From positions 1-64,000 of the forward strand of contig JADZED010000053.1 in assembly GCA_020850715.1 (NCBI GenBank): a stretch of 64,000 nt of DNA. Direction: 5' to 3'. This document shows positions 1 to 64,000 of the stretch, piece after piece. Position 1 is the stretch's first letter, and every line of letters begins with the position of its first letter. The DNA comes from Acidobacteriota bacterium. GTDB taxonomy: Bacteria; Acidobacteriota; Vicinamibacteria; Vicinamibacterales; CAVVIG01. A program made the position numbers and the translations under genes. The notes below the pieces were generated by a model. It worked only from the letters and a program-made list of their open reading frames with translations. It made no database searches and had not been told where the DNA came from.

Positions 1-6
1 CGTCTT

Positions 7-87
7 CACTCGAAATGTCCCTCCTGGCGTCAGAGCTTCTGGTGGGCCGCCGTGAAACTCTGCTCTGAGGTACGGACATTTCGAGTG
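7..87. repeat. Nested inverted repeat at the left edge
   Basis: Two perfect 14-bp arms, CACTCGAAATGTCC (7-20) and GGACATTTCGAGTG (74-87), face each other. Inside them a second perfect 7-bp pair lies at 30-36 (TCAGAGC) and 62-68 (GCTCTGA). The DNA or its transcript could form a long two-step hairpin. No coding sequence that I can support lies in 1-273. It might be the end of an insertion element, a miniature mobile element, or a structured RNA/attenuator of a gene left of the window; the sequence does not decide. Confidence 0.55.
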
Positions 88-179
88 TTTTGTTTACCCG
101 CCGAGCCGCAAACGCGCTTGTACTGGGGCTAGGGCCACCGGAACCTGGATGCGGGCACGCCGCTCTATTAGACATGAAA

Positions 180-203
180 AGCCGGGCGCGCGGGCGCCCG
201 GCT
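180..203 (-). terminator. Rho-independent terminator downstream of nrdJ
   Basis: Reading the minus strand, a 9-bp GC-only-rich stem (AGCCGGGCG with CGCCCGGCT, 6-nt loop) is followed directly by a TTTT run (complement of 177-180). It lies about 70 bp past the nrdJ stop and is the better formed of two hairpins there. Confidence 0.75.
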
Positions 204-238
204 TCCGAGAACGGCGTGAAGCTCGTCGATTGGCGGGG

Positions 239-266
239 GGCGCCGTATCGTCTCGGATACGGCGCC
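239..266 (-). terminator. Strong hairpin just after the nrdJ stop
   Basis: A perfect 11-bp stem, GGCGCCGTATC with GATACGGCGCC and a 6-nt loop, begins 8 bp after the nrdJ stop codon. No T-run follows on the minus strand, so it may protect the mRNA 3' end or aid the U-tailed terminator at 180-203 rather than terminate alone. Confidence 0.5.
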
Positions 267-273
267 GCCGTCC

Positions 274-3108
274 TCAGGCGCAGCCGCTCGTGGTGCCGCA
301 GTTGCTGCACTTGTAGCAGGCGCCGCTGCGGATCATGATCGCGCCGCAGGTCGAGCAGGGCGGCGCGTCTTCCTGGTTCTGAATGGTCGAATGCTGTCCG
401 GGCGCCGCCGGCGCGGACGCCGCTGCGGCGGCCGGCTGGCCGGCCGGCGGGGCGCCGCTGCCGTCGAGCTCGCGGCCGTTCACGCCGGCGTGGTACTGCG
501 CCTCGGCCGACAGGAACTTCGAGGCGAGCCAGCGGAAGATGTAGTCGACGATCGACTTGGCGAAGCGGATCTCCGGGTTGCGCGTCATGCCGGACGGCTC
601 GAAGCGCACGTGGCTGAACTTGTCGACCAGCGCCTGCAGCGGCACGCCGTACTGCAGGGCGTAGGAGATCGCCTGCGCGAACGCGTCGGCAAAGCCGGAG
701 ATCGTCGAGCCCTCCTTGGCCATCACGAGGAAGATCTCGCCCGGTTGGCCGTTCTCGAACAGGCCGACGGTGATATAGCCTTCGTGCCCCTGGATGTCGA
801 ACTTGTGCGTGATCGCGCGGCGCTCGTCGGGCAGGCGGCGCCGGATCGGCTGCGTGACCGGACCGGCGGCAGCCTGCGCCTGCCCGGCCGCGCTCTGGTC
901 CCTGGAGGTGTTGAGCGGCTGCGTGCGCTTGCTGCCGTCGCGATAGATCGAAATCGCCTTGGCGCCCAGCTTCCACGCCTGGACGTAGGCCTGCAGGATG
1001 TCGTCGGCGGTGGCCTCCCTGGGCACGTTCACCGTCTTGCTGATCGCGCCGGAGATGAACGGCTGCGTGGCCCCCATCATCTTGATGTGGCCCATGTAAT
1101 GAATGGAGCGCTGCCCTCGGGCCGCCTTGAAGGCGCAGTCGAAGACCGGCAGGTGCGCCGTCTTCAGGCCTGGCGCGCCTTCGATCGTCTCGTTGGCGTC
1201 GATGAAGTCGACGATCGCATCGACGTCCGCCGGCGTGTAGCCGAGCCGGCGCAGCGCCATCGGCACGGTCTGGTTCACGATCTTCATCAGGCCGCCGCCG
1301 ACCAGCTTCTTGTACTTCACCAGCGCGATGTCCGGCTCGACGCCGGTGGTGTCGCAGTCCATCATGAAGCCGATCGTGCCGGTCGGCGCGAGCACCGTCG
1401 CCTGCGCGTTGCGGAAGCCGAACTGCTCCCCCAGCTCCACCGCATCGTCCCACGACGAGCGCGCGGCCTGATATAGATCCGACGGGACGTTGCGCGCGTT
1501 GACGTCGCGCAGCGCGTCGCGGTGCTTGCGGATGACGCGCAGGAACGGCTCGCGGTTGCGGTCATAGCCCGAGAAGGGGCCGCCGTGGTCGCGGGCGATG
1601 CGCGACGACTGCGCGTACGCCTCGCCCGTCATCAGCGCGGTCAGAGCGGCGGCATAGTCGCGCCCGGCGTCGCTGTCGTACGGCAGACCGCGCGACATCA
1701 GCAGCGCGCCGAGGTTCGCGTACCCGAGGCCGAGGGGCCGGTAGGCGCGGCTGTTCCGGCCGATGGCCTCGCTCGGGTAGCTCGCGCTGTCGACGATGAT
1801 CTCCTGCGCCGTGATGAGCGTGCGCACCGCCGCCTTGTACGCGACCGTGTCGAGCTCGCCGTCGTCTTTCACGAACGTCATCAGGTTGATCGACGCGAGG
1901 TTGCACGCCGAGTCGTTCAGGAACATGTACTCGGAGCACGGGTTGCTCGCGTGAATGCGATCGGTCGACGGACAGGTGTGCCACTCGTTGATCGTCGTGT
2001 CGAACTGCATGCCGGGATCGCCGCAGATGTGCGTGCCTTCGGCGATCAGGCGCATCAGCGTGCGCGCCTTGTAGGTGTCCATCACCGCGCCGTCGCGCAC
2101 CGCCCGCGTCTCCCACGGCCCGTCGTCCAGCACGGCGCGCATGAAGTCGTCGGTCACCCGGACGCTGTTGTTCGAGTTCTGGAAGAACACCGACGAATAC
2201 GCCTGGCCGGTGAACGAGCCGTCATAGCCGGCATCGATGAGCGCCCACGCCTTCTTCTCCTCCTCCACCTTGCAGTTGATGAATTCGACGATGTCGGGGT
2301 GCTCGGCGTTGAGGATGACCATCTTGGCCGCCCGCCGCGTCTTGCCGCCAGACTTGATCACCCCGGCGAACGCGTCGTACCCCTTCATGAAGGAGACCGG
2401 CCCCGACGCCGTACCGCCGCCCGCCAGCAGCTCCCTCGACGATCGAATCGGCGAGAGGTTGGTGCCGGTGCCCGAGCCGAACTTGAAGAGCATCCCCTCG
2501 GTCCTGGCGAGCGTCAGGATCGAATCCATCGTGTCCTCGACCGAGTTGATGAAGCAGGCGGAGCACTGCGGCGCCTTCTCGAAGCCGCAGTTGAACCATA
2601 CCGGGCTGTTGAAGGCCGCTTTCTGCCGCACGAGGATGTGCTTCAAATCGTCGCTGAACGCCTGCAGGTCTTCCTCGGTCGCGAAATACCGGTTCGCGCG
2701 CCCCCATTCGGTGATCGTCGTCACGACGCGGCCGATCAGCTGCTTCACGCTCCGTTCCCGCTCGGGCGTGCCGATCTGCCCGCGGAAATACTTCGAGACC
2801 ACGATGTTGGTCGCCTGCTGCGACCAGGTCCGGGGAATCTCCACGTCGCGCTGCTCGAACACGAGCTCGCCGCGCTCGTTGCCGATCGTTGCCGCCCGCA
2901 GCTCCCACTCGACCTCGTCGAACGGATCCACGCCCGCGTCGGTGAAGAACCGCGGAAAGGTCAGGCCGGGCGCCGGCGCCGGCTTCTTCGAGCCACGCAG
3001 CCTCTCCTTCTCGACCAGCGCATCCGCGTGGGACATGGCCGGCGATCCACCGCTCTCCACCGTCTGCTGGCCCGCGCTCGCGGCTTGATAGGCAGCGCCT
3101 TCTTTCAT
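274..3108 (-). CDS. nrdJ: Vitamin B12-dependent (class II) ribonucleotide reductase
   Basis: Reduces ribonucleotides to deoxyribonucleotides using adenosylcobalamin to start the radical, independent of oxygen. 944 residues, usual for the long bacterial NrdJ. Visible landmarks are the N-terminal stretch PRTWSQQATNIVVSKYFRG (about 92-110), FNSPVWFNCG (166-175), the family signature NPCSEY (389-394) with the likely thiyl-radical Cys391, and ACNLASINL (401-409). The C-terminus carries a cysteine-rich zinc-ribbon-like tail (last 27 residues, CSTCG...CYKCSNCG...GCA) typical of the redox-relay end of this class. The ATG at 3108 is preceded by GGAGGAGAC, an excellent ribosome site. The gene stands alone with its own promoter, two NrdR-box-like sites upstream and hairpins downstream. 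No cobalamin riboswitch is evident in the roughly 140-nt leader. Confidence 0.97.
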   Translation of the reverse strand: MKEGAAYQAASAGQQTVESGGSPAMSHADALVEKERLRGSKKPAPAPGLTFPRFFTDAGVDPFDEVEWELRAATIGNERGELVFEQRDVEIPRTWSQQATNIVVSKYFRGQIGTPERERSVKQLIGRVVTTITEWGRANRYFATEEDLQAFSDDLKHILVRQKAAFNSPVWFNCGFEKAPQCSACFINSVEDTMDSILTLARTEGMLFKFGSGTGTNLSPIRSSRELLAGGGTASGPVSFMKGYDAFAGVIKSGGKTRRAAKMVILNAEHPDIVEFINCKVEEEKKAWALIDAGYDGSFTGQAYSSVFFQNSNNSVRVTDDFMRAVLDDGPWETRAVRDGAVMDTYKARTLMRLIAEGTHICGDPGMQFDTTINEWHTCPSTDRIHASNPCSEYMFLNDSACNLASINLMTFVKDDGELDTVAYKAAVRTLITAQEIIVDSASYPSEAIGRNSRAYRPLGLGYANLGALLMSRGLPYDSDAGRDYAAALTALMTGEAYAQSSRIARDHGGPFSGYDRNREPFLRVIRKHRDALRDVNARNVPSDLYQAARSSWDDAVELGEQFGFRNAQATVLAPTGTIGFMMDCDTTGVEPDIALVKYKKLVGGGLMKIVNQTVPMALRRLGYTPADVDAIVDFIDANETIEGAPGLKTAHLPVFDCAFKAARGQRSIHYMGHIKMMGATQPFISGAISKTVNVPREATADDILQAYVQAWKLGAKAISIYRDGSKRTQPLNTSRDQSAAGQAQAAAGPVTQPIRRRLPDERRAITHKFDIQGHEGYITVGLFENGQPGEIFLVMAKEGSTISGFADAFAQAISYALQYGVPLQALVDKFSHVRFEPSGMTRNPEIRFAKSIVDYIFRWLASKFLSAEAQYHAGVNGRELDGSGAPPAGQPAAAAASAPAAPGQHSTIQNQEDAPPCSTCGAIMIRSGACYKCSNCGTTSGCA

Positions 3109-3255
3109 GTCTCCTCCACCGAGATCGACTCCGCGCCCCGGGAGCGACCGTCGAAGCTGTTGCAGGAATGCTGGACTGACGGATCGAATTCCGGCGCCGC
3201 TTCAGGAAGCTGGGTGATTCCCGAGCGCGCGCCGTGCCGACTTGTCCGGCGGACC

Positions 3256-3284
3256 AATATGAGGCCAGCACGCCAGTTTGTCAA
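3256..3284 (-). promoter_or_regulatory. Sigma70-type promoter of nrdJ
   Basis: On the minus strand a consensus -35 TTGACA (3279-3284) is separated by 17 bp from a -10-like CATATT (3256-3261). Transcription would start near 3249, giving a leader of about 140 nt. The -35 lies 8 bp from the nearest NrdR-box-like site. Confidence 0.7.
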
Positions 3285-3292
3285 GCCGCGTT

Positions 3293-3308
3293 ACACCATA
3301 TATTGTGC
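3293..3308 (-). promoter_or_regulatory. NrdR box (promoter-proximal)
   Basis: The minus strand reads GCACAATATATGGTGT, matching 14 of 16 positions of the known NrdR box ACACWATATATWGTGT. It lies immediately upstream of the nrdJ -35 element. NrdR is the ATP/dATP-sensing zinc-finger/ATP-cone repressor of ribonucleotide reductase genes. Confidence 0.85.
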
Positions 3309-3324
3309 CTCTGTTTTAGGTCAG

Positions 3325-3340
3325 TCGCAATATGTGGATG
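3325..3340 (-). promoter_or_regulatory. Second, weaker NrdR box
   Basis: The minus strand reads CATCCACATATTGCGA, keeping the central ATAT core and part of each arm (about 9 of 16 positions). It starts exactly 32 bp (three helical turns) from the first site, which is the spacing known for paired NrdR boxes. Confidence 0.6.
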
Positions 3341-3821
3341 AGTGTGGAAGAACGTCGCAAGGACTCCGGACGCCGGCGCGCCCGACACCTCGATGGGCGA
3401 GAGCGGCTGGCGGGAGGCGGCGCGAACCGCCTCCCCTGATGCACTGGCAGCGTGTGAGGGGGGTATTTGTCCTTCCGCAGATTGCAGAAGGAACGAAGCT
3501 GCCTCTCCTCCGAGCAAGCGAGGTGCCAGACGATGCCGCGCTTGCCGGCCGTTGTCTCCCGCCGATGCGAGCGGCCACGCGACGCCGATGAGAAGCGGCG
3601 CACCCACATGATGGGTCGCGACCTGCCACAGTGGCCTGTCGACGCCGAACGACGATCAGATCGCGGAGCGTGGCGGCAGGATGGCAAGTCGCGAAGGGCG
3701 GGCGGATGGGAACGTGCGGGCGACTGAGGCACGCTGCCAGAGGGGAGACCGCGCCGGCGAAGCGGTCCCGGTGCCAGCGCCATACCGTCCAGGTGCGCGA
3801 TCGGCGTGGACCGCCACTCGG
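3341..3821. other. Gene-free stretch between nrdJ promoter and lipoprotein gene
   Basis: About 480 bp without a convincing gene. Short open frames exist on both strands, but none has a recognisable motif, a good ribosome site or family-like composition. No tRNA, terminator with a T-run or tandem repeat was found. It follows the 3' end of the minus-strand lipoprotein gene and precedes the nrdJ control region. Confidence 0.5.
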
Positions 3822-4391
3822 CTAGCGGCCGCCGAGCTGATCGGCGAGCGTCGCCGCCTTGTCGGCCAGGTTCTTCGCGAAGACGAGGTTCCTCGCGCGG
3901 ACGGCGTCGTCGGCCTGCTGGATGAAACGCTTCGCCGTGTCGTACTGGCTCCGCGCGTCCGCGTTCAAGCGCCGATAGTCGATCCGTGCGAGATTGGCTG
4001 ACGCGCGTCCGATGGCATCGCGTATCGAACGCTCGAGCTCGCCCTCTGCGGACGGCGGCGCGGTCTGCAGCGTCGTCGCGGCGCCGCTCTTCATGGAGTC
4101 TCCGGGCGGCGGCGCCTCGCGCTCCGGCGGCTCCGGCTTTGGCGCCTCGACCCGCGGCGCCGGCTTCGGACGCGGCGGCGGCGCCGGACGCGGAAGCTCC
4201 TCGGCCGGCGGTGGCGGCGGCGGCACCTCGACCTCGAGCACGACGATCTCGCGCGGCGGCGGCACTGGCATCTCGAGCGGCGGACCGCCGGTCGCGCGCG
4301 CCGCCTCGGCGTGCGCGCAGCCGGCCGCCAGCAGCGCGGTCAGCGCGATGCCGGCGAAGCCCGCCGTGGTTGGACCCGATTGCTTCATCAC
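3822..4391 (-). CDS. Proline-rich lipoprotein of unknown function
   Basis: 189 residues. The N-terminal hydrophobic segment ends in the lipobox LLAAGC (about residues 20-25), so lipid attachment after export is expected. Residues about 35-100 are very rich in proline, with alternating acidic and basic residues, as in periplasm-spanning or wall-interacting linkers. The last 75 residues look helical (REGELERSIRDAIGRA-like pattern through KNLADKAATLADQLGGR). It is the last gene of the regulator/kinase/lipoprotein run and its GTG start overlaps the kinase TAG stop by one base, with an in-frame ATG directly after it; either may serve. I do not recognise a family. A role in the signal path of the preceding kinase is possible but not shown. 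Confidence 0.75.
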   Translation of the reverse strand: MMKQSGPTTAGFAGIALTALLAAGCAHAEAARATGGPPLEMPVPPPREIVVLEVEVPPPPPPAEELPRPAPPPRPKPAPRVEAPKPEPPEREAPPPGDSMKSGAATTLQTAPPSAEGELERSIRDAIGRASANLARIDYRRLNADARSQYDTAKRFIQQADDAVRARNLVFAKNLADKAATLADQLGGR

Positions 4392-6205
4392 TACGCCTGG
4401 GGCAGGAGCACCCGGAAGGTGGTTCCGGCGCCTGGTGTCGACTGTACTTCAATATCGCCGTCGTGCATCTGGACCGTGCGATACACCATCGACAGGCCGA
4501 TCCCGCTGCCCTTCGGCTTGGTCGTGAAGTACAGGTCGAAGATCCGCTGCAGATGCTCGGGTGCGATGCCCACGCCGGTGTCGACGACCGACACCGCCAC
4601 GCGGCGGCCGCCGATCGCCTCACAATGGATGCGGAGCGTGCCGCCGCTCGGCATCGCCTGGCATGCGTTCAAGGCCAGGTTCAGGAACAGCTGCCGGAGC
4701 ATGGCGGGATCGCCGTTGACGTCGGGCGCCCTGCCGTCGACGTGGAGCTCGATGCGGGCGCGTTCGGCCTCGGAGCGCACGATCGGCACGATCTCCCTGA
4801 ACAGCGCGTCGAGGCTCACCGGCTGGAGCCGGAGATCCTCGGGCCGCGAGAACTTGAGGAAGCCCTGCACCACCTCGTCGAGCCGCCGGATCTCGCCCGC
4901 GATGACGTCGACGTGGCGGGAGGCGGCGGCCGGGTCGATCGCCGGGGCCGCCGGCGCGGGCCGGATGTGCTGCCGGAGCAGCTCGAGATGGATCATCATC
5001 GCGTTCAGCGGGTTCTTCACTTCGTGCGCCACGCCGGCCGACAGGCGGCCCAGGGCGGCGAGCTTGCGCGAGTACCGGATGGTCGACTGCACCTGGCTGA
5101 GATATTCCAGGTTGCGTGCGATGAACATCACCCCGACCAGCTGTCCCTGCGGATCGGTCACGGCGTGCGTCATCACCAGCCGCTCCCCGGAATCGCCGGC
5201 GCTGCGGATGTCGGGGAACACGGCCGACAGCGGGCCGCGCGACTGGTTCGTCACCAGCGTCTGCTCGAACAATCCAATCACCGGATTGTCGGCCGGCAGC
5301 AGCTGCGCGAGCGGAGCGCCCGCAGCCGCCCGCGGCAGCAGCGTGCGCATCGCCGGATTGGTGAACAGCATTTCGCCGCGCGGGCTCACGACGGCGAGCG
5401 CATCCTCCAGGTGCTGGACGGCCGACTCGAGGTGGGCGACCTGGCCCGCCATGTGCGACCGATCGGCCGACAGCTGCGCCGTCACTTCGTTGAAGGAGGT
5501 GCCCAGGTCGCCGAACTCGTCGGCCTGCTTCAGGTCGAGCCGGACGTCGAGCTCGCCGCGCCCGAGGCGCGTCAGGCCGCTGCGGATCACGTGGATCGGC
5601 CGCAGCAGCAGTTGCGCGAGCAGCAGCGCGACGCCCACGGCGACGCCCAGCGCCGCCAGCGCCGTCGTGATCGCCGGCTCGAGCGACACGCCGAGATCCT
5701 GCCGGATCAACAGCGTCGACACGCCGATCCGGATGGATCCGAACTCGCGGGTGTCCAGCAGCAGCGGCTGGCGGTACTCGAGGTTGCGGCCCTGGCCCGC
5801 ATAGATGGCCGCCAGCTCGGACAGCGCCGTCTTCGCGAGCAGCTCGCTCAGCAGCTCCTCGGGCGGCAGTCCGCGGCCCTCCATGCCGGGGTCGGCGTGC
5901 GCGACCGCCACCCCGCGGGTGTCGACGATGGCCGCGAAGGTGACGTTCTTGGAGTAGAGGCTCGACTCGAGGATCGATCGCAGGCCGGGATCGCTGCGCA
6001 GCCCCTCGTACGGATCCCCGCCGCCGGCGATCACCTCGCGCGCGCGATGGAAGATGGCGTTGCCGAGCAATTCCGCGCGCGCCTGGCTCTCTTCGAGCTG
6101 GACGCGCGCCAGGTTGGCCAGGTGCACCAGGCTCAGCGACACCACGACGGCGCCGACGATCGAGGTGACGCCGATGACCTGTTTGCCCTTGAGGCCGATG
6201 CGCAT
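4391..6205 (-). CDS. Membrane sensor histidine kinase (HAMP-PAS-HisKA-HATPase)
   Basis: 604-residue two-component kinase of the AtoS/NtrB-like type. A first membrane segment at about residues 8-30, an extracytoplasmic sensor of about 150 residues, and a second membrane segment at about 180-200 are followed by HAMP, then a PAS domain (about 265-375). The phospho-acceptor motif is AGVAHEVKNPLNAMMIHLELL, and the ATPase part shows NLALNACQAMP (N box), DTGVGIAPE (G1) and GSGIGLSMV (G2). It lies 14 bp downstream of the NtrC-type regulator gene and is almost certainly its partner. The signal sensed cannot be read from the sequence. Confidence 0.92.
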   Translation of the reverse strand: MRIGLKGKQVIGVTSIVGAVVVSLSLVHLANLARVQLEESQARAELLGNAIFHRAREVIAGGGDPYEGLRSDPGLRSILESSLYSKNVTFAAIVDTRGVAVAHADPGMEGRGLPPEELLSELLAKTALSELAAIYAGQGRNLEYRQPLLLDTREFGSIRIGVSTLLIRQDLGVSLEPAITTALAALGVAVGVALLLAQLLLRPIHVIRSGLTRLGRGELDVRLDLKQADEFGDLGTSFNEVTAQLSADRSHMAGQVAHLESAVQHLEDALAVVSPRGEMLFTNPAMRTLLPRAAAGAPLAQLLPADNPVIGLFEQTLVTNQSRGPLSAVFPDIRSAGDSGERLVMTHAVTDPQGQLVGVMFIARNLEYLSQVQSTIRYSRKLAALGRLSAGVAHEVKNPLNAMMIHLELLRQHIRPAPAAPAIDPAAASRHVDVIAGEIRRLDEVVQGFLKFSRPEDLRLQPVSLDALFREIVPIVRSEAERARIELHVDGRAPDVNGDPAMLRQLFLNLALNACQAMPSGGTLRIHCEAIGGRRVAVSVVDTGVGIAPEHLQRIFDLYFTTKPKGSGIGLSMVYRTVQMHDGDIEVQSTPGAGTTFRVLLPQA

Positions 6206-6219
6206 CGGGACGTGGGTCC

Positions 6220-7653
<1,434 letters not shown>

Positions 7654-7799
7654 GTCATTTTTACAGTGGGGCTCCCAAGTGTGGCTCCCGGGGCGCGCGC
7701 TGGCAAGCTCAACGTTTCCCGTGCGTTGCCGCAAAGCCCACCCGTGGCTGCGCCGATCGTTGGAGAGTCGGCGGGAGAACGGGTAGGCTGTAAGGCCCC

Positions 7800-8570
7800 A
7801 TGCGTTCCGAGCCGATCGAGTCGCCGCCCCCTCCCCCCTTCCCATCGACGCCACCAGTCGGGCCGGCTGCGCGGCCGGGGGCCGGCCGCGCCCTCGCGCT
7901 CGTCGAAGTGATCCTGTGCTCTGACTACCCGACGCAGATTGTCCTGTCGGATCTGTTCGGCCGCCTCGGCTACGCGCCGGCCAATGCGGCGGGCGCGCTG
8001 AACATCGGCTTTGTCGTCGTCCTGTCGCTGGTCGACAGCGTGATCCTCGTCGGGCTGGTGATTGCCTTCCTGCGCGCGCACGGCGAACGTCCGGCGGCGA
8101 TCTTTCTCGGACCGCGCACGATTGCCGGAGAAGCCAGGCGTGGCATCGTGTTCATCTTCGTCGCGATCTTCATGGCGGCGGCCGTCCTGCTGGCGCTGCA
8201 GGCGGTGGCGCCGTGGCTGCACACCGTGCCGGAGAACCCGCTGCGCGATCTGATCAGCTCGCCGCGCAACGCATGGCTCTTCGCGCTGGTGGTGATCGTG
8301 GCGGGCGGCATCCGCGAGGAAATCCAGCGCGCGTTCCTGCTGCACCGGTTCGAGGTCTGGCTCGGCGGCCCGGTGGTCGGGGTGGTCGTGACGAGCGCGG
8401 CGTTCGGCGCCGGCCATCTCGTGCAGGGAGCCGACGCCGCCGTCGCGACCGCGGTGCTCGGTGCGTTCTGGGGGATTGTCTACCTGCGCCGGCGCTCGGT
8501 GGTGGCGCCGATGGTCAGCCACGCGGGCTTCGACCTGCTGCAGATCGCGCAGTTCCTCAGCGCGCCGTGA
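7800..8570 (+). CDS. CPBP-family intramembrane metalloprotease (CAAX-prenyl-protease-like)
   Basis: 256 residues with several hydrophobic segments. The three conserved motifs of the CPBP/Abi family are visible: REEIQRAFLL (the EExxxR signature), FGAGH (FxxxH) and SHAGFDL near the C-terminus, where the family more often has an Asn in place of this Asp. The N-terminal 30 residues are proline-rich and disordered. Members act as membrane proteases or as immunity and processing factors; the substrate is unknown. It is divergent from the NtrC-type regulator and its 3' end overlaps the SurA-like gene end by 14 bp. Confidence 0.88.
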   Translation: MRSEPIESPPPPPFPSTPPVGPAARPGAGRALALVEVILCSDYPTQIVLSDLFGRLGYAPANAAGALNIGFVVVLSLVDSVILVGLVIAFLRAHGERPAAIFLGPRTIAGEARRGIVFIFVAIFMAAAVLLALQAVAPWLHTVPENPLRDLISSPRNAWLFALVVIVAGGIREEIQRAFLLHRFEVWLGGPVVGVVVTSAAFGAGHLVQGADAAVATAVLGAFWGIVYLRRRSVVAPMVSHAGFDLLQIAQFLSAP

Positions 8571-9093
8571 TCGAGAGGTCGACGATCTCGGTCCGCCGCC
8601 GCAGTCCGTCGATCCAGTCCTGGACGATCTGGGCGGTGCGGCCGCGCGTGAAGCGCTGATCCAGGTAGGCGTCGATTCGCAGGTTCTGGCGCAGTGTCTC
8701 CCGGAGCCGCCCCGCGTTGATGCCCGATCGCTCCAGCGCGCGCTCAAACGCCTCCTCCGAGGCGAATCGCGCCCGCGCCGCGCCCATTGCCGCGTCGAGC
8801 GCCTCCACGCCGGGCTCCGGCGGCGCGTAGCGATCGACTTCGACCAGCATCAGCTCGCGGTCGATCAGCCGCGGCAGGATCTCGCGGACGAGGTCGGCGC
8901 CGGCCGGCGCGTCCACGAGCCCGAAGTCCCTGGCCGCCGTCACGTCGGTCAGCGTAATCATGTGGTCGCCGACGACCGCCAGCACGCGATCGAGCACCTC
9001 GTCGGCGCGCGCCGGAGCGCCCGCGCTCGCGACGAGCATCAGCAGCAGGAGCAGGCGTCGTGGCGTGGGCTCGATCATCGAGGTTCTGCGCAC
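8557..9093 (-). CDS. SurA N-terminal-domain-like periplasmic chaperone without PPIase domain
   Basis: 178 residues. A signal peptide (hydrophobic LLLLLMLVASAGAPARA) is followed by EVLDRVLAVVGDHMITLTDV, the typical opening of SurA/PrsA-like foldases, then a helical region. No parvulin peptidyl-prolyl isomerase domain follows, so the protein is less than half the length of E. coli SurA. The GTG at 9093 has an AGGAG-type site close upstream; an ATG at 9078 is an alternative. It follows tamA by 15 bp and ends the long minus-strand run, so a role in delivering or folding outer-membrane proteins fits its context. Function is inferred from the N-terminal motif and location only. Confidence 0.7.
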   Translation of the reverse strand: MRRTSMIEPTPRRLLLLLMLVASAGAPARADEVLDRVLAVVGDHMITLTDVTAARDFGLVDAPAGADLVREILPRLIDRELMLVEVDRYAPPEPGVEALDAAMGAARARFASEEAFERALERSGINAGRLRETLRQNLRIDAYLDQRFTRGRTAQIVQDWIDGLRRRTEIVDLSITAR

Positions 9094-9108
9094 TCCTCGC
9101 TCCGCATC

Positions 9109-12060
9109 TCAGAACGCCTGCCCCAGACTGACGTGAATGGCGGTCGGCCGTTCGCGCCGGCCGGCGACGGTCTCGCGCTGCAGCTTGAAGCCGAGGTCCA
9201 CCCGGATCGGCCCGATGGGCGAGCGGTACCGCAGGCCGAACCCGGCGGCGGTCCGCACGTCGCCCGGCGCGAAGTCCCGCGGCCGCGCGAAGACGTTGCC
9301 GGCGTCGACGAAGCCGACCGCGCCGAGACCGCCGCGCAGCGGCACGCGCAGCTCGGCGTTGGCGACGAGAAGCGCGCGCCCGCCAACCGGAAAGCCGCGG
9401 GCGTCGATCGTGCCCGGCGCGCCGAGCTGGTCGAGCGCGAATCCGCGCATCGTGTCGCCGCCGGCGAAGAAACGCTCGCTGGCCGGCAGGTCTTTCACGC
9501 GATCCACGATCGGCGCGCCGTCGGGGCCCACGATGACGTTTCCCTCCTCGTCGACGCGGGCCACGTCGCGGGCGAATCCGGCCGCCAGGCCGACCCGCAG
9601 GTTGCCGGCCAGCACGACTCGCGCGGTACGCGGCAGCGTCCGGAACGCCTGCGCGACCAGGAGCGTCTTGACGAAGCCGACTTCCGATCCGATGGCCCGC
9701 GCCGCGACCTGTCCGGTGGCGCTCAGATAGCCGCCTGACGCCGGCTCGATCGGATCGTCGCGCGTATCGCGCGTGACCGAGCCCGATGCCGACGACAGTC
9801 GCAACTGCGGAAACAGGCGATCGATGAGGAGCTGCTCGGACGGCGCGATCGTCTGGAACGGGAACAGCCTGGTCTGCTGGATCTGGTAGCTGCCGCTGGC
9901 GCCGAAGGCCGGCGTGAACCGCCGGCCCGCCTCGGCGATGAAGCTCTGGCGCGCGAAATTGAAGCTGGCACGCCGCTGCTGCTCGAGCACGGCGGTGAGC
10001 GAGGCGTCGGCCCCGGTCTCGAACACCCGCGGCTCGCGGAACGATGCCAGCAGCCGGTACTCCGTGAACCCGAGCGCGCCGGCCGACGTCGTCAACCGCC
10101 CCGTCGATCCGCTCAGGTGCGGGCTGATCCGCCCGAACAGGTTGATCGAGCGGTTCTTGCCGAACAGGTTCCGACGGCCGATACCGAAGAACGCCCGAGG
10201 CGAGAGGTCGAGCTCGGTGCGGGCGAAGCCGCCGTCGTCGGCCGCACGAAGCACCTCGCCGGCTTCGATGCCGCCGCCGTAGTCGACCGTGGTCACCGGC
10301 GATTCCTCGACGGTCACGACGAGATCCCGTGTCGTCTCGTCGCCGTGACGCAGCTCGGTGAGGCGCGTGCGCCGGAACAGGCCCAGCAGCGAGAGGCGCC
10401 GCTGGCTCTCGGTGAGCGCCTCGAGCCCGAGCGGATCGCCCGGCTTGATGGCCAGCTCCCGCTCGATGATATCGGCGCGCGTCCGGACGTTGCCGACGAT
10501 GAGCACGTGATCGACGAGGATGCGCGGACCTTCCTGAATCGCGAACGTGACGTCGGCGCGCGCCCCGTCGCCGCTCAGCTCGGAGCGCACCTCCACCCGC
10601 GCCGCGGCATACCCGCGGTTCGCGTACAGGAGCTGCATCCGATCGCGGTCGGCGGCGAGCTGCGGCGGGAAGAACGGCTGGCCGGCATCGAGGGAGATCG
10701 CCTCGCGCAGCTCGGCATCCCCCACCGATCGGTTGCCGTCGAGCCGCACCGAGGCGACGGTCGCTTGCGGACCCTCGTGGATGGCGATGCGCACGCGCGT
10801 GGGCTGCCCCCGCGCGGGATCGGCCGCCGGGGCCGCCTCCACATCCCGCTCGAAATCGGCATCCACGCGCGCGGCGGCGAAACCGCGTCGATGATAGAGC
10901 AGCTCGATCGCCCGCCGATCGGCCTCCATCGCGCTGCTCGAGAACGGCTGCCCTTCGCGCAGCCGGAGCATGGGCGCAAGCTCCCCGAGCGGCACCGACG
11001 CGTTGCCGGCGACCTCGACCCGCGAGACGCGGTACTGCGGGCCCCTGGCCACGGTGAACGTCAGCAGGAGCTCGCCGCCCGTCTCACGTCGCGCGTAGGG
11101 CGCGCGCGCGTCCTGGTATCCCAGCGTCCGGAAGTACTCTTCGATCCGGTGGCTGGAGTCTTCGAGCAGGTCCTCGTCCGACGAGCCTTCGCGCTCGATC
11201 GGCACGAAGGTCTCGCGCAGATCGGCCGGCACCGGATCGCCGGCAAAGGCGACGCGGACGCGCGGGCCGACGGCGACGTTCAGCGTGAGGTTGACGCGTC
11301 GATCGTCGTCGACGAGGACGACGCCGATCGTGATCGCCGCTTCGTAGTACCCCCGCGCGCGCCGCCGCGCGACAAACGCGTCGGTGCGCGCCGTCAGCGC
11401 GTCGCGCTCGTAGGGCATGCCCGGCACGATGTCGAGCTCCCCGAGCACCGATCGCCGCAGCGGCTCGGGAACGCCGGTGATGTCGACCTGGCCGATCGTG
11501 GTGCGCGGACCCGGGACGATCGTGAACGTGAGCGTCGCGCGCTCGGAGGCGTGATCGACCAGCACGCGCGGCGTCACCAGCGGCCGCAGGTAGCCGCGCG
11601 CCTGGAGCTGCTCGGCGACCAGCAGCCCCGCATCGCCCGCGCGCCGCGCGGATGGCGAGCCGCCGAACCGTGCGCCGATCGCCCGCCGCAGATCGCCCGC
11701 GTCGATGCCGGGCCGCTCGACCTCGCCGTCGAACGCGATCCGCGCAATGGTGTGAATCGGCGTCAGCGCGTAACGCAGCGCGACGCGATCCCCGTCGCGC
11801 GACGCCTGCACCTCCACGTCGTCGAACCGGCCGAGGCTGAACAGGTGGGCGATGCTCTCGCGGACGTCCATCATCGAGAGCCTCGCGCCGGCCCGCGTCT
11901 CGACGACACCCAGGAGGTTCGGATCGGCGACGCCGACGCCTTCGATCTCGAGGCGGACCGCGCTGACGGTCCGGCCCAGATAGTCCGACACCTCGGCCGA
12001 CGTCGCGCGCGCGACGAGCACGAGCAGGGCGGCGGCCAGCGCCGCGCGTACTGCCCGCAT
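9109..12060 (-). CDS. tamA: TamA/BamA-type outer-membrane assembly protein (POTRA repeats and Omp85 barrel)
   Basis: 983 residues, longer than E. coli TamA or BamA. A signal peptide (about 1-22) is followed by several POTRA-like repeats, recognisable by recurring VRVAFAGD-, VEVAGNASVP-, VRLDGNRSVGD- and VLIVGNVRTRADI-type strands and by repeated YHRRGFAAARVDADF / YANRGYAAARVEV pairs. The last 350-400 residues form an Omp85 barrel (RNLFGKNRSINLFGR, ARVVLAGNLRVGLA, FFAGGDTMRGFALDQLG, GLRYRSPIGPIRVDLGF). The barrel motif GGDTMRGF corresponds to the conserved GG..xRGY signature. The start ATG overlaps the tamB stop as TGATG. The pairing with tamB favours TamA over BamA; the number of POTRA repeats (at least five) should be confirmed by structure prediction. 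Confidence 0.9.
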   Translation of the reverse strand: MRAVRAALAAALLVLVARATSAEVSDYLGRTVSAVRLEIEGVGVADPNLLGVVETRAGARLSMMDVRESIAHLFSLGRFDDVEVQASRDGDRVALRYALTPIHTIARIAFDGEVERPGIDAGDLRRAIGARFGGSPSARRAGDAGLLVAEQLQARGYLRPLVTPRVLVDHASERATLTFTIVPGPRTTIGQVDITGVPEPLRRSVLGELDIVPGMPYERDALTARTDAFVARRRARGYYEAAITIGVVLVDDDRRVNLTLNVAVGPRVRVAFAGDPVPADLRETFVPIEREGSSDEDLLEDSSHRIEEYFRTLGYQDARAPYARRETGGELLLTFTVARGPQYRVSRVEVAGNASVPLGELAPMLRLREGQPFSSSAMEADRRAIELLYHRRGFAAARVDADFERDVEAAPAADPARGQPTRVRIAIHEGPQATVASVRLDGNRSVGDAELREAISLDAGQPFFPPQLAADRDRMQLLYANRGYAAARVEVRSELSGDGARADVTFAIQEGPRILVDHVLIVGNVRTRADIIERELAIKPGDPLGLEALTESQRRLSLLGLFRRTRLTELRHGDETTRDLVVTVEESPVTTVDYGGGIEAGEVLRAADDGGFARTELDLSPRAFFGIGRRNLFGKNRSINLFGRISPHLSGSTGRLTTSAGALGFTEYRLLASFREPRVFETGADASLTAVLEQQRRASFNFARQSFIAEAGRRFTPAFGASGSYQIQQTRLFPFQTIAPSEQLLIDRLFPQLRLSSASGSVTRDTRDDPIEPASGGYLSATGQVAARAIGSEVGFVKTLLVAQAFRTLPRTARVVLAGNLRVGLAAGFARDVARVDEEGNVIVGPDGAPIVDRVKDLPASERFFAGGDTMRGFALDQLGAPGTIDARGFPVGGRALLVANAELRVPLRGGLGAVGFVDAGNVFARPRDFAPGDVRTAAGFGLRYRSPIGPIRVDLGFKLQRETVAGRRERPTAIHVSLGQAF

Positions 12061-15000
12061 CAGAACGTGTGCCTCACCCGAAACTCAATCGCGTAGGTCG
12101 AGTCCTCGTTGCGCGACAGAATCCACGAGAGCAGGTCGCTCTCGTTGTACTCCAGCAGGATGATCTGATCGTTGGTCGCGGTGCTGATGCTGCGCGAGAA
12201 GGTCAGGAAGACGCGATCGGAGATGCGCTTGCCGATGGTGACCCGCGCCGACGGGTTGACGCGCAGCGACGTGGACTGGCTGTAAGGGTCGACCAGCGAC
12301 GGCGAGAGCTGGAACGTATCGACGCCGAAGGTCTGCTCCACCACCTTGCCCACCTCGCTCGACAGCGGGGTCGCCAGCAGCTGCGTCGCGCGCGATGTCA
12401 GAATGTCGGTCTGCCGCTCGTTCGGGTTCTGCAGCGCGCGGAGCTCCACGTCGCGGTCCAGGCGGCGGACGTTGCCGAACAGGAGCGACACCACGTCCGC
12501 CGCCGGCAGCGGCGGATCCGAGCTCAGCTGCGGCTGCAGCCGCTCGGACGTGCCGGCGGCGCTGACGATCACGCGGTACGTCTGGCCCGGGATGCGCACG
12601 CTCGTCTCCGCCTCGACGTCGAAGAACGGCTCGATGCGCGCCGGATTGGTGAAGTCGATCGTGCCGCGCGTGACCGTGTAGCGGCGCCCCTCGAAGCGCA
12701 CGATGCCGCGATCCACCTCGGCGCGGCCGAACACGACCGGGCGATCGTAGGTGCCGCGCAGCTCGAGATCGGCGCTGGCCACCATGTTCTCGATCAGGTT
12801 GTTGTCGATCCGCAGCGTCGAGGGCACGAGCACCCGGATGTCGAACCGCAGGGGGATCGTCTCGGCGATCTCGCCCGCGGCCGCCGGCGCGCCGCCGCCG
12901 AAATCGAACAGGCCGGCCGCCGGATCGAGCCGCTTGGTCCACACGGCGCTCCGCACGGTAACCGAGCCGCCCAGCGTCGGCTCGGCGAGGGTGCCCCGCA
13001 GCGTCAGATCGCCGTCGATCTGCGAGCGGACGCCCTCCGGGTAGCGCAGCCGCACGCCCTCCCCGCGCATCGTCACGTTGAGATCGCCCGGCAGGTAGCC
13101 GTCGAGCCCCACCCGTCCGCCGAACTGGATGCGTCCGCCGCCCAGCGCCGCCGTGAGGTCGTCGAGGCGAATCCCGCGAGAGTCGAAGTGCACCACGCCG
13201 TTGATGGCGTCGAGCGCGTTCGGCAGCGAGAGAAGGCGCACGCGGCCGTCGGTGATCGTGGCGCTGCCCGAGAACAGAGGTGCGCGCAGCGGGCCGTCGA
13301 CGGCTGCCGACAGCCGCGCGTGCCCGGAGCCCCGGACGTCGCGGAAGAATCCCTGGAGGATGCCGAGGCCGGCGTCGCCGTCGACCCGAAGCGCGATGCG
13401 CTCGTCGGCCAGTCCCACCGAGCCCGTCAGGTCGAGGCGCGTATCCTCGCCGACCAGCTGCACCTGCCGGATCTGCACCTGCCGGCCCTCGAGCGCCAGG
13501 CGAATCGGCGACGCGTTCCGGACCGCATAATCGAACAGGCGCATGTCGAGGGAGTCGACGGTTGCGTCGGCCTGCAGCTGCCCCGCGTTGCCGAGCTGCC
13601 CCGTCACGCGGACCGATCCGCTGGCAACCGCCGTCGCGTAGGGCGACAGCTTGGGGACGACGAGCCGGAGGTAGGGATCGAACGACGAGTCGTGAAACCT
13701 GAACATCAGCTCGGACGGCGCGCCGGGCGCCAGCCCGATCCGGCCGGTGCCGGTCAGCGCCATGCGCGGCGAGGCGACGTCGAGGTCGCCGCTCAGCTCG
13801 CGGCCGCGCAGCGCCAGCGAACCGGTCACCTGGCCGACCGGCTCGCGGGAGACCGACAGATCGTCGACCCGGAACCTCACGTCATACCGCGGTTCGGCGA
13901 AGGCGCCGCTGCCCGACGCCGTGAACTCCGCCACGCCGGCCAGCGGCGCGTCCGGGTACGCGAGCAGCGCAATGCGGGCGGCCGGGATGCCGCGGCCGGC
14001 AGCATTGAAGGAGTAGCTCCCATCCCAGCCAACATAGGCGGCGCCCGTCACCTCGCCGCCGCCCTCGGCGACCTCGATCCCGTCGAGGCGAACGCCGGAG
14101 CCGTCGAAGCGCAGCGAAGCGGCTGCCCGCTCGAACCCCTGGCCGAACGCCGTGCCGCGCTCGATGGTCATGCCGCCGAACCCGAGCGGCCCGCCGTAGG
14201 CACCCGTCAGGTGGAACTCGCCGGACAGATCGCCGGAGACCGGCCAGTCGTCCAGCTCGAAGGCGTGCCGCAGCGATTCGAGATCGCGCCGCGTCGCGCG
14301 GAACCGCGCGTCGATCTCCTCGCCGCCGTCGCGCCGCGGGTAGCCGAGCGAAAAGGTGCCGTCGGTGCGGATCTCGGACTCCCCCTTGCGGACCACACCG
14401 TCGCGGATCGTCACGTAGTTGTTCTCGACGATGAGATGGGCGGCACCGTCGCCCCACAGGGTGTCCCAGGCGCGCAGTTGCTTGCCGGCGAAATCGCCTT
14501 CCACGCGCGGCCGACGGAGCGCCCCGGTCATCGTGCCGTCGAACTCGCCTTGGCCGCCGAACTCGACGACGCCGGTCGGCGATCCGAAATCGGTGATGAT
14601 CCCGGCGAGCAGCTGGTCGCTCTCCTGCCAGTCGCGGCTGGTCACGTGAAACGCGATCCGCGATCGCTCCCCCCAATCGGTGGTGCCGCTGAACCTCACG
14701 TGCGTGCCCGCAGTCGCAAAGACGCCGTCGGCCAGGTGGATCGTCGCCGGCTCGAGCCGGTAGCGCAGCGCGCCAGCCATCGGGACGTGCGGCGGCAGCG
14801 GCGGCGGCGGCCCCGTCCGCGCCGGCACGCCGGAATCCCCGGCGCCCGCCGCCTCGAGGAGCGGGATCATCGGGCGCATGCCGGCTGGAGGCGAAATCGT
14901 GATCTCGCCTTCGTCATGCTTCTCGGCAAAGCGCCCCATCGGCCATTCGAGCAGGTTGCGCCCCGACGCTTCGCCGGCGAACCGCACGCCGCGCAGCGCG

Positions 15001-16133
15001 TAGAAGTCGGTGAGCGCGCTCACGTCGACGCCCGTGTAGGCGACGTCGAAGCGCCCCTTCGGCTTCTCGGGCGATCCGAGCGGCTTGATCGAGAAGGTCA
15101 GCGTGGCGTCGCCGCCGAAGGCCTTCGCGCCGGCATCCCGGATGTCGAAGCCGTCGTCGGTCCAGCGCAGCGCGCCATACAGCGACGGGAAGCGGTAGGC
15201 GTTCACGCCGAGCTCGTCGCTGGCAAAGGTACCGCTCAGATCGTGCCCGCCCTTGAACAGGTGGAACACGCCGGTGAACTCGCCCTGGCCCGCCAGCTCC
15301 CAGCGCTCGTTCCCGAAGAACACCTGGCGCATCCGCGGAAAATCGACGCGCGACTTCACCTGGTACACCATCTCCGGCCAGTGTCGGGCATCGACCTCCC
15401 CGGTCAGCCGCGAGCGGGCGCCGTCGGTCTTCAGATCGATGCGATCCAGGACGATCTTGCCTTGATCGATTGCGAAGCTCGCGCTCATGTCGGCCTGCAT
15501 CGGCACGTAGTCCTGAATGCGGATGACGCCGCCCGCGAAGACCGCGCGGCCGTGATACCCGGGCAGGTTGCCGATGGTGATGTCGAGATTCGGGCACTCG
15601 ACGCTCCACGGCGTCTCGTGATCCTCGTAGACGAACCGGCCGCGGTAGACGTGCAGGTATTTCAGCGTGGTCGTGAAACGCGGCGGCTCCTGACGCGGCG
15701 CGTCCGAGCTCACCTTGATGAAGTTGTGCCCGTCGCGCCACTTCTCGACCAGCATCTCCCAGTCGGTCATCTCGACCGCGGTGATGATGAACTCCGGCCG
15801 CCGCCGCAGGACCGCGGACCAGTCGAGCGACACCGCAAGCCGCTTCGCGGTGAAGAACGGCCGATCGGCGGGGCGGCGCCCTTCGATCCGGAGGTCCTCG
15901 AGGAGGATCTGTCCGGTGAGCAGGTGAATGCCCAGACGGCCGATGTGGATCGGCCGTTCGAAGCGCTTCGAGCCCTCGCGCTCGGCCAGCCGGTGCAGGC
16001 CCGGTCCGAGGTCCACGGTGAGCGACGCGACGATCGCGGCCGCGAGGATCGCCACCGCCAGCATCGGCGCGACGCTCGCGTGCCGGACCCACCGGTGCCT
16101 GAAGGCTGCGCGGACGCGCTCGGCGATGGTCAT
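12060..16133 (-). CDS. tamB: TamB/DUF490-family translocation and assembly protein
   Basis: 1357 residues. One membrane segment near the N-terminus (about residues 20-42) anchors it in the inner membrane. The rest is repetitive beta-rich sequence expected to form the long groove of AsmA/TamB-type bridge proteins that span the periplasm. The C-terminal DUF490 region is recognisable (RYTVTRGTIDFTNPARIEPFFDVEAE, LQPQLSSDPPLPAADVVSLLFG, VGKVVEQTFGVDTFQL, ending in a beta-signal-like IEFRVRHTF). Such proteins act with TamA or in phospholipid transport to the outer membrane. Its ATG overlaps the accB stop by 4 bp and its stop overlaps tamA, so all are cotranscribed. Confidence 0.9.
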   Translation of the reverse strand: MTIAERVRAAFRHRWVRHASVAPMLAVAILAAAIVASLTVDLGPGLHRLAEREGSKRFERPIHIGRLGIHLLTGQILLEDLRIEGRRPADRPFFTAKRLAVSLDWSAVLRRRPEFIITAVEMTDWEMLVEKWRDGHNFIKVSSDAPRQEPPRFTTTLKYLHVYRGRFVYEDHETPWSVECPNLDITIGNLPGYHGRAVFAGGVIRIQDYVPMQADMSASFAIDQGKIVLDRIDLKTDGARSRLTGEVDARHWPEMVYQVKSRVDFPRMRQVFFGNERWELAGQGEFTGVFHLFKGGHDLSGTFASDELGVNAYRFPSLYGALRWTDDGFDIRDAGAKAFGGDATLTFSIKPLGSPEKPKGRFDVAYTGVDVSALTDFYALRGVRFAGEASGRNLLEWPMGRFAEKHDEGEITISPPAGMRPMIPLLEAAGAGDSGVPARTGPPPPLPPHVPMAGALRYRLEPATIHLADGVFATAGTHVRFSGTTDWGERSRIAFHVTSRDWQESDQLLAGIITDFGSPTGVVEFGGQGEFDGTMTGALRRPRVEGDFAGKQLRAWDTLWGDGAAHLIVENNYVTIRDGVVRKGESEIRTDGTFSLGYPRRDGGEEIDARFRATRRDLESLRHAFELDDWPVSGDLSGEFHLTGAYGGPLGFGGMTIERGTAFGQGFERAAASLRFDGSGVRLDGIEVAEGGGEVTGAAYVGWDGSYSFNAAGRGIPAARIALLAYPDAPLAGVAEFTASGSGAFAEPRYDVRFRVDDLSVSREPVGQVTGSLALRGRELSGDLDVASPRMALTGTGRIGLAPGAPSELMFRFHDSSFDPYLRLVVPKLSPYATAVASGSVRVTGQLGNAGQLQADATVDSLDMRLFDYAVRNASPIRLALEGRQVQIRQVQLVGEDTRLDLTGSVGLADERIALRVDGDAGLGILQGFFRDVRGSGHARLSAAVDGPLRAPLFSGSATITDGRVRLLSLPNALDAINGVVHFDSRGIRLDDLTAALGGGRIQFGGRVGLDGYLPGDLNVTMRGEGVRLRYPEGVRSQIDGDLTLRGTLAEPTLGGSVTVRSAVWTKRLDPAAGLFDFGGGAPAAAGEIAETIPLRFDIRVLVPSTLRIDNNLIENMVASADLELRGTYDRPVVFGRAEVDRGIVRFEGRRYTVTRGTIDFTNPARIEPFFDVEAETSVRIPGQTYRVIVSAAGTSERLQPQLSSDPPLPAADVVSLLFGNVRRLDRDVELRALQNPNERQTDILTSRATQLLATPLSSEVGKVVEQTFGVDTFQLSPSLVDPYSQSTSLRVNPSARVTIGKRISDRVFLTFSRSISTATNDQIILLEYNESDLLSWILSRNEDSTYAIEFRVRHTF

Positions 16134-16636
16134 GCCACGACGACCAGCAGCGCTCCAGCTTCGACCAGGGCGGCCTCGCCCACGCAGATCTCGGTAACCG
16201 TGCCGTCGCGCGTCGCGCGAAGCTCGTTCTGCATCTTCATCGCTTCGATGACCACCAGCCCCTGCCCGGCCCGCACCGCCTCCCCGGCGGCGACCAGCAC
16301 CCGCACCACCCGGCCGGCCATGGCCGCGACCACCCGCTGCGCGCCTGGCGCGCGCGGTCCGTCCTGCCGATCCGTCCGGTCGCCCGCGCTGCGCGGGCGG
16401 CCAATCGCAACCGCCGCCCCGCCAATATGGACGATGCGGCGGCCCGAGCGGTCCGTGGCAATGGTCGCCTCGTACGACCGCCGCCCCCCGATCGGCTCGT
16501 CGAACAGCAGCGACAGCGATCGGCCGTCGACGTCGGCGGCGCGGACCGCGGAGATCCGGCCGTCGACGGCCACCAGGAACCGACCGCCCTCGGCCCGGAC
16601 GATCTCGACCACACGGCGCCGGCCGCCGACCTCCAT
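16130..16636 (-). CDS. Biotin carboxyl carrier protein of an acyl-CoA carboxylase
   Basis: 168 residues. The C-terminal 75 residues form a biotinyl domain with the biotinylation motif EAMKMQNEL, the Met-Lys-Met lysine receiving biotin. The N-terminal half (VGGRRRVVEIVRAEGGRFLVAVDG) resembles the beta-rich region found before the biotinyl domain in split propionyl- or methylcrotonyl-type carboxylases. Together with accC and the carboxyltransferase gene just upstream it completes a three-part carboxylase. The frame extends upstream, but the ATG at 16636 is chosen because it lies 13 bp after the accC stop. The stop overlaps tamB by 4 bp. Confidence 0.88.
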   Translation of the reverse strand: MEVGGRRRVVEIVRAEGGRFLVAVDGRISAVRAADVDGRSLSLLFDEPIGGRRSYEATIATDRSGRRIVHIGGAAVAIGRPRSAGDRTDRQDGPRAPGAQRVVAAMAGRVVRVLVAAGEAVRAGQGLVVIEAMKMQNELRATRDGTVTEICVGEAALVEAGALLVVVA

Positions 16637-16649
16637 CACCGCCTGCGCC

Positions 16650-18170
16650 TCAGCGCAGCCCCTCGCGGCGCGCCGTCGAGCGCCACGTGGACGCCGATCC
16701 GCCCGGCGCCGCGGCCGCCGCGCCGCCGGCCCGTCGCAGGACGGCGGGCGCCAGCACCGCGGCGATCGCGGCGACCTGTTCCAGCGCCGGATCGGGTTCG
16801 GAGAAGGGGCGGCCGTCCCGCGCGGCCAGCACCTCGTCCAGGTAGGTCGTGTGCACGCGCCCGGCGAGAAACTCGGCGTCCGCAAGCAGCCACTCGAAGA
16901 ACGGGATCGTCGTCTTGATGCCCCCGACGATGTACTCCGACAGCGCGCGGCGCATGCGGGCGATCGCCGACGGCCGGTCGGGAGCCCACGCCGAGAGCTT
17001 CGAGACGAGCGGGTCGTACTCGACCGGCACCGACATCCCGGCCGTCGCGCCGCTGTCGTCGCGGATGCCCGGCCCCGAGGGGGCCCTGAGGCTCGAGATA
17101 CGGCCCGGCGAGGGAAGAAAGCCGTCGTCGGGATCTTCCGCGTAGACGCGGCATTCGATCGCGTGCCCCTCCGCCCGCAGCAGACGCGCCGGATCGAGAT
17201 CGAGCCGATCGCCGCGCGCGATCCGGATCTGCCACTGCACGAGATCGACGCCGCTCACCAGCTCGGTGATCGGATGCTCGACCTGCAGCCGCGTGTTCAT
17301 TTCCAGGAAGTGGAAGCCGCCGCCCTCCTCGACGAGGAACTCGATCGTGCCGGCGTTGGTGTACCCGACGTCGCGGGCGATCGCGGCGGCCGCCGTCGCC
17401 ACCGCGGCGCGAAGCGGCGCGCGGACCGCCGGCGACGGCGTCTCTTCGAGCACCTTCTGATGCCGGCGCTGGATCGAGCACTCGCGCTCCACGAACGGCA
17501 GCACGGTGCCGTGCTGGTCGGCCAGCAGCTGCACCTCGACGTGTCGCGGCCTGGCGAGCCGCCGTTCGAGGTAGATCGCCCGGTCGCCGAACGCGGCGCC
17601 GGCCTCGGAGCGGGCGTCGCGCACGGCGGCGAGCAGGTCCGCCGCGCGGGTCACGGTCCGCATGCCCTTGCCGCCGCCGCCGGCCACGGCCTTGACGAGA
17701 AGCGGATAGCCCACCCCGCCGGCGACCGCCAGCAGTTCGGCGTCGCTCGCGCCGTCGGGGATCGGCTCAGCCGTGCCCGGCACGATCGGCACGCCGGCCC
17801 GCACCGCCGCCGCGCGCGCGGCCGTCTTGCTGCCCATCAGCGCGATCGCCGCAGGGGCCGGGCCGATGAAGGTCAGACCGGCGTCCCGCACGGCGGCGGC
17901 GAACGCCTCGTTCTCCGCGAGGAACCCGTAGCCGGGGTGCACGGCATCGGCGCCCGAAGCCCTGGCGGCCGCAAGCACCCGATCGATGGCGAGATAGCTC
18001 TCGAGCGGCGCGCTCGGCCCGAGCAGGCGGGCATCGTCGGCGAGGCGCACGTGCAGCGCGGCGCGGTCGGCTGCGGAATACACGGCGATGGGCGAGAGGC
18101 CCAACTCCCGGCAGGCGCGGACGATGCGGACCGCAATCTCGCCGCGGTTGGCGATCAGAACCCGTTTCAC
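16650..18170 (-). CDS. accC: Biotin carboxylase subunit of acyl-CoA carboxylase
   Basis: 506 residues, GTG start. It carboxylates the biotin of the carrier protein with ATP and bicarbonate. Motifs seen: KRVLIANRGEIAVRI (N-terminal), HPGYGFLAEN, the glycine-rich ATP loop VKAVAGGGGKGMR, ERECSIQRRHQKV, and the catalytic loop EMNTRLQVEHP. The C-terminal 55 residues are alanine/proline-rich and continue beyond the usual end of a stand-alone AccC (about 450 residues), resembling the start of a longer propionyl-CoA-carboxylase alpha chain that here is split from the biotinyl part. It sits between the carboxyltransferase gene (39 bp upstream) and the carrier gene (13 bp downstream). Confidence 0.94.
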   Translation of the reverse strand: MKRVLIANRGEIAVRIVRACRELGLSPIAVYSAADRAALHVRLADDARLLGPSAPLESYLAIDRVLAAARASGADAVHPGYGFLAENEAFAAAVRDAGLTFIGPAPAAIALMGSKTAARAAAVRAGVPIVPGTAEPIPDGASDAELLAVAGGVGYPLLVKAVAGGGGKGMRTVTRAADLLAAVRDARSEAGAAFGDRAIYLERRLARPRHVEVQLLADQHGTVLPFVERECSIQRRHQKVLEETPSPAVRAPLRAAVATAAAAIARDVGYTNAGTIEFLVEEGGGFHFLEMNTRLQVEHPITELVSGVDLVQWQIRIARGDRLDLDPARLLRAEGHAIECRVYAEDPDDGFLPSPGRISSLRAPSGPGIRDDSGATAGMSVPVEYDPLVSKLSAWAPDRPSAIARMRRALSEYIVGGIKTTIPFFEWLLADAEFLAGRVHTTYLDEVLAARDGRPFSEPDPALEQVAAIAAVLAPAVLRRAGGAAAAAPGGSASTWRSTARREGLR

Positions 18171-18209
18171 GTGGATGAGCTCGCCGGCGCAGGCTGGCGA
18201 GCCTCCATT

Positions 18210-19747
<1,538 letters not shown>

Positions 19748-19751
<4 letters not shown>

Positions 19752-20401
19752 GCCTTCACATTCTGCGCTTTCTCCCAGTCCTTCAGGAACTTCTCCAGGC
19801 CGATGCTGGTGAGCGGATGGTTGAAGAGCTGGTCGATCACCGACGGCGGACAGGTCGCGACGCCGGCGCCGAGCCGCGCGGCCTCGACGACATGAATCGG
19901 GTTGCGGCAGCTGGCGACGAGCACTTCGGTCTTGAACGGGTAGTTGCGATAGATCTCGACCACTTCACGGATGAGATCCATTCCCGTCGAACCGATGTCG
20001 TCGAGCCGCCCCACGAACGGGCTGACGAAGGCGGCGCCCGCCTTGGCCGCGAGCAGCGCCTGCGCCGCCGAGAAGCAGAGCGTCACGTTGACGCGGATGC
20101 CTTCGCTCGAGAGCGCCTTGCACGCCCTGATCCCGTCGCGCGTCAACGGCACCTTCACGACCATGTGCGCATCAATCGCCGCGAGATCGCGCCCCTGCTG
20201 CAGCATGCCGGCGAGGTCGGTGGCGGTCACCTCGCCGCTGACCGGTCCCTTCACCATCTCGCAGATCTTCTTCAGGATGTCGCGATGGTCGCCCGGTTCC
20301 TTCGCGAGGAGCGACGGATTGGTGGTGACGCCGTCGATGATGCCGGTGTCGGCGAGCGCCTGGATGTCCTTCAGATTGCCCGAATCGATGAACAGCTTCA
20401 T
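19748..20401 (-). CDS. tal: Small (TalC/Fsa-type) transaldolase
   Basis: 217 residues beginning [20 protein letters not shown], with [10 protein letters not shown] and the Schiff-base region [18 protein letters not shown] (catalytic lysine in VVKVPLT). This is the short subfamily that includes transaldolase and fructose-6-phosphate aldolase; it links the pentose phosphate pathway to glycolysis. The frame remains open upstream, but the ATG at 20401 gives the exact family N-terminus. Its first 230 bp are overlapped by the extended frame of the preceding FAH-family gene. Confidence 0.9.
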
Positions 20402-21194
20402 GCATCCCCCTGCCCCGCGCCTGGCGGGCCTGCTCGTCCTCGACCGGGTTGACCAGCGCGCCGACGTCCTCGACGGCGACCCGGACGGTGTCGCCATGCG
20501 CGAGCGGACCGATGCCCGCGGGTGTTCCGGTGGAAACGATGTCGCCCGGCTCGAGCGTCATGACGAACGTGATGAATTCGACGAGCAGGTCGATCGGAAA
20601 GATCAGCCGATCGGTGGCCGACGCCTGGCGGCGCTGCCCGTTGACCCAGCCCTCCACCGTGCGCGGCCGATCGTGCCCGCCGACGGCGACGCACGGCCCG
20701 ATCGGCGCGAAGGTGTCGAACCCCTTGCACCGCGTGTACTGCGACTCGCGGTTCTGCAGATCCCGGGCCGTCACGTCGTTCACGCAGATGAGGCCGAGGA
20801 TGCAGTCCCACGCCCGGGCGCGCGGCACGCGGTGCGCGCGCCGGCCGATCACCACGCCGAGCTCGGCTTCGTAATCGACGCGACCGACGCCGGGCGGCAG
20901 GCGGATCGGATCGCCAGGGCCGATCACCGAGGTGCGGGGCTTCAGGAAGATGAGCGGCTCGGCCGGCAGCGCCTTGCCCGTTTCCGCCGCATGACCCCTG
21001 TAGTTCAGGCCGACGCACACGATCTTGGACGGCAGCACCGGAGGGAGCAGCCGCAAGCCTTCGAGGCCGGCCGGCAGCGCGGCGCCTGGCTCCAGCCCGG
21101 TAAACGGATCGCCGCCTGCGCGGCAGAACACGCCGCCGCGCTCGATGACGTGGAAGCGCTCTCCCCGCTCCTCCACGCGATACAGCCGGTCCAT
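20172..21194 (-). CDS. Fumarylacetoacetate-hydrolase-family protein with abnormal C-terminal extension
   Basis: The first 250 or so residues are a normal FAH-family enzyme: [30 protein letters not shown], the metal-binding [26 protein letters not shown], the [11 protein letters not shown] motif and [11 protein letters not shown]. Members act on acylpyruvates, oxaloacetate or 2-hydroxyhepta-2,4-diene-1,7-dioate; the substrate here is unknown. A natural end is expected shortly after [10 protein letters not shown], but no stop occurs, and the frame runs another 75-80 residues out of phase through the start of the transaldolase gene. That tail (rich in His and Arg) looks like shadow coding. It is either a genuine long overlap or a lost stop/frameshift. 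Confidence 0.8.
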
Positions 21195-21204
21195 GGCCGA
21201 TATT

Positions 21205-22391
21205 CTAGTTCCGTCCGGCGTCTTCGAAGCGGGTCGACTCGGGGCTGCGGTTGCCCGCCGTGTCGACGGCGACGATGGCGTACACGTAGGGGACGCCGGC
21301 GGGCACCGGGTCGTTGAACGTCGTGGCCTGGATGGGCGCCGGCGTCATCGGCTCCAGCGGCGAACCCGGCGCGCCGCGCATGACCACATAGCCCGCGAGA
21401 TCGCGCTCGCGGTTCGGATCCCAGATCAGGCTGATTCCCCCTTCGCTGGCCACGCCGCTGAGGCCGGACGGCGCCGCTGGCGCGAACGTGTCGGTCAGGG
21501 TGACGCACGCGGGGGGCGGCGCGCCGCTCTCCGCCGGCAGACCGGCCTCGATCGCGACCGCGCGGAGGGTGTAGCAGCGCGTGGCGCCCCACACGATGCG
21601 GGAGTCCGAGTAGCGCGTCCCGGCAATCGGCTCGCTCGTGAGGCGCGTCTCGGCTGCGGGTGCTGCCGGCACCTCGTACACGTGGAACCTGAGGCCATCG
21701 TCGAGCGCCTGCCAGGCGACGGTGACCGCCGTCTCGTCGTAGGTGACGGTGGGCGTGGCAGGCGCCGGCGGCGCGGGCGCCACCGGCACGCTCACGCGCG
21801 TCGCGGCGCCGCCCGCCCGGCCGCGCGTATCGACGCTCACGGCCACGTACGTCCGCACGGGCCGCGCGGCCGCGTCGGCGGCCACCGCCGCGCGGGACGC
21901 GGGCCCGGGGGCGCGCCGCACCGCGTCAGCCGCCGCGGGCCATGCGATCGGCGCCAGCGATTCCGGCGTGAGGCGCTCGGCGATCCGCCCGCGCGCGCCC
22001 TGGTCCAGTCCGTCCCCCTGCAGCGGCGGCAGGCTCCCGGCGCTCTCGCCCGGCTCGACGGCGAGCGCCGGGTCGAGGGGCGACTTGACGGCCACGCTGC
22101 CGATCTTCGATCCCAGGGCCATCACGCGATCGGCGGGGATTGCCGCCGGCGCCGTCACCGCATAGACGTCGATCCGCGAGAGGTTCGCCGGCCGGCTGCC
22201 GTCGGCGTTTGCCGACGGCACGGTGAAGTCGACGATCACCTCGTCGCCGCGCCGCGCCGCGGCGACCTCGCCGGGCGCCGCGGGAACGCGAACCAGCGGC
22301 GGCAGCGGCGGTCCCTTCTTGCCGCAGCCGCCGGCGAGCAGGACGGCGATCGCCGCGCCGGCCGCGGCGCCGGCCCGCCGCCTCGAGCGCA

Positions 22392-22395
<4 letters not shown>
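21205..22395 (-). CDS. Lipoprotein with fibronectin type III-like domains
   Basis: 396 residues. The signal peptide ends in [18 protein letters not shown]: a lipobox Cys followed by GKKGPP, the same short motif found in LptM/YifL-type lipoproteins. Behind it lie two or three beta-sandwich repeats of FN3 type, clearest at the C-terminus ([20 protein letters not shown] through [18 protein letters not shown]). Start is GTG at 22395 (overlapping the hslU stop) or ATG three bases on. It is placed between hslU and the FAH gene. Function unknown; surface or periplasmic binding is plausible. Confidence 0.82.
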
Positions 22396-23780
<1,385 letters not shown>

Positions 23781-24308
23781 TTAGAGCTCTTCCAGCACGA
23801 TCGCGCTGTTGGTGTAGATGCAAATATCGCCCGCGATCCGCATCGCCTTCTCGGCAATCGCCCTCGCGTCGAGCTCCGTGTTGCCCATCAGCGCCCTGGC
23901 CGCCGCGAGCGCGTACGGCCCGCCGGACCCGATGGCGACGACCCCTTCATCGGGCTCGATCAGGTCGCCGGTGCCGGACAGCAGGAAGGTCGTCCCCCGA
24001 TCGGCGACGATGAGCATCGCCTCCAGGCGCCGCAGGAACCGATCGGTCCGCCAGTCGGTCGCCAGCTCCACCGCCGATCGCTCGAGGTTGCCGCGGTACT
24101 GTTCGAGCTTGGACTCGAAGCGTGCGAACAGCGCGAACGAATCGGCCGCCGATCCGGCGAAGCCCGCCAGGATCCGGCCGTTGTACAGCCGGCGAATCTT
24201 CCTGGCGCTCTGCTTGACAATCGTCTGTCCGAGCGTCACCTGCCCGTCGCCGCCGAGTACGGTGTGCCCGCGATGCCGCACGGCGAGGATGGTGGTGCTC
24301 CGGAACAT
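23781..24308 (-). CDS. hslV: HslV, threonine peptidase subunit of the HslUV protease
   Basis: 175 residues starting [27 protein letters not shown]. The catalytic threonine is the first of TTILAV, so four residues (MFRS) would have to be removed before activity, instead of only Met as in E. coli. Conserved blocks: [50 protein letters not shown] and GDICIYTN. The ATG at 24308 has no ribosome site, and a good promoter ends only 11 bp upstream of it, so the transcript may be nearly leaderless. Upstream in-frame starts exist but would place the promoter inside the gene. Confidence 0.95.
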
Positions 24309-24319
24309 CGGGATTTCTG

Positions 24320-24349
24320 ACTCTATCGACCGGAGGATCGGGGTGTCAA
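24320..24349 (-). promoter_or_regulatory. Sigma70-type promoter of hslVU and the downstream run
   Basis: The minus strand has a consensus -35 TTGACA (24344-24349), an 18-bp spacer and a -10-like TAGAGT (24320-24325). Transcription would begin near 24313, about 5 nt before the hslV ATG. No other strong promoter was noticed inside the eleven-gene run, although internal ones cannot be excluded. Confidence 0.65.
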
Positions 24350-24493
24350 GAAAACGGGACGCGTTGTTCTCCCCGGCGGACGCCCGGCGCGGGCGCTGCG
24401 TCCGGCCCGGCGGAATTCCCGCGCGTTCGGGGATGCGCGCGCCCGCCAGGCTGGCAGCCCTGTTGCTGAGCAGGATGGCCGGGAGCATCCATC

Positions 24494-25258
24494 ATGACCC
24501 GACGATCTCTGCGGCCATTGCGGATCGGCGCGGCGATTCCGGCAGCCCTCGCCGCGGTCCTGCTCGCGGCGCCGCCGGCGGCCGCGCAGCGGCGCAACCC
24601 GGCCACCAGCGGCCAATCCGATCGGACACGCCCGGCGGCGCCGTCGGGCGAACGGGCCGTGCCACGGGGCGAGGCGAGGCCGCCGGCGCCAAGAGACTCC
24701 GGCAGCGAACAGTCGACCCCATCGGCCGACCGCGGTGGCCGGTCGGCCGAACGCAACGGCGCCCGGACCCCGCAGGGCGGCGATCAACCCGGCAGCCGCG
24801 ATCGCAACGGCCGGCCGGTCGTCGGCGAGGCCGTTCCGCGGACCACGCCTCCTCCGCGGCAGCCCGACACGACGACCGTCATCTTGCCGGGCTATGGGTA
24901 TGGCGGGTATGGCTACGGTGGTTATGGCTACGGTGGTTATGGGTACGGCGGGTATGGGTATGGCGGCTACTACGACCCATACGGCCCGGGACGCCGATAT
25001 CGCTCGCCATGGTTCTACGACGAAGGCCAGCTGCGGCTCAAGGTGAAGCCGACCTGGGCGGAGGTCTATATCGACGGGTACTACGCGGGCGTCGTCGACG
25101 AATTCGACGGTTTCTTCCAGCGGCTCAGGCTCGATGCAGGGCCGCACCAGATCGAGATCCGCGCCGGCGGATACGAGACGCTGACGCTCGACGTACGCAT
25201 CGATCCGGGTCGAACGACGACCTACGAAGGCAGGCTGAGAGAGGTCCCGGCGCCGTGA
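24494..25258 (+). CDS. Secreted PEGA-domain protein with YGYGG repeats
   Basis: 254 residues. A signal peptide (hydrophobic IGAAIPAALAAVLLAAPPAAA, cleavage near residue 33) is followed by a disordered Arg/Pro/Gly segment (about 34-130), five YGYGG units (about 134-158), then a C-terminal PEGA domain: LRLKVKPTWAEVYIDGYYAGVVDEFDG, GPHQIEIRAGGYETLTLDVRI. PEGA domains are beta-sandwich modules found in surface and S-layer-associated proteins. It is divergent from hslV (185 bp apart) and convergent with the lipoprotein gene at 25302. Role unknown; probably extracytoplasmic. Confidence 0.82.
   Translation: MTRRSLRPLRIGAAIPAALAAVLLAAPPAAAQRRNPATSGQSDRTRPAAPSGERAVPRGEARPPAPRDSGSEQSTPSADRGGRSAERNGARTPQGGDQPGSRDRNGRPVVGEAVPRTTPPPRQPDTTTVILPGYGYGGYGYGGYGYGGYGYGGYGYGGYYDPYGPGRRYRSPWFYDEGQLRLKVKPTWAEVYIDGYYAGVVDEFDGFFQRLRLDAGPHQIEIRAGGYETLTLDVRIDPGRTTTYEGRLREVPAP
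24893..24967 (+). repeat. Five 15-bp tandem repeats encoding (YGYGG)5
   Basis: Five consecutive 15-bp units of the form TATGGSTAYGGYGGK, each encoding YGYGG, differ from one another only at third codon positions. This implies selection on the peptide or repeat expansion followed by silent drift. They join the signal/disordered part to the PEGA domain. Confidence 0.85.
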
Positions 25259-25286
25259 GCCGGACCCTCGGCGGCAGCCGTCCGGC
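25259..25286. terminator. Hairpin between convergent genes
   Basis: GCCGGAC (25259-25265) pairs with GTCCGGC (25280-25286) across a 14-nt GC-rich loop, directly after the PEGA stop and before the convergent lipoprotein stop. No T-run follows on either strand, so terminator function is only possible. Confidence 0.35.
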
Positions 25287-25301
25287 GCCCTGATCTCCGG
25301 C

Positions 25302-25784
25302 TCAGGGCGCGACCATCTCCCGCGCCACCGGGAATTCGCCGACCTTCTTCCATTGCACTGACGAGTACTTGGCGAAGACATCGACCTTGGCGTCGATGAA
25401 GTACTGGCTGCGCATCATCACGTCGCGCGGGTCGGTGCCCTTGTAACCCAGCTGCGACTTCACCGTGAAGCTGTCGGTGGTCGCACCGGGCGCCAGCCCC
25501 TCGGGCACCGGATTGATCAGGAACCCGCTGCCCCAGTCGACCTCCGGCTCGGTCACCCGCCTGAAGAGCACGTTGATCTGGAGCTGGTTCAGCGTCTGGT
25601 CCGAATGGTTGGTCAGCTTGAAGGTGATCATCGGAACCAGCTTGTTCTGGCCATCGACGATGCCGGCGTCCCACCAGGCGCTGGACACCTCGTGCACCTC
25701 CAGCGTGTCTGCCAGATCGACGGTCGGGCCGCAGCCGGCGGCGAGGGCGCCGAGCATCAGCACGAGAGCAAGATGACGGGACAT
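25302..25784 (-). CDS. Lipoprotein of unknown function
   Basis: 160 residues with signal peptide and lipobox GALAAGC (Cys at about 18). The mature part is beta-rich (MITFKLTNHSDQTLNQLQINVLFRR, SFTVKSQLGYKGTD), in the style of FxLYD/telomeric-repeat-factor-like domains of bacterial lipoproteins that describe partner interactions through Ig-like folds. It follows the gene at 25794 by 9 bp and closes the ECF-sigma cluster. No specific function can be given. Confidence 0.75.
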   Translation of the reverse strand: MSRHLALVLMLGALAAGCGPTVDLADTLEVHEVSSAWWDAGIVDGQNKLVPMITFKLTNHSDQTLNQLQINVLFRRVTEPEVDWGSGFLINPVPEGLAPGATTDSFTVKSQLGYKGTDPRDVMMRSQYFIDAKVDVFAKYSSVQWKKVGEFPVAREMVAP

Positions 25785-25793
25785 GCGGCTATT

Positions 25794-26627
25794 CTAGAAC
25801 ACCCGCACTTCGATCCGCGCGAGCGCCTCCTGCTTGGACGCCGCGCCCGAGCGAAAGGCGCGCAGCGCCGCCCCGCTGATGCGCGCAAGGAAGGTCCGCG
25901 AGTCGTCGTCGCCGGCGGCCAGCCGCGGGCCGTCCGAATAGCGGCGGACCGCGACGCTGAGCCACTCGTCTTCTCCGATCGCCAGGGCGCCCCCGTGCTC
26001 GAGCATGACGTCCATGATCGCGCGCATGACTTCGGTGTGGTAGGCGCCAATCGGATCGGCGAGGATCGGATCGGGCGCCGCGTCGCCGGCCGGCGCCGGC
26101 GCGGCCGCGCCGACGGTCCGCTGCGATGCGGCACCGGCCGGCCCGCCCAGCGGCACGACGGCGGTCGCCGGCGCGACCTGCAGCTCGACGCGTTCGAGCG
26201 CCCGCTGCAGGCTCGGGTCGTTCGCCGATTCGACGTAGGCCTTCAGCGCCTTCAGTGCGCTCTGCAGTCCGAGATCGTTCTGATCGAGCGTGCGCATCGT
26301 CCACAGCAGCGTGCCGTCGAGCGTGCCGTCGAGCGGCGGGACTTCGACGTCGAAGAAGACGCCGTAGCCGGCGAGGCGGAAGCCGCGCGCGCGGGCGGTC
26401 TCGGCAAGCAGCATCTGCGCGGGCAGCACCGACTGCAGCCGATCGCGGGTCAGCTCCGCCCCATGCTCGACCGCCCCCTCGAGCACGCCTTCCATGACAC
26501 CGACCTCGTAGCGCCACTGCTTCTGCTCGGCGGTCAGCGGCCCTGACGGGACGGCCTGAGCGCCCGCCTCTGTCGCCCCCGCCGCCAGCGCCAGCGCGGC
26601 AGCGATCGACCATCCCATGCCTCTCAC
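25794..26627 (-). CDS. Exported protein of unknown function
   Basis: 277 residues. Signal peptide MRGMGWSIAAALALAAGATEAGAQA, then a mostly helical protein with KQWRYEVGVMEGVLEGAVEHGAELTRDRL and a second half with ILADPIGAYHTEVMRAIMDVMLEHGGAL. An Ala/Pro-rich linker (about 165-190) separates the two halves. No catalytic motif is recognised. It lies 57 bp downstream of the anti-sigma gene and is probably cotranscribed with the sigma factor, making it a candidate member of the regulon. Confidence 0.7.
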   Translation of the reverse strand: MRGMGWSIAAALALAAGATEAGAQAVPSGPLTAEQKQWRYEVGVMEGVLEGAVEHGAELTRDRLQSVLPAQMLLAETARARGFRLAGYGVFFDVEVPPLDGTLDGTLLWTMRTLDQNDLGLQSALKALKAYVESANDPSLQRALERVELQVAPATAVVPLGGPAGAASQRTVGAAAPAPAGDAAPDPILADPIGAYHTEVMRAIMDVMLEHGGALAIGEDEWLSVAVRRYSDGPRLAAGDDDSRTFLARISGAALRAFRSGAASKQEALARIEVRVF

Positions 26628-26684
26628 AATCTCTCCTGCCTTTCCACCAAGTCGTCCTCCCGGGCGTCGTCCCCGCGCGCGGCG

Positions 26685-27527
26685 CTATTTCTGCCCCGAC
26701 ACTCGGACGAGATAGCTCAAGAGCTGCCGCTGGCGCATGACCTCCGCGCCGGTGTTGCTCTGGATCATGCCGAGATTGCTGTTGATGGCGCGCAAGTCCG
26801 ACTGCCGTTGCGCGCTGACGTCGCGAAGCACCTGGCCGACGCGCAGCGCCAGCTCGCGCTCCTGCCGGCGCTCGCTTTCCTGCACCAGGCTCCTGACGCG
26901 GCGCAGCGTGTCCGCCTGCGCCACCGCCTCGTCGGGCCGCGCGGCGGTCGTCCGGGCCGCAGCCGACGACACGCTCGTCTGGATTTCGCTGCGAAGCTGG
27001 CGCTCGAGCGCCGCCAGGTCGGCGTGCCACGGTGCCGCGCCCGGCGGCGGGAGAACTGACGCCTGACTGACGACTGACGACTGGCTCTCGACGGACGCCT
27101 CACGACTGGCGGCCGGTGACGGCCTCATCCATCCCGTCCTCATGGTCCACCCCTGCGAATCCCGGTGGACCTCCAGGTTGGCGGCGCCGGCAGCCGTTCC
27201 GATGCAGAGAATCGCAGCCGCCGCGCGCGCCCACGCCGGCACCTGTTGCCACCATTGTTCCCGCTTTGGCGCGGGCCGCGCCGACCCTGCGCGAGCAGCC
27301 GCCGCGCCCCGGCGTACCGGCACCGGCCGGCCGATCTGGCGAAGGGGCGCGTCCCAATGCTCCAGCTGCCGCCGGACCTCGCCCAGGCCGGCAAGCTCGG
27401 TGCGGCAGACGCCGCATCCCGCAAGATGGGCGTCGAACGCCTTCCGCTCGGGATTGTCGAGATCGTCGTAGAGAGACGAGATCAGCGCCTCGTCACGTCC
27501 GGGATAATCGCAGCGCAGGTCGGTCAT
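26685..27527 (-). CDS. Zinc-finger anti-sigma factor (transmembrane)
   Basis: 280 residues. The N-terminal 50 residues carry the ZAS/zf-HC2 motif HLAGCGVC (His-x3-Cys-x2-Cys), typical of anti-sigma factors that hold an ECF sigma at the membrane. One hydrophobic segment at about residues 100-118 (AWARAAAAILCIGTAAGAANLEV) is the membrane anchor. The C-terminal half is helical and glutamine/arginine-rich, probably coiled coil (QSDLRAINSNLGMIQSNTG). The gene starts 6 bp after the ECF sigma stop, the usual sigma/anti-sigma arrangement. Confidence 0.88.
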   Translation of the reverse strand: MTDLRCDYPGRDEALISSLYDDLDNPERKAFDAHLAGCGVCRTELAGLGEVRRQLEHWDAPLRQIGRPVPVRRGAAAARAGSARPAPKREQWWQQVPAWARAAAAILCIGTAAGAANLEVHRDSQGWTMRTGWMRPSPAASREASVESQSSVVSQASVLPPPGAAPWHADLAALERQLRSEIQTSVSSAAARTTAARPDEAVAQADTLRRVRSLVQESERRQERELALRVGQVLRDVSAQRQSDLRAINSNLGMIQSNTGAEVMRQRQLLSYLVRVSGQK

Positions 27528-27533
27528 GTGGGT

Positions 27534-28112
27534 TTACCCGAATGGATTGGTGGCGCCGGCGCGAGCCAGTTCGCGGCGCAGCACCGACAGCCCCTGATAC
27601 AAACGTGTCTTCACCGTGCTGAGCGGACAGCCGACGAGATCCGCGATCTCCTGGAACGTCAGCTCGTGGTACTCCTTCAGAATGATCGCCGTGCGCTGCT
27701 CTTCGGGCAGCAGCGCCATGGCGCGCTCGACGGCGTGCGTCAGATCCCGGCGCGCGACCAGATCCTCGATCGATTCCGACGGCTCGGCCGCGGCCGCCAG
27801 CTCCACCAGGTCGACGTCGTCGGATGGCTGCACGACCGGCCGGCGGCGCTCGCGGCGCACGAAGTCCCGGCACAGGTTCAGGGCGATGCGGTAGAGCCAT
27901 GACGAGAATTTCGCCTGCCCCCGGAAGCGAGGCAGCGCGCGGAACGCGCGGAGGAACGTCTCCTGGCACACGTCGCGGGCGTCCTCCTCGCGGCCGATCG
28001 TCCGATACGCGAGGGCATAGATGGGGCGCTCCCATCTCAGGATGAGCTCGTTGAAGCTCTCATTGTCGCCGCGGATCGATCTCGCGACGAGCTCTTCGTC
28101 CGTCCACGGCAT
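27534..28112 (-). CDS. ECF-type RNA polymerase sigma factor
   Basis: 192 residues. Sigma region 2 is clear (LVARSIRGDNESFNELILRW, YALAYRTIGREEDARDVCQETFLRAFRAL, FSSWLYRIALNLCRD) and region 4 is complete (ALLPEEQRTAIILKEYHELTFQEIADLVGCPLSTVKTRLYQGL). A short acidic linker rich in Asp/Glu/Ala joins them. It probably directs transcription of its own operon and is inhibited by the anti-sigma factor encoded 6 bp downstream. Divergent from the kinase gene at 28303; the 190 bp between them hold no other gene. Confidence 0.93.
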   Translation of the reverse strand: MPWTDEELVARSIRGDNESFNELILRWERPIYALAYRTIGREEDARDVCQETFLRAFRALPRFRGQAKFSSWLYRIALNLCRDFVRRERRRPVVQPSDDVDLVELAAAAEPSESIEDLVARRDLTHAVERAMALLPEEQRTAIILKEYHELTFQEIADLVGCPLSTVKTRLYQGLSVLRRELARAGATNPFG

Positions 28113-28302
28113 GCGGTGCGCGGAGGGGCCTGGTTCTCAATAGTTAGACGGCGACCGCGGCCCGGAAGTCGGTCGCAGCAAGTACTTGTCCAGTATACAG
28201 TTGCAGCCTGCCGGCAGGAGCCCGTCGCGTCAGCGCGTCGGTTGTCGCCTCTCCATCGATCGCTTACAATCGCGCACCGAGGTCGGTCCGATACCCCTGT
28301 CG

Positions 28303-30429
28303 ATGGTGCGTGACACCCGTTCCCCGAGTCTGACAGGCCTGGATTCTGCTGCAACCTCAGCGGGCTCCGCCGCGGCGTTGCCGCGCGATCTGGTGGCGCT
28401 GCTCGTCCGAGAGCGGCGGCTGGTCGACCTGCTTCCTCATCTGCACCAGCACGCCATCGACGTGACCGGAGGGTGCTGCACGCTGCTGTTCGAGCACAAT
28501 CCGAGAAATGGCGCGCTGCTGGCGACGTCTGGGTTCGGCCTCGACGCGCTGCAGGCCGATCCGTGGGTGCCGGCGGCAGGCGAATCGGCGTTCGTCGCCA
28601 CGGCCTTTGGGCGGGCGGCGCCCACGCTGGCCGTCGATGCGGCGCGGCAGTTGCCTGGGCTGGCGATGCGGCTGTCGGCGACCTCGGTGCTCCTGCTGCC
28701 GCTGGCGCGGGGCGAGGAGCACATCGGCCTGCTTGCCGTGGGCTTCCGCACCCCACCCGCGGCCGCGGTCGCGGGCGCGGATGCGGCCCAGGTCCTCGAC
28801 GCGTTTCTCGGCGCGCTGGAGCTGTCCCGCCTGCGCCAGCGCGAAGCGCTGCAGCGCGACTTGCGCGAGCTGCTCGACGAGCTCGCCGCGATTCTGGCCG
28901 CGACATTGAACCTCACGGCAGGCCTCGACACCTTCTGCCACGGCGCCAACCGGCTGTTCGGGGCCGACCGGACGTCCATCTGGATTCACGATCGACGCGC
29001 CCGCCAGCTCCTGCTGCGGGCCTCGTCGGACCTCGAGCACGCGACACGCGGCGTGCAGGTCGCTGCCGACGATCCGCTGGCGCCGGCCGCCGCCGCGATG
29101 CGCCGCGTCCGGGCGGAGATGGCGATGCCGGGTCCCGGCGCCGAGTCGCCCACCCTCCTGGTCACCGTGCCGCTGCGCGGCACCAGGCGCGCGCTCGGCG
29201 CGATCGTCTTCGAGGGCGTCCGCGTCGAACCTGGCGCCGAGCTGGATCTTCTCGATCGGGCCGACGAGCTGGGCCGGCAGCTCTCCTCGGCGATCGAGAA
29301 CATGCAGCTGCTCGACGACGTCATGCGGTCGCGCCGTGAGCTGGAGAACACGTTCGACTCCATCGCGCACCTGGTCGCCGTGTCCGATCGCAAGGGACGC
29401 GTCGTGCATGCCAACCAGGCATTCGCCCGCCGCGTCGGCCTGTCGCCCGATCAGATGCTCGATCGTTCCCTGACCGAATTCATCGGCCCGCAGCTCGCCG
29501 CCTGGCTCTCCGAGCTCGAGGCGGCGCCCGGCGGCGGGCGCGACGACCCGGCGCCGGCCACGCGCGAAGTCACCGACCCGGTCCTCAAGGGACCATTCAT
29601 GGTGACGATCACCGATCTGGTCGATCACGAGCGGTTGCGGATCGGCTCGGTGCTCGTGGCGCGCGATCTGACGCCGCAGACGCGGCTCGAAGCCGAGCGG
29701 GAAGAGCTGCGGAGGCAGCTCGGCCAGTCGGAGAAGCTGGCCGCGCTCGGCCAGTTCGTCGCGGGCATCGCGCACGAGCTGAACAATCCGCTCCAGGGGG
29801 TGCTCGGGCACCTGGAGCTGCTCAGGGTCACGGGCGCGTTTCCCAGGCAGCTGCGCCGCGAGGTCCAGACGATCTATCGTGAAGCGGATCGCGCCGCGAA
29901 GATCGTGCGGAATCTGCTGGTGTTCGCCGGGTCCCGGCGGCTCGCGCGGCGGCCGGTGAGCCTCAACGCCGTGCTCGCCAAAGTGGCTGCACTGAGAGCG
30001 GAGGCCTGCCGGGCGCAGAACATCGAACTCGTGCGACACTATGTCGAGAAGCTGCCGCGCGTCCAGAGCGATCCGCTGCTCCTGCACCAGGTGTTCCTCA
30101 ACATGGTCATGAACGCCGAACACGCCATCGGATCGACCGGCCGCGCCGGGCGCATCGAAATCACGGCGGCGGCGCCGGGCGATCGCATCGTGGCGATGGT
30201 GCGCGATACGGGGCCGGGCATCGCGCCGGACGTGCTGCCGCACATCTTCGAGCCGTTCTACACGACCAAGGAGGTCGGCAAGGGGACCGGCCTCGGGCTG
30301 GCCATCGCCTACGGGATCGTCCAGGAGCACGGCGGACACATCACGGCGGCGAACCATGCCGAGGGCGGCGCGGTGTTCACCGTCGAGCTTCCGGCGCAGC
30401 GCGGCGGCCGGACAGAGAAGAGACGCTGA
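28303..30429 (+). CDS. Soluble histidine kinase with two GAF domains and a PAS domain
   Basis: 708 residues with no membrane segment, so cytosolic. Order: GAF-like (about 30-175), second GAF (about 195-340), PAS (about 345-465, FDSIAHLVAVSDRKGRVVHANQAF), HisKA with FVAGIAHELNNPLQGVLGHLELL, then ATPase with NMVMNAEHAI, DTGPGIAPD and GTGLGLAIAYGIV. The frame is open upstream to 28186, but the ATG at 28303 best fits. Its gene ends 3 bp before the HTH-receiver gene, so the kinase and that protein are probably partners. Confidence 0.9.
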   Translation: MVRDTRSPSLTGLDSAATSAGSAAALPRDLVALLVRERRLVDLLPHLHQHAIDVTGGCCTLLFEHNPRNGALLATSGFGLDALQADPWVPAAGESAFVATAFGRAAPTLAVDAARQLPGLAMRLSATSVLLLPLARGEEHIGLLAVGFRTPPAAAVAGADAAQVLDAFLGALELSRLRQREALQRDLRELLDELAAILAATLNLTAGLDTFCHGANRLFGADRTSIWIHDRRARQLLLRASSDLEHATRGVQVAADDPLAPAAAAMRRVRAEMAMPGPGAESPTLLVTVPLRGTRRALGAIVFEGVRVEPGAELDLLDRADELGRQLSSAIENMQLLDDVMRSRRELENTFDSIAHLVAVSDRKGRVVHANQAFARRVGLSPDQMLDRSLTEFIGPQLAAWLSELEAAPGGGRDDPAPATREVTDPVLKGPFMVTITDLVDHERLRIGSVLVARDLTPQTRLEAEREELRRQLGQSEKLAALGQFVAGIAHELNNPLQGVLGHLELLRVTGAFPRQLRREVQTIYREADRAAKIVRNLLVFAGSRRLARRPVSLNAVLAKVAALRAEACRAQNIELVRHYVEKLPRVQSDPLLLHQVFLNMVMNAEHAIGSTGRAGRIEITAAAPGDRIVAMVRDTGPGIAPDVLPHIFEPFYTTKEVGKGTGLGLAIAYGIVQEHGGHITAANHAEGGAVFTVELPAQRGGRTEKRR

Positions 30430-30432
30430 CGC

Positions 30433-31014
30433 ATGATCGACGAGACGTTTCTCACGACCGAGGAGGTGCTGGAGTACCTGCAGGTCAATCTGCGGACCGT
30501 GTACCGCCTCATCAAGGCCGGCAAGATCCCGGCGGTGCGCGTGGGCCGGCAGTGGCGCTTCCGCAAGCGCGATATCGACGCCTGGCTCGACAGCCAGCGG
30601 CCGCGCGGCGGGCGGCCCGCGACGGCGGCGCCGAAGCCGGCTGCCGCAGGCGGCCGTCCGCGCATTCTCGTCGTCGACGATGAAGCGAGCATCCGCGATC
30701 TGCTGCAGAAGACGCTGGCGCTCGCCGAGTACGACGTGGAAGTCGCCGCCGACGGACGCTCGGCCATCGAGCGCATGCGCCTCTATCCCTACGATCTACT
30801 GATCGCCGACCTGAAGATGCCCGGCATGGACGGTCTCACGGTCATCCGTGAAGCTCGCCGCTACAAGGCCGACCTGCCGGTCATCATCATCACCGGATTT
30901 TCGACCGAATCGAGCGCGATCGAGGCGGTGAACATCGGTGTCGCCGGCTATCTCACCAAGCCGTTCCGTGTCCCGCAGGTCCTGGCGGCCGCCGCAAAGG
31001 CCCTCGGAGAGTAG
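30433..31014 (+). CDS. Helix-turn-helix / receiver fusion regulator
   Basis: 193 residues in an unusual order: an N-terminal excisionase-like (HTH_17/MerR-type) DNA-binding domain (LTTEEVLEYLQVNLRTVYRLIKAGKIPAVRVGRQWRF, about residues 7-45), an Ala/Pro linker, then a receiver domain (ILVVDDEASIRDLL, phospho-Asp in LLIADLKMPGMDG, YLTKPF). Common response regulators have the receiver first. It should bind DNA when or until phosphorylated by the GAF/PAS kinase encoded 3 bp upstream. Target genes are unknown. Confidence 0.9.
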   Translation: MIDETFLTTEEVLEYLQVNLRTVYRLIKAGKIPAVRVGRQWRFRKRDIDAWLDSQRPRGGRPATAAPKPAAAGGRPRILVVDDEASIRDLLQKTLALAEYDVEVAADGRSAIERMRLYPYDLLIADLKMPGMDGLTVIREARRYKADLPVIIITGFSTESSAIEAVNIGVAGYLTKPFRVPQVLAAAAKALGE

Positions 31015-31029
31015 CCGGATCCGGCATCC

Positions 31030-33066
31030 TTGATCCAGCTTTCAGAGCTAACCAAGAGCTTCGGAGAGCGCGTCCTCTTCGATCGCGTCACCTGGCAGAT
31101 CACCGACCGCGAGCGCGTCGGCCTGTGCGGGCCCAACGGCTCGGGCAAGACCACGCTGCTGCGCATGATGGCGGGCCTCGAGGAACCGGACTCCGGCGCC
31201 GTCGTCAAGCCGGCATCGCTCACGGTGGGCTACCTGCCGCAGGACGGCCTGAGCCACGCCGGCCGGACCGTCTTCGAGGAGGCGTCGAGCGCGTTCGCCG
31301 ATCTGCTGGCGATGAAGGCCGAGATGCACGCGCTCGAAGCGCGGCTGGGCGATCCTGCGATCCCCGAGCCGGAACACGACGCGATGCTCGAGCGCTACAG
31401 CGATCTCCTGGATCGCTTCCGCATCGGCGGAGGCTACAGCATCGAGTTGAAGACCGCCAGCGTGCTGCAGGGACTCGGCTTCGCACCCACCGACGTCGAG
31501 CGTCCGACCGAAACCTTCTCCGGCGGCTGGCAGATGCGCATCGCGCTGGCCAAGCTGCTGCTCGTGCAGCCCGAACTGCTCCTGCTCGACGAGCCGACCA
31601 ACCACCTCGATCTCGAAGCCCGCAACTGGCTCGAGGGTTACCTGAACGCCTACCCGCACGCGGTCATCCTGGTCTCGCACGACCGCTTCTTCCTCGACGC
31701 CGTCGTCACCCGCATCGCCGACCTGACGCTCCGGACGCTGACCGACTATCACACCAACTACAGCGGCTATCTCGCGGAGCATCACGAGCGGATCGAGGCG
31801 CTGCGCAAGGCCAGGCGCGAGCAGGACGAGGAGGTCGCCCGCGTCCGGATGTTCGTCGATCGATTCAGGTATCAGGCGACCAAGGCGTCGCAGGTGCAAA
31901 GCCGGATCAAGATGCTCGAGAAGGTGGTGCCGATCGAAGTCCCCCCGGAGCGGAAGAAGATCCATTTCGATTTTCCGACGGCCGCCAGAAGCGGGCGCAC
32001 GGTCCTGGAACTGAGGCACGTCCGGAAGGGCTACGGTTCCCTCATCGTCTTCGACGAGGTGAACCTGCACATCGAGCGCGGCGATCGCATCGCGCTCGTC
32101 GGGCCCAACGGCACCGGCAAGTCGACGTTGATGCGCATGCTGTCGGGGGAGGAGGCGCCCGATCGCGGCGAACGCGTCCTCGGCCACAACGTCGTCGCAC
32201 AGTACTTCGCCCAGGACGAGGCGACGCGGATGGATCCCGAGCCCACCGTGTACGAGACGCTCGCCTCCGGGTCGCCGCTGCACATGGTGCCGGCCATCCG
32301 GAACATCCTCGGCGGCTTCCTCTTCTCGGGCGATGACGTCTACAAGCCCGTGCGGGTGCTGTCGGGGGGCGAGCGCACGCGGCTGGCAGTCGCACGCATG
32401 CTCCTGCAGCCGTCCAATACCCTGCTGCTCGACGAGCCGACCAACCATCTCGATCTCGACTCGAAGGACGTGCTGCTCGATGCGCTGGAGGACTACGGCG
32501 GCACACTGATCTTCGTATCGCACGACCGGTACTTCGTCGAACATCTTGCCACGCGCATTGTCGAGATCGGCGGTGGCGCCGCTCTGGCCTACCCGGGAAC
32601 CTACCGCGAGTTCCTGTGGCACAAGGAGCATGGACGGGAAGGGCAGGCAGCGCGTGAGGAGCGGGACGGGAACAGACGCAAGGCCCGACCGGAGCGACAG
32701 GCGTCCAGGCCCCCGTCCAGGCCGCAGGAACCCATTGCCGGGCAGAAGCCGGCGGCGGGACGTGCAGTCAGTCGGGGGGAAACGCCCGGCGACCCGGCGC
32801 GGGACGAGAGAAGGCGCGCCGAGGCCGAGACCCGCAGGAAAGCGCGCGAGACCCGTGCCCGCCGGGCCGAGATCGACGCGCTCGAGGCACGGATTGCCGA
32901 CTGCGAGCGGACGATTCGCGAGCTCGAGGCGGCGATGGCCGCACCAGGGTTCTATGACGATCGCGCGGCAGCCCAGCCGGTTGTCGAACGCCACCAGGCG
33001 TTGATGTGGCAGGTCGGCCAGCTCATGCACCAGTGGGAAGAGCTCCAATCGGCAACAGAAGCGTGA
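31030..33066 (+). CDS. ABC-F family ATPase (Uup/YheS/Etta-type)
   Basis: 678 residues, TTG start. Two ABC ATPase domains in one chain without membrane segments: Walker A GPNGSGKTT and GPNGTGKST, signatures FSGGWQMRIALAK and LSGGERTRLAVAR, Walker B LLLLDEPTNHLD and LLLDEPTNHLD. The linker between them (about 245-320) is the charged helical P-site tRNA interaction motif region, and the C-terminal 80 residues form a coiled coil (ARRAEIDALEARIADCERTIRELEAAM). ABC-F proteins act on the ribosome as translation or antibiotic-protection factors. It follows the HTH-receiver gene by 15 bp. Confidence 0.93.
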   Translation: MIQLSELTKSFGERVLFDRVTWQITDRERVGLCGPNGSGKTTLLRMMAGLEEPDSGAVVKPASLTVGYLPQDGLSHAGRTVFEEASSAFADLLAMKAEMHALEARLGDPAIPEPEHDAMLERYSDLLDRFRIGGGYSIELKTASVLQGLGFAPTDVERPTETFSGGWQMRIALAKLLLVQPELLLLDEPTNHLDLEARNWLEGYLNAYPHAVILVSHDRFFLDAVVTRIADLTLRTLTDYHTNYSGYLAEHHERIEALRKARREQDEEVARVRMFVDRFRYQATKASQVQSRIKMLEKVVPIEVPPERKKIHFDFPTAARSGRTVLELRHVRKGYGSLIVFDEVNLHIERGDRIALVGPNGTGKSTLMRMLSGEEAPDRGERVLGHNVVAQYFAQDEATRMDPEPTVYETLASGSPLHMVPAIRNILGGFLFSGDDVYKPVRVLSGGERTRLAVARMLLQPSNTLLLDEPTNHLDLDSKDVLLDALEDYGGTLIFVSHDRYFVEHLATRIVEIGGGAALAYPGTYREFLWHKEHGREGQAAREERDGNRRKARPERQASRPPSRPQEPIAGQKPAAGRAVSRGETPGDPARDERRRAEAETRRKARETRARRAEIDALEARIADCERTIRELEAAMAAPGFYDDRAAAQPVVERHQALMWQVGQLMHQWEELQSATEA

Positions 33067-33080
33067 TTCAATTACATTCT

Positions 33081-33089
33081 TGTTATACT
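33081..33089 (+). promoter_or_regulatory. Extended -10 promoter upstream of the PAS kinase gene
   Basis: TGTTATACT, an extended -10 (TGn followed by TATACT), lies in the locally AT-rich gap after the ABC-F gene. No good -35 is seen at 16-18 bp, which is tolerated with an extended -10. It would transcribe the kinase and regulator genes at 33216-35868. Confidence 0.5.
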
Positions 33090-33215
33090 CGCGAAGCCGA
33101 TGCGCGTCCGTAACCGACTGACTTTGCCCATGTTTGCACGACAGGATGGACCGAGCGCTCGGGCATACGACTTGCCGGCAGTGCTGTCGAGCTGAGGTCC
33201 GGCCGCCGTGGCGGT

Positions 33216-34448
33216 GTGTCCGGACGCGAACACGCCGTGCGCGCCGCTTTCTCCGAAATGCCCCATCGCCCTTCCTCGCGAAAGGCCCCACGACGGACGG
33301 CCGCCAGAGGCGGGCGTACGCGTCCGGCCGCGCGGCGGGCTGGCATCTCCGCCGAGGATCGCTTCTTCCGCCACATCGTCAGCAGCATGCGAAACGGCGT
33401 GCTGGCGATCCATCGCGACGGCACCCTCGCGTTGATGAACGAAGAGGCCTACCGCATCTTCGCCCTGACGCCGCGTCCGGGCGACATCGGCCATCCCTTC
33501 GCCGAGATCCTGCGGCCGAGGCCGGCGGTGGTTCGGATGCTCGGCAGCGCGTTCGAGCTGAGCCATCTCCCCAACCGGGCGGAGCTCCGCCTCAAGGATC
33601 TCGATCGGGTCATCGGCTACACGCTCTCGCAGGTCCGCGACGATCGCGGCCGGCCCATCGGCGCGGTGCTCTTCTTCAAGGATCTCACGCAGGTTGAACA
33701 GCTCGAAGAGCGCGAGCGGCTGCGCGACCGTCTGGCCTCGCTTGGAGAGATGGCCGCGGGGATGGCGCACGAGCTGCGAAATCCTCTGGCGGGGATCGAG
33801 GTGATGGCGGGCCTGCTCCGCCGCCAGGTGCCCGACTCCAAGGATGCGCAGTCGCTGCTGGCCGACATCATCAGCGAGGCGAAGCTGGCCAACGCGATTG
33901 TCGTCGAGATGCTCGAGTTCGTGCGGCCGGTCCGGCTGCAGGTCGAACAGACGAATCTCGCCGAGGTGCTCAATCAGGCGGTGACGCTCGCCGAGTCGAA
34001 GGCCGCGCGCGGCCGCGTGCAGGTATCGATCGAGGTCGAGCCGGGGCTGCCGATGATCGACGGCGATCATCATCAGCTGTCGCAGGTCTTCATCAACCTG
34101 GTCGTCAACGCGTTCGAGGCGCTCGAAGGCGAGGGTCGCGTCGGCATCCGCGCCGTGCGCGGCGACATGGAGCAGGACCCGGCATTCACCGGCGAGCCGG
34201 CGGCCCCGATTCCGGCGGTCGTGATCGAGGTCGCCGACGACGGTCCGGGCGTGCCGGCACACCTGACCGATCGGATCTTCAATCCGTTCTTCACGACGAA
34301 GGTGACCGGGTCGGGTCTGGGCCTGGCCATCGTGCGGAAGATCGTCGATGCGCACGACGGCCGGATCGATCTCAACAGCAGCCCGCAGATCGGCACGCGG
34401 TTCCGGGTGACGCTGCCGGTGTCGAGCGCATCGGGGTGGTTCAAATGA
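33216..34448 (+). CDS. PAS-domain histidine kinase (NtrB-like)
   Basis: 410 residues, cytosolic. A basic disordered N-terminus (about 1-45) is followed by a PAS domain (FRHIVSSMRNGVLAIHRDGTLALMNEEAYRIF), HisKA with MAAGMAHELRNPLAGIEVMAGLL, and an ATPase domain (NLVVNAFEAL, DDGPGVPAH, GSGLGLAIVRKIV). The start is GTG at 33216; an ATG at 33258 would remove 14 basic residues and is also reasonable. It precedes the sigma54 regulator gene by 10 bp, forming a second NtrB/NtrC-like pair in this window. Confidence 0.9.
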   Translation: MSGREHAVRAAFSEMPHRPSSRKAPRRTAARGGRTRPAARRAGISAEDRFFRHIVSSMRNGVLAIHRDGTLALMNEEAYRIFALTPRPGDIGHPFAEILRPRPAVVRMLGSAFELSHLPNRAELRLKDLDRVIGYTLSQVRDDRGRPIGAVLFFKDLTQVEQLEERERLRDRLASLGEMAAGMAHELRNPLAGIEVMAGLLRRQVPDSKDAQSLLADIISEAKLANAIVVEMLEFVRPVRLQVEQTNLAEVLNQAVTLAESKAARGRVQVSIEVEPGLPMIDGDHHQLSQVFINLVVNAFEALEGEGRVGIRAVRGDMEQDPAFTGEPAAPIPAVVIEVADDGPGVPAHLTDRIFNPFFTTKVTGSGLGLAIVRKIVDAHDGRIDLNSSPQIGTRFRVTLPVSSASGWFK

Positions 34449-34458
34449 GGGTCACGAT

Positions 34459-35868
<1,410 letters not shown>

Positions 35869-35877
35869 GAGGTCCGG

Positions 35878-35900
35878 CAGGACGGTCTAGGACCGTCCTG
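35878..35900. terminator. Bidirectional hairpin between regulator and xerC
   Basis: CAGGACGGTC and GACCGTCCTG form a perfect 10-bp stem with a 3-nt TAG loop, between the convergent genes and covering the xerC stop codon. There is no T-run on either side, so the terminator call rests on stem strength and position. Confidence 0.5.
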
Positions 35901-36906
35901 CCCCGCCTGCCCCGCCCGTCTCTCCCGCCTGCCCCGCCCTGGGATGGCTCTTCCGATACACCTCGAGCAGCTGCGTCGCGTTGACGTGCGTATAGCGCTG
36001 GGTCGTGCTCAACCGCGCATGGCCCAGCAGTTCCTGAATCGCGCGCAGGTCGGCGCCGCGCTGGAGCAGGTGGGTGGCAAACGAATGCCGGAGCGCGTGA
36101 GGACTGATGCCGGCGCGTGCGCCCGAGGCGGTGGCGTACCGCCGCACGATCCGATCGACGCTGCGAACGGTCAGCCGCCCGCCGCGGTAGTTCACAAACA
36201 GAGGGCAGGAGGGGCGGGAGGGACAGGAGGGGCCGGATCGCCGGCCGGAGCGCTCCTGCCTCGTTCGCCCATCCAGCCCCTCCCGCCTTCCCTGCTCCAG
36301 GATCGTCTCGCGGGCCGCGAGATACGCCCGAAGCGCCCCGGCGGCGGCGCCGTTGAACGGAACCAGGCGGGGCCGCCCCCCCTTGCCGAGAACCCGCACC
36401 ATGCGCGCCGCCAGGTTGACGTCTTCCAGGTCCAGCCCGCACAGCTCGCCGAGCCGCAGGCCCGAGGCGTAGAACAGCTCGAGGATGGCCGCATCGCGCC
36501 GCTCGAGCGGCGCCGCACCGGCCGCCGCCGCGAGCAGCCGCGCCATCTCGGCCTCCGACAGGTGCGCGGGGACGCGGACCTCTGCGCGTGGCGTCTTCAC
36601 CAGCTCGCCGGGATCGCGCGCGAGGATCTCTTCCCGCCGCAGGAACTTCAGGAACGTCCGCACCGCGGCGAGCTTCCTCGCGGCAGTCGCCCGCGAGCAG
36701 CCGCGCCGGTACAGATCGCCGAGGTAGGCGCGGACCGCCTCGTCGTCCAGCGCCTCGGGCGCCAGCGCCGCACGCTTGACGCCCGCACGGCCGGCGGCCA
36801 CGGCAAGGAACTGCGAGAGGTCGCTCCCGTACGCGCGCACGGTATGCGGCGAGAGGTTGCGATTCAAACGCAGGTGCTGCAGGAACGCCTTCACGTGCGG
36901 GATCAT
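35887..36906 (-). CDS. xerC: Tyrosine recombinase XerC with a low-complexity insertion
   Basis: 339 residues; resolves chromosome dimers at dif with XerD. N-terminal SAM-like domain (FLQHLRLNRNLSPHTVRAYGSDL) and catalytic domain with Arg151 (SGLRLGEL), Lys175 (GKGGRPR), His270-x2-Arg273 (SPHALRHSFATHLL), His296 (LGHARLSTTQ) and nucleophile Tyr305 (RYTHV). Residues about 202-233 are an extra Arg/Ser/Pro/Cys-rich segment between AYLAARETIL and LFVNYRGG, and the last 17 residues are Gly/Ala-rich; both come from G-run DNA. All catalytic residues are intact, so it is probably active. The ATG overlaps the trmFO stop by 4 bp, as part of dprA-topA-trmFO-xerC. Confidence 0.93.
   Translation of the reverse strand: MIPHVKAFLQHLRLNRNLSPHTVRAYGSDLSQFLAVAAGRAGVKRAALAPEALDDEAVRAYLGDLYRRGCSRATAARKLAAVRTFLKFLRREEILARDPGELVKTPRAEVRVPAHLSEAEMARLLAAAAGAAPLERRDAAILELFYASGLRLGELCGLDLEDVNLAARMVRVLGKGGRPRLVPFNGAAAGALRAYLAARETILEQGRREGLDGRTRQERSGRRSGPSCPSRPSCPLFVNYRGGRLTVRSVDRIVRRYATASGARAGISPHALRHSFATHLLQRGADLRAIQELLGHARLSTTQRYTHVNATQLLEVYRKSHPRAGQAGETGGAGGAGRS
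35901..35939. repeat. C-run (G-rich on coding strand) low-complexity tract at xerC 3' end
   Basis: At least six runs of three or four C separated by short spacers (CCCCGCCTGCCCCGCCC pattern) give the coding (minus) strand a G-quadruplex-capable sequence. It encodes the Gly/Ala tail of XerC and resembles the tract at 36203-36232. Confidence 0.7.
36203..36232. repeat. G-run tract inside xerC
   Basis: On the plus strand five runs of three or four G with one- to five-base spacers (GGGCAGGAGGGGCGGGAGGG pattern) satisfy a G-quadruplex motif. It lies within the extra segment of XerC and looks like the same type of repeat as at 35901-35939 but in the opposite orientation. Confidence 0.7.
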
Positions 36907-38432
36907 CGGGCGCCGCCCACCATCGCTCCGGCCGCTGCGCGCGACACGATCCAGGCCTCGAGATCGGCGAGCGCGCGCCGGGAGATCGCCAGCTTCCTCG
37001 CCGCCCTGGCGTCCCGGGGCCTGGCCCGGACGTCGCTCGAGGCCCCCGCAAGCGGCGGCGGCTGGCCCAGCGGCTCCATGATGCCGAACGTGATGTTGGT
37101 CGGCTCGTAGTGCGCCGGGTTCGCGTGCGACACGTAGTAGGCAAGCGCTCCGATGGCGGTCGTCCGCGGGAGCGACGACGGCGCCTGTCCCAAGGCGAGC
37201 GCCGCGGCATTGAGCCCGGCGATCAGGCCCGATGCCGCCGATTCCACGTAACCCTCGACCCCCGACATCTGACCTGCAAACAGCAGCGCCGGCTCCCGCC
37301 GGACCTGCCACGTTTCGGCGAGCACGGCCGGCCCGTTCACGTAAGTGTTGCGGTGCACCATGCCGAAGCGCGCGAACTCGGCGCCTTCGAGCCCGGGAAT
37401 CAGCCGCAGCACGCGCGCCTGATCGCCCCACTTGATCTGCGTCTGGAACCCGACGAGGCTGAAGTGGTCGCCGGCCAGGTCGTCCTGGCGGAGCTGCACG
37501 ACGGCGTAGGGCTCGCGTCGGGTGCGCGGATCGACGAGGCCGACCGGCTTCATCGGGCCGAACCGCAGCGTGTCGACGCCGCGGTGGGCCATCACCTCGA
37601 TCGGCAGGCAGCCTTCGAAGAAGCGCTCCCCATCGAGCGCGTGAACCGTTGCCGGCTCGGCGTGCACCAACGCGTCGTGGAACACCTCGTATTCGGCCCG
37701 CGTCAGCGGGCAGTTCAGGTAGTCGCCCTCTCCGTCGTCGGCCCCGCACGCCGGCGGCGCCGGATCGGATTGGCGCCGGCCTCGGCGGACGTCGGAGGCG
37801 CCGCCCGCTGCGGAGGCGGCCTCCGGCGCACGATTGCCGACCGCCGCGTCGGGCCGGGGCGTTCCGCCGCGCAGACTCCTCCCCCATCGCGACGCGCGAA
37901 ACACTTTCGTCCGATCGACGCTCTCGGCGAGGACGATAGGGCTGATCGCATCGTAGAAGTACAAATGGCCGGTGCCGGCGACTCGGGCGATGTCGGCGGC
38001 CAGCGCGGCCGATGTGAGCGGGCCGGTCGCCACGATGACCGGTTCCCGCTCGCTGGAGGCCGGGATTGAGGTCACCTCTCCGCGCACAATCGTGATCAGC
38101 GGATGTCGATCGAGCGTCTGCGTGATCAGGTCGGAAAAGCGCTCGCGATCGACCGCGAGCGCCGCGCCGGCCGGCACCCGGCTCGCCTCGGCCGTGCGCA
38201 TCACGAGCGAGCCGAGGCGCCGCATCTCGGCTTTGAGCAGGCCGACGGCGTTGTCGAGCTTGTCCGCCCTGAAGGAGTTGCTGCAGACCAGTTCTGCCAG
38301 CCGGTCGCTCTTGTGCACCGGAGTGCCGCGCACCGGCCGCATCTCGTGAAGCGTGACCGCGACGCCGCAGCCGGCGGCCTGCCAGGCGGCTTCCGAGCCT
38401 GCGAGGCCGCCGCCCACGATCCGGACGCGCAT
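36903..38432 (-). CDS. trmFO: TrmFO, folate-dependent tRNA (uracil-54) methyltransferase, with insertion
   Basis: 509 residues against about 440 for the family. It makes ribothymidine-54 in tRNA using methylenetetrahydrofolate and FAD. Seen: the FAD dinucleotide motif VRIVGGGLAGSEAAW, AELVCSNSFRAD (catalytic-type Cys50), HLYFYDAISPIV, YLNCPL (second conserved Cys), FFEGCLPIEVMAHRG, MKPVGLVDPR and FAGQMSGVEGYVESAASGL. Residues about 183-236, between FRASR and DYLNCPL, are an insertion of roughly 50 residues rich in Arg, Gly, Ala, Pro absent from typical TrmFO. A shorter extra piece (GASSDVRARPRD) occurs near the C-terminus. Start ATG overlaps the topA stop as TGATG. Confidence 0.92.
   Translation of the reverse strand: MRVRIVGGGLAGSEAAWQAAGCGVAVTLHEMRPVRGTPVHKSDRLAELVCSNSFRADKLDNAVGLLKAEMRRLGSLVMRTAEASRVPAGAALAVDRERFSDLITQTLDRHPLITIVRGEVTSIPASSEREPVIVATGPLTSAALAADIARVAGTGHLYFYDAISPIVLAESVDRTKVFRASRWGRSLRGGTPRPDAAVGNRAPEAASAAGGASDVRRGRRQSDPAPPACGADDGEGDYLNCPLTRAEYEVFHDALVHAEPATVHALDGERFFEGCLPIEVMAHRGVDTLRFGPMKPVGLVDPRTRREPYAVVQLRQDDLAGDHFSLVGFQTQIKWGDQARVLRLIPGLEGAEFARFGMVHRNTYVNGPAVLAETWQVRREPALLFAGQMSGVEGYVESAASGLIAGLNAAALALGQAPSSLPRTTAIGALAYYVSHANPAHYEPTNITFGIMEPLGQPPPLAGASSDVRARPRDARAARKLAISRRALADLEAWIVSRAAAGAMVGGAR
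37725..37886 (-). other. In-frame inserted segment within trmFO
   Basis: About 160 bp with no counterpart in the usual TrmFO sequence. It is even richer in GC than its surroundings and contains a short inverted repeat (CGGCGCC and GGCGCCG around a 10-nt loop, about 37754-37777) and the sequence GACGTCCGCCGAGGCCGG on the coding strand. A related GACGTCCGGGCCAGGC occurs near 37020-37045 in the same gene. It behaves like a palindromic element tolerated within a protein, but origin is not proven. Confidence 0.5.
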
Positions 38433-41194
38433 CAGGCGCGCTTGCGGACCGGCCGCCTGCCGGCCGCGGACTTCAGGTTGGAAGCGACACGGGGGGACGC
38501 GGCCTTCGCGTCGGGGCGCGTCTTCGCGACGGACTTCACCGCGGGGGCGCCGGCGCGGCGAGCGGACCGCTGCGGGCGCTCGGCGCGGCGGCCGCGGCGG
38601 CGGGCGGCGGGCTCGGCGTTTCGCCGGGCTTCGAGCAGCGCCCGCGCGTCGTCGAGCGACAGCGTGGAGGGATCGATCCCTTTCGGGAGCGACGCGTTCA
38701 CCTCGCCGTCGGTGACGTACGGGCCATAGCGGCCTTCCAGCACCTGCAGCGCGGCGCCGCCGGGCCCCTCGATCCTGGCGAGCACGCGCTTGGACGGCTG
38801 GCGGCGCGATCGTTTCGGCATCGCGAGCAGTTCCAGCGCGCGAGGGAGGCCGATCGTGAAGAGGTCGTCGCGGTCGTCGAGCGACCGGTAGTCGTCCTCG
38901 CCGTGTCTGATGTACGGGCCGAAGCGGCCCAGCGAGGCGACGATCGGCGACCCGGTCTCGGGGTGCCGGCCGAGCTCCCGCGGCAGCGAGAGGAGTCTGA
39001 GCGCCTCCTCGAGCGTGATCGTCGACTCGCTCAGTCCCGGCGTGAGCGACGAGCGGCGCGGCTTCTCCTTCGAGCCCTTCTCCGGCGTCTCGCCGAGCTG
39101 CACGTAGGCACCGAAGCGTCCGTGGATGGCGTACACCTTCAGGCCCGTGTCCGGATCGACGCCGAGACAGCGCGGTCCTTCCGCCTTCGCCCTGATCAGC
39201 GCCATCGCTTTCTCGACCGTCAGATCGGCGGGCGCGACGTTGGGCGGCAGGCTGGCGGTCCGGCCGGGTCCGCCTTCGCCGAGCTGGAGAAACGGCCCGA
39301 AGCGCCCGATCCTGACGCGGACCTTCTCGCCGGATTCCGAATCGTCGCCGATGTCGATGAGCGGGTAGTTCGCACGCTCCTCGGCCTGTCTGACGGCTTC
39401 CTCCAGCCCGCGGTGGTGCCTGTCGCCGCGGTAGAACTGGCGGATGAAGTCGAGCCACTCCCGCTCGCCGCGCGAAATCTGATCGAGATCTTCCTCCATC
39501 TCCGCGGTGAACGCGATGTCGATCAGGTCGCCGAAATGCTCGCGCAGCAGGCGCGTGACCGCGAAGGCCGTGAAGCTCGGGACCAGCGCCTTGCCCTGGC
39601 GGAACACGTAGCCGCGCCGCTCGATCGTGCCGATCGTGGCGGCGAACGTGGACGGACGGCCCACGCCGATGCGTTCGAGCTCCTTGATGAGCGATGCCTC
39701 CGTGTATCGGGCGGGCGGGCTGGTATCGTGCCCCTTCGACTCCACCGCGACGAGGCGGACGCGCGTCCGCTCACGGCCGACGCGCTCGCCCCGCTCCAGC
39801 GCCGGGAGGATGGTTTCCTGCTCCTCGAGCTCGGCGTCCGGATCGTCGCTGCCTTCCACATAGGCGCGGCGAAAGCCGGCGAACTCGATGGCCTTGCCCG
39901 ATGCCGCGAACACCGCCTGCTCGCCGCCCGCCGCCGGCGCCCCGATCTCGATCGTGGTTCGCAGGACCCGCGCATCGACCATCTGGGAGGCCATCGTCCG
40001 CTTCCAGACCAGCTCGTAGACGCGCAGATCGTCGGCGCCCATCTCGCGATCCAGCGCGGCCGGGGGGCTGGCAAAATCGGTCGGCCGGATCGCCTCGTGC
40101 GCCTCCTGCGCGTTCTTCACCCTGGTGGTGTAGCGGCGCGGCCCGGCGTAGTAGGCGTCGCCGAACAGGCTCCGGATGGCCCGCCCCGACGAGGCGAGCG
40201 CCTCCTCGCCGAGCGTCGTCGAATCGGTGCGGTGATACGAGATGCGGCCTTCCTGGAACAGCCGCTGCGCCGCCTGCATCGTGCGCTGCGTCGAGAATCC
40301 GAGCTTGCGGCTCGCCTCCTGCGTGAGCGTCGAGGTCGTGAAGGGCGCCGCCGGCCGCTCGACGCCCGGCCGGCTCTCGACCGCGATGACCGTCCATGGC
40401 AGGTGCGCCTCGATCGTCGTGACGAGCGCCGCCGCGTCGGGCTCCGAGAGCCGCCGGACGCCGCGGCCCACGAGCGTCCCCGAGGCGTCGAAGTCCCTGC
40501 CGGTCGCGATGCGCGCGTCGCCGAGCCGTGTCAGCGTGGCGGAGAACGTCCGGCCGTCGGCGGCAAACTGCGCGTCGAGATCCGCGTAGCGCGCCGTCCG
40601 GAACGCCAGGCGCTCTTCTTCGCGGTCCACGATCAGCCGCACCGCGACGCTCTGCACGCGTCCGGCGCTCAGGCCCGTCTGCACCTTCTTCCAGAGCACC
40701 GGCGACAGGGTGTAGCCGTACAGGCGATCGAGAATCCGTCGGCTCTCCTGCGCGCGCACCAGATTGTCGTCGACGCTCTGCGCGTCCCTGACGGCCTGGT
40801 CGATCGCGTGCTTCGTGATTTCGTGGAAGACGATCCGCTTGACGGGAACCTTCGGCTTGAGCAGCTGCAGCAGGTGCCAGCTGATCGACTCGCCCTCGCG
40901 GTCCGGGTCGGTCGCCAGCATCACCTCGGAGGCGCCCTTGAGCGCCGCCTTCAGTTCCTGCACCCGCTTCCGCTTGTCGTCGGGCACCACGTAGTACGGC
41001 GTGAAGTCGCCTTCGGTGTCGATGCCCAGCCGCCCCCACTTCTTCTTCTTGATCTCGGCGGGGACCTGATCGGCGGACTCCGGCAGATCGCGCACGTGGC
41101 CGTAGCTCGCCTTCACGTCGTACCGGCTGCCCAGGAAACGCCCGAGCGTCTGCGCCTTCGCCGGCGACTCCACGATCACGAGGGTCTTTGCCAT
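38432..41194 (-). CDS. topA: DNA topoisomerase I
   Basis: 920-residue type IA topoisomerase that relaxes negative supercoils. Toprim domain (KTLVIVESPAKAQTLGRFLG, LATDPDREGE), catalytic tyrosine in QEGRISYHRTDSTTL, and the SLIKELERIGVGRPSTFAATIGTIERRGYV motif are all present. The C-terminus has no four-cysteine zinc fingers; instead it carries at least three beta-rich repeats of the type LGVDPDTGLKVYAIHGRFGAYVQLG, as in many non-enteric TopA proteins, followed by a strongly basic tail of about 60 residues (RRRGRRAERPQR... KKRA-like). Part of dprA-topA-trmFO-xerC; 14 bp after dprA. Confidence 0.96.
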   Translation of the reverse strand: MAKTLVIVESPAKAQTLGRFLGSRYDVKASYGHVRDLPESADQVPAEIKKKKWGRLGIDTEGDFTPYYVVPDDKRKRVQELKAALKGASEVMLATDPDREGESISWHLLQLLKPKVPVKRIVFHEITKHAIDQAVRDAQSVDDNLVRAQESRRILDRLYGYTLSPVLWKKVQTGLSAGRVQSVAVRLIVDREEERLAFRTARYADLDAQFAADGRTFSATLTRLGDARIATGRDFDASGTLVGRGVRRLSEPDAAALVTTIEAHLPWTVIAVESRPGVERPAAPFTTSTLTQEASRKLGFSTQRTMQAAQRLFQEGRISYHRTDSTTLGEEALASSGRAIRSLFGDAYYAGPRRYTTRVKNAQEAHEAIRPTDFASPPAALDREMGADDLRVYELVWKRTMASQMVDARVLRTTIEIGAPAAGGEQAVFAASGKAIEFAGFRRAYVEGSDDPDAELEEQETILPALERGERVGRERTRVRLVAVESKGHDTSPPARYTEASLIKELERIGVGRPSTFAATIGTIERRGYVFRQGKALVPSFTAFAVTRLLREHFGDLIDIAFTAEMEEDLDQISRGEREWLDFIRQFYRGDRHHRGLEEAVRQAEERANYPLIDIGDDSESGEKVRVRIGRFGPFLQLGEGGPGRTASLPPNVAPADLTVEKAMALIRAKAEGPRCLGVDPDTGLKVYAIHGRFGAYVQLGETPEKGSKEKPRRSSLTPGLSESTITLEEALRLLSLPRELGRHPETGSPIVASLGRFGPYIRHGEDDYRSLDDRDDLFTIGLPRALELLAMPKRSRRQPSKRVLARIEGPGGAALQVLEGRYGPYVTDGEVNASLPKGIDPSTLSLDDARALLEARRNAEPAARRRGRRAERPQRSARRAGAPAVKSVAKTRPDAKAASPRVASNLKSAAGRRPVRKRA

Positions 41195-41208
41195 ACGCCC
41201 ATTTCACC

Positions 41209-42267
41209 CTACCACGGGCTGTCAACCCGTACAAACCGGCCGCCGCCCGCGCGCCGCACGCGTCCCTGCAGCTCCAGCTCCAGCAGGCGGGGCAGGAGCG
41301 CCGCTGGACGCAGGCCCGCGCGCGCCGCGATCGCGTCGAGATCGCACGCCTCGCCGGCCTCCAGGTGCGCGAGGACGGGGTCGGTCTCCGGCGTGCTCGC
41401 CGATGCACGCGCGTGCACGCCGGCCCCCAGCTCCTCGAGGATATCGTCCGCCGACTCCACGATCTTTGCACCGTCCCGCAGCAGCGCATGCGCGCCGCGG
41501 TTGCGCCCCGTCAGCACGCTGCCCGGCACGGCGAGCACGTCGCGTCCCTGCTCGGCGGCGCATCGCGCGGTGATGAGCGACCCGCTCCTGTCTCCCGCCT
41601 CGACGACGACGACCGCGCGCGAGAGCCCGCTGATGATGCGGTTGCGGCGCGGGAAGAACATCGGCTGCGGCTGCGTGCCCGGCACCAGCTCGCTGACGAC
41701 GGCGCCGCGCGCGCACATCTCCTGCGCGAGCGTCCGGTGCTCCCTCGGGTAGATCACGTCGGCGCCGGATCCGAGCACGCCGATCGTCGTGCCCGCCGCG
41801 CGCAGCGCGCCGCGGTGCGCGGCCGAATCCGCGCCGCGCGCGAGGCCGCTGACGATCGCGATGCCGCGCGCGGCGAGATCGTGCGCGAGGCGGCCGGCCA
41901 CGGTCGCGGCATACGGCGTCGCCGCCCGCGATCCGACGATGGCCACGCAGGGCCGCGCGCCGAGCGCGTGCCGCGATCCGCGGATCCACAGCGCGGGCGG
42001 CGGATCGGCGATGGCCTCGAGCGCCGCCGGGTACGACGGGTCGCCCCACGTCACCACGTCGATGCCCGCTTGCGACGCCATGTCGATCGCCCGCGCCGTC
42101 TGCGCCGCGATCCGCGCACGAGGCTCCGGGCCGCCGCCGCAGCGATCGGCGAGCAGCCGGTCGAAGATCTCGCCGGGGCGCCGCCCGGTCCGCAGCGCCT
42201 CGGCGACATCGAATCCCAGGTGGAGGGGCAGGAGCGAGAGAGCGATGAAGTCGGCCAGGTCGCGCAT
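41209..42267 (-). CDS. dprA: DprA/Smf DNA-processing protein
   Basis: 352 residues from the ATG at 42267, chosen for the typical opening MRDLADFIALSLLP and a GAGG close upstream; the frame is open to 42321. The Rossmann-like core shows VAIVGSRAATPYA, GIAIVSGLARGADSAAHRGAL, TIGVLGSGADVIYPREH and NRIISGLSRAVVVVEAGDRSGSLITARCA. The last 60 residues form a winged-helix domain. DprA binds incoming single-stranded DNA and loads RecA during natural transformation. Together with comF at 55129 it suggests competence, although DprA is widely conserved without it. Confidence 0.93.
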   Translation of the reverse strand: MRDLADFIALSLLPLHLGFDVAEALRTGRRPGEIFDRLLADRCGGGPEPRARIAAQTARAIDMASQAGIDVVTWGDPSYPAALEAIADPPPALWIRGSRHALGARPCVAIVGSRAATPYAATVAGRLAHDLAARGIAIVSGLARGADSAAHRGALRAAGTTIGVLGSGADVIYPREHRTLAQEMCARGAVVSELVPGTQPQPMFFPRRNRIISGLSRAVVVVEAGDRSGSLITARCAAEQGRDVLAVPGSVLTGRNRGAHALLRDGAKIVESADDILEELGAGVHARASASTPETDPVLAHLEAGEACDLDAIAARAGLRPAALLPRLLELELQGRVRRAGGGRFVRVDSPW

Positions 42268-42510
42268 GCGGCGCCTCGCGGCGAGCCGGCCCGGACGGCA
42301 CGCAGCCGTCGCCGCTCGCACACCACGAGCCCGACCTCCCGCACCGATTATAGACGCCGGCCGTCACCTTTTCTGCGCACCCCCAAGGCCGCGCCGACAC
42401 GTCAGCGGCGCTCGAACCATGGCACATGCCTTGCTCGATGGTGCCCGCAGCGTCGGCCAAATGCCGTACCGTACGAGCGAAGGTATGGGCTATATTGGCC
42501 AGAGCCAGTC

Positions 42511-42873
42511 ATGACCGCGCGCGCGCTCGCCCTCACGTCGCTGCTGGCGGCCGTCGCCATCCAACCGTCTCTCGCCGCCGACCCTCGCGGCGACGCGAAG
42601 GCCCAGGTCGAGTTCGGCATCGACGTGGCGCAGCGCGGACTCTGGCGCGAGGCGATCTACCGCTGGGAACGTGCGGTCGAGCTCGATCCGACCTACGCCG
42701 CCGCCTACAACGACCTGGCGATCGCCTATGAGCACGAGGGGCAGCTCGGCAAGGCGCGCGACGCGTACGAGAAGGCGCTCGAGCTCGATCCCGACAACGT
42801 GCAGATCCGGCAAAACTACGAGCTGTTCAAGGAAATCAATGACCGGTCGAGTCAGCGTCCGGACAAGTCGTAG
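42511..42873 (+). CDS. Exported TPR-repeat protein
   Basis: 120 residues. Signal peptide MTARALALTSLLAAVAIQPSLA, then about three tetratricopeptide-like units (FGIDVAQRGLWREAIYRWERAVELDPTYAAAYNDLAIAYEHEGQLGKARDAYEKALELDPDN). TPRs mediate protein-protein contact; here in the periplasm. A TATATT -10-like hexamer at 42491-42496 lies close upstream. Its 3' end overlaps the next lipoprotein gene by 35 bp, so the two act together or at least are coupled. Confidence 0.82.
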   Translation: MTARALALTSLLAAVAIQPSLAADPRGDAKAQVEFGIDVAQRGLWREAIYRWERAVELDPTYAAAYNDLAIAYEHEGQLGKARDAYEKALELDPDNVQIRQNYELFKEINDRSSQRPDKS

Positions 42874-43690
42874 GCGGACGCTCGCCGCGCTGGCGGTTCT
42901 GGCGGCCGCTCTCACCCTGGCGTGCGGCACCGGGTACCTCGAGATCCCGATCGAGACGCCCATCCAGCCGAAGATGGACGTGTCGCCGTTCCAGCGCGTG
43001 CTGGTCGCCGGCTTCATCAGCGGCGGGAACGACGAGGTGGACGCCAACCAGGAGACCGTCCGCCTCCTGCGCAGCCAGCTGCGAAACAAGTCCCAGCTCA
43101 AGGTGATCGACGCAGACATCATCCCGCTCCTCGACATCGCGCAGCAGCAGACCCGGAATCAGGGCGCCGCGGCCCCCGAGACCAGCGTCGCCGCCGCCGG
43201 CTCCGGCGCGGCCGCCGCCGCCGACTCGCCGATCGACGCCATGCCGCTGCCGAAGGAAATCAAGGACGAGAAGGATCTCGAAGCCTACGAGCGGCTCTTC
43301 GCCAACACGGCCTACTGGAAACGGATTGGCGAGGAATATCAGAGCCCGCTCATCGTCACCGGCACGGTGCTCTTCATGCCGCACGCGCGGTCCGGGTTCG
43401 TGCAGCGCGAGGTCGAGCAGTACGACAACTTCGGCCGCCGCCGCGTCGTCCCTGTGCGCTCGTACATGGAACGGAAGGGCTTCGTCCTGCGGCCGAAGTT
43501 CGTCTTCATCGACGGGCGATCGGGTGCGACGATCTACTCGGAGAGCTACCGCGAAGAAATTCTCTACAGCGCGCAGCAGAGCATCCCGGCGTTGTCTTCG
43601 TACTTCGAGCTCATGGACCGCCTGCTGCCGAATTTCCTGAGCGCGCTCAGCAGCCAGAAGGTCCGCGGCACCCGCGTCCTCATCAAGTAG
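42839..43690 (+). CDS. Lipoprotein of unknown function, coupled to TPR gene
   Basis: 283 residues. The frame is open further upstream, but the ATG at 42839 gives a proper signal peptide (RRRTLAALAVLAAALTLACGTG, lipobox LTLAC). The mature part has VSPFQRVLVAGFISGGNDEVDANQETVRLLRSQLR, like the nucleotide-independent DUF-type lipoproteins that contain a CsgG-/TolB-N-like fold, a disordered Ala-rich stretch (about 105-135) and a beta-rich end (SPLIVTGTVLFMPHARSGF, FVFIDGRSGATIYSESYREE). Assignment to CsgG/TolB-like folds is tentative. It starts inside the TPR gene. Confidence 0.75.
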   Translation: MTGRVSVRTSRRRTLAALAVLAAALTLACGTGYLEIPIETPIQPKMDVSPFQRVLVAGFISGGNDEVDANQETVRLLRSQLRNKSQLKVIDADIIPLLDIAQQQTRNQGAAAPETSVAAAGSGAAAAADSPIDAMPLPKEIKDEKDLEAYERLFANTAYWKRIGEEYQSPLIVTGTVLFMPHARSGFVQREVEQYDNFGRRRVVPVRSYMERKGFVLRPKFVFIDGRSGATIYSESYREEILYSAQQSIPALSSYFELMDRLLPNFLSALSSQKVRGTRVLIK

Positions 43691-43743
43691 TCCGGCCAGC
43701 CGCCTGCCCGGCGACACCCGCCGCGCCTCGTCATCGCGGCCAT

Positions 43744-44718
43744 TCACTCGATCGGGATCGGATGCGGGGCAGCGACCTCCAGCCGCCCGGCGTCGTGGAG
43801 GCCGCGAGCGCGGGCGAAGTCCGCGTGGCGGGCTTCGTACAGGTCCCGGCACTGCAGGCACAATCCGTGCTCGGCGCGCCAGCCGGGGTGGTTGGCCCGA
43901 ACCAGCGCCTCCACCGGTGCCGTCAGCCCGGCGGCCGAGTCGAACGGCGCTCCCGTCGGCAGCCTGCAGACAGGACACCGGCCGGCATCGACCGGGCGTC
44001 CGCCCGGATTGCCCGCCACGGCCAGGATGCGCCCGTGCGTGGGCTGCACACGGTCGAACCAGTCGTCGAACACTTCGGGAAGGCGGTCCCCGAGCATCCT
44101 GAACGTCGCCGCGAACTCGAACGCGCGCACGGCGCGCTTCGCGCCGATATCCCGGCCGGCGCGCGCGAGTCGGCCGTCGATGGAGACGTCCCACAGGACC
44201 CGATACCGATCGCGCACGATATTGCCGGCGACTGGATCGTCTGGCGACGATGGCAGCGTGCGCTGGTAGCCGAAGGCCGGATCCAGCATGTCCGACACGT
44301 GCATCAGCTCGTGCTGGAGCCAGCCTGCGAGCGCCGCGGGATCCAGGAGCGCCGCCGGCATGACCTGCAGCAGCAGCATCGGGCGCCGGTCGGTGTCGGA
44401 ACCCGCCTGGCTGGCGTCGACCAGGTCCGCACCCGCCTCGCGGTTCGAGCGGGCGCGCGCGACCGCGCAGCCGCGGACCCGCTGGAGCACGGCCCCGTGC
44501 GCCTCGATCGTCTGCTCGAGGATCGCGGCAAGGCGCAGACGCCGGAACCACTCCAGGTGCAGCGTCTGAAACCGCACTTCCCGGCGGTCCGGTTCGAGCT
44601 CCCGGTAGATGCGATCGCGCTGGCGCCGGAACGCGCGCGCGTCGGCGGGCGGCAGCCTCCGCTCCGCCAGCAACACCGACTCCTCGACGACATCGGGCGC
44701 CCAGACGATCTCGCTCAT
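43744..44718 (-). CDS. Unknown protein with HELMH metal-site motif and paired CxxC
   Basis: 324 residues, no signal peptide. Residues 136-140 are HELMH (the HExxH zinc motif of many metallopeptidases) within AGWLQHELMHVSDMLDP. The C-terminus has CPVC (248-251) and CLQC (287-290), which would form a zinc ribbon. The N-terminal 120 residues are helical. It ends the molybdoenzyme operon and overlaps the chaperone gene by 4 bp, so a cytosolic role in maturation, quality control or cofactor delivery of that enzyme is likely by context. I do not recognise a named family, and peptidase activity is not established. Confidence 0.8.
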   Translation of the reverse strand: MSEIVWAPDVVEESVLLAERRLPPADARAFRRQRDRIYRELEPDRREVRFQTLHLEWFRRLRLAAILEQTIEAHGAVLQRVRGCAVARARSNREAGADLVDASQAGSDTDRRPMLLLQVMPAALLDPAALAGWLQHELMHVSDMLDPAFGYQRTLPSSPDDPVAGNIVRDRYRVLWDVSIDGRLARAGRDIGAKRAVRAFEFAATFRMLGDRLPEVFDDWFDRVQPTHGRILAVAGNPGGRPVDAGRCPVCRLPTGAPFDSAAGLTAPVEALVRANHPGWRAEHGLCLQCRDLYEARHADFARARGLHDAGRLEVAAPHPIPIE

Positions 44719-45500
44719 CGAACCCGTCTCTGAATCTGGAGCAGCTCGTCGCTCGCGCCGCACGCCATCGGTGTGCGATCGATTGCTTCGGGCCGCAGGG
44801 CGAGATCGACGGGGCCAGACGCGACACCGACCCGGCGGCACTCGCCTTCCACGAACTGGAAGAGGAGCCGGCCCAGCGCCCCGAAGTAGCCGTCCTCGTC
44901 CCCCGCCGTCACTTGGGCCGCGAACGCGCGTCCGAAGCGTCCGACATGGTCGCGCAGGAAGGAACGGGCCGCCAGCTCGGTCGCCTCCAGCGTCTCCTGC
45001 CGTTCCGGCCCCTCGTCTGGACGATCGAGCAGATAGGCCTGCTTGCGGCTCAGGAAGTCCATGAACTCGCACTCGCACGCGATGTGATCGGCTCGCACCT
45101 CGGCGCCCGCCGACGGCCGCAGGCCGAACGCCAGGTAGTAGCCGGCGATGTCGGCGAGCTGCTGGGGCTGATGAAAGCCGTTGTCGGGGCCGTACTCGGT
45201 CTCGCAGGCGCAAATCAGCCCGCGCACCGTGTGGCCGAACAGATGCCAGTACCGCGAACGCGCCACCTCCTCGGAGGGCGCCCGCGCCTTCAACTGCGCG
45301 GCGAGCGGACCGAGCCGCGATCGGCCCTCGAGGCCGTCGAGATGCTCGAGCGCGACGCGGGCGCCGCGGAAACCATCGGCTGCGCCGGCGTCCTTCAGCC
45401 TGGCCAGCGTCGGCGGCTGGAAGGCGATCGACAGGAGCCGATAGACGACTGCGCGTGCGAGCGCCGCATCGACGGCGGCGGCATCGGCGGAGCGTGTCAT
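44715..45500 (-). CDS. TorD/DmsD/NarJ-family chaperone for the molybdoenzyme
   Basis: 261 residues, all-helical. ARAVVYRLLSIAFQPPTLARLKDAG, SRYWHLFGHTVRGLICACETEYGPDNGF, LADIAGYYLAFGL and DHIACECEFMDFLSRKQAYL follow the TorD-family pattern (the E-Y/F-x-P and ADH-x-x-x-E motifs). Such chaperones bind the catalytic subunit until molybdenum cofactor is inserted and before Tat export. The ATG at 45500 is chosen because it removes an Arg/Ser-rich out-of-family leader. It lies 10 bp after the Fe-S subunit gene. Confidence 0.88.
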   Translation of the reverse strand: MTRSADAAAVDAALARAVVYRLLSIAFQPPTLARLKDAGAADGFRGARVALEHLDGLEGRSRLGPLAAQLKARAPSEEVARSRYWHLFGHTVRGLICACETEYGPDNGFHQPQQLADIAGYYLAFGLRPSAGAEVRADHIACECEFMDFLSRKQAYLLDRPDEGPERQETLEATELAARSFLRDHVGRFGRAFAAQVTAGDEDGYFGALGRLLFQFVEGECRRVGVASGPVDLALRPEAIDRTPMACGASDELLQIQRRVR

Positions 45501-45510
45501 GGCGGCCGCC

Positions 45511-46779
45511 TCAGATCGAATTCGCGTGCGCGTTCGTGCGGACGTGGATCGGCTCCTCGATCGTCGTCCGGAAGATTTCGCGGCCCGATCGGCCGAAGGC
45601 AATCACGGTGTCGTTGAACAGCTCGACCTTCCGCCCGCGCAGGGAGCCTTCGTAGACCTTCGGCCCTTCCTGGATCTCGTACCTGTCGATGATGCGGTTC
45701 GACCGCCGGAACAGCTGGAGCACGGCCAGGAGCTCGCGGCTCGGGTTCACGTAGCTGTCGATCGCCTGGTCGACCCCCGGCCCGAACATCTGTCGCAGGT
45801 ACGGCCGCGGCACCCATCGCGGCGGGATGTAATAGCCGTTCGGCTGCGTGCCGAATTGCGGGTAGAGCGGGAGCGCCACCTTCGCGACGTGCACCAGGTA
45901 ATACAACGGGTTCTGCCGGTCCTCGGCCCACGTGCCGTCCGCGGCGATCTGCACGAGGCCCTGCATCCGGATCTGCCCGATGCACGCCGCCATGCACCGG
46001 GTCTCCATCGGCTCGCCGCCGGTCTCGGGATCGGTGCCCTCGACGCGTGGGAAGCAGGCGATGCACTTCTCGCTCGTCCGCGTGTTGCCGCGGTACATGC
46101 TCTTCTTGTAGGGACACGCTTCGACGCACTTCCGGTAACCGCGGCACTCCGCCTGATCGAGCAGGACGATGCCGTCTTCCGGGCGCTTGTAGATGGCCTT
46201 GCGCGGGCAGGCGGCAAGGCAGGCCGGATAGGAGCAGTGATTGCAGATGCGCGCCAGGTAGAAGAACCAGGTCTTGTGCTCGGGCAGCTGCTCGCCGGTC
46301 GGATCGAGCTGATTGCGAACGCCGCGCTTGCCGACCGGATTGTCCTCGTAGATGTTCGGCGCATTCCATTCGTCGTCGGCCGGGAGATAGCCGAGCACGC
46401 GCGCGCTGTCGGGCGTGAGCGTGGTGGCGGCCGCTTCGAAGATGGTCGTGCCCTCGAAGACGCCGTACGGGCCGAAACGGGCATCGGCCGGCGCGCCGCC
46501 CCAGACCTGGCCGGCGGGATTGGCCTCCTCGAGCCTCGCGAGAATTCTGGCATCCCACCACTGCGGATACCCGCCGTAGGGCTTGGTCTCGACATTCGCC
46601 CACCACATGTGCTCCTGGCCCTTGTTGAACGTCCAGGTGGACTTGCACGCCATCGTGCAGCTCTGGCAGGCGATGCACCGGTTGATGTTGAACACGAAGG
46701 CGAACTGCCGGGAGGGGAACCGTGCGTCGTACGGGTAGCTCATCTCGCGGCCAAGCTGCCAGTTCCGTACAGTCGGCAT
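45511..46779 (-). CDS. Four-cluster Fe-S (beta) subunit of type II DMSO-reductase-family enzyme
   Basis: 422 residues starting MPTVRNWQLGREMSYPYDARF after a strong AGGAGGAGCTGATC ribosome site. Four cysteine groups: CIACQSCTMACK (35-45), CNHCSYPACLAACP, CRGYRKCVEACP, and CIACFP...CMAACIGQIRMQG. It relays electrons between the molybdenum subunit and the haem subunit. The opening NWQLGR...YPY and the block KSTWTFNKGQEHMWWANVETKPYGGYPQ recall, from memory, NxrB of Nitrospira-type nitrite oxidoreductases. No own signal peptide is present, so it should be exported with the Tat-bearing catalytic subunit. Two bases separate it from the preceding gene. Confidence 0.93.
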   Translation of the reverse strand: MPTVRNWQLGREMSYPYDARFPSRQFAFVFNINRCIACQSCTMACKSTWTFNKGQEHMWWANVETKPYGGYPQWWDARILARLEEANPAGQVWGGAPADARFGPYGVFEGTTIFEAAATTLTPDSARVLGYLPADDEWNAPNIYEDNPVGKRGVRNQLDPTGEQLPEHKTWFFYLARICNHCSYPACLAACPRKAIYKRPEDGIVLLDQAECRGYRKCVEACPYKKSMYRGNTRTSEKCIACFPRVEGTDPETGGEPMETRCMAACIGQIRMQGLVQIAADGTWAEDRQNPLYYLVHVAKVALPLYPQFGTQPNGYYIPPRWVPRPYLRQMFGPGVDQAIDSYVNPSRELLAVLQLFRRSNRIIDRYEIQEGPKVYEGSLRGRKVELFNDTVIAFGRSGREIFRTTIEEPIHVRTNAHANSI

Positions 46780-46781
46780 GA

Positions 46782-47108
46782 TCAGCTCCTCCTGCGAACC
46801 CACGTCGGCGGGTCCGGCGCCCCGCACGCGGGCGCATCGATGACCACGCGGCGGATCCGGCCCCACACCGCGAGACTCTCGTCGACAACGCGCACGATCT
46901 GGTCCTCGCCGAGCAGCCGCCAGGCGCGGTGCGCGCCGGCGTACTCCGCGCGGCGGTAGAGCGCGAGGATCTGCGCCCGGGTGTAGCCCAGCTGCGCGAA
47001 CTCCTCGGCGAAGGCGGCCGCCATCTCGCGCGTCTGCGCCTCGCTGCCGGGAAGCTCGACGCCGACCAGCTCCTGCGGATCGTCGGATTCGGGATCGGCG
47101 TACGGCAT
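46782..47108 (-). CDS. Small unknown protein between catalytic and Fe-S subunit genes
   Basis: 108 residues, acidic N-terminus and basic C-terminus, no signal peptide, no cysteine motif. A helical middle (SEAQTREMAAAFAEEFAQLGYTRAQILALYRRAEYAGAHRAWRLLGEDQIVRVV) is the only clear feature. Gaps to neighbours are 1 and 2 bp, so it is surely cotranslated with the two main subunits. The pattern (HTH-like helices, YTRAQILALY) could be a protein-binding or assembly factor. No family recognised. Confidence 0.75.
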   Translation of the reverse strand: MPYADPESDDPQELVGVELPGSEAQTREMAAAFAEEFAQLGYTRAQILALYRRAEYAGAHRAWRLLGEDQIVRVVDESLAVWGRIRRVVIDAPACGAPDPPTWVRRRS

Positions 47109-47109
47109 G

Positions 47110-50100
47110 TCACACCCTCAGCGTGGTCAGCTCGCCAGCAAGGTAGCGTTTCATCACGTCGCTCTCGTTGTCGGGGGAGAACCCCTGGGTCGCCGGTCCC
47201 CAGATACCCACCCCGCCCAGCCCGCCGTCTTCGGCCTTCGTGATCCGGATCAGCGTCTCCTTGGGGACGGTGTTGACCGCGTGGTTGTCGGCTTCCCCGC
47301 CGAAGATGAAGCCCATCGTCGCCTTCGCCTTGTGGAACAGCGAGTCGGTCTGGTGCATCGGCATGTGCCAGTTGCGGGTCACCGACTGCTGCGAGCCGTA
47401 GCGCAGGTTCGCCTGATAGCCGGTATTCGCGGAGAGCGCACGCCCGTCGGGCCGCGTCTCGTGCGCCCGCACGCTCTTCTCGGTCGCGATGAAGGGCGCG
47501 TGCTTCATCATCACGATGTTGTACGGGTAGGCGTGGTTGTACTTGACCCGCAGCATGCAGCGCGCCACGCGGTAGAACGGATCGGCCGGCGTGGCGCCGA
47601 TGTAGGGCCGGTCGGCCGGGTTGGCGTCGATATGAACGTAGTCGCCGTCGTTGATGCCGAGGTCGCGGGCCGCCTGCGGGTTGATGTGGAGCTGGTGTTC
47701 GCCGACGCACGGCGACCGCTTGTCCAGACGATACGGATCGCCGAAGTTCGAGTCGTAGAGCATGTGCCAGTCGACGTTGGACCATCCGGAGTGCACCCGG
47801 TGGCGCGTCTTCGGCGTCAGGCAGTAGAACTGGAAGCCCTTTTCCCACAGGAAATTCCTGGTCGACTTGACCGCCGCCCACGGGAGCTTCACGTTGCGCA
47901 CGGTGCGATCGTCCCAATGCTCGGCCTCGCGCGGGATCCCGTAGTCCTGCGGCCTGACGAGCGGATTGGAGCTGACGATGACGTTGGGCAGGTACGGCGT
48001 CGCCTCCGGGCCCTCGCGGTGCACGATGAAGTTCTCGCCGTACTCGATGGCCTCGGGCACGTCCGCGTAGGCGTGCATCCGGCCGGTGTCGGTGTGGAAC
48101 GGCTCGCTGTCGTGCACCTGCTCGTAGAACGGAATGCGCGGATAGGTCCGGAAGTTGAGCAGCGCGCCTCCCGGCGGGCCGAACTTCCCCGCCATCAGAT
48201 CGGGGACCTTGAAGCCGGCGGTGGTCGTCGACGAGTCGAGCAGGCGCTGCAGGTACACGGCGCGCCTGCCTTCGTACTCGAACTTGAACATGTCGACGAA
48301 GCGCTGGTCGCCGGTGAGCTTCGCCATCGCCGCCGCGATCCCCGCGAGGATCGCGAGGTCGTCCTTGCTGTCGAACACCGGCGGGATGCCGCCCTTCCAG
48401 ACCTGGAGGAAGGGGTTCGAGCAGCTCGCGGTCACCTCGAGGTCCTCGAACTCGAGCCAGGAGTTGGCCGGCAGCGCGATGTCGGCATACTCGATCGAGG
48501 CGGTCATCTGGATGTCCATCGAGACGATCATCTCGATGTTCGGATTGACGTTCCTGATCATCTCGTATGCCCACTTGGCGTTGTTGATCAGGTTCACGTT
48601 GGTGAAGATCAAGGCCTTGGTGGGCGTCGGCATGTGCGTCGCGCCGGTGAAGTTCTTGCGGCCCTGCGCCGGCGTGTCCACGATGAGCGCCTTGTCGCCG
48701 TGGTTCCAGTAGGCCGGCTCTTCGTCCTTCGTGTACGCGTGGGCGTGGATGTCCTTGCCCCCCACCGATGCGTCGAGCGTCAGCTGGAAGGGATCTTCGG
48801 CCACCCACCCCTTGAAGCCGGGACCCGTCCACGGCGATCCCTGGAAGATCGCCGCCTTGTAGTTGCCGGCCCACGTATGGCAGCCCGAGCCCGGCAGGCC
48901 GATGTTGCCGGCGAGCATGAGCGGGAGATAGGCCGCCCGGTTCATCTCCGTCGCGTGGAACCAGTGGTTGATGCCCTCGCCCTGGTGAATCGCCGCCGGC
49001 TTGATCGTGCCGAGGTCCTCGGCGAGCTGCTCGATGAGCGATCGGGGCGCCTGCGTGATCTCGGCCACCGAATCGAGATCGTAGTCCTGCAGATGCACCT
49101 GGTAGAGCGTCCACAGCGTCGCGCACTCGACCGTCGTCCCGTCGGCGAGCTTCACCGCGAAGCGTCCGGCCAGCACGGGATCGATGCCCTTGCGCGTCAT
49201 CGTCTCGCCGACGTCGTCGCGCGTGAGCGCCCGCGGCGCGTCCGCTGCCGCGTCCCACACGACGTAGTCGCCGAGCTTCGCGTGCTGCTCGGGCAGCAGC
49301 CCCTGGATCCTCATCGACGGGCCGTCGGGCGACAGCGACGTGGTGTAGCCGGCGAAGACCTCGTGGGCGCGCAGCCGCTTCAGCGTGTCGGTCCTGACGA
49401 GCAGCGGAAAATCGGTGAAGCGCTTGACGAACCCCTCGTCGTAGTGCCGCTTGTCGATCATCAGACGTGTCACGCCGAGAAACAGCGCCGCGTCGGTCTG
49501 CGGCCGGATGGGAATCCAGTAGTCGGCCTTGGTCGACGGCGGCCCGTACTCCGGCGCGATCACGACGATCTTTCCGCCGCGCTCCATCGTCTCGATGAAC
49601 CAGTGCGAGTCGGTCAGCTTGTTCTCGACCAGGTTCTTGCCGTCCATGATGATCAGCTTCGAGTACCGCAGGTCGTTGAAGTCGCAGTCGGAGGCCTGCA
49701 GCCCATGGACCCACGGGTGACCGGGCGCCTGATCGCCGTGCCAGGTGTAGTTCGAGAAATTGCGGCCGCCCTTCGCCTCCCCGGCGGGCACGCTCCGGAT
49801 CTTCGCATCGAGCAGCGCCATCGAATTGTTCAGCCGGTACATCCCGTACTTGCCGAGCACGCCGAGCAGCCCCATGCCGCCGCGCATCTTGAAGGTCCGC
49901 GTGCCGGCGCCGCCCATCTCCCGCACCATCTCGGGCTGGTACCCCTGCGCGAGCAGCCGCTGCGCGCCCTCCTCGCCGCTGTACCGCCGCGCGATGGCAT
50001 CCAGCGCGCCGGCGATGCTCGCGAACGCCTCGTCCCACGACATCTGGATGAATTCGTCGTCGCCGCGGCGGCTGAAGAGATACTTCTCCTTGTTCTCCGG

Positions 50101-50559
50101 CGTCAGTTCCGGGAAGCCCGCCTCCGCCCAGGCCTTCCAGCCCTTGCGCACGATCGGATGGCGCAGCCGGTAGGGCCCGTACAGCACGCGGTGGAAGGTG
50201 TAGCCCTTGGCGCACTGGCGCGGGTTCCAGTTGATGCTGGCGTGGTTGCCGTACAGGTCGGCGTAGGTCTGGTAGTCGTAGGTCTCCCCGCTGCGGACAA
50301 CGATGCCGTTTCGCACGTACGCGCGGATGCGGCAGGCGTGGGTGTCGTTCGGCGAGCATACCCAGTCGAACGACGAGTCGTAGCGGTACTGATCGTGATA
50401 GATCCGCTCCCACTCGCGCGAGACCGTCCGCGCGAGCGGATTGCCGTCGTCGGTCGCGGCCGGCCTCAGGATCGAGCACGCCGCCTCGAGCCCGGCGACC
50501 GACACCGCCGCCCCGGCGCCAAGGTAGTGCAGGAACTCCCGGCGGGCGATCGGAGTCAT
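47110..50559 (-). CDS. Catalytic molybdopterin subunit, type II DMSO reductase family (NXR/NAR-like)
   Basis: 1149 residues. A Tat signal (ARREFLHYLGAGAAVSVAG, 5-23) implies export of the folded enzyme. The N-terminal cluster ligands read Cys68-x3-Asp72-x3-Cys76 with Cys116, where NarG has His-x3-Cys-x3-Cys. Asp276 in YTWHGDQAPGHP is the candidate molybdenum ligand, as in type II enzymes. The C-terminus has FGGEADNHAVNTVPKETLIRI. Length near 1150 is closer to NxrA/NarG than to the roughly 900-residue SerA, DdhA or ClrA. The enzyme could oxidise nitrite, reduce nitrate, chlorate or selenate, or act on another substrate; sequence alone does not decide. One base separates it from both neighbours' codons. 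Confidence 0.92.
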   Translation of the reverse strand: MTPIARREFLHYLGAGAAVSVAGLEAACSILRPAATDDGNPLARTVSREWERIYHDQYRYDSSFDWVCSPNDTHACRIRAYVRNGIVVRSGETYDYQTYADLYGNHASINWNPRQCAKGYTFHRVLYGPYRLRHPIVRKGWKAWAEAGFPELTPENKEKYLFSRRGDDEFIQMSWDEAFASIAGALDAIARRYSGEEGAQRLLAQGYQPEMVREMGGAGTRTFKMRGGMGLLGVLGKYGMYRLNNSMALLDAKIRSVPAGEAKGGRNFSNYTWHGDQAPGHPWVHGLQASDCDFNDLRYSKLIIMDGKNLVENKLTDSHWFIETMERGGKIVVIAPEYGPPSTKADYWIPIRPQTDAALFLGVTRLMIDKRHYDEGFVKRFTDFPLLVRTDTLKRLRAHEVFAGYTTSLSPDGPSMRIQGLLPEQHAKLGDYVVWDAAADAPRALTRDDVGETMTRKGIDPVLAGRFAVKLADGTTVECATLWTLYQVHLQDYDLDSVAEITQAPRSLIEQLAEDLGTIKPAAIHQGEGINHWFHATEMNRAAYLPLMLAGNIGLPGSGCHTWAGNYKAAIFQGSPWTGPGFKGWVAEDPFQLTLDASVGGKDIHAHAYTKDEEPAYWNHGDKALIVDTPAQGRKNFTGATHMPTPTKALIFTNVNLINNAKWAYEMIRNVNPNIEMIVSMDIQMTASIEYADIALPANSWLEFEDLEVTASCSNPFLQVWKGGIPPVFDSKDDLAILAGIAAAMAKLTGDQRFVDMFKFEYEGRRAVYLQRLLDSSTTTAGFKVPDLMAGKFGPPGGALLNFRTYPRIPFYEQVHDSEPFHTDTGRMHAYADVPEAIEYGENFIVHREGPEATPYLPNVIVSSNPLVRPQDYGIPREAEHWDDRTVRNVKLPWAAVKSTRNFLWEKGFQFYCLTPKTRHRVHSGWSNVDWHMLYDSNFGDPYRLDKRSPCVGEHQLHINPQAARDLGINDGDYVHIDANPADRPYIGATPADPFYRVARCMLRVKYNHAYPYNIVMMKHAPFIATEKSVRAHETRPDGRALSANTGYQANLRYGSQQSVTRNWHMPMHQTDSLFHKAKATMGFIFGGEADNHAVNTVPKETLIRITKAEDGGLGGVGIWGPATQGFSPDNESDVMKRYLAGELTTLRV

Positions 50560-50560
50560 G

Positions 50561-52204
50561 TCATTTCTCCAGGAACAGTTCCTGCCAGATGGTCACCGAC
50601 TTCTTGCCGTCCCGGTCGCCGGCACTCCCGTTCCACACCGCGAACGCGACCGGAATGCGTCCGCCCGGCGCGATCTGCATCGACGTGCCGCCGCCCGATC
50701 CGGCCAGGGCGCGCGTGAACTGCACCTGGTACGAGCCGGTCCCGTACACGCCGGCGGCCCGGACCGCCTGATCCCGCGTCGGGTGCGCTTTCAGCGTGCC
50801 GAACCCCTGCGCCGTGAGATCCTCGGCGGCGCTGTGGCGCGTCGGATCGGCGACAATATTGCCGGCGCCCCATGCCGTGACGAACGTCGGGTCCGATTGG
50901 AGCGTGAGCGCGTTGCGCGTCGGCTGCTCGAGCGGCGACCTGGTGAGGTTCGGGTACGAATCGATGCCGATGTTCGGGTAGACCTTCTCCAGATCCTGGA
51001 ACACCGGCTCCAGATCGGCCTGCCGCTCCGACTTCCACATCCAGATGTTGACGGGTGCTCCAGGCTGGCCCATCGCGAAGAACGGCGGATCCGCCGCCAG
51101 CGCGAACTCGACGGCGGCGGCGTCACGGAAGTCCTGCGGCCGGATCGCCGTCTCGTCGTTCGAGCCGTCTTCCCATTTCAGGTTCAGCGCGAGGGTCCTG
51201 CCGTCGTGCAGCGCTCGAACGGTGATCTCCTCCGGCCGATCGGTGCGCCACCAGAGCGGCATCATGTGAAGGTTGACCGGCGGCGCGGTCCGCCACACGC
51301 CGGAGTCCGGACTGGCCGGCAGCGCGGCGACGCGGCGCGCGACGATCCGGAACTTCTTCATCTCCGCCTTCTCGCGCTGCGCGTCGCTCGACAGAGCGCG
51401 GACCAGCGAGACCAGCGCCCATCCGTCGTTCCCGTGCAGATACCCGTTCTGCGGCATCGGCGATCCCGGCAGCCCTCCGACGATCCGCCGATAGATCTCG
51501 GGCGCCTCCGGGCTGCCCTTGAAGACGCCGAGCGTGAGATCGCGCGGCCGCGTCGGATAGCCCTTCGAGTCCACCTGCTTCTGGGCGCCGTCGCCGCGGG
51601 CCGTCGCGCCGTGGCAGGGCGCGCAGCCCTTGGCGAACAGTTCGCGGGCCCGCACCTGCGCCGCGTCGTCGTACGCCGGCGCGGGCGGGATCGAGATCAG
51701 CCCCGCGCCGCCGCTGCCGTAGACGTCAGGTTCACGGTTCGCCTTCAGGACCAGGGGCCTCGTCGAGAACGCCTTCACGTAGTGCACCAGGCCCCAGCGC
51801 GCCTCCTCGGGCAGGTGCGCCCACGGCGGCATCGCCGAGCCGGGCATGCCGCGCGAGATCGTGCGGAAGAGATCCTCGTCGGTGGGCACGCCGTCCCACG
51901 TCGACACGATGCGGAACTGGCCGGTCGTGAAGTCGCGCGGCCGCGGGTACAGGAGGTAGGCCGCGTCACCCGCCCCGTCGCCGGCAACGCCGTGGCAGGC
52001 CACGCACTCCTTCTCGAACGTCGCCTTCCCCAGCGCGAGGAGCTCGGGCGTGGCCGGCCGCTGACTGGCGGGCGTGATGGCGAAGGGAATCAGGCCGGGC
52101 ACGGTCGTGGTGTCCGTCTCGGCTCCACGGGATCCACAACCGGCCACGAAGAAGAACGCGACACCAAGACACCAGGCCCGCCGCCGCATTGCTCGACTGC
52201 CCAT
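50561..52204 (-). CDS. Lipoprotein fusing two cytochrome c domains to an EB_dh-type haem subunit
   Basis: 547 residues from the ATG at 52204, which has GGAGG five bases upstream. Lipobox FVAGC (Cys23). Two c-type haem sites: CVACH (67-71) and CAPCH (194-198), each with a later Met ligand candidate (MPGSAMPPWAH; GLPGSPMPQNG). From about residue 290 to the end it matches the ethylbenzene dehydrogenase gamma/NxrC-like haem-b domain (VRALHDGRTLALNLKWEDGSNDE, FALAADPPFFAMGQPGAPVNIWMWKSE, VAFAVWNGSAGDRDGKKSVTIWQELFLE). It should carry electrons between the molybdoenzyme and the respiratory chain on the outer face of a membrane. First gene of the operon. Confidence 0.92.
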   Translation of the reverse strand: MGSRAMRRRAWCLGVAFFFVAGCGSRGAETDTTTVPGLIPFAITPASQRPATPELLALGKATFEKECVACHGVAGDGAGDAAYLLYPRPRDFTTGQFRIVSTWDGVPTDEDLFRTISRGMPGSAMPPWAHLPEEARWGLVHYVKAFSTRPLVLKANREPDVYGSGGAGLISIPPAPAYDDAAQVRARELFAKGCAPCHGATARGDGAQKQVDSKGYPTRPRDLTLGVFKGSPEAPEIYRRIVGGLPGSPMPQNGYLHGNDGWALVSLVRALSSDAQREKAEMKKFRIVARRVAALPASPDSGVWRTAPPVNLHMMPLWWRTDRPEEITVRALHDGRTLALNLKWEDGSNDETAIRPQDFRDAAAVEFALAADPPFFAMGQPGAPVNIWMWKSERQADLEPVFQDLEKVYPNIGIDSYPNLTRSPLEQPTRNALTLQSDPTFVTAWGAGNIVADPTRHSAAEDLTAQGFGTLKAHPTRDQAVRAAGVYGTGSYQVQFTRALAGSGGGTSMQIAPGGRIPVAFAVWNGSAGDRDGKKSVTIWQELFLEK

Positions 52205-52255
52205 GACGCCTCCGTGCGGTTGGGCGCCAGTGTCCGCCCGCGCCAGGTGCGAAAG

Positions 52256-52271
52256 TATGATCGTCGTCATA
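52256..52271. promoter_or_regulatory. Palindrome upstream of the molybdoenzyme operon
   Basis: TATGA TCGTCG TCATA, an inverted repeat with 5-bp arms, lies 52 bp upstream of the first start codon in the 183-bp gap shared with rplU. The surrounding DNA is locally AT-rich. It could be an operator; it does not match the FNR or NarL consensus. Confidence 0.3.
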
Positions 52272-52332
52272 TTTTCGTAAGGAATTTCCGGGCGCCCCGG
52301 CAGGCCGGGCAACTCGAGAAGCGCTGCAAGTC

Positions 52333-52362
52333 TTTACAATCGAGTGACTTCGGTTGTAGACT
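52333..52362 (+). promoter_or_regulatory. Sigma70-type promoter of rplU-rpmA
   Basis: -35 TTTACA (52333-52338), 18-bp spacer and -10 TAGACT (52357-52362) on the plus strand, giving a leader of about 20 nt before the rplU ATG. Matches are 5 of 6 and 4 of 6. Confidence 0.5.
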
Positions 52363-52387
52363 GTTCCCTTTGCACGGGTAGCCGATC

Positions 52388-52702
52388 ATGTACGCAATCA
52401 TTCAGAGCACCGGCCGGCAGCTGCGCGTCGCGCCCGGCGGATACGCCACCATCGACGGCCGGGCCGGCGATCCAGGCGCCGAGCTGACGCTGGATACCGT
52501 CCTGCTGGTCGAGAAGGACGGCGGCGAGGTGCTGGCGGGAGCGCCCTACGTCGCCAACGCGCGCGTCGTGGCGGTTGTCGAGGGCGAGACGCGCGGACCG
52601 AAGATCCGCGTGTTCAAGAAGAAGCGCCGCAAGGGCATGCGCCGCACCAAGGGACACCGCGCCGTCTACACGCGCGTGAAGATCAAGGAGATCCTGGTCT
52701 AG
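52388..52702 (+). CDS. rplU: 50S ribosomal protein L21
   Basis: 104 residues. [23 protein letters not shown] at the N-terminus and the basic C-terminal block [30 protein letters not shown] are diagnostic. Binds 23S rRNA. First of the conserved rplU-rpmA-obgE set; rpmA follows after 11 bp. Confidence 0.97.
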
Positions 52703-52713
52703 GAACAACAGCG

Positions 52714-52971
52714 ATGGCTCACAAGAAGGGACAAGGCAGTTCGCGCAACGGCCGCGACTCCAATTCGCAGCGCCTGGGCGTGAAGGCCCACGACGGCAAC
52801 CTCGTCACCGGCGGCACGATCATCGTCCGGCAGCGCGGCCGCCGCTTCCGGCCCGGGCGCAATGCCGGCATCGGCAAGGACGATACGATTTTCGCGAAGA
52901 TCGCGGGCCGCGTGCGATTCGAGAACCACGGCGCGCACGGACGGGTCATCAGCATCCAGCCCGCGGAATAG
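52714..52971 (+). CDS. rpmA: 50S ribosomal protein L27
   Basis: 85 residues, [28 protein letters not shown], with [30 protein letters not shown]. The N-terminus, whose basic residues reach the peptidyl-transferase centre, starts directly with AHKKG, so no Firmicutes-type cleavable leader is present. Followed by a 120-bp gap to obgE containing a palindrome. Confidence 0.97.
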
Positions 52972-53019
52972 ACGCGCCGGCGTGGGTGCAGGGGGTGCGG
53001 GGGCGGCCTGGTGAGGGAA

Positions 53020-53038
53020 GAATTCAGCCGCTGAATTC
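53020..53038 (+). terminator. Palindrome between rpmA and obgE
   Basis: GAATTCAGC and GCTGAATTC form a 9-bp stem around a single base, flanked by a looser outer pair (CTGGTGA near 53009 with TCACCAG near 53046). No T-run follows. It may attenuate transcription or process mRNA between the ribosomal protein genes and obgE. Confidence 0.35.
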
Positions 53039-53092
53039 ACCGGCGTCACCAGCGGATTTCCCGGTCTCCCGGCTCGCCAGTTCGCCGATCGT

Positions 53093-54178
53093 ATGTTTGT
53101 AGACCAGGTCGACATCCACGTCGAGGCTGGCGGGGGCGGCCGCGGATGCCTGGCGTTCCGCCGCGAGAAGTTCGTCCCGCGCGGCGGTCCGAGCGGCGGC
53201 GACGGCGGCCACGGCGGCTCGATCTTCATCGTCGCCAGCCCTCACACCAACACGCTCATCGAGTACCGTTTCCATCCCGAATTCCACGCCGAGCGCGGCG
53301 AACACGGCATGGGATCGAACGCCACCGGCCGCAACGGGAAGGACCTCGAGCTGCCGGTTCCCGTCGGCACCCTCGTGTACGAGAGGGCCGGGACGGATCA
53401 GCCGTGGCGGCTCGTCGCCGATCTCGCGGTCGAAGGCCAGCGCGTGCGCATCGCGCAGGGCGGCCGCGGCGGCATGGGCAACGCCCGGTTCGCCTCGTCG
53501 ACCAACCGCGCGCCGCGCAAGGTGCAGCCGGGGCTGCCCGGCGAAGCCAAAGACCTCCGGCTCGAGTTGAAGCTGCTGGCCGACGTCGGCCTGGTGGGCT
53601 TCCCCAACGCGGGCAAGTCGACGTTCATCTCCCGCGTCTCGGCGGCGCGCCCGAAGATCGCCGCCTACCCGTTCACCACGCTCACGCCCAACCTGGGCGT
53701 GGTCGGCCTGAGCGACGACCGCAGCTTCGTCGTCGCCGACGTGCCGGGGCTCATCGAGGGGGCCCACCGCGGCCAGGGGCTCGGGCACCAGTTCCTGCGG
53801 CATCTCGAGCGCACGCAGGTGCTGCTGCACCTGGTCGATGTCTCGAGCGAAACGGGCCGCGACCCGGTGAGCGATCTCGAGACGCTGCGGCGCGAGCTCG
53901 CGCTGTTCCAGCCGGCGCTCGCGGCCAAGCCGCAGATGGTCGTCGCTCACAAGATCGACGCGGTGGACGATCCGGGCCGCGTGCAGGCGCTCGAACGGCG
54001 CGCCGCGGCGCTGCGCCTGCCCTTCTTTCGCGCATCGGCGGCCACCGGTACCGGGATTGGCGAGATCCTGGAAGCGCTCTGGGAAAAGCTCGCCGCCGGG
54101 CGCGAGCGCACGCCGAAGGAACCGGCCGTCGAGCCCGATGCCGCGCTCGCGCCGCCGTCGCACGTCGTGGAGAAATGA
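53093..54178 (+). CDS. obgE: Obg-family GTPase involved in 50S assembly
   Basis: 361 residues. Glycine-rich Obg fold (VDIHVEAGGGGRGCLAFRREKFVPRGGPSGGDGGHGGSIF, residues 5-50), then the G domain with G1 GFPNAGKST, G3 DVPGLIEGAHRGQGLG and a G4 motif that reads HKIDA (NKxD is usual; here the first residue is His). The C-terminal OCT domain is absent or reduced to a short acidic tail, as in many Obg proteins outside Firmicutes. The stop overlaps the nadD start. Confidence 0.95.
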   Translation: MFVDQVDIHVEAGGGGRGCLAFRREKFVPRGGPSGGDGGHGGSIFIVASPHTNTLIEYRFHPEFHAERGEHGMGSNATGRNGKDLELPVPVGTLVYERAGTDQPWRLVADLAVEGQRVRIAQGGRGGMGNARFASSTNRAPRKVQPGLPGEAKDLRLELKLLADVGLVGFPNAGKSTFISRVSAARPKIAAYPFTTLTPNLGVVGLSDDRSFVVADVPGLIEGAHRGQGLGHQFLRHLERTQVLLHLVDVSSETGRDPVSDLETLRRELALFQPALAAKPQMVVAHKIDAVDDPGRVQALERRAAALRLPFFRASAATGTGIGEILEALWEKLAAGRERTPKEPAVEPDAALAPPSHVVEK

Positions 54179-54885
54179 GCGAACGGATCGGCATCCTCGG
54201 CGGCACATTCGATCCGATCCACCTGGGACATCGCGACGTCGCCCTGGCAGCGTGCACGGCGATCCCGCGGCTGCGCATCGTGATCGTCCCCGCGAACATC
54301 CCGCCGCACCGATCGCCGCCGGCCGCTTCGTCGTACCACCGGTTCGCCATGGCCGCGCTGATGGCGGCGTCCCGTTCCGGGTGGACGGTCTGCGACATGG
54401 AACTCCAGGTGCACGAGCCGTCGTACACATCGCAGACGCTCCGGCGGTTCCATGCCCTGGGGTACGCGCCGCACGAGCTGTTCTTCCTGACGGGCGCCGA
54501 CGCGTTCCTGGAGATTCAGGTGTGGAAGGACTACCCGTCGATTCTCGATGCCGCCCACTTCGTGGCGGTCTCGCGGCCCGGTCTTCCGGCCGGCCAGCTG
54601 CCCGCACGGCTGCCCGGGCTGGCCGGACGCATGGTCCGGCCGCCTCTGGCGGCGGACGCGGCCGGTGCGACGTCGATCGTTCTGATCGATGCCGATACCG
54701 CCGATGTGTCAGCCACGGCGATCCGCCAGCGGCGAGCCGAGGGGAGATCGATCGCGGGGATGGTGGACGAGAGCGTGCGGTATCACATTGAGCAGCATGG
54801 CCTCTACACCGCCGCCGCTCGGGGCCGGCGCGGCAGCGACGGGTGCGCGGGATCGCCGGCAGGCAGGTTGCATGGTCAGGACTGA
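54175..54885 (+). CDS. nadD: Nicotinate-nucleotide adenylyltransferase
   Basis: 236 residues starting MSERIGILGGTFDPIHLGHRDVA: the GGTFDPIHLGH nucleotide-binding motif fixes the family. FFLTGADAFLEIQVWKDY and the C-terminal VSATAIRQRRAEGRSIAGMVDESVRYHIEQHGLY complete it. Makes deamido-NAD in NAD synthesis. Start codon overlaps the obgE stop (ATGA); the 3' 14 bp overlap rsfS. The last 20 residues after HGLYT are not conserved and reflect the overlap. Confidence 0.95.
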   Translation: MSERIGILGGTFDPIHLGHRDVALAACTAIPRLRIVIVPANIPPHRSPPAASSYHRFAMAALMAASRSGWTVCDMELQVHEPSYTSQTLRRFHALGYAPHELFFLTGADAFLEIQVWKDYPSILDAAHFVAVSRPGLPAGQLPARLPGLAGRMVRPPLAADAAGATSIVLIDADTADVSATAIRQRRAEGRSIAGMVDESVRYHIEQHGLYTAAARGRRGSDGCAGSPAGRLHGQD

Positions 54886-55255
54886 AAAGCTGCGCGCGCG
54901 CCAGCGGCTTCCCTCGCAGATCGACGCGGCGGTCAGGGCCGCCGAGGGCAAGAAGGCGACCGATCTCGTCGTCCTCGATCTCCGGAAGGCCGCCGGATTC
55001 ACCGACTACTTCGTGATCGGCTCGGGAGCCAATCCCCGTCAGATCCGCGCGATTGCCGACGCCGTGATGGAGGCGCTGGCGGAGGCCGGTGTGAAACCGG
55101 CGCACGTCGAGGGATACCAGCGGGCCGAATGGATCCTTCTCGATTATTTCGACTTCATCGTGCACGTCTTCGTGCAGGAGACGCGGGCGTTCTATGGTCT
55201 CGAGCGGCTCTGGGGCAGCGCGGAGCGGATCGAGATGCCACCGGCCACCGCCTGA
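54872..55255 (+). CDS. rsfS: Ribosomal silencing factor RsfS
   Basis: 127 residues from the ATG at 54872. Conserved core KKATDLVVLDLRKAAGFTDYFVIGSGANPRQIRAIADAVMEAL, then GYQRAEWILLDYFDFIVHVFVQETRAFYGLERLWG. It binds L14 and blocks joining of ribosomal subunits. An ATG at 54797 would add 25 non-conserved residues. Placed directly after nadD, as in most bacteria. Confidence 0.94.
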   Translation: MVRTEKLRARQRLPSQIDAAVRAAEGKKATDLVVLDLRKAAGFTDYFVIGSGANPRQIRAIADAVMEALAEAGVKPAHVEGYQRAEWILLDYFDFIVHVFVQETRAFYGLERLWGSAERIEMPPATA

Positions 55256-55989
55256 GCGGACCGGCGCGGCAGGCGTTCGATGCGCTGCTGGCGGTGCTCC
55301 TGGCACCGGAGTGCGCCGCGTGCCGGCAGCCGCTGGAACGTCCGTCGGCCGGCCCGGTCTGCGAGCGCTGCTGGGCGTCGATTCTCCCCATCACGCCGCC
55401 AGTGTGCGATCGCTGCGGCGACCCAATCGCGGCCTGGCGCGCCCTCAGCGTGGAACGGTGCTGCTGCCCGCGCTGCCGGCGGGCGCGTCGCGCCGTGGAT
55501 CGCGCGCGCGCTGTCGGCGAGTACGAAGGGGCGCTTCGGGCCGTCGTTCACGCGCTGAAGTACGGCGGCCGGCGGTCGCTCGCGCGGCCGCTGGCCGCGC
55601 TCATGCGCAGGCGCGGCGCGGCGGTCCTCGAGGGTGCGGACGCCGTCGTGCCGGTGCCGCTCCACCGTGCCAGGCAACGCGCGCGCGGCTTCAACCAGGC
55701 CGCGGAGCTGGCCCGCCTGATGGGTCCGCCGGTTCGTCCGGCCCTGCGCCGGCCGCGCGCCACGGCCGTGCAGTCCGGCCTCCCCGCGGCGCAGCGGCAC
55801 CGGAACGTCGCGGGGGCGTTCCACGCCACCCGTGCCGCCGAGGCGCTGCGAGGGCGCTGCGTCGTGCTGGTCGATGATGTGAGCACGACCGGCGCGACGC
55901 TGGACGCGTGCGCGCGGGCGTTGAAGCTGGCGGGCGTCTCTGAGGTGCGCGCGCTCACCGCTGCAAGAGTCGTGTCGCGACGGCGCTGA
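55129..55989 (+). CDS. comF: ComF-family phosphoribosyltransferase-like protein
   Basis: Zinc-finger opening APECAACRQPL...CERCWASILP...CDRCGDPI...CCCPRCR, then the PRTase fold with VVPVPLHRARQRARGFNQAAELA and the PRPP loop CVVLVDDVSTTGATL. ComF proteins help DNA uptake in competent bacteria, although many are of unknown role. The start is uncertain: the only in-frame ATG (55129) overlaps rsfS by 127 bp and adds unfamiliar residues; a CTG at 55251 or GTG at 55294 would give a more typical N-terminus (LLAVLLAPECAAC). The 3' end overlaps the convergent tmk by 35 bp. Confidence 0.85.
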   Translation: MDPSRLFRLHRARLRAGDAGVLWSRAALGQRGADRDATGHRLSGPARQAFDALLAVLLAPECAACRQPLERPSAGPVCERCWASILPITPPVCDRCGDPIAAWRALSVERCCCPRCRRARRAVDRARAVGEYEGALRAVVHALKYGGRRSLARPLAALMRRRGAAVLEGADAVVPVPLHRARQRARGFNQAAELARLMGPPVRPALRRPRATAVQSGLPAAQRHRNVAGAFHATRAAEALRGRCVVLVDDVSTTGATLDACARALKLAGVSEVRALTAARVVSRRR

Positions 55990-56548
55990 AGACGTCGGCG
56001 GCGATCGCCGGCGGCGTGCGCTCGCCGGCGAGGAGCACCCAGTCGCCGGCGGCGGCCTGACGCCGGTAGCTCTCGCGCACGCGGCCCTGCAGGGCGAGGT
56101 CCCGTTCGTAGCGATCGCGGTCGACGGCCTTGCGCTGCACCGCCGTCTCCGGGGCGATGTCGAGGAGCAGGGTCAGCGACGGAGGGGGCAGGAACTTCTG
56201 CACGTCGGCGAGCCAGGAGGCGTCCAGGCCGAGCGCTTCGCCGTAGGCGATGCTCGACGCGAGATAGCGGTCGCAGATCAGCAGCAGGCCGCCCTCGAGC
56301 CATCGCAGCAGATCCGGCTTGCGCTCGTAGCGGTTCGCGACATACAGGAGCTGCATCACGTCGGGCCCGTAGTCGCGCTCGCCCTGCAGCGCGCGCGCGA
56401 TCTCCTCGCCGATGGAGGTGCCGTAGTCGGGGAACGACACGAGCCGGGCCCTGTGCCCCTCCTGCCGGAGGCGATCGCGGAGCAGCTCCGCCTGCGTCTG
56501 CTTGCCGCTCTGATCGAGGCCCTCGAACGCGATGAGGTGCCCGGCCAT
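55955..56548 (-). CDS. tmk: Thymidylate kinase
   Basis: 197 residues. P-loop FEGLDQSGKQTQAELL, then VSFPDYGTSIGEEI and the DR(Y/F) motif CDRYLASSIAYGEALGL. The lid region has QRKAVDRDRYERD. It phosphorylates dTMP to dTDP, logically related to the nucleotide supply theme of nrdJ though far away. Its ATG overlaps the lysA stop as TGATG. Confidence 0.93.
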   Translation of the reverse strand: MAGHLIAFEGLDQSGKQTQAELLRDRLRQEGHRARLVSFPDYGTSIGEEIARALQGERDYGPDVMQLLYVANRYERKPDLLRWLEGGLLLICDRYLASSIAYGEALGLDASWLADVQKFLPPPSLTLLLDIAPETAVQRKAVDRDRYERDLALQGRVRESYRRQAAAGDWVLLAGERTPPAIAADVFSAVATRLLQR

Positions 56549-57813
56549 CAGCCCGGCGTCCCGAGGTGCTCGAGCGCCAGCATGTCCTCGAGCGTCTGGC
56601 GCCGGCGGATGACCCTCCAGGCGCCTCCGTCCACGAGGATTTCCGCCGGCAGCGGCCGCCGGTTGTAATTCGAGGCCATCGCCGATCCATAGGCGCCGGT
56701 ATCGCGGATGGCGACCAGATCCCCCACCTCGAGCGGCGGCAGCGTCCGGTCCCGGCCCAGCACGTCGCTGCTCTCGCAGACCGGACCGACGATCTCGTAC
56801 TGCCGCGGCGCGCCCTCGCGGGGGCGCACCGCCTCGATCCGGTGAAACGCGCCGTAGAGCGCCGGGCGCATCAGCTCGGTCATGCCGGCATCGACGACGA
56901 CGAACTCGCTCGAGCCGGTCCGCCCCTTGCGATCGATCACGCGCGCGAGCAGCACCCCGGCAGGCCCGGCAATCGCCCTTCCAGGCTCGACCACGATCGG
57001 CAGGCCGGTCGGCCTCACCGCGTCGACCAGCGCCGCGGCGTATTCCCCGGGGGCGACGACCGCCTCCTCGTCGTAGGCGATTCCGAGGCCGCCGCCGACG
57101 TCGACGTATTCGAGCGGTGTGCCCGCGCGCTGCAGATCGGCGCTGAGCGCCGCCGCGGCCGCCGCGGCGGCGCCCAGCGGCGCGATCGCGGTGATCTGCG
57201 AGCCGACGTGCACGTGTACGGCGACGAGATGGAGCGAGGGTCGGGTCGACATCGAGGCGAGAAGACGGCGTGCCTCCTCGATCGGCACGCCGAACTTGTT
57301 GATCCTGCGCCCCGTCGAGATGTGCGGGTGGCTCTGCGCGTCGATGTCTGGATTCACCCGTACGGCCACGCGAGCGACCGTGCCCGCGCGCGCGGCGATC
57401 GCTTCGATGCGCGAGAGCTCGCCGGAGGATTCGGCGTTGATCGCCTTCAACCCGAGCCGCACCGCGCACTCCAGCTCCGCGGGCGACTTGCCGACACCGG
57501 TGAACACGATGTCGGACGGCTCGAAGCCGGCCCGCCGCGCGAGCTCGATCTCCCAGATGGAGTTTGCGTCCACCGCGCTCCCCAGATCGCGCAGCACCCG
57601 CGCGATCCCGAGCGTCGAGTTCGCCTTCAGCGCGTAGTGCAGCCGGTGCGGGTAGCCGCCGAACGCCTCGTCAATCGCGCGATACCGCGCGCGCAGCGCT
57701 GCCGCGCTGTACACGTAGAGGGGGGTGCCTTCGGCCTGCGCCAGACCGGCGAGCGGGACGCCGTCGCAGACGAGCTCGTGCGCGTGGTGGTGGAAGCCGG
57801 TCGCTGATGCCAA
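56548..57813 (-). CDS. lysA: Diaminopimelate decarboxylase
   Basis: 421 residues, TTG start. PLP-dependent; last step of lysine synthesis. The PLP lysine is in HYALKANSTLGI, followed by VDANSIWEIELARRAGF, HVHVGSQI, YVDVGGGLGIAYDEE, the active-site Cys motif GPVCESSDVLG and GAYGSAMASNYNRRPLPAEILVDG. The start codon lies only 28 bp from the divergent sigma-factor start; a TAGAAT -10-like hexamer at 57825-57830 would leave a leader of about 5 nt. Tmk follows directly. Confidence 0.95.
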   Translation of the reverse strand: MASATGFHHHAHELVCDGVPLAGLAQAEGTPLYVYSAAALRARYRAIDEAFGGYPHRLHYALKANSTLGIARVLRDLGSAVDANSIWEIELARRAGFEPSDIVFTGVGKSPAELECAVRLGLKAINAESSGELSRIEAIAARAGTVARVAVRVNPDIDAQSHPHISTGRRINKFGVPIEEARRLLASMSTRPSLHLVAVHVHVGSQITAIAPLGAAAAAAAALSADLQRAGTPLEYVDVGGGLGIAYDEEAVVAPGEYAAALVDAVRPTGLPIVVEPGRAIAGPAGVLLARVIDRKGRTGSSEFVVVDAGMTELMRPALYGAFHRIEAVRPREGAPRQYEIVGPVCESSDVLGRDRTLPPLEVGDLVAIRDTGAYGSAMASNYNRRPLPAEILVDGGAWRVIRRRQTLEDMLALEHLGTPG

Positions 57814-57841
57814 CGTGGTAGGCTATTCTACTCAATCCTCC

Positions 57842-58504
57842 ATGCCTGCGGACTCGCCCGCCCGTCCATCGCCGCCGGCGGATTCGACCGAGGCGCTGAT
57901 CCAGCGCTGCCTGGGCGGCGATCAGACCGCCTGGGATCTCATCGTCAGCCAGCACTGGCGAAAGGTGTTCAACGTGGCCTACAAGTTCGTCGGCCGCCAC
58001 GACGAGGCGGAGGACCTGGCCCAGGACATCTTCCTGAAGATCTTCCGGTCGCTCGACACCTTCGATCGGCGGGCGAACTTCCAGACGTGGCTGATCAGCG
58101 TCAGCCGCAACCTCTGCATCGATCATTACCGCAGCGTGCGGAAGGAGCGCGAGACGGTCGATCGCGGCGTCGACGCCAGCACGCTGTCGCCGGTCTCGAA
58201 AGAGGCCTCGCCGGTGCAGGCGCTCGAGCAGCGCGATCGCGTCGCGCTGCTGCGCCAGGCGATGGCGGCGCTGCCCGAAACGCTGCGGACCGCGGTGCTC
58301 ATGCGCGACATCCAGGAGCTGTCGTACCAGGAAATCGCCGACGCGCTGCGGCTGCCCGAGGGGACTGTCAAGTCGCGCATCAACCGCGGGCGCACCGAGC
58401 TCGCACGGCAAATCCGCAAGCTCCGCGACCGGGATTTCGCGCCAGCCGGTCCGCCGACCCGCCGTTCCGGGCCGGCGCCGCCCTCAAGCACGGGAGTCCA
58501 CTGA
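57842..58504 (+). CDS. ECF-type RNA polymerase sigma factor
   Basis: 220 residues from the ATG at 57842. Region 2: LIQRCLGGDQTAWDLIVSQHWRKVFNVAYKFVGRHDEAEDLAQDIFLKIFRSLDTFD, FQTWLISVSRNLCIDHYRS. Region 4: AALPETLRTAVLMRDIQELSYQEIADALRLPEGTVKSRINRGRTEL. A proline-rich tail of about 20 residues follows. No zinc-finger anti-sigma gene is adjacent; instead a STAS protein gene overlaps the stop (TGATG), an unusual pairing for an ECF factor. Confidence 0.93.
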   Translation: MPADSPARPSPPADSTEALIQRCLGGDQTAWDLIVSQHWRKVFNVAYKFVGRHDEAEDLAQDIFLKIFRSLDTFDRRANFQTWLISVSRNLCIDHYRSVRKERETVDRGVDASTLSPVSKEASPVQALEQRDRVALLRQAMAALPETLRTAVLMRDIQELSYQEIADALRLPEGTVKSRINRGRTELARQIRKLRDRDFAPAGPPTRRSGPAPPSSTGVH

Positions 58505-58845
58505 TGAACCTCACGACCGACCAGGCCGGCCGCATTGCAATCGTCCGCGTCGGCGAAACGCGCCTGATGTACCCGATCCTCGCGGATTTCGCCTCCACGG
58601 TCACCGGCCTCCTCGCCGCCGGCCGGCACGAGATCGTCATCGACCTGACGCCCGTGACCTACATCGACAGCGCCACCATCGGGTGCCTGATGGATCTGTA
58701 CCGGCAGGTCCACGGGACGGGCGGCCGCCTGAAGCTGTCGGGCGTCCAGAAGCGGGTCGAGACGATGCTGACGATGACGGGCGCGCAGAACTTCCTCGAG
58801 ATCCATGCCGACGAGCCGAGCGCGCTCGAGAGCTTCGGAGCCTAG
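58504..58845 (+). CDS. STAS-domain protein (anti-anti-sigma-like)
   Basis: 113 residues: RIAIVRVGETRLMYPILADF, EIVIDLTPVTYIDSATIGCLMDLYRQVHGTGGRLKLSGVQKRVETMLTMTGAQNFLEI. The DSATIG motif keeps the phosphorylatable serine position of SpoIIAA/RsbV-type antagonists. Normally such proteins free a sigma factor from a kinase-type anti-sigma factor; no such kinase is encoded next to it here. Start overlaps the sigma factor stop. Confidence 0.88.
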   Translation: MNLTTDQAGRIAIVRVGETRLMYPILADFASTVTGLLAAGRHEIVIDLTPVTYIDSATIGCLMDLYRQVHGTGGRLKLSGVQKRVETMLTMTGAQNFLEIHADEPSALESFGA

Positions 58846-58847
58846 CG

Positions 58848-59111
58848 ATGCGCACCATCAAGACGACCTCTGGCGCCCCCATCCCGCTCGACGGCGATCT
58901 GCTCGCGATCATGGAAACGCTGTATCGCGAAGTCACCGCACGGCGCGGCCTCGATCGTTCGTTCGAGGACATGGTGAAGGAGATTCACCACATCATCGGG
59001 CAGATGGACGACGCCGAACGCCGCACGTACCTGGCCGAGAGCCTGTTCCTCAACACCGTGAAGTACGAGAACGACAAGCTCGAGGCCTACATGAAGCGCC
59101 TGTCGAAGTGA
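58848..59111 (+). CDS. Small unknown protein following the STAS gene
   Basis: 87 residues, starting 2 bp after the STAS stop. Mostly helical (LDGDLLAIMETLYREVTARRGLDRSFEDMVKEIHHIIGQMDDAERRTYLAESLFLNTVKYENDKLEAYMKRLSK), no cysteine motif, no membrane segment. Tight spacing suggests it acts with the sigma/STAS pair. No family recognised. Confidence 0.75.
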   Translation: MRTIKTTSGAPIPLDGDLLAIMETLYREVTARRGLDRSFEDMVKEIHHIIGQMDDAERRTYLAESLFLNTVKYENDKLEAYMKRLSK

Positions 59112-59199
59112 ACGTCGCACCGCGCCGTGCCGGCACACCTCCGCCTCGGCACGCCCCCGCCCCGGCACGTCGGCGCCGCCGCACACGGGCATTCCGTTC

Positions 59200-60573
59200 G
59201 TGTCCCTGAACTTTCTCGCGACCCGCTTTCAGTGCTCCTGGCCCTGGAGCACGCTCGTGCTGCTGTCCGACGGCCGCCTGGTCTGCGGGTGCGCCGATCC
59301 CTACGGCCGGCGCGTCCTCGGCGACGCGCGGGCCGCGACAGTGCGCGACGTCTGGGCGGGGCCGGCCGTCGCCGCCCTGCGCGCCGACCTGAACGCCGGC
59401 GGCTCCCGCTTCTGCGGCGACTGTCCGCTGAAACTGCCGCTCGAGCGCGGCGAGGCGCCGGCGCAGCGGCCGCTCGACGCCGGTCCGCTGCCCTCGCGCC
59501 TCTACATCGAGTGCACGGCCGCCTGCAACATCTCGTGCGCCGACGCGTGCTGCGCGCCGGAGACCGGCATCACGCGCACGCGGCAGGCCGGCATGCTCGA
59601 CTTCGACCTGTTCACGCGCATCGTCGACGAGACCGGCGCGTCGCTCGTCCGCATCGACTTCTTCAACTACGGCGAGGCATTCCTGCACAAGCGCGCCATC
59701 GAGATGTGCGAGTACATCAAGACGAAGTTCCCGCACGTCTACCTGTACACGAGCACCAACGGCCTCGCCTTCGACGAGAGCCGGGCGCGCCGCCTCGTGC
59801 ATTCGGGCATCGACGAGGTCACCTTCTCGATCGACGGCGCCCGCCAGGAATCGTACGTGAAGTACCGCCGGCGCGGCCGGTTCGAGAGCGCGGTCGCGAA
59901 CCTGCGCGCCATGGCCGACGAGAAGCGCCGCAGCGGCCGCGACCTTCCGTTCCTGAACTGGCGGTACATCCTGTTCGTCTGGAACGACAGCGACGAGGAA
60001 ATGCGCGAGGCGCGCCGGCTCGCAGCGGACGTCGGCGCGGATCGCCTGTGCTGGGAGCTGACCGATCATCCCGAGCACGCCTACTCGCGGCGCTTCGCTC
60101 CGGGGGCGCCGGCGCTGGCCGGCATCCGCCGGGAGATATGGGACGACAACAACCTGGGCAATGCGATTGAGGGCGCAACGCCGCGCGCCCGCATCGAGGT
60201 GCGCGCGGGCCGGTTTGCCCTGTGGCCCCGACGTCCGCTCGTCGCGCGCGCAGGCGCTCCACTGCGCGTCGAGACGACGGTCCGGAATCTCTCGACGCGT
60301 CCCTTTGCCGCACAGGCGACCTACGGGCGGCGCCTCGTCCGGCTCGGCGCGCAACTGTGCGATGCGGGCGGCACGGTGATCGATCGCGATTTCGCACGCG
60401 CCTGGCTGCCGCGCACGCTGCCGCCCGGAGACGAGGTCGAGGTGGCCATCGAGATGGCCGCGCCGGGGACGCCGGGGCGCTATGCGCTCAAGTTCGACCT
60501 CGTGAGCGAGGGCATCGACTGGTTCGAGCGGTGCGGCTCGGAGACGACGGTCAGGCCGCTGGTCGTCGGTTAG
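59200..60573 (+). CDS. Radical SAM protein with N-terminal SPASM-like part and C-terminal Ig-like domain
   Basis: 457 residues, GTG start. Residues 1-80 look like a SPASM/twitch auxiliary-cluster module (Cys12, Cys29, Cys31, Cys72, Cys75 with DGRLVCGCADPYG and VWAGPAVAALR). The radical SAM core then begins at Cys105-x3-Cys109-x3-Cys113, one residue more than the usual CxxxCxxC, and continues with FNYGEAFLHKRAIEMC, STNGL, VTFSIDGARQESYVKYRRRG. From about residue 330 a beta-rich domain (ARIEVRAGRFALWPRRPLVARAG... AMYALKFDLVSEGIDWFERCG-like) resembles the Wzt C-terminal carbohydrate-binding fold. Substrate unknown. Confidence 0.82.
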   Translation: MSLNFLATRFQCSWPWSTLVLLSDGRLVCGCADPYGRRVLGDARAATVRDVWAGPAVAALRADLNAGGSRFCGDCPLKLPLERGEAPAQRPLDAGPLPSRLYIECTAACNISCADACCAPETGITRTRQAGMLDFDLFTRIVDETGASLVRIDFFNYGEAFLHKRAIEMCEYIKTKFPHVYLYTSTNGLAFDESRARRLVHSGIDEVTFSIDGARQESYVKYRRRGRFESAVANLRAMADEKRRSGRDLPFLNWRYILFVWNDSDEEMREARRLAADVGADRLCWELTDHPEHAYSRRFAPGAPALAGIRREIWDDNNLGNAIEGATPRARIEVRAGRFALWPRRPLVARAGAPLRVETTVRNLSTRPFAAQATYGRRLVRLGAQLCDAGGTVIDRDFARAWLPRTLPPGDEVEVAIEMAAPGTPGRYALKFDLVSEGIDWFERCGSETTVRPLVVG

Positions 60574-60703
60574 GCGGGGATCGACCCTCAACCTGCTGGC
60601 GGACAGCCACATGCCGCACCAATACGGGGGCCGCCCTCTGGACAACGCTCGTGCTCGCGGCGCTGTTGCGCCCGCTCGCGACTCGGCGTAGCATCCCCAG
60701 AAA

Positions 60704-62173
60704 ATGGGAGCCGAGCCCCGGCAGCGCCTGAGATTGAAAGCGGCCCTTCTCCTGGGCTTCGGGCTGATATTCGGGATCTGGCTCTTCGCGGGGTCGTACT
60801 TCACCCGCCGGATGCTCGATGTCGGACGCCGCGCGAGCGACATCAACGCGCGGTTCATCCAGGCGCAGGAACTGCTCTCCACGGTCCGCGTGCAGCTGCT
60901 GCTCGGCTCGGTCGACGTGCGCGACGCGCTGCTCGATCCCAACCCCGCAGCCGCCGCCGAGTACCGGCGCCGCATGGAGCAGACATTCGATCGGGCGGCG
61001 TCGGCGCTCCGGCTGTACGTGCCGATCCTCGATTCTGGCGCCGAGCAGGAGCGCGTCGGACGCCTGCAGGCCGAGATCACCGACTTCCGCCAGACGATGC
61101 GGCGCGTGCTCGCGACCGACGGCCGGAGTCCCACGCTCGACTCCGACGACAGCCAGTGGCCGGTGGATGCCCGGCTGCTCTTCCGGACGCGCATCGTGCC
61201 GAAGCGCGAGCTCGTGATCCGCGTGTTCGAGGAAGTGCAGGGCCTGAACCGCAGCGCCTACGTGCAGCAGCAGCGCGAGCTCGATGAGGTCTACGCGGCA
61301 ACCCAGCAGCGGCTCTGGCAGAGCATCGGCATCGCGCTGCTGGCGAGCCTCGGCGTCGGCCTGATCGCAACGCTCTACGCCAGCCGGCTCGAGGAGCGGC
61401 TGCGCGAACAGCGGCTCAAGGATCTGCAGACCTCGCACGAGCTGCAGGATCTGTCGGCGAAGCTGATCACGGCGCAGGAGGAAGAGCGGCGCAACATCGC
61501 GCGCGAGCTCCACGACGAGGTCGGCCAGGTGCTCACCGCGATCAAGGTCGAGCTCGCCGTCGCGCAGCACGCCATCGAGGCCGGCGGCGCCGGCGCGCAG
61601 ACGCTCGCCGACGCGCGCGCGATCACCGACGGGGCGCTCACCACGGTCCGCGACCTCTCGCAGCTCCTGCACCCGCCGCTGCTCGACGACATGGGTCTGC
61701 CCGCGGTCGTCGAGTGGTATCTGAGCTCGTTCGGCAAGCGGCACGGCGTGCGCACCGACGTGCTGCTCGAGCGGATGGACGCGCGGCTCCCGCCCGAGAT
61801 CGAGACCACCGCCTACCGCATCATCCAGGAAGCGCTCACCAACGTGGCCAGGCACGCACGCGCCGCCTCGTGCCGCGTGCGCCTGGAGCGGCGGCCGCTC
61901 GCCCTTGCCATCTCCGTCGAAGACGACGGCATCGGATTCGACCCCGCGGAAGCGGAGCGCCCTGGCCGCCGGCACGGGCTGGGGCTGATCGGCATCCGCG
62001 AGCGGGCGGCACGGCTCCACGGCACGGCGCGGTTCGAGAGCGCGCCCGGCGAGGGCACGCGCCTGGTCGTGGTGCTGCCGACGATCGCCTGGAATCCCAC
62101 GCCGCCGGCCCCGGCGCCCGCGGCAGACATCGGACACTCGGAACCCGGACCGGCGGCGGCGCCGGCCGTCTAG
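60704..62173 (+). CDS. Membrane histidine kinase of the NarX/DesK (HisKA_3) type
   Basis: 489 residues. Membrane segment at about 12-30 (AALLLGFGLIFGIWLFAG), a helical extracytoplasmic sensor of four-helix-bundle type (about 35-200), second membrane segment at about 206-226, then HisKA_3 with EERRNIARELHDEVGQVLTAIKVELA and an ATPase with YRIIQEALTNVARHA, DDGIGFD and GLGLIGIRERAARL. The ATG start follows a 130-bp gap. Partner regulator starts 10 bp after its stop. Confidence 0.93.
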   Translation: MGAEPRQRLRLKAALLLGFGLIFGIWLFAGSYFTRRMLDVGRRASDINARFIQAQELLSTVRVQLLLGSVDVRDALLDPNPAAAAEYRRRMEQTFDRAASALRLYVPILDSGAEQERVGRLQAEITDFRQTMRRVLATDGRSPTLDSDDSQWPVDARLLFRTRIVPKRELVIRVFEEVQGLNRSAYVQQQRELDEVYAATQQRLWQSIGIALLASLGVGLIATLYASRLEERLREQRLKDLQTSHELQDLSAKLITAQEEERRNIARELHDEVGQVLTAIKVELAVAQHAIEAGGAGAQTLADARAITDGALTTVRDLSQLLHPPLLDDMGLPAVVEWYLSSFGKRHGVRTDVLLERMDARLPPEIETTAYRIIQEALTNVARHARAASCRVRLERRPLALAISVEDDGIGFDPAEAERPGRRHGLGLIGIRERAARLHGTARFESAPGEGTRLVVVLPTIAWNPTPPAPAPAADIGHSEPGPAAAPAV

Positions 62174-62183
62174 GTGGCAGTCG

Positions 62184-62834
62184 ATGGCGAGACTTCGAAT
62201 CCTGCTCGGCGACGATCACAAGCTGCTGCGCGACGGTCTGCGCAAGATCCTCCAGGAACGCGCCGAGTGGGAAGTCGTCGCCGAAGCGGGCGACGGCCGC
62301 GAAGCCGTCCGCCAGGCGCTCGAGACCAAGCCGGACGTCGCCATCCTCGATATCGGCATGCCGCTGCTCAACGGCATCGAGGCGACCCGCCAGATCGTCA
62401 GGCGGTTGCCGGAGGTGCAGGTGCTGATCCTCAGCATGCACGCGAACGAGGCCTACATCATCCAGGCCGTCAAGGCGGGCGCGAAGGGATATCTGCTGAA
62501 GGATTCAGCCGACACCGAGCTGCTCCGCGGCATCGACGCGCTGTCGGCCGGCAAGTCGTTCTTCAGCCCGGAAGTGTCGAAGGTGATGCTCGACGACTAC
62601 GTCCGCCACCTGACCGAGAAGGGGCTCGAAGATCGGTACGCACTCCTGTCTGAGCGCGAGCGCGAGATCTTCCAGCTCGTCGCCGAGGGACACAGCAACA
62701 AGGCGATCGCCGACCTGCTGTCGATCAGCGCCGCCACGGTCGAAACCCACCGCGCGCACATCCTGCAGAAGCTCGACGTGCACAACACCGCCGAGCTCGT
62801 GCTGTACGCCGTGCGGCGCGGAGTCGTGTCCTGA
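62184..62834 (+). CDS. NarL/FixJ-type response regulator
   Basis: 216 residues: receiver (RILLGDDHKLLRDGLRKIL, phospho-Asp in VAILDIGMPLLNG, GYLLKDSA) and LuxR-type helix-turn-helix (LSEREREIFQLVAEGHSNKAIADLLSISAATVETHRAHILQKL). Partner of the kinase just upstream. Followed by a strong terminator. Confidence 0.95.
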   Translation: MARLRILLGDDHKLLRDGLRKILQERAEWEVVAEAGDGREAVRQALETKPDVAILDIGMPLLNGIEATRQIVRRLPEVQVLILSMHANEAYIIQAVKAGAKGYLLKDSADTELLRGIDALSAGKSFFSPEVSKVMLDDYVRHLTEKGLEDRYALLSEREREIFQLVAEGHSNKAIADLLSISAATVETHRAHILQKLDVHNTAELVLYAVRRGVVS

Positions 62835-62845
62835 AGAGTGCCGCA

Positions 62846-62876
62846 GGGGCGTAGGGGTTCTCCACCCCTACGCCCC
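62846..62876. terminator. Strong intrinsic terminator between convergent genes
   Basis: GGGGCGTAGGGGT (62846-62858) pairs perfectly with ACCCCTACGCCCC (62864-62876), 13-bp stem, 5-nt loop, followed on the plus strand by the T-rich GTTCTCTATT. It ends the regulator transcript and, by symmetry, may also stop the convergent receptor gene. Confidence 0.8.
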
Positions 62877-62909
62877 GTTCTCTATTGCCCTGCTCCGCCC
62901 TCCACCCTC

Positions 62910-64000
62910 CTACCAGTCGAACTTCACGCCCATGCGCAGGACGCGCGGCGGGATGATGTTGATCGGCCGCAGGAAGGAGCTGCCCGAGGAAGCCGTGATG
63001 TCCTGGATCGCATTCGCATTGGTCAGATTGTAGAGATCCAGGAAGGGCGACAGACGCCCGCCGGGAACGTCGAAGCCGCGATCCACGCGGAGATCGATCA
63101 GGTTGATGTTGTCGTTGCGGCGCGAATTCATCGGTTCGGCGAGCAGCGTCGGGTTGGCATAGTTGAGCGTCGCCGAGAACGTCCGCGCGAAGTTGTTGCC
63201 CGCCTGGAAGCGGTACACCGGGCTCAGCTTGAAGCCAGCCGGCAGCTCGAACACGCCGTTCAGCTTGAACGAGTAGTCGGTCGTGTCGTCCTGGCACTTG
63301 GCGCTCGCGTTGATACAGCTGTTCGGGTTGTCAGGATACGTGTTCGACGCGGTGCGATACGCGTGCGCCCAGGTGAACGAGTACGAGGCCGACGCCGACC
63401 AGTGATTGTTCATGCGCTTGTTCATCGCGAGCTCGATCGTGTCGAACTCCGACTGGCCCGGCACGTTCGTCACGAGCGTCACCGTCGGCAAGCCCACGTA
63501 CGCGGCCTGCAGGTTGAGCGCGTCGATCGTTCCACCGTCGTCCGGCGTTCCGATCCTGCCGTCGGGACCCGGGTCCCGCACGGTCGTCGGCACGGTGAAC
63601 GCCGTCGACGGCTGGTTCGTGTTGATGTTGCCGGTGTTCTGCTTCTCGATGCGCCGCACGAAGCCGCCGCGCACGCCGAAATTGGACACGAGCTCGCGCT
63701 CGACCCAGACCGACATGTCCAGCGTGTAGGGATCCTGCTGCCCGGAATCGAGTGACGTGGTGGCCACGCCGCCCGACGACGAGATGAGGCGCCCTTCTTC
63801 GCCCGGCTCCCACAGGCGGTTGCCATTCCGATCGGTCCAGGCGTGGCGCTTCTGCCAGTTGCCGTTCGGATTGGACGAGCCGGTGCCCGGGTTGCCCCAG
63901 TAGATGCCCCAGTTGCCCTTGATGACCGTCCGTCCGTCTCCCGTGACGTTGTAGCTCGCGCCCAGGCGCGGCGCGAAGGTGTTCCACACCCGGACGTGCT
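62910..64000 (-). CDS. TonB-dependent receptor, Oar-like, C-terminal part (gene continues past the window)
   Basis: At least 359 residues of the beta-barrel end of an outer-membrane receptor. Features: FAPRLGASYNVTGDGRTVIKGNWGIYWG, alternating strands such as GVRGGFVRRIEKQNTGNINTNQP and HWSASASYSFTWAHAYRT, FELPAGFKLSPVYRFQAGNNFARTF, FLDLYNLTNANAI, and the C-terminal barrel strand PRVLRMGVKFDW ending in an aromatic residue. This Oar-type family, typically with an N-terminal carboxypeptidase-like domain, is very numerous in Acidobacteriota. The N-terminus, plug and that domain lie outside the window. Ligand unknown. Confidence 0.88.
   Translation of the reverse strand, partial: HVRVWNTFAPRLGASYNVTGDGRTVIKGNWGIYWGNPGTGSSNPNGNWQKRHAWTDRNGNRLWEPGEEGRLISSSGGVATTSLDSGQQDPYTLDMSVWVERELVSNFGVRGGFVRRIEKQNTGNINTNQPSTAFTVPTTVRDPGPDGRIGTPDDGGTIDALNLQAAYVGLPTVTLVTNVPGQSEFDTIELAMNKRMNNHWSASASYSFTWAHAYRTASNTYPDNPNSCINASAKCQDDTTDYSFKLNGVFELPAGFKLSPVYRFQAGNNFARTFSATLNYANPTLLAEPMNSRRNDNINLIDLRVDRGFDVPGGRLSPFLDLYNLTNANAIQDITASSGSSFLRPINIIPPRVLRMGVKFDW

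Follow-up and report, generated by a model that had tools for sequence, protein, structure and literature searches.

A conserved Cys4-ribbon protein with a variable HExxH site in NXR gene cassettes, a candidate factor in enzyme assembly

The HELMH gene and its NXR-type cassette

We analyzed a 64,000-nucleotide stretch of Acidobacteriota DNA, referred to here as the window, which carries minus-strand genes in the order gamma, alpha, small108, beta, TorD and HELMH (Table 1). The coding sequence of the HELMH protein runs from an ATG at 44718-44716 to a TGA at 43746-43744, and four bases (ATGA) are shared between its start and the end of the TorD-like gene. Besides HELMH at residues 136-140, the protein contains the cysteine pairs CPVC (248-251) and CLQC (287-290). 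It has no apparent signal peptide. The initial annotation of this locus had the coordinates, the motif positions and the TorD overlap right; we add the minus-strand orientation. The gene is single-copy in its own genome, and a search of plasmid records for the HELMH protein returned none. That the reading frame is real, beyond chance, is clear from relatives of 25-54% identity in many genomes and from the invariance of E137 and the four cysteines in 127 homologues.

Table 1. Features of the cassette, domains of the HELMH protein, and ribbon proteins from anammox loci
Feature	Position	Strand	Remarks
HELMH protein CDS	43744..44718	minus	324 aa; kustd1701 orthologue, accessory to NXR
C-terminal Cys4 zinc-ribbon-like domain	43834..43986	minus	residues 245-295 (CPVC ... 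CLQC); invariant
Core domain	43999..44487	minus	residues 78-240; three strands, then helices (AF2 models)
HELMH motif	44299..44313	minus	residues 136-140; E invariant, His repeatedly lost
TorD/NarJ-like chaperone	44715..45500	minus	PF02613; TIGR03482 below cut-off; predicted start ATG 45500
NXR-B-like iron-sulfur subunit	45511..46779	minus	64% identical to Kuenenia NXR-B; predicted start
small108	46782..47108	minus	108 aa, between alpha and beta; without family model
NXR-A-like catalytic subunit	47110..50559	minus	63% identical to Kuenenia NXR-A; twin-arginine start RREFLH
Gamma subunit	50561..52189	minus	two cytochrome c domains and EBDH/NxrC heme b domain, fused; predicted start
Anammox Cys4-ribbon proteins	L259:4141-4770, L262:8050-8661, L263:11113-11721

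We identified the enzyme of this cassette from its subunits. The window alpha subunit matched NXR-A of the Kuenenia stuttgartiensis nitrite oxidoreductase (NXR; PDB 7b04) with 1751 bits over positions 4-1145 and 62.7% identity. Its matches to perchlorate reductase (194 bits; we take PDB entry 4ydd to be this enzyme), ethylbenzene dehydrogenase (154 bits) and NarG (113-120 bits) were far weaker. D72 and D276 of the window alpha match Asp71 and Asp275 of Kuenenia NXR-A, which are located at FS0 and serve as the molybdenum ligand, respectively (PMC8387239). With both aspartates and a Tat motif present, the window NXR-A falls among the Kuenenia and Nitrospira enzymes in an alpha tree. The beta subunit matches NXR-B (581 bits), and the C-terminus of gamma matches NXR-C. 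Together, these matches to NXR-A, NXR-B and NXR-C mark the cassette, at the level of sequence, as NXR-type; the enzyme is reversible, and its direction (nitrite versus nitrate) is not readable from sequence. The fused gamma subunit (50561-52189) resembles the "alternative NxrC" of Nitrospira and Nitrospina. small108 is conserved in most non-anammox NXR cassettes and is missing from the sister clade described below.

Distribution of the HELMH family

Scans of Pfam (including 40 relatives), NCBIfam and PHROGs gave no significant match for the HELMH protein and its relatives, and the HELMH profile had no match among PDB sequences. Unlike the product of the neighboring gene, the HELMH protein matched neither PF02613 nor TIGR03482. 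Peptidase M76 (PF09768) had no match to the window protein or to A2 members. Protein and profile searches recovered relatives in Acidobacteriota, in named records from Methylomirabilota, Rokubacteria, Planctomycetota, Verrucomicrobia, Hydrogenedentota, Actinomycetota and many Nitrospira, and in MAGs labelled Deltaproteobacteria, which are Myxococcota in the taxonomy used for tree mapping. Genome samples of Planctomycetota and Nitrospirota provided more. Family members accompany NXR genes in at least eight phyla. A contig scan yielded matches with an alignment-based query and none with the single HELMH protein; the alignment-based pattern demands the second histidine, so the conservation of H140 is inflated in that subset. 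We rejected the subtilases of L040-L043 (C-terminal-only matches) and the short proteins of L271-L279 (core-only matches) as family members, and an apparent deletion in L285 turned out to be masked sequence (N) and no real loss.

The HELMH gene is closely linked to NXR genes. Among 137 distinct copies with usable flanks, 128 have a gene for NXR alpha, beta or gamma or for TorD within 6 kb. These comprise 87 copies with alpha or beta plus TorD, 37 with TorD with or without gamma (mostly Nitrospira), two with alpha or beta but not TorD, and two with gamma only. The other nine have no cassette genes in this interval, and for six of them a contig end is no more than 1.5 kb away. Of the remaining three, L080 comes from a genome with NXR-A elsewhere, L280 is the additional copy of a genome whose other copy lies in a cassette, and for L096 we did not find NXR-A. 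Neighbors were co-directional throughout for 124 of 126 copies with close neighbors. The window protein combines homology over its full length (core and Cys4 ribbon) with adjacency to NXR subunit and TorD genes. At one locus (L038:5179-17253), a HELMH gene with lost histidines (REFLR) lies between two NXR-A genes in tandem.

We then tallied co-occurrence by hand in paired genome samples from three phyla. The HELMH protein is encoded in 101 of 107 genomes with an NXR-type alpha, and in the six others the alphas are fragmentary, partial or truncated. Among Acidobacteriota with an alpha of at least 55% identity, 18 of 20 genomes have the gene; the alpha is fragmentary in one exception (G373) and truncated in the other (G421). 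For Planctomycetota with an alpha of at least 58% the count is 53 of 57, the other four having partial alphas only, and for Nitrospirota it is 30 of 30. Genomes that have only alphas of the sister clade (40-45% identity) gave a very different result: 1 of 57 encodes the HELMH protein (Acidobacteriota 1/31, Planctomycetota 0/18, Nitrospirota 0/8). The single exception (G331) has a TorD fragment beside the HELMH gene, in a genome that is 75% complete. The sister cassettes (L198-L203) have neither HELMH nor small108, although alpha, beta, gamma and in most cases TorD are there. Their alphas are common in Acidobacteriota and share the motif CxPNDTHxC. We considered that the HELMH factor might serve the Asp-coordinated FS0 cluster, and dropped this idea, since the motif is equally present in the sister clade, where the gene is missing.

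In the alpha tree (52 sequences, a quick method with SH-aLRT support only), the HELMH gene marks the clade that unites the enzymes of Nitrospira, anammox bacteria and the window, within which one nested subclade has lost it. The gene is missing from the most basal group, but core-only paralogues are present in those genomes. Full-length HELMH protein was found in none of the 12 Planctomycetota genomes with a 53-57% alpha, five of which encode a core-only paralogue. A universal need for the protein is excluded, because this NXR subclade does without the full-length form in all 12 genomes. One Planctomycetota subclade of NXR-type alphas (L327-L335), with alpha/beta/TorD/gamma cassettes lacking HELMH, offers a natural test of need. 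The initial annotation proposed to test whether homologues always adjoin genes of type II molybdoenzymes. Linkage to NXR and TorD genes held up in 128 of 137 copies, and the extension to type II enzymes in general did not, given the sister clade (1/57); wide occurrence without molybdoenzymes, which had been named as counter-evidence, was not observed. As judged from these distributions, the HELMH protein is specific to the NXR clade and does not belong to type II molybdoenzymes in general.

Counterparts in Kuenenia and Nitrospira

We compared the window cassette to published NXR clusters. A Kuenenia genome (L258) was recognized by its NXR-A, identical to 7b04 throughout the printed alignment. 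Its genes run cupredoxin-like, NXR-A, HELMH protein, TorD, NXR-B and NXR-C, followed by monoheme NXR-T, UspA-like, monoheme, tetraheme and diheme proteins. This order agrees with that given for kustd1699-1709 (PMC6423088). By position and sequence (29% identity over the whole length), the Kuenenia orthologue of the HELMH protein is kustd1701, and TorD is kustd1702. The former is annotated as an "unknown protein" of the nxr cluster (PMC6423088). The initial annotation knew of no such component in Nxr systems; the protein is not absent from them, since its homologue had already appeared, without a known role, in published NXR clusters. The Nitrospira moscoviensis copy (L129) is likewise an orthologue by position and sequence, with 32% identity over the whole length. 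It is followed by a NapG-like ferredoxin gene, TorD (NITMOv2_3625) and nxrC_2 (NITMOv2_3624; PMC6606698). In Nitrospira, then, the ferredoxin gene separates HELMH from TorD and nxrAB lies elsewhere, whereas in the window HELMH directly follows TorD.

The gene set common to Kuenenia, Nitrospira and Nitrospina NXR was reported to include "one putative zinc finger" protein, without a proposed function (PMC3578206). This protein, drawn from the same gene set, probably belongs to the HELMH family. We found no function, family model or distribution analysis for the HELMH protein in the openly accessible literature that we searched. The kind of protein (a dedicated accessory protein of a redox enzyme) and the gene, as an unnamed member of NXR clusters, are known; the family itself is unrelated to TorD/NarJ.

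Constant linkage with subunit genes might indicate that the HELMH protein is itself a stoichiometric or peripheral NXR subunit, or a cytosolic electron-transfer partner. However, the only subunits in the Kuenenia NXR crystal are A, B and C, with T added in tubules (PMC8387239). kustd1701 and the TorD gene kustd1702 are transcribed, yet both proteins went undetected in a proteome in which NxrA, NxrB, kustd1704 and kustd1705 were detected and NxrA/B/C were abundant (PMC6423088). Non-detection in one proteome is weak evidence. The protein also lacks an export signal, whereas NXR-A has a Tat motif, and it contains no redox cofactor motif apart from Cys4. We regard a subunit or electron-transfer role as improbable to a high degree.

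Conserved scaffold, variable HExxH site and proposed role

We examined the predicted structure of the HELMH protein. AlphaFold2 models reached a mean pLDDT of 88 over the whole protein; the core by itself (residues 78-240) reached 93. An N-terminal helical part is followed by three strands, the HExxH helix (127-145), a second long helix (162-186) that bears D181, more helices and the C-terminal Cys4 segment. Foldseek searches of the PDB gave nothing significant: the best match of the full model was a putative metallopeptidase (E 0.42), and that of the core was a non-peptidase (E 2.5). The core shares homology with free-standing Planctomycetota proteins some 200 residues long (hhalign probability 99.3, E 2.8e-20). 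These core-only HELMHVADQL paralogues (L271-L279), found in anammox genomes among others, have no NXR genes nearby.

Conservation differs between the two putative metal sites. E137, W176, C248 and C251 are invariant in 127 unique homologues, as are C287 and C290 in the 126 sequences that extend to these positions. D143 is retained in 126/127 and R171 and R183 in 125/127. H140 is present in 121/127 (95%), H136 in 113/127 (89%) and D181 in 116/127; "strictly conserved" is therefore too strong a term for the HExxH motif. Of 80 distinct members, sharing less than 85% identity, 16 have a broken HxxxH. The tree requires 11 changes, of which at least seven are forced by well-supported branches, and one broken motif occurs within the window's own family (L050, NELTH). 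Genes with broken histidines remain under purifying selection, as intact pairs do; the His-lost pair L100/L103 has a dN of 0.127 and a dS of 0.295 by NG86 and 0.105 and 0.823 by YN00.

These data bear on whether the protein is a zincin metallopeptidase with a trimming or quality-control role toward an NXR subunit, in which H136, H140 and D181 would be the ligands and E137 the catalytic base. HExxH is intact in 111 of 127 unique homologues with E137 invariant, and the D181 position is D or E in 121/127. D181 is lost more often where HxxxH is lost (3/16 versus 3/111; Fisher p 0.03, without phylogenetic correction), which makes D181 a candidate third ligand. H228 was dropped from consideration for this place, as short paralogues with intact HExxH do not keep it. 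The order of the core in the AF2 model (three strands, HExxH helix, helix) is compatible with a zincin fold, and one short core-only paralogue has a sub-threshold match to peptidase M76 (Atp23; E 4.9e-4). A search for M76 relatives gave no match in either the own or the control genomes and is uninformative. Against a peptidase stand the broken motifs under continued selection and the lack of a significant PDB relative. The window protein itself has HExxH and a candidate third ligand, but the family as a whole has lost H136 or H140 at least seven times. A required metallopeptidase is unlikely, and even the broader zincin explanation seems to us to have a small chance of being correct.

The same losses count against a metal carrier, the other role for the histidines named in the initial annotation, where their conservation was to be checked. 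The two possible metal sites could suit a protein that delivers zinc or molybdenum to NXR or its chaperone. However, the His site is not conserved, and the invariant, ribbon-like Cys4 site suggests structural zinc. No zinc is known from the NXR structure. Metal delivery is accordingly the reading to which we give the least credence. The invariant cysteines favor the remaining option of the initial annotation, a structural zinc protein, and from the sequence pattern a zinc ribbon. The HELMH protein is probably zinc-binding, with the metal presumably held at the Cys4 site, and the HExxH/D181 site may bind metal in most members and yet be dispensable. Repeated His loss under purifying selection implies a conserved function that is independent of the classical HExxH site and that, on these alignments, depends on the scaffold and the Cys4 ribbon.

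The Cys4 ribbon also occurs in other proteins. In Acidobacteriota, subtilisin-like proteases (L040:9921-11294, L041, L042, L043) carry the same pattern (CPxC ... W ... GxCxxC) at their N-terminus, without NXR nearby. A DUF1003-like membrane protein has it too (L288, L289), and L286 has tandem copies. An invariant ribbon that is reused in subtilases and membrane proteins might bind DNA or sense redox state, and the HELMH protein could then be a regulator of nxr expression or a metal, redox or NO sensor. However, no DNA-binding family in Pfam or NCBIfam matched it, and its gene, which in the window is coupled to TorD, lies within the operon and is missing from sister cassettes. Known Nitrospira nxr regulators are of sigma-54/NifA types (PMC6606698). 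We consider a regulatory or sensory function a poor prospect.

We favor, by a little over even chances, an assembly (maturation) factor that is cytosolic and specific to NXR, and that handles NXR-A/NXR-B jointly with the TorD-like chaperone before they are exported via Tat. Maturation is the role that best suits an accessory gene of one molybdoenzyme type that adjoins TorD or NXR genes. Four further observations support it: TorD coupling in the window, absence from the crystal, non-detection in the proteome, and fast evolution, like that of TorD (45-54% identity where alphas are 86-87% identical; L048, L052). We counted against it that the Nitrospira gene is apart from nxrAB, with nxrC_2, that one NXR subclade lacks the full-length protein, and that the Asp-coordinated FS0 site, for which a special factor could have been required, is shared by the sister clade without a HELMH gene. 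The accessory part of the maturation role proposed in the initial annotation is borne out, as the gene adjoins TorD or NXR genes in nearly every case that the contig allows; action in assembly, and contact with NXR-A or NXR-B, are what we infer.

In the proposed mechanism, the HELMH factor and TorD would act on NXR-A/NXR-B in the cytosol, and the folded pair would then be exported via Tat. Co-export of NXR-B with twin-arginine NXR-A is a published proposal (PMC3578206). The work would be done by a two-domain scaffold of Cys4 zinc ribbon and helical core, the latter through the invariant or nearly invariant residues E137, D143, R171, W176 and R183. Because the HExxH/D181 site is dispensable, action would be by binding and not by obligatory proteolysis. 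TorD/NarJ maturation proteins (PF02613, TIGR03482) are likewise products of dedicated cytosolic accessory genes for enzymes of the type II DMSO reductase family; the HELMH protein is unrelated to them in sequence, has a Cys4 ribbon and HExxH, and occurs besides TorD. Peptidase M76/Atp23, a processing peptidase and chaperone for ATP synthase, also has HExxHxxD and stands for a similar idea, an assembly factor that resembles a peptidase, but the window protein does not match it and HExxH is often lost in the HELMH family. A peptidase-like chaperone in the manner of mitochondrial Atp23 is offered as an analogy only.

Nearly all biological nitrate is made by NXR, which oxidizes nitrite to nitrate. 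The HELMH protein is probably required for building this enzyme. Anammox metalloproteins like NXR cannot be expressed heterologously (PMC8387239), and a dedicated assembly factor, if confirmed, would be a concrete missing part for NXR production in foreign hosts. It would be conserved from Nitrospira via anammox bacteria to uncultured Acidobacteriota, Methylomirabilota and Myxococcota, and its gene would be a sequence marker that parts NXR-type enzymes from their nearest relatives. We also put forward a fuller account tentatively, at somewhat less than even chances. Here the protein would be an NXR-only second maturation factor of undescribed fold, needed by periplasmic NXR, that arose at the base of the NXR clade when a peptidase-like core was joined to a zinc ribbon, the catalytic histidines being lost repeatedly afterwards; lack of this factor could partly explain why NXR has not been produced in foreign hosts.

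One anammox subgroup encodes an apparently exported Cys4-ribbon protein of about 200 residues between NXR-B and TorD (Table 1). Its position hints that the ribbon recognizes an NXR component.
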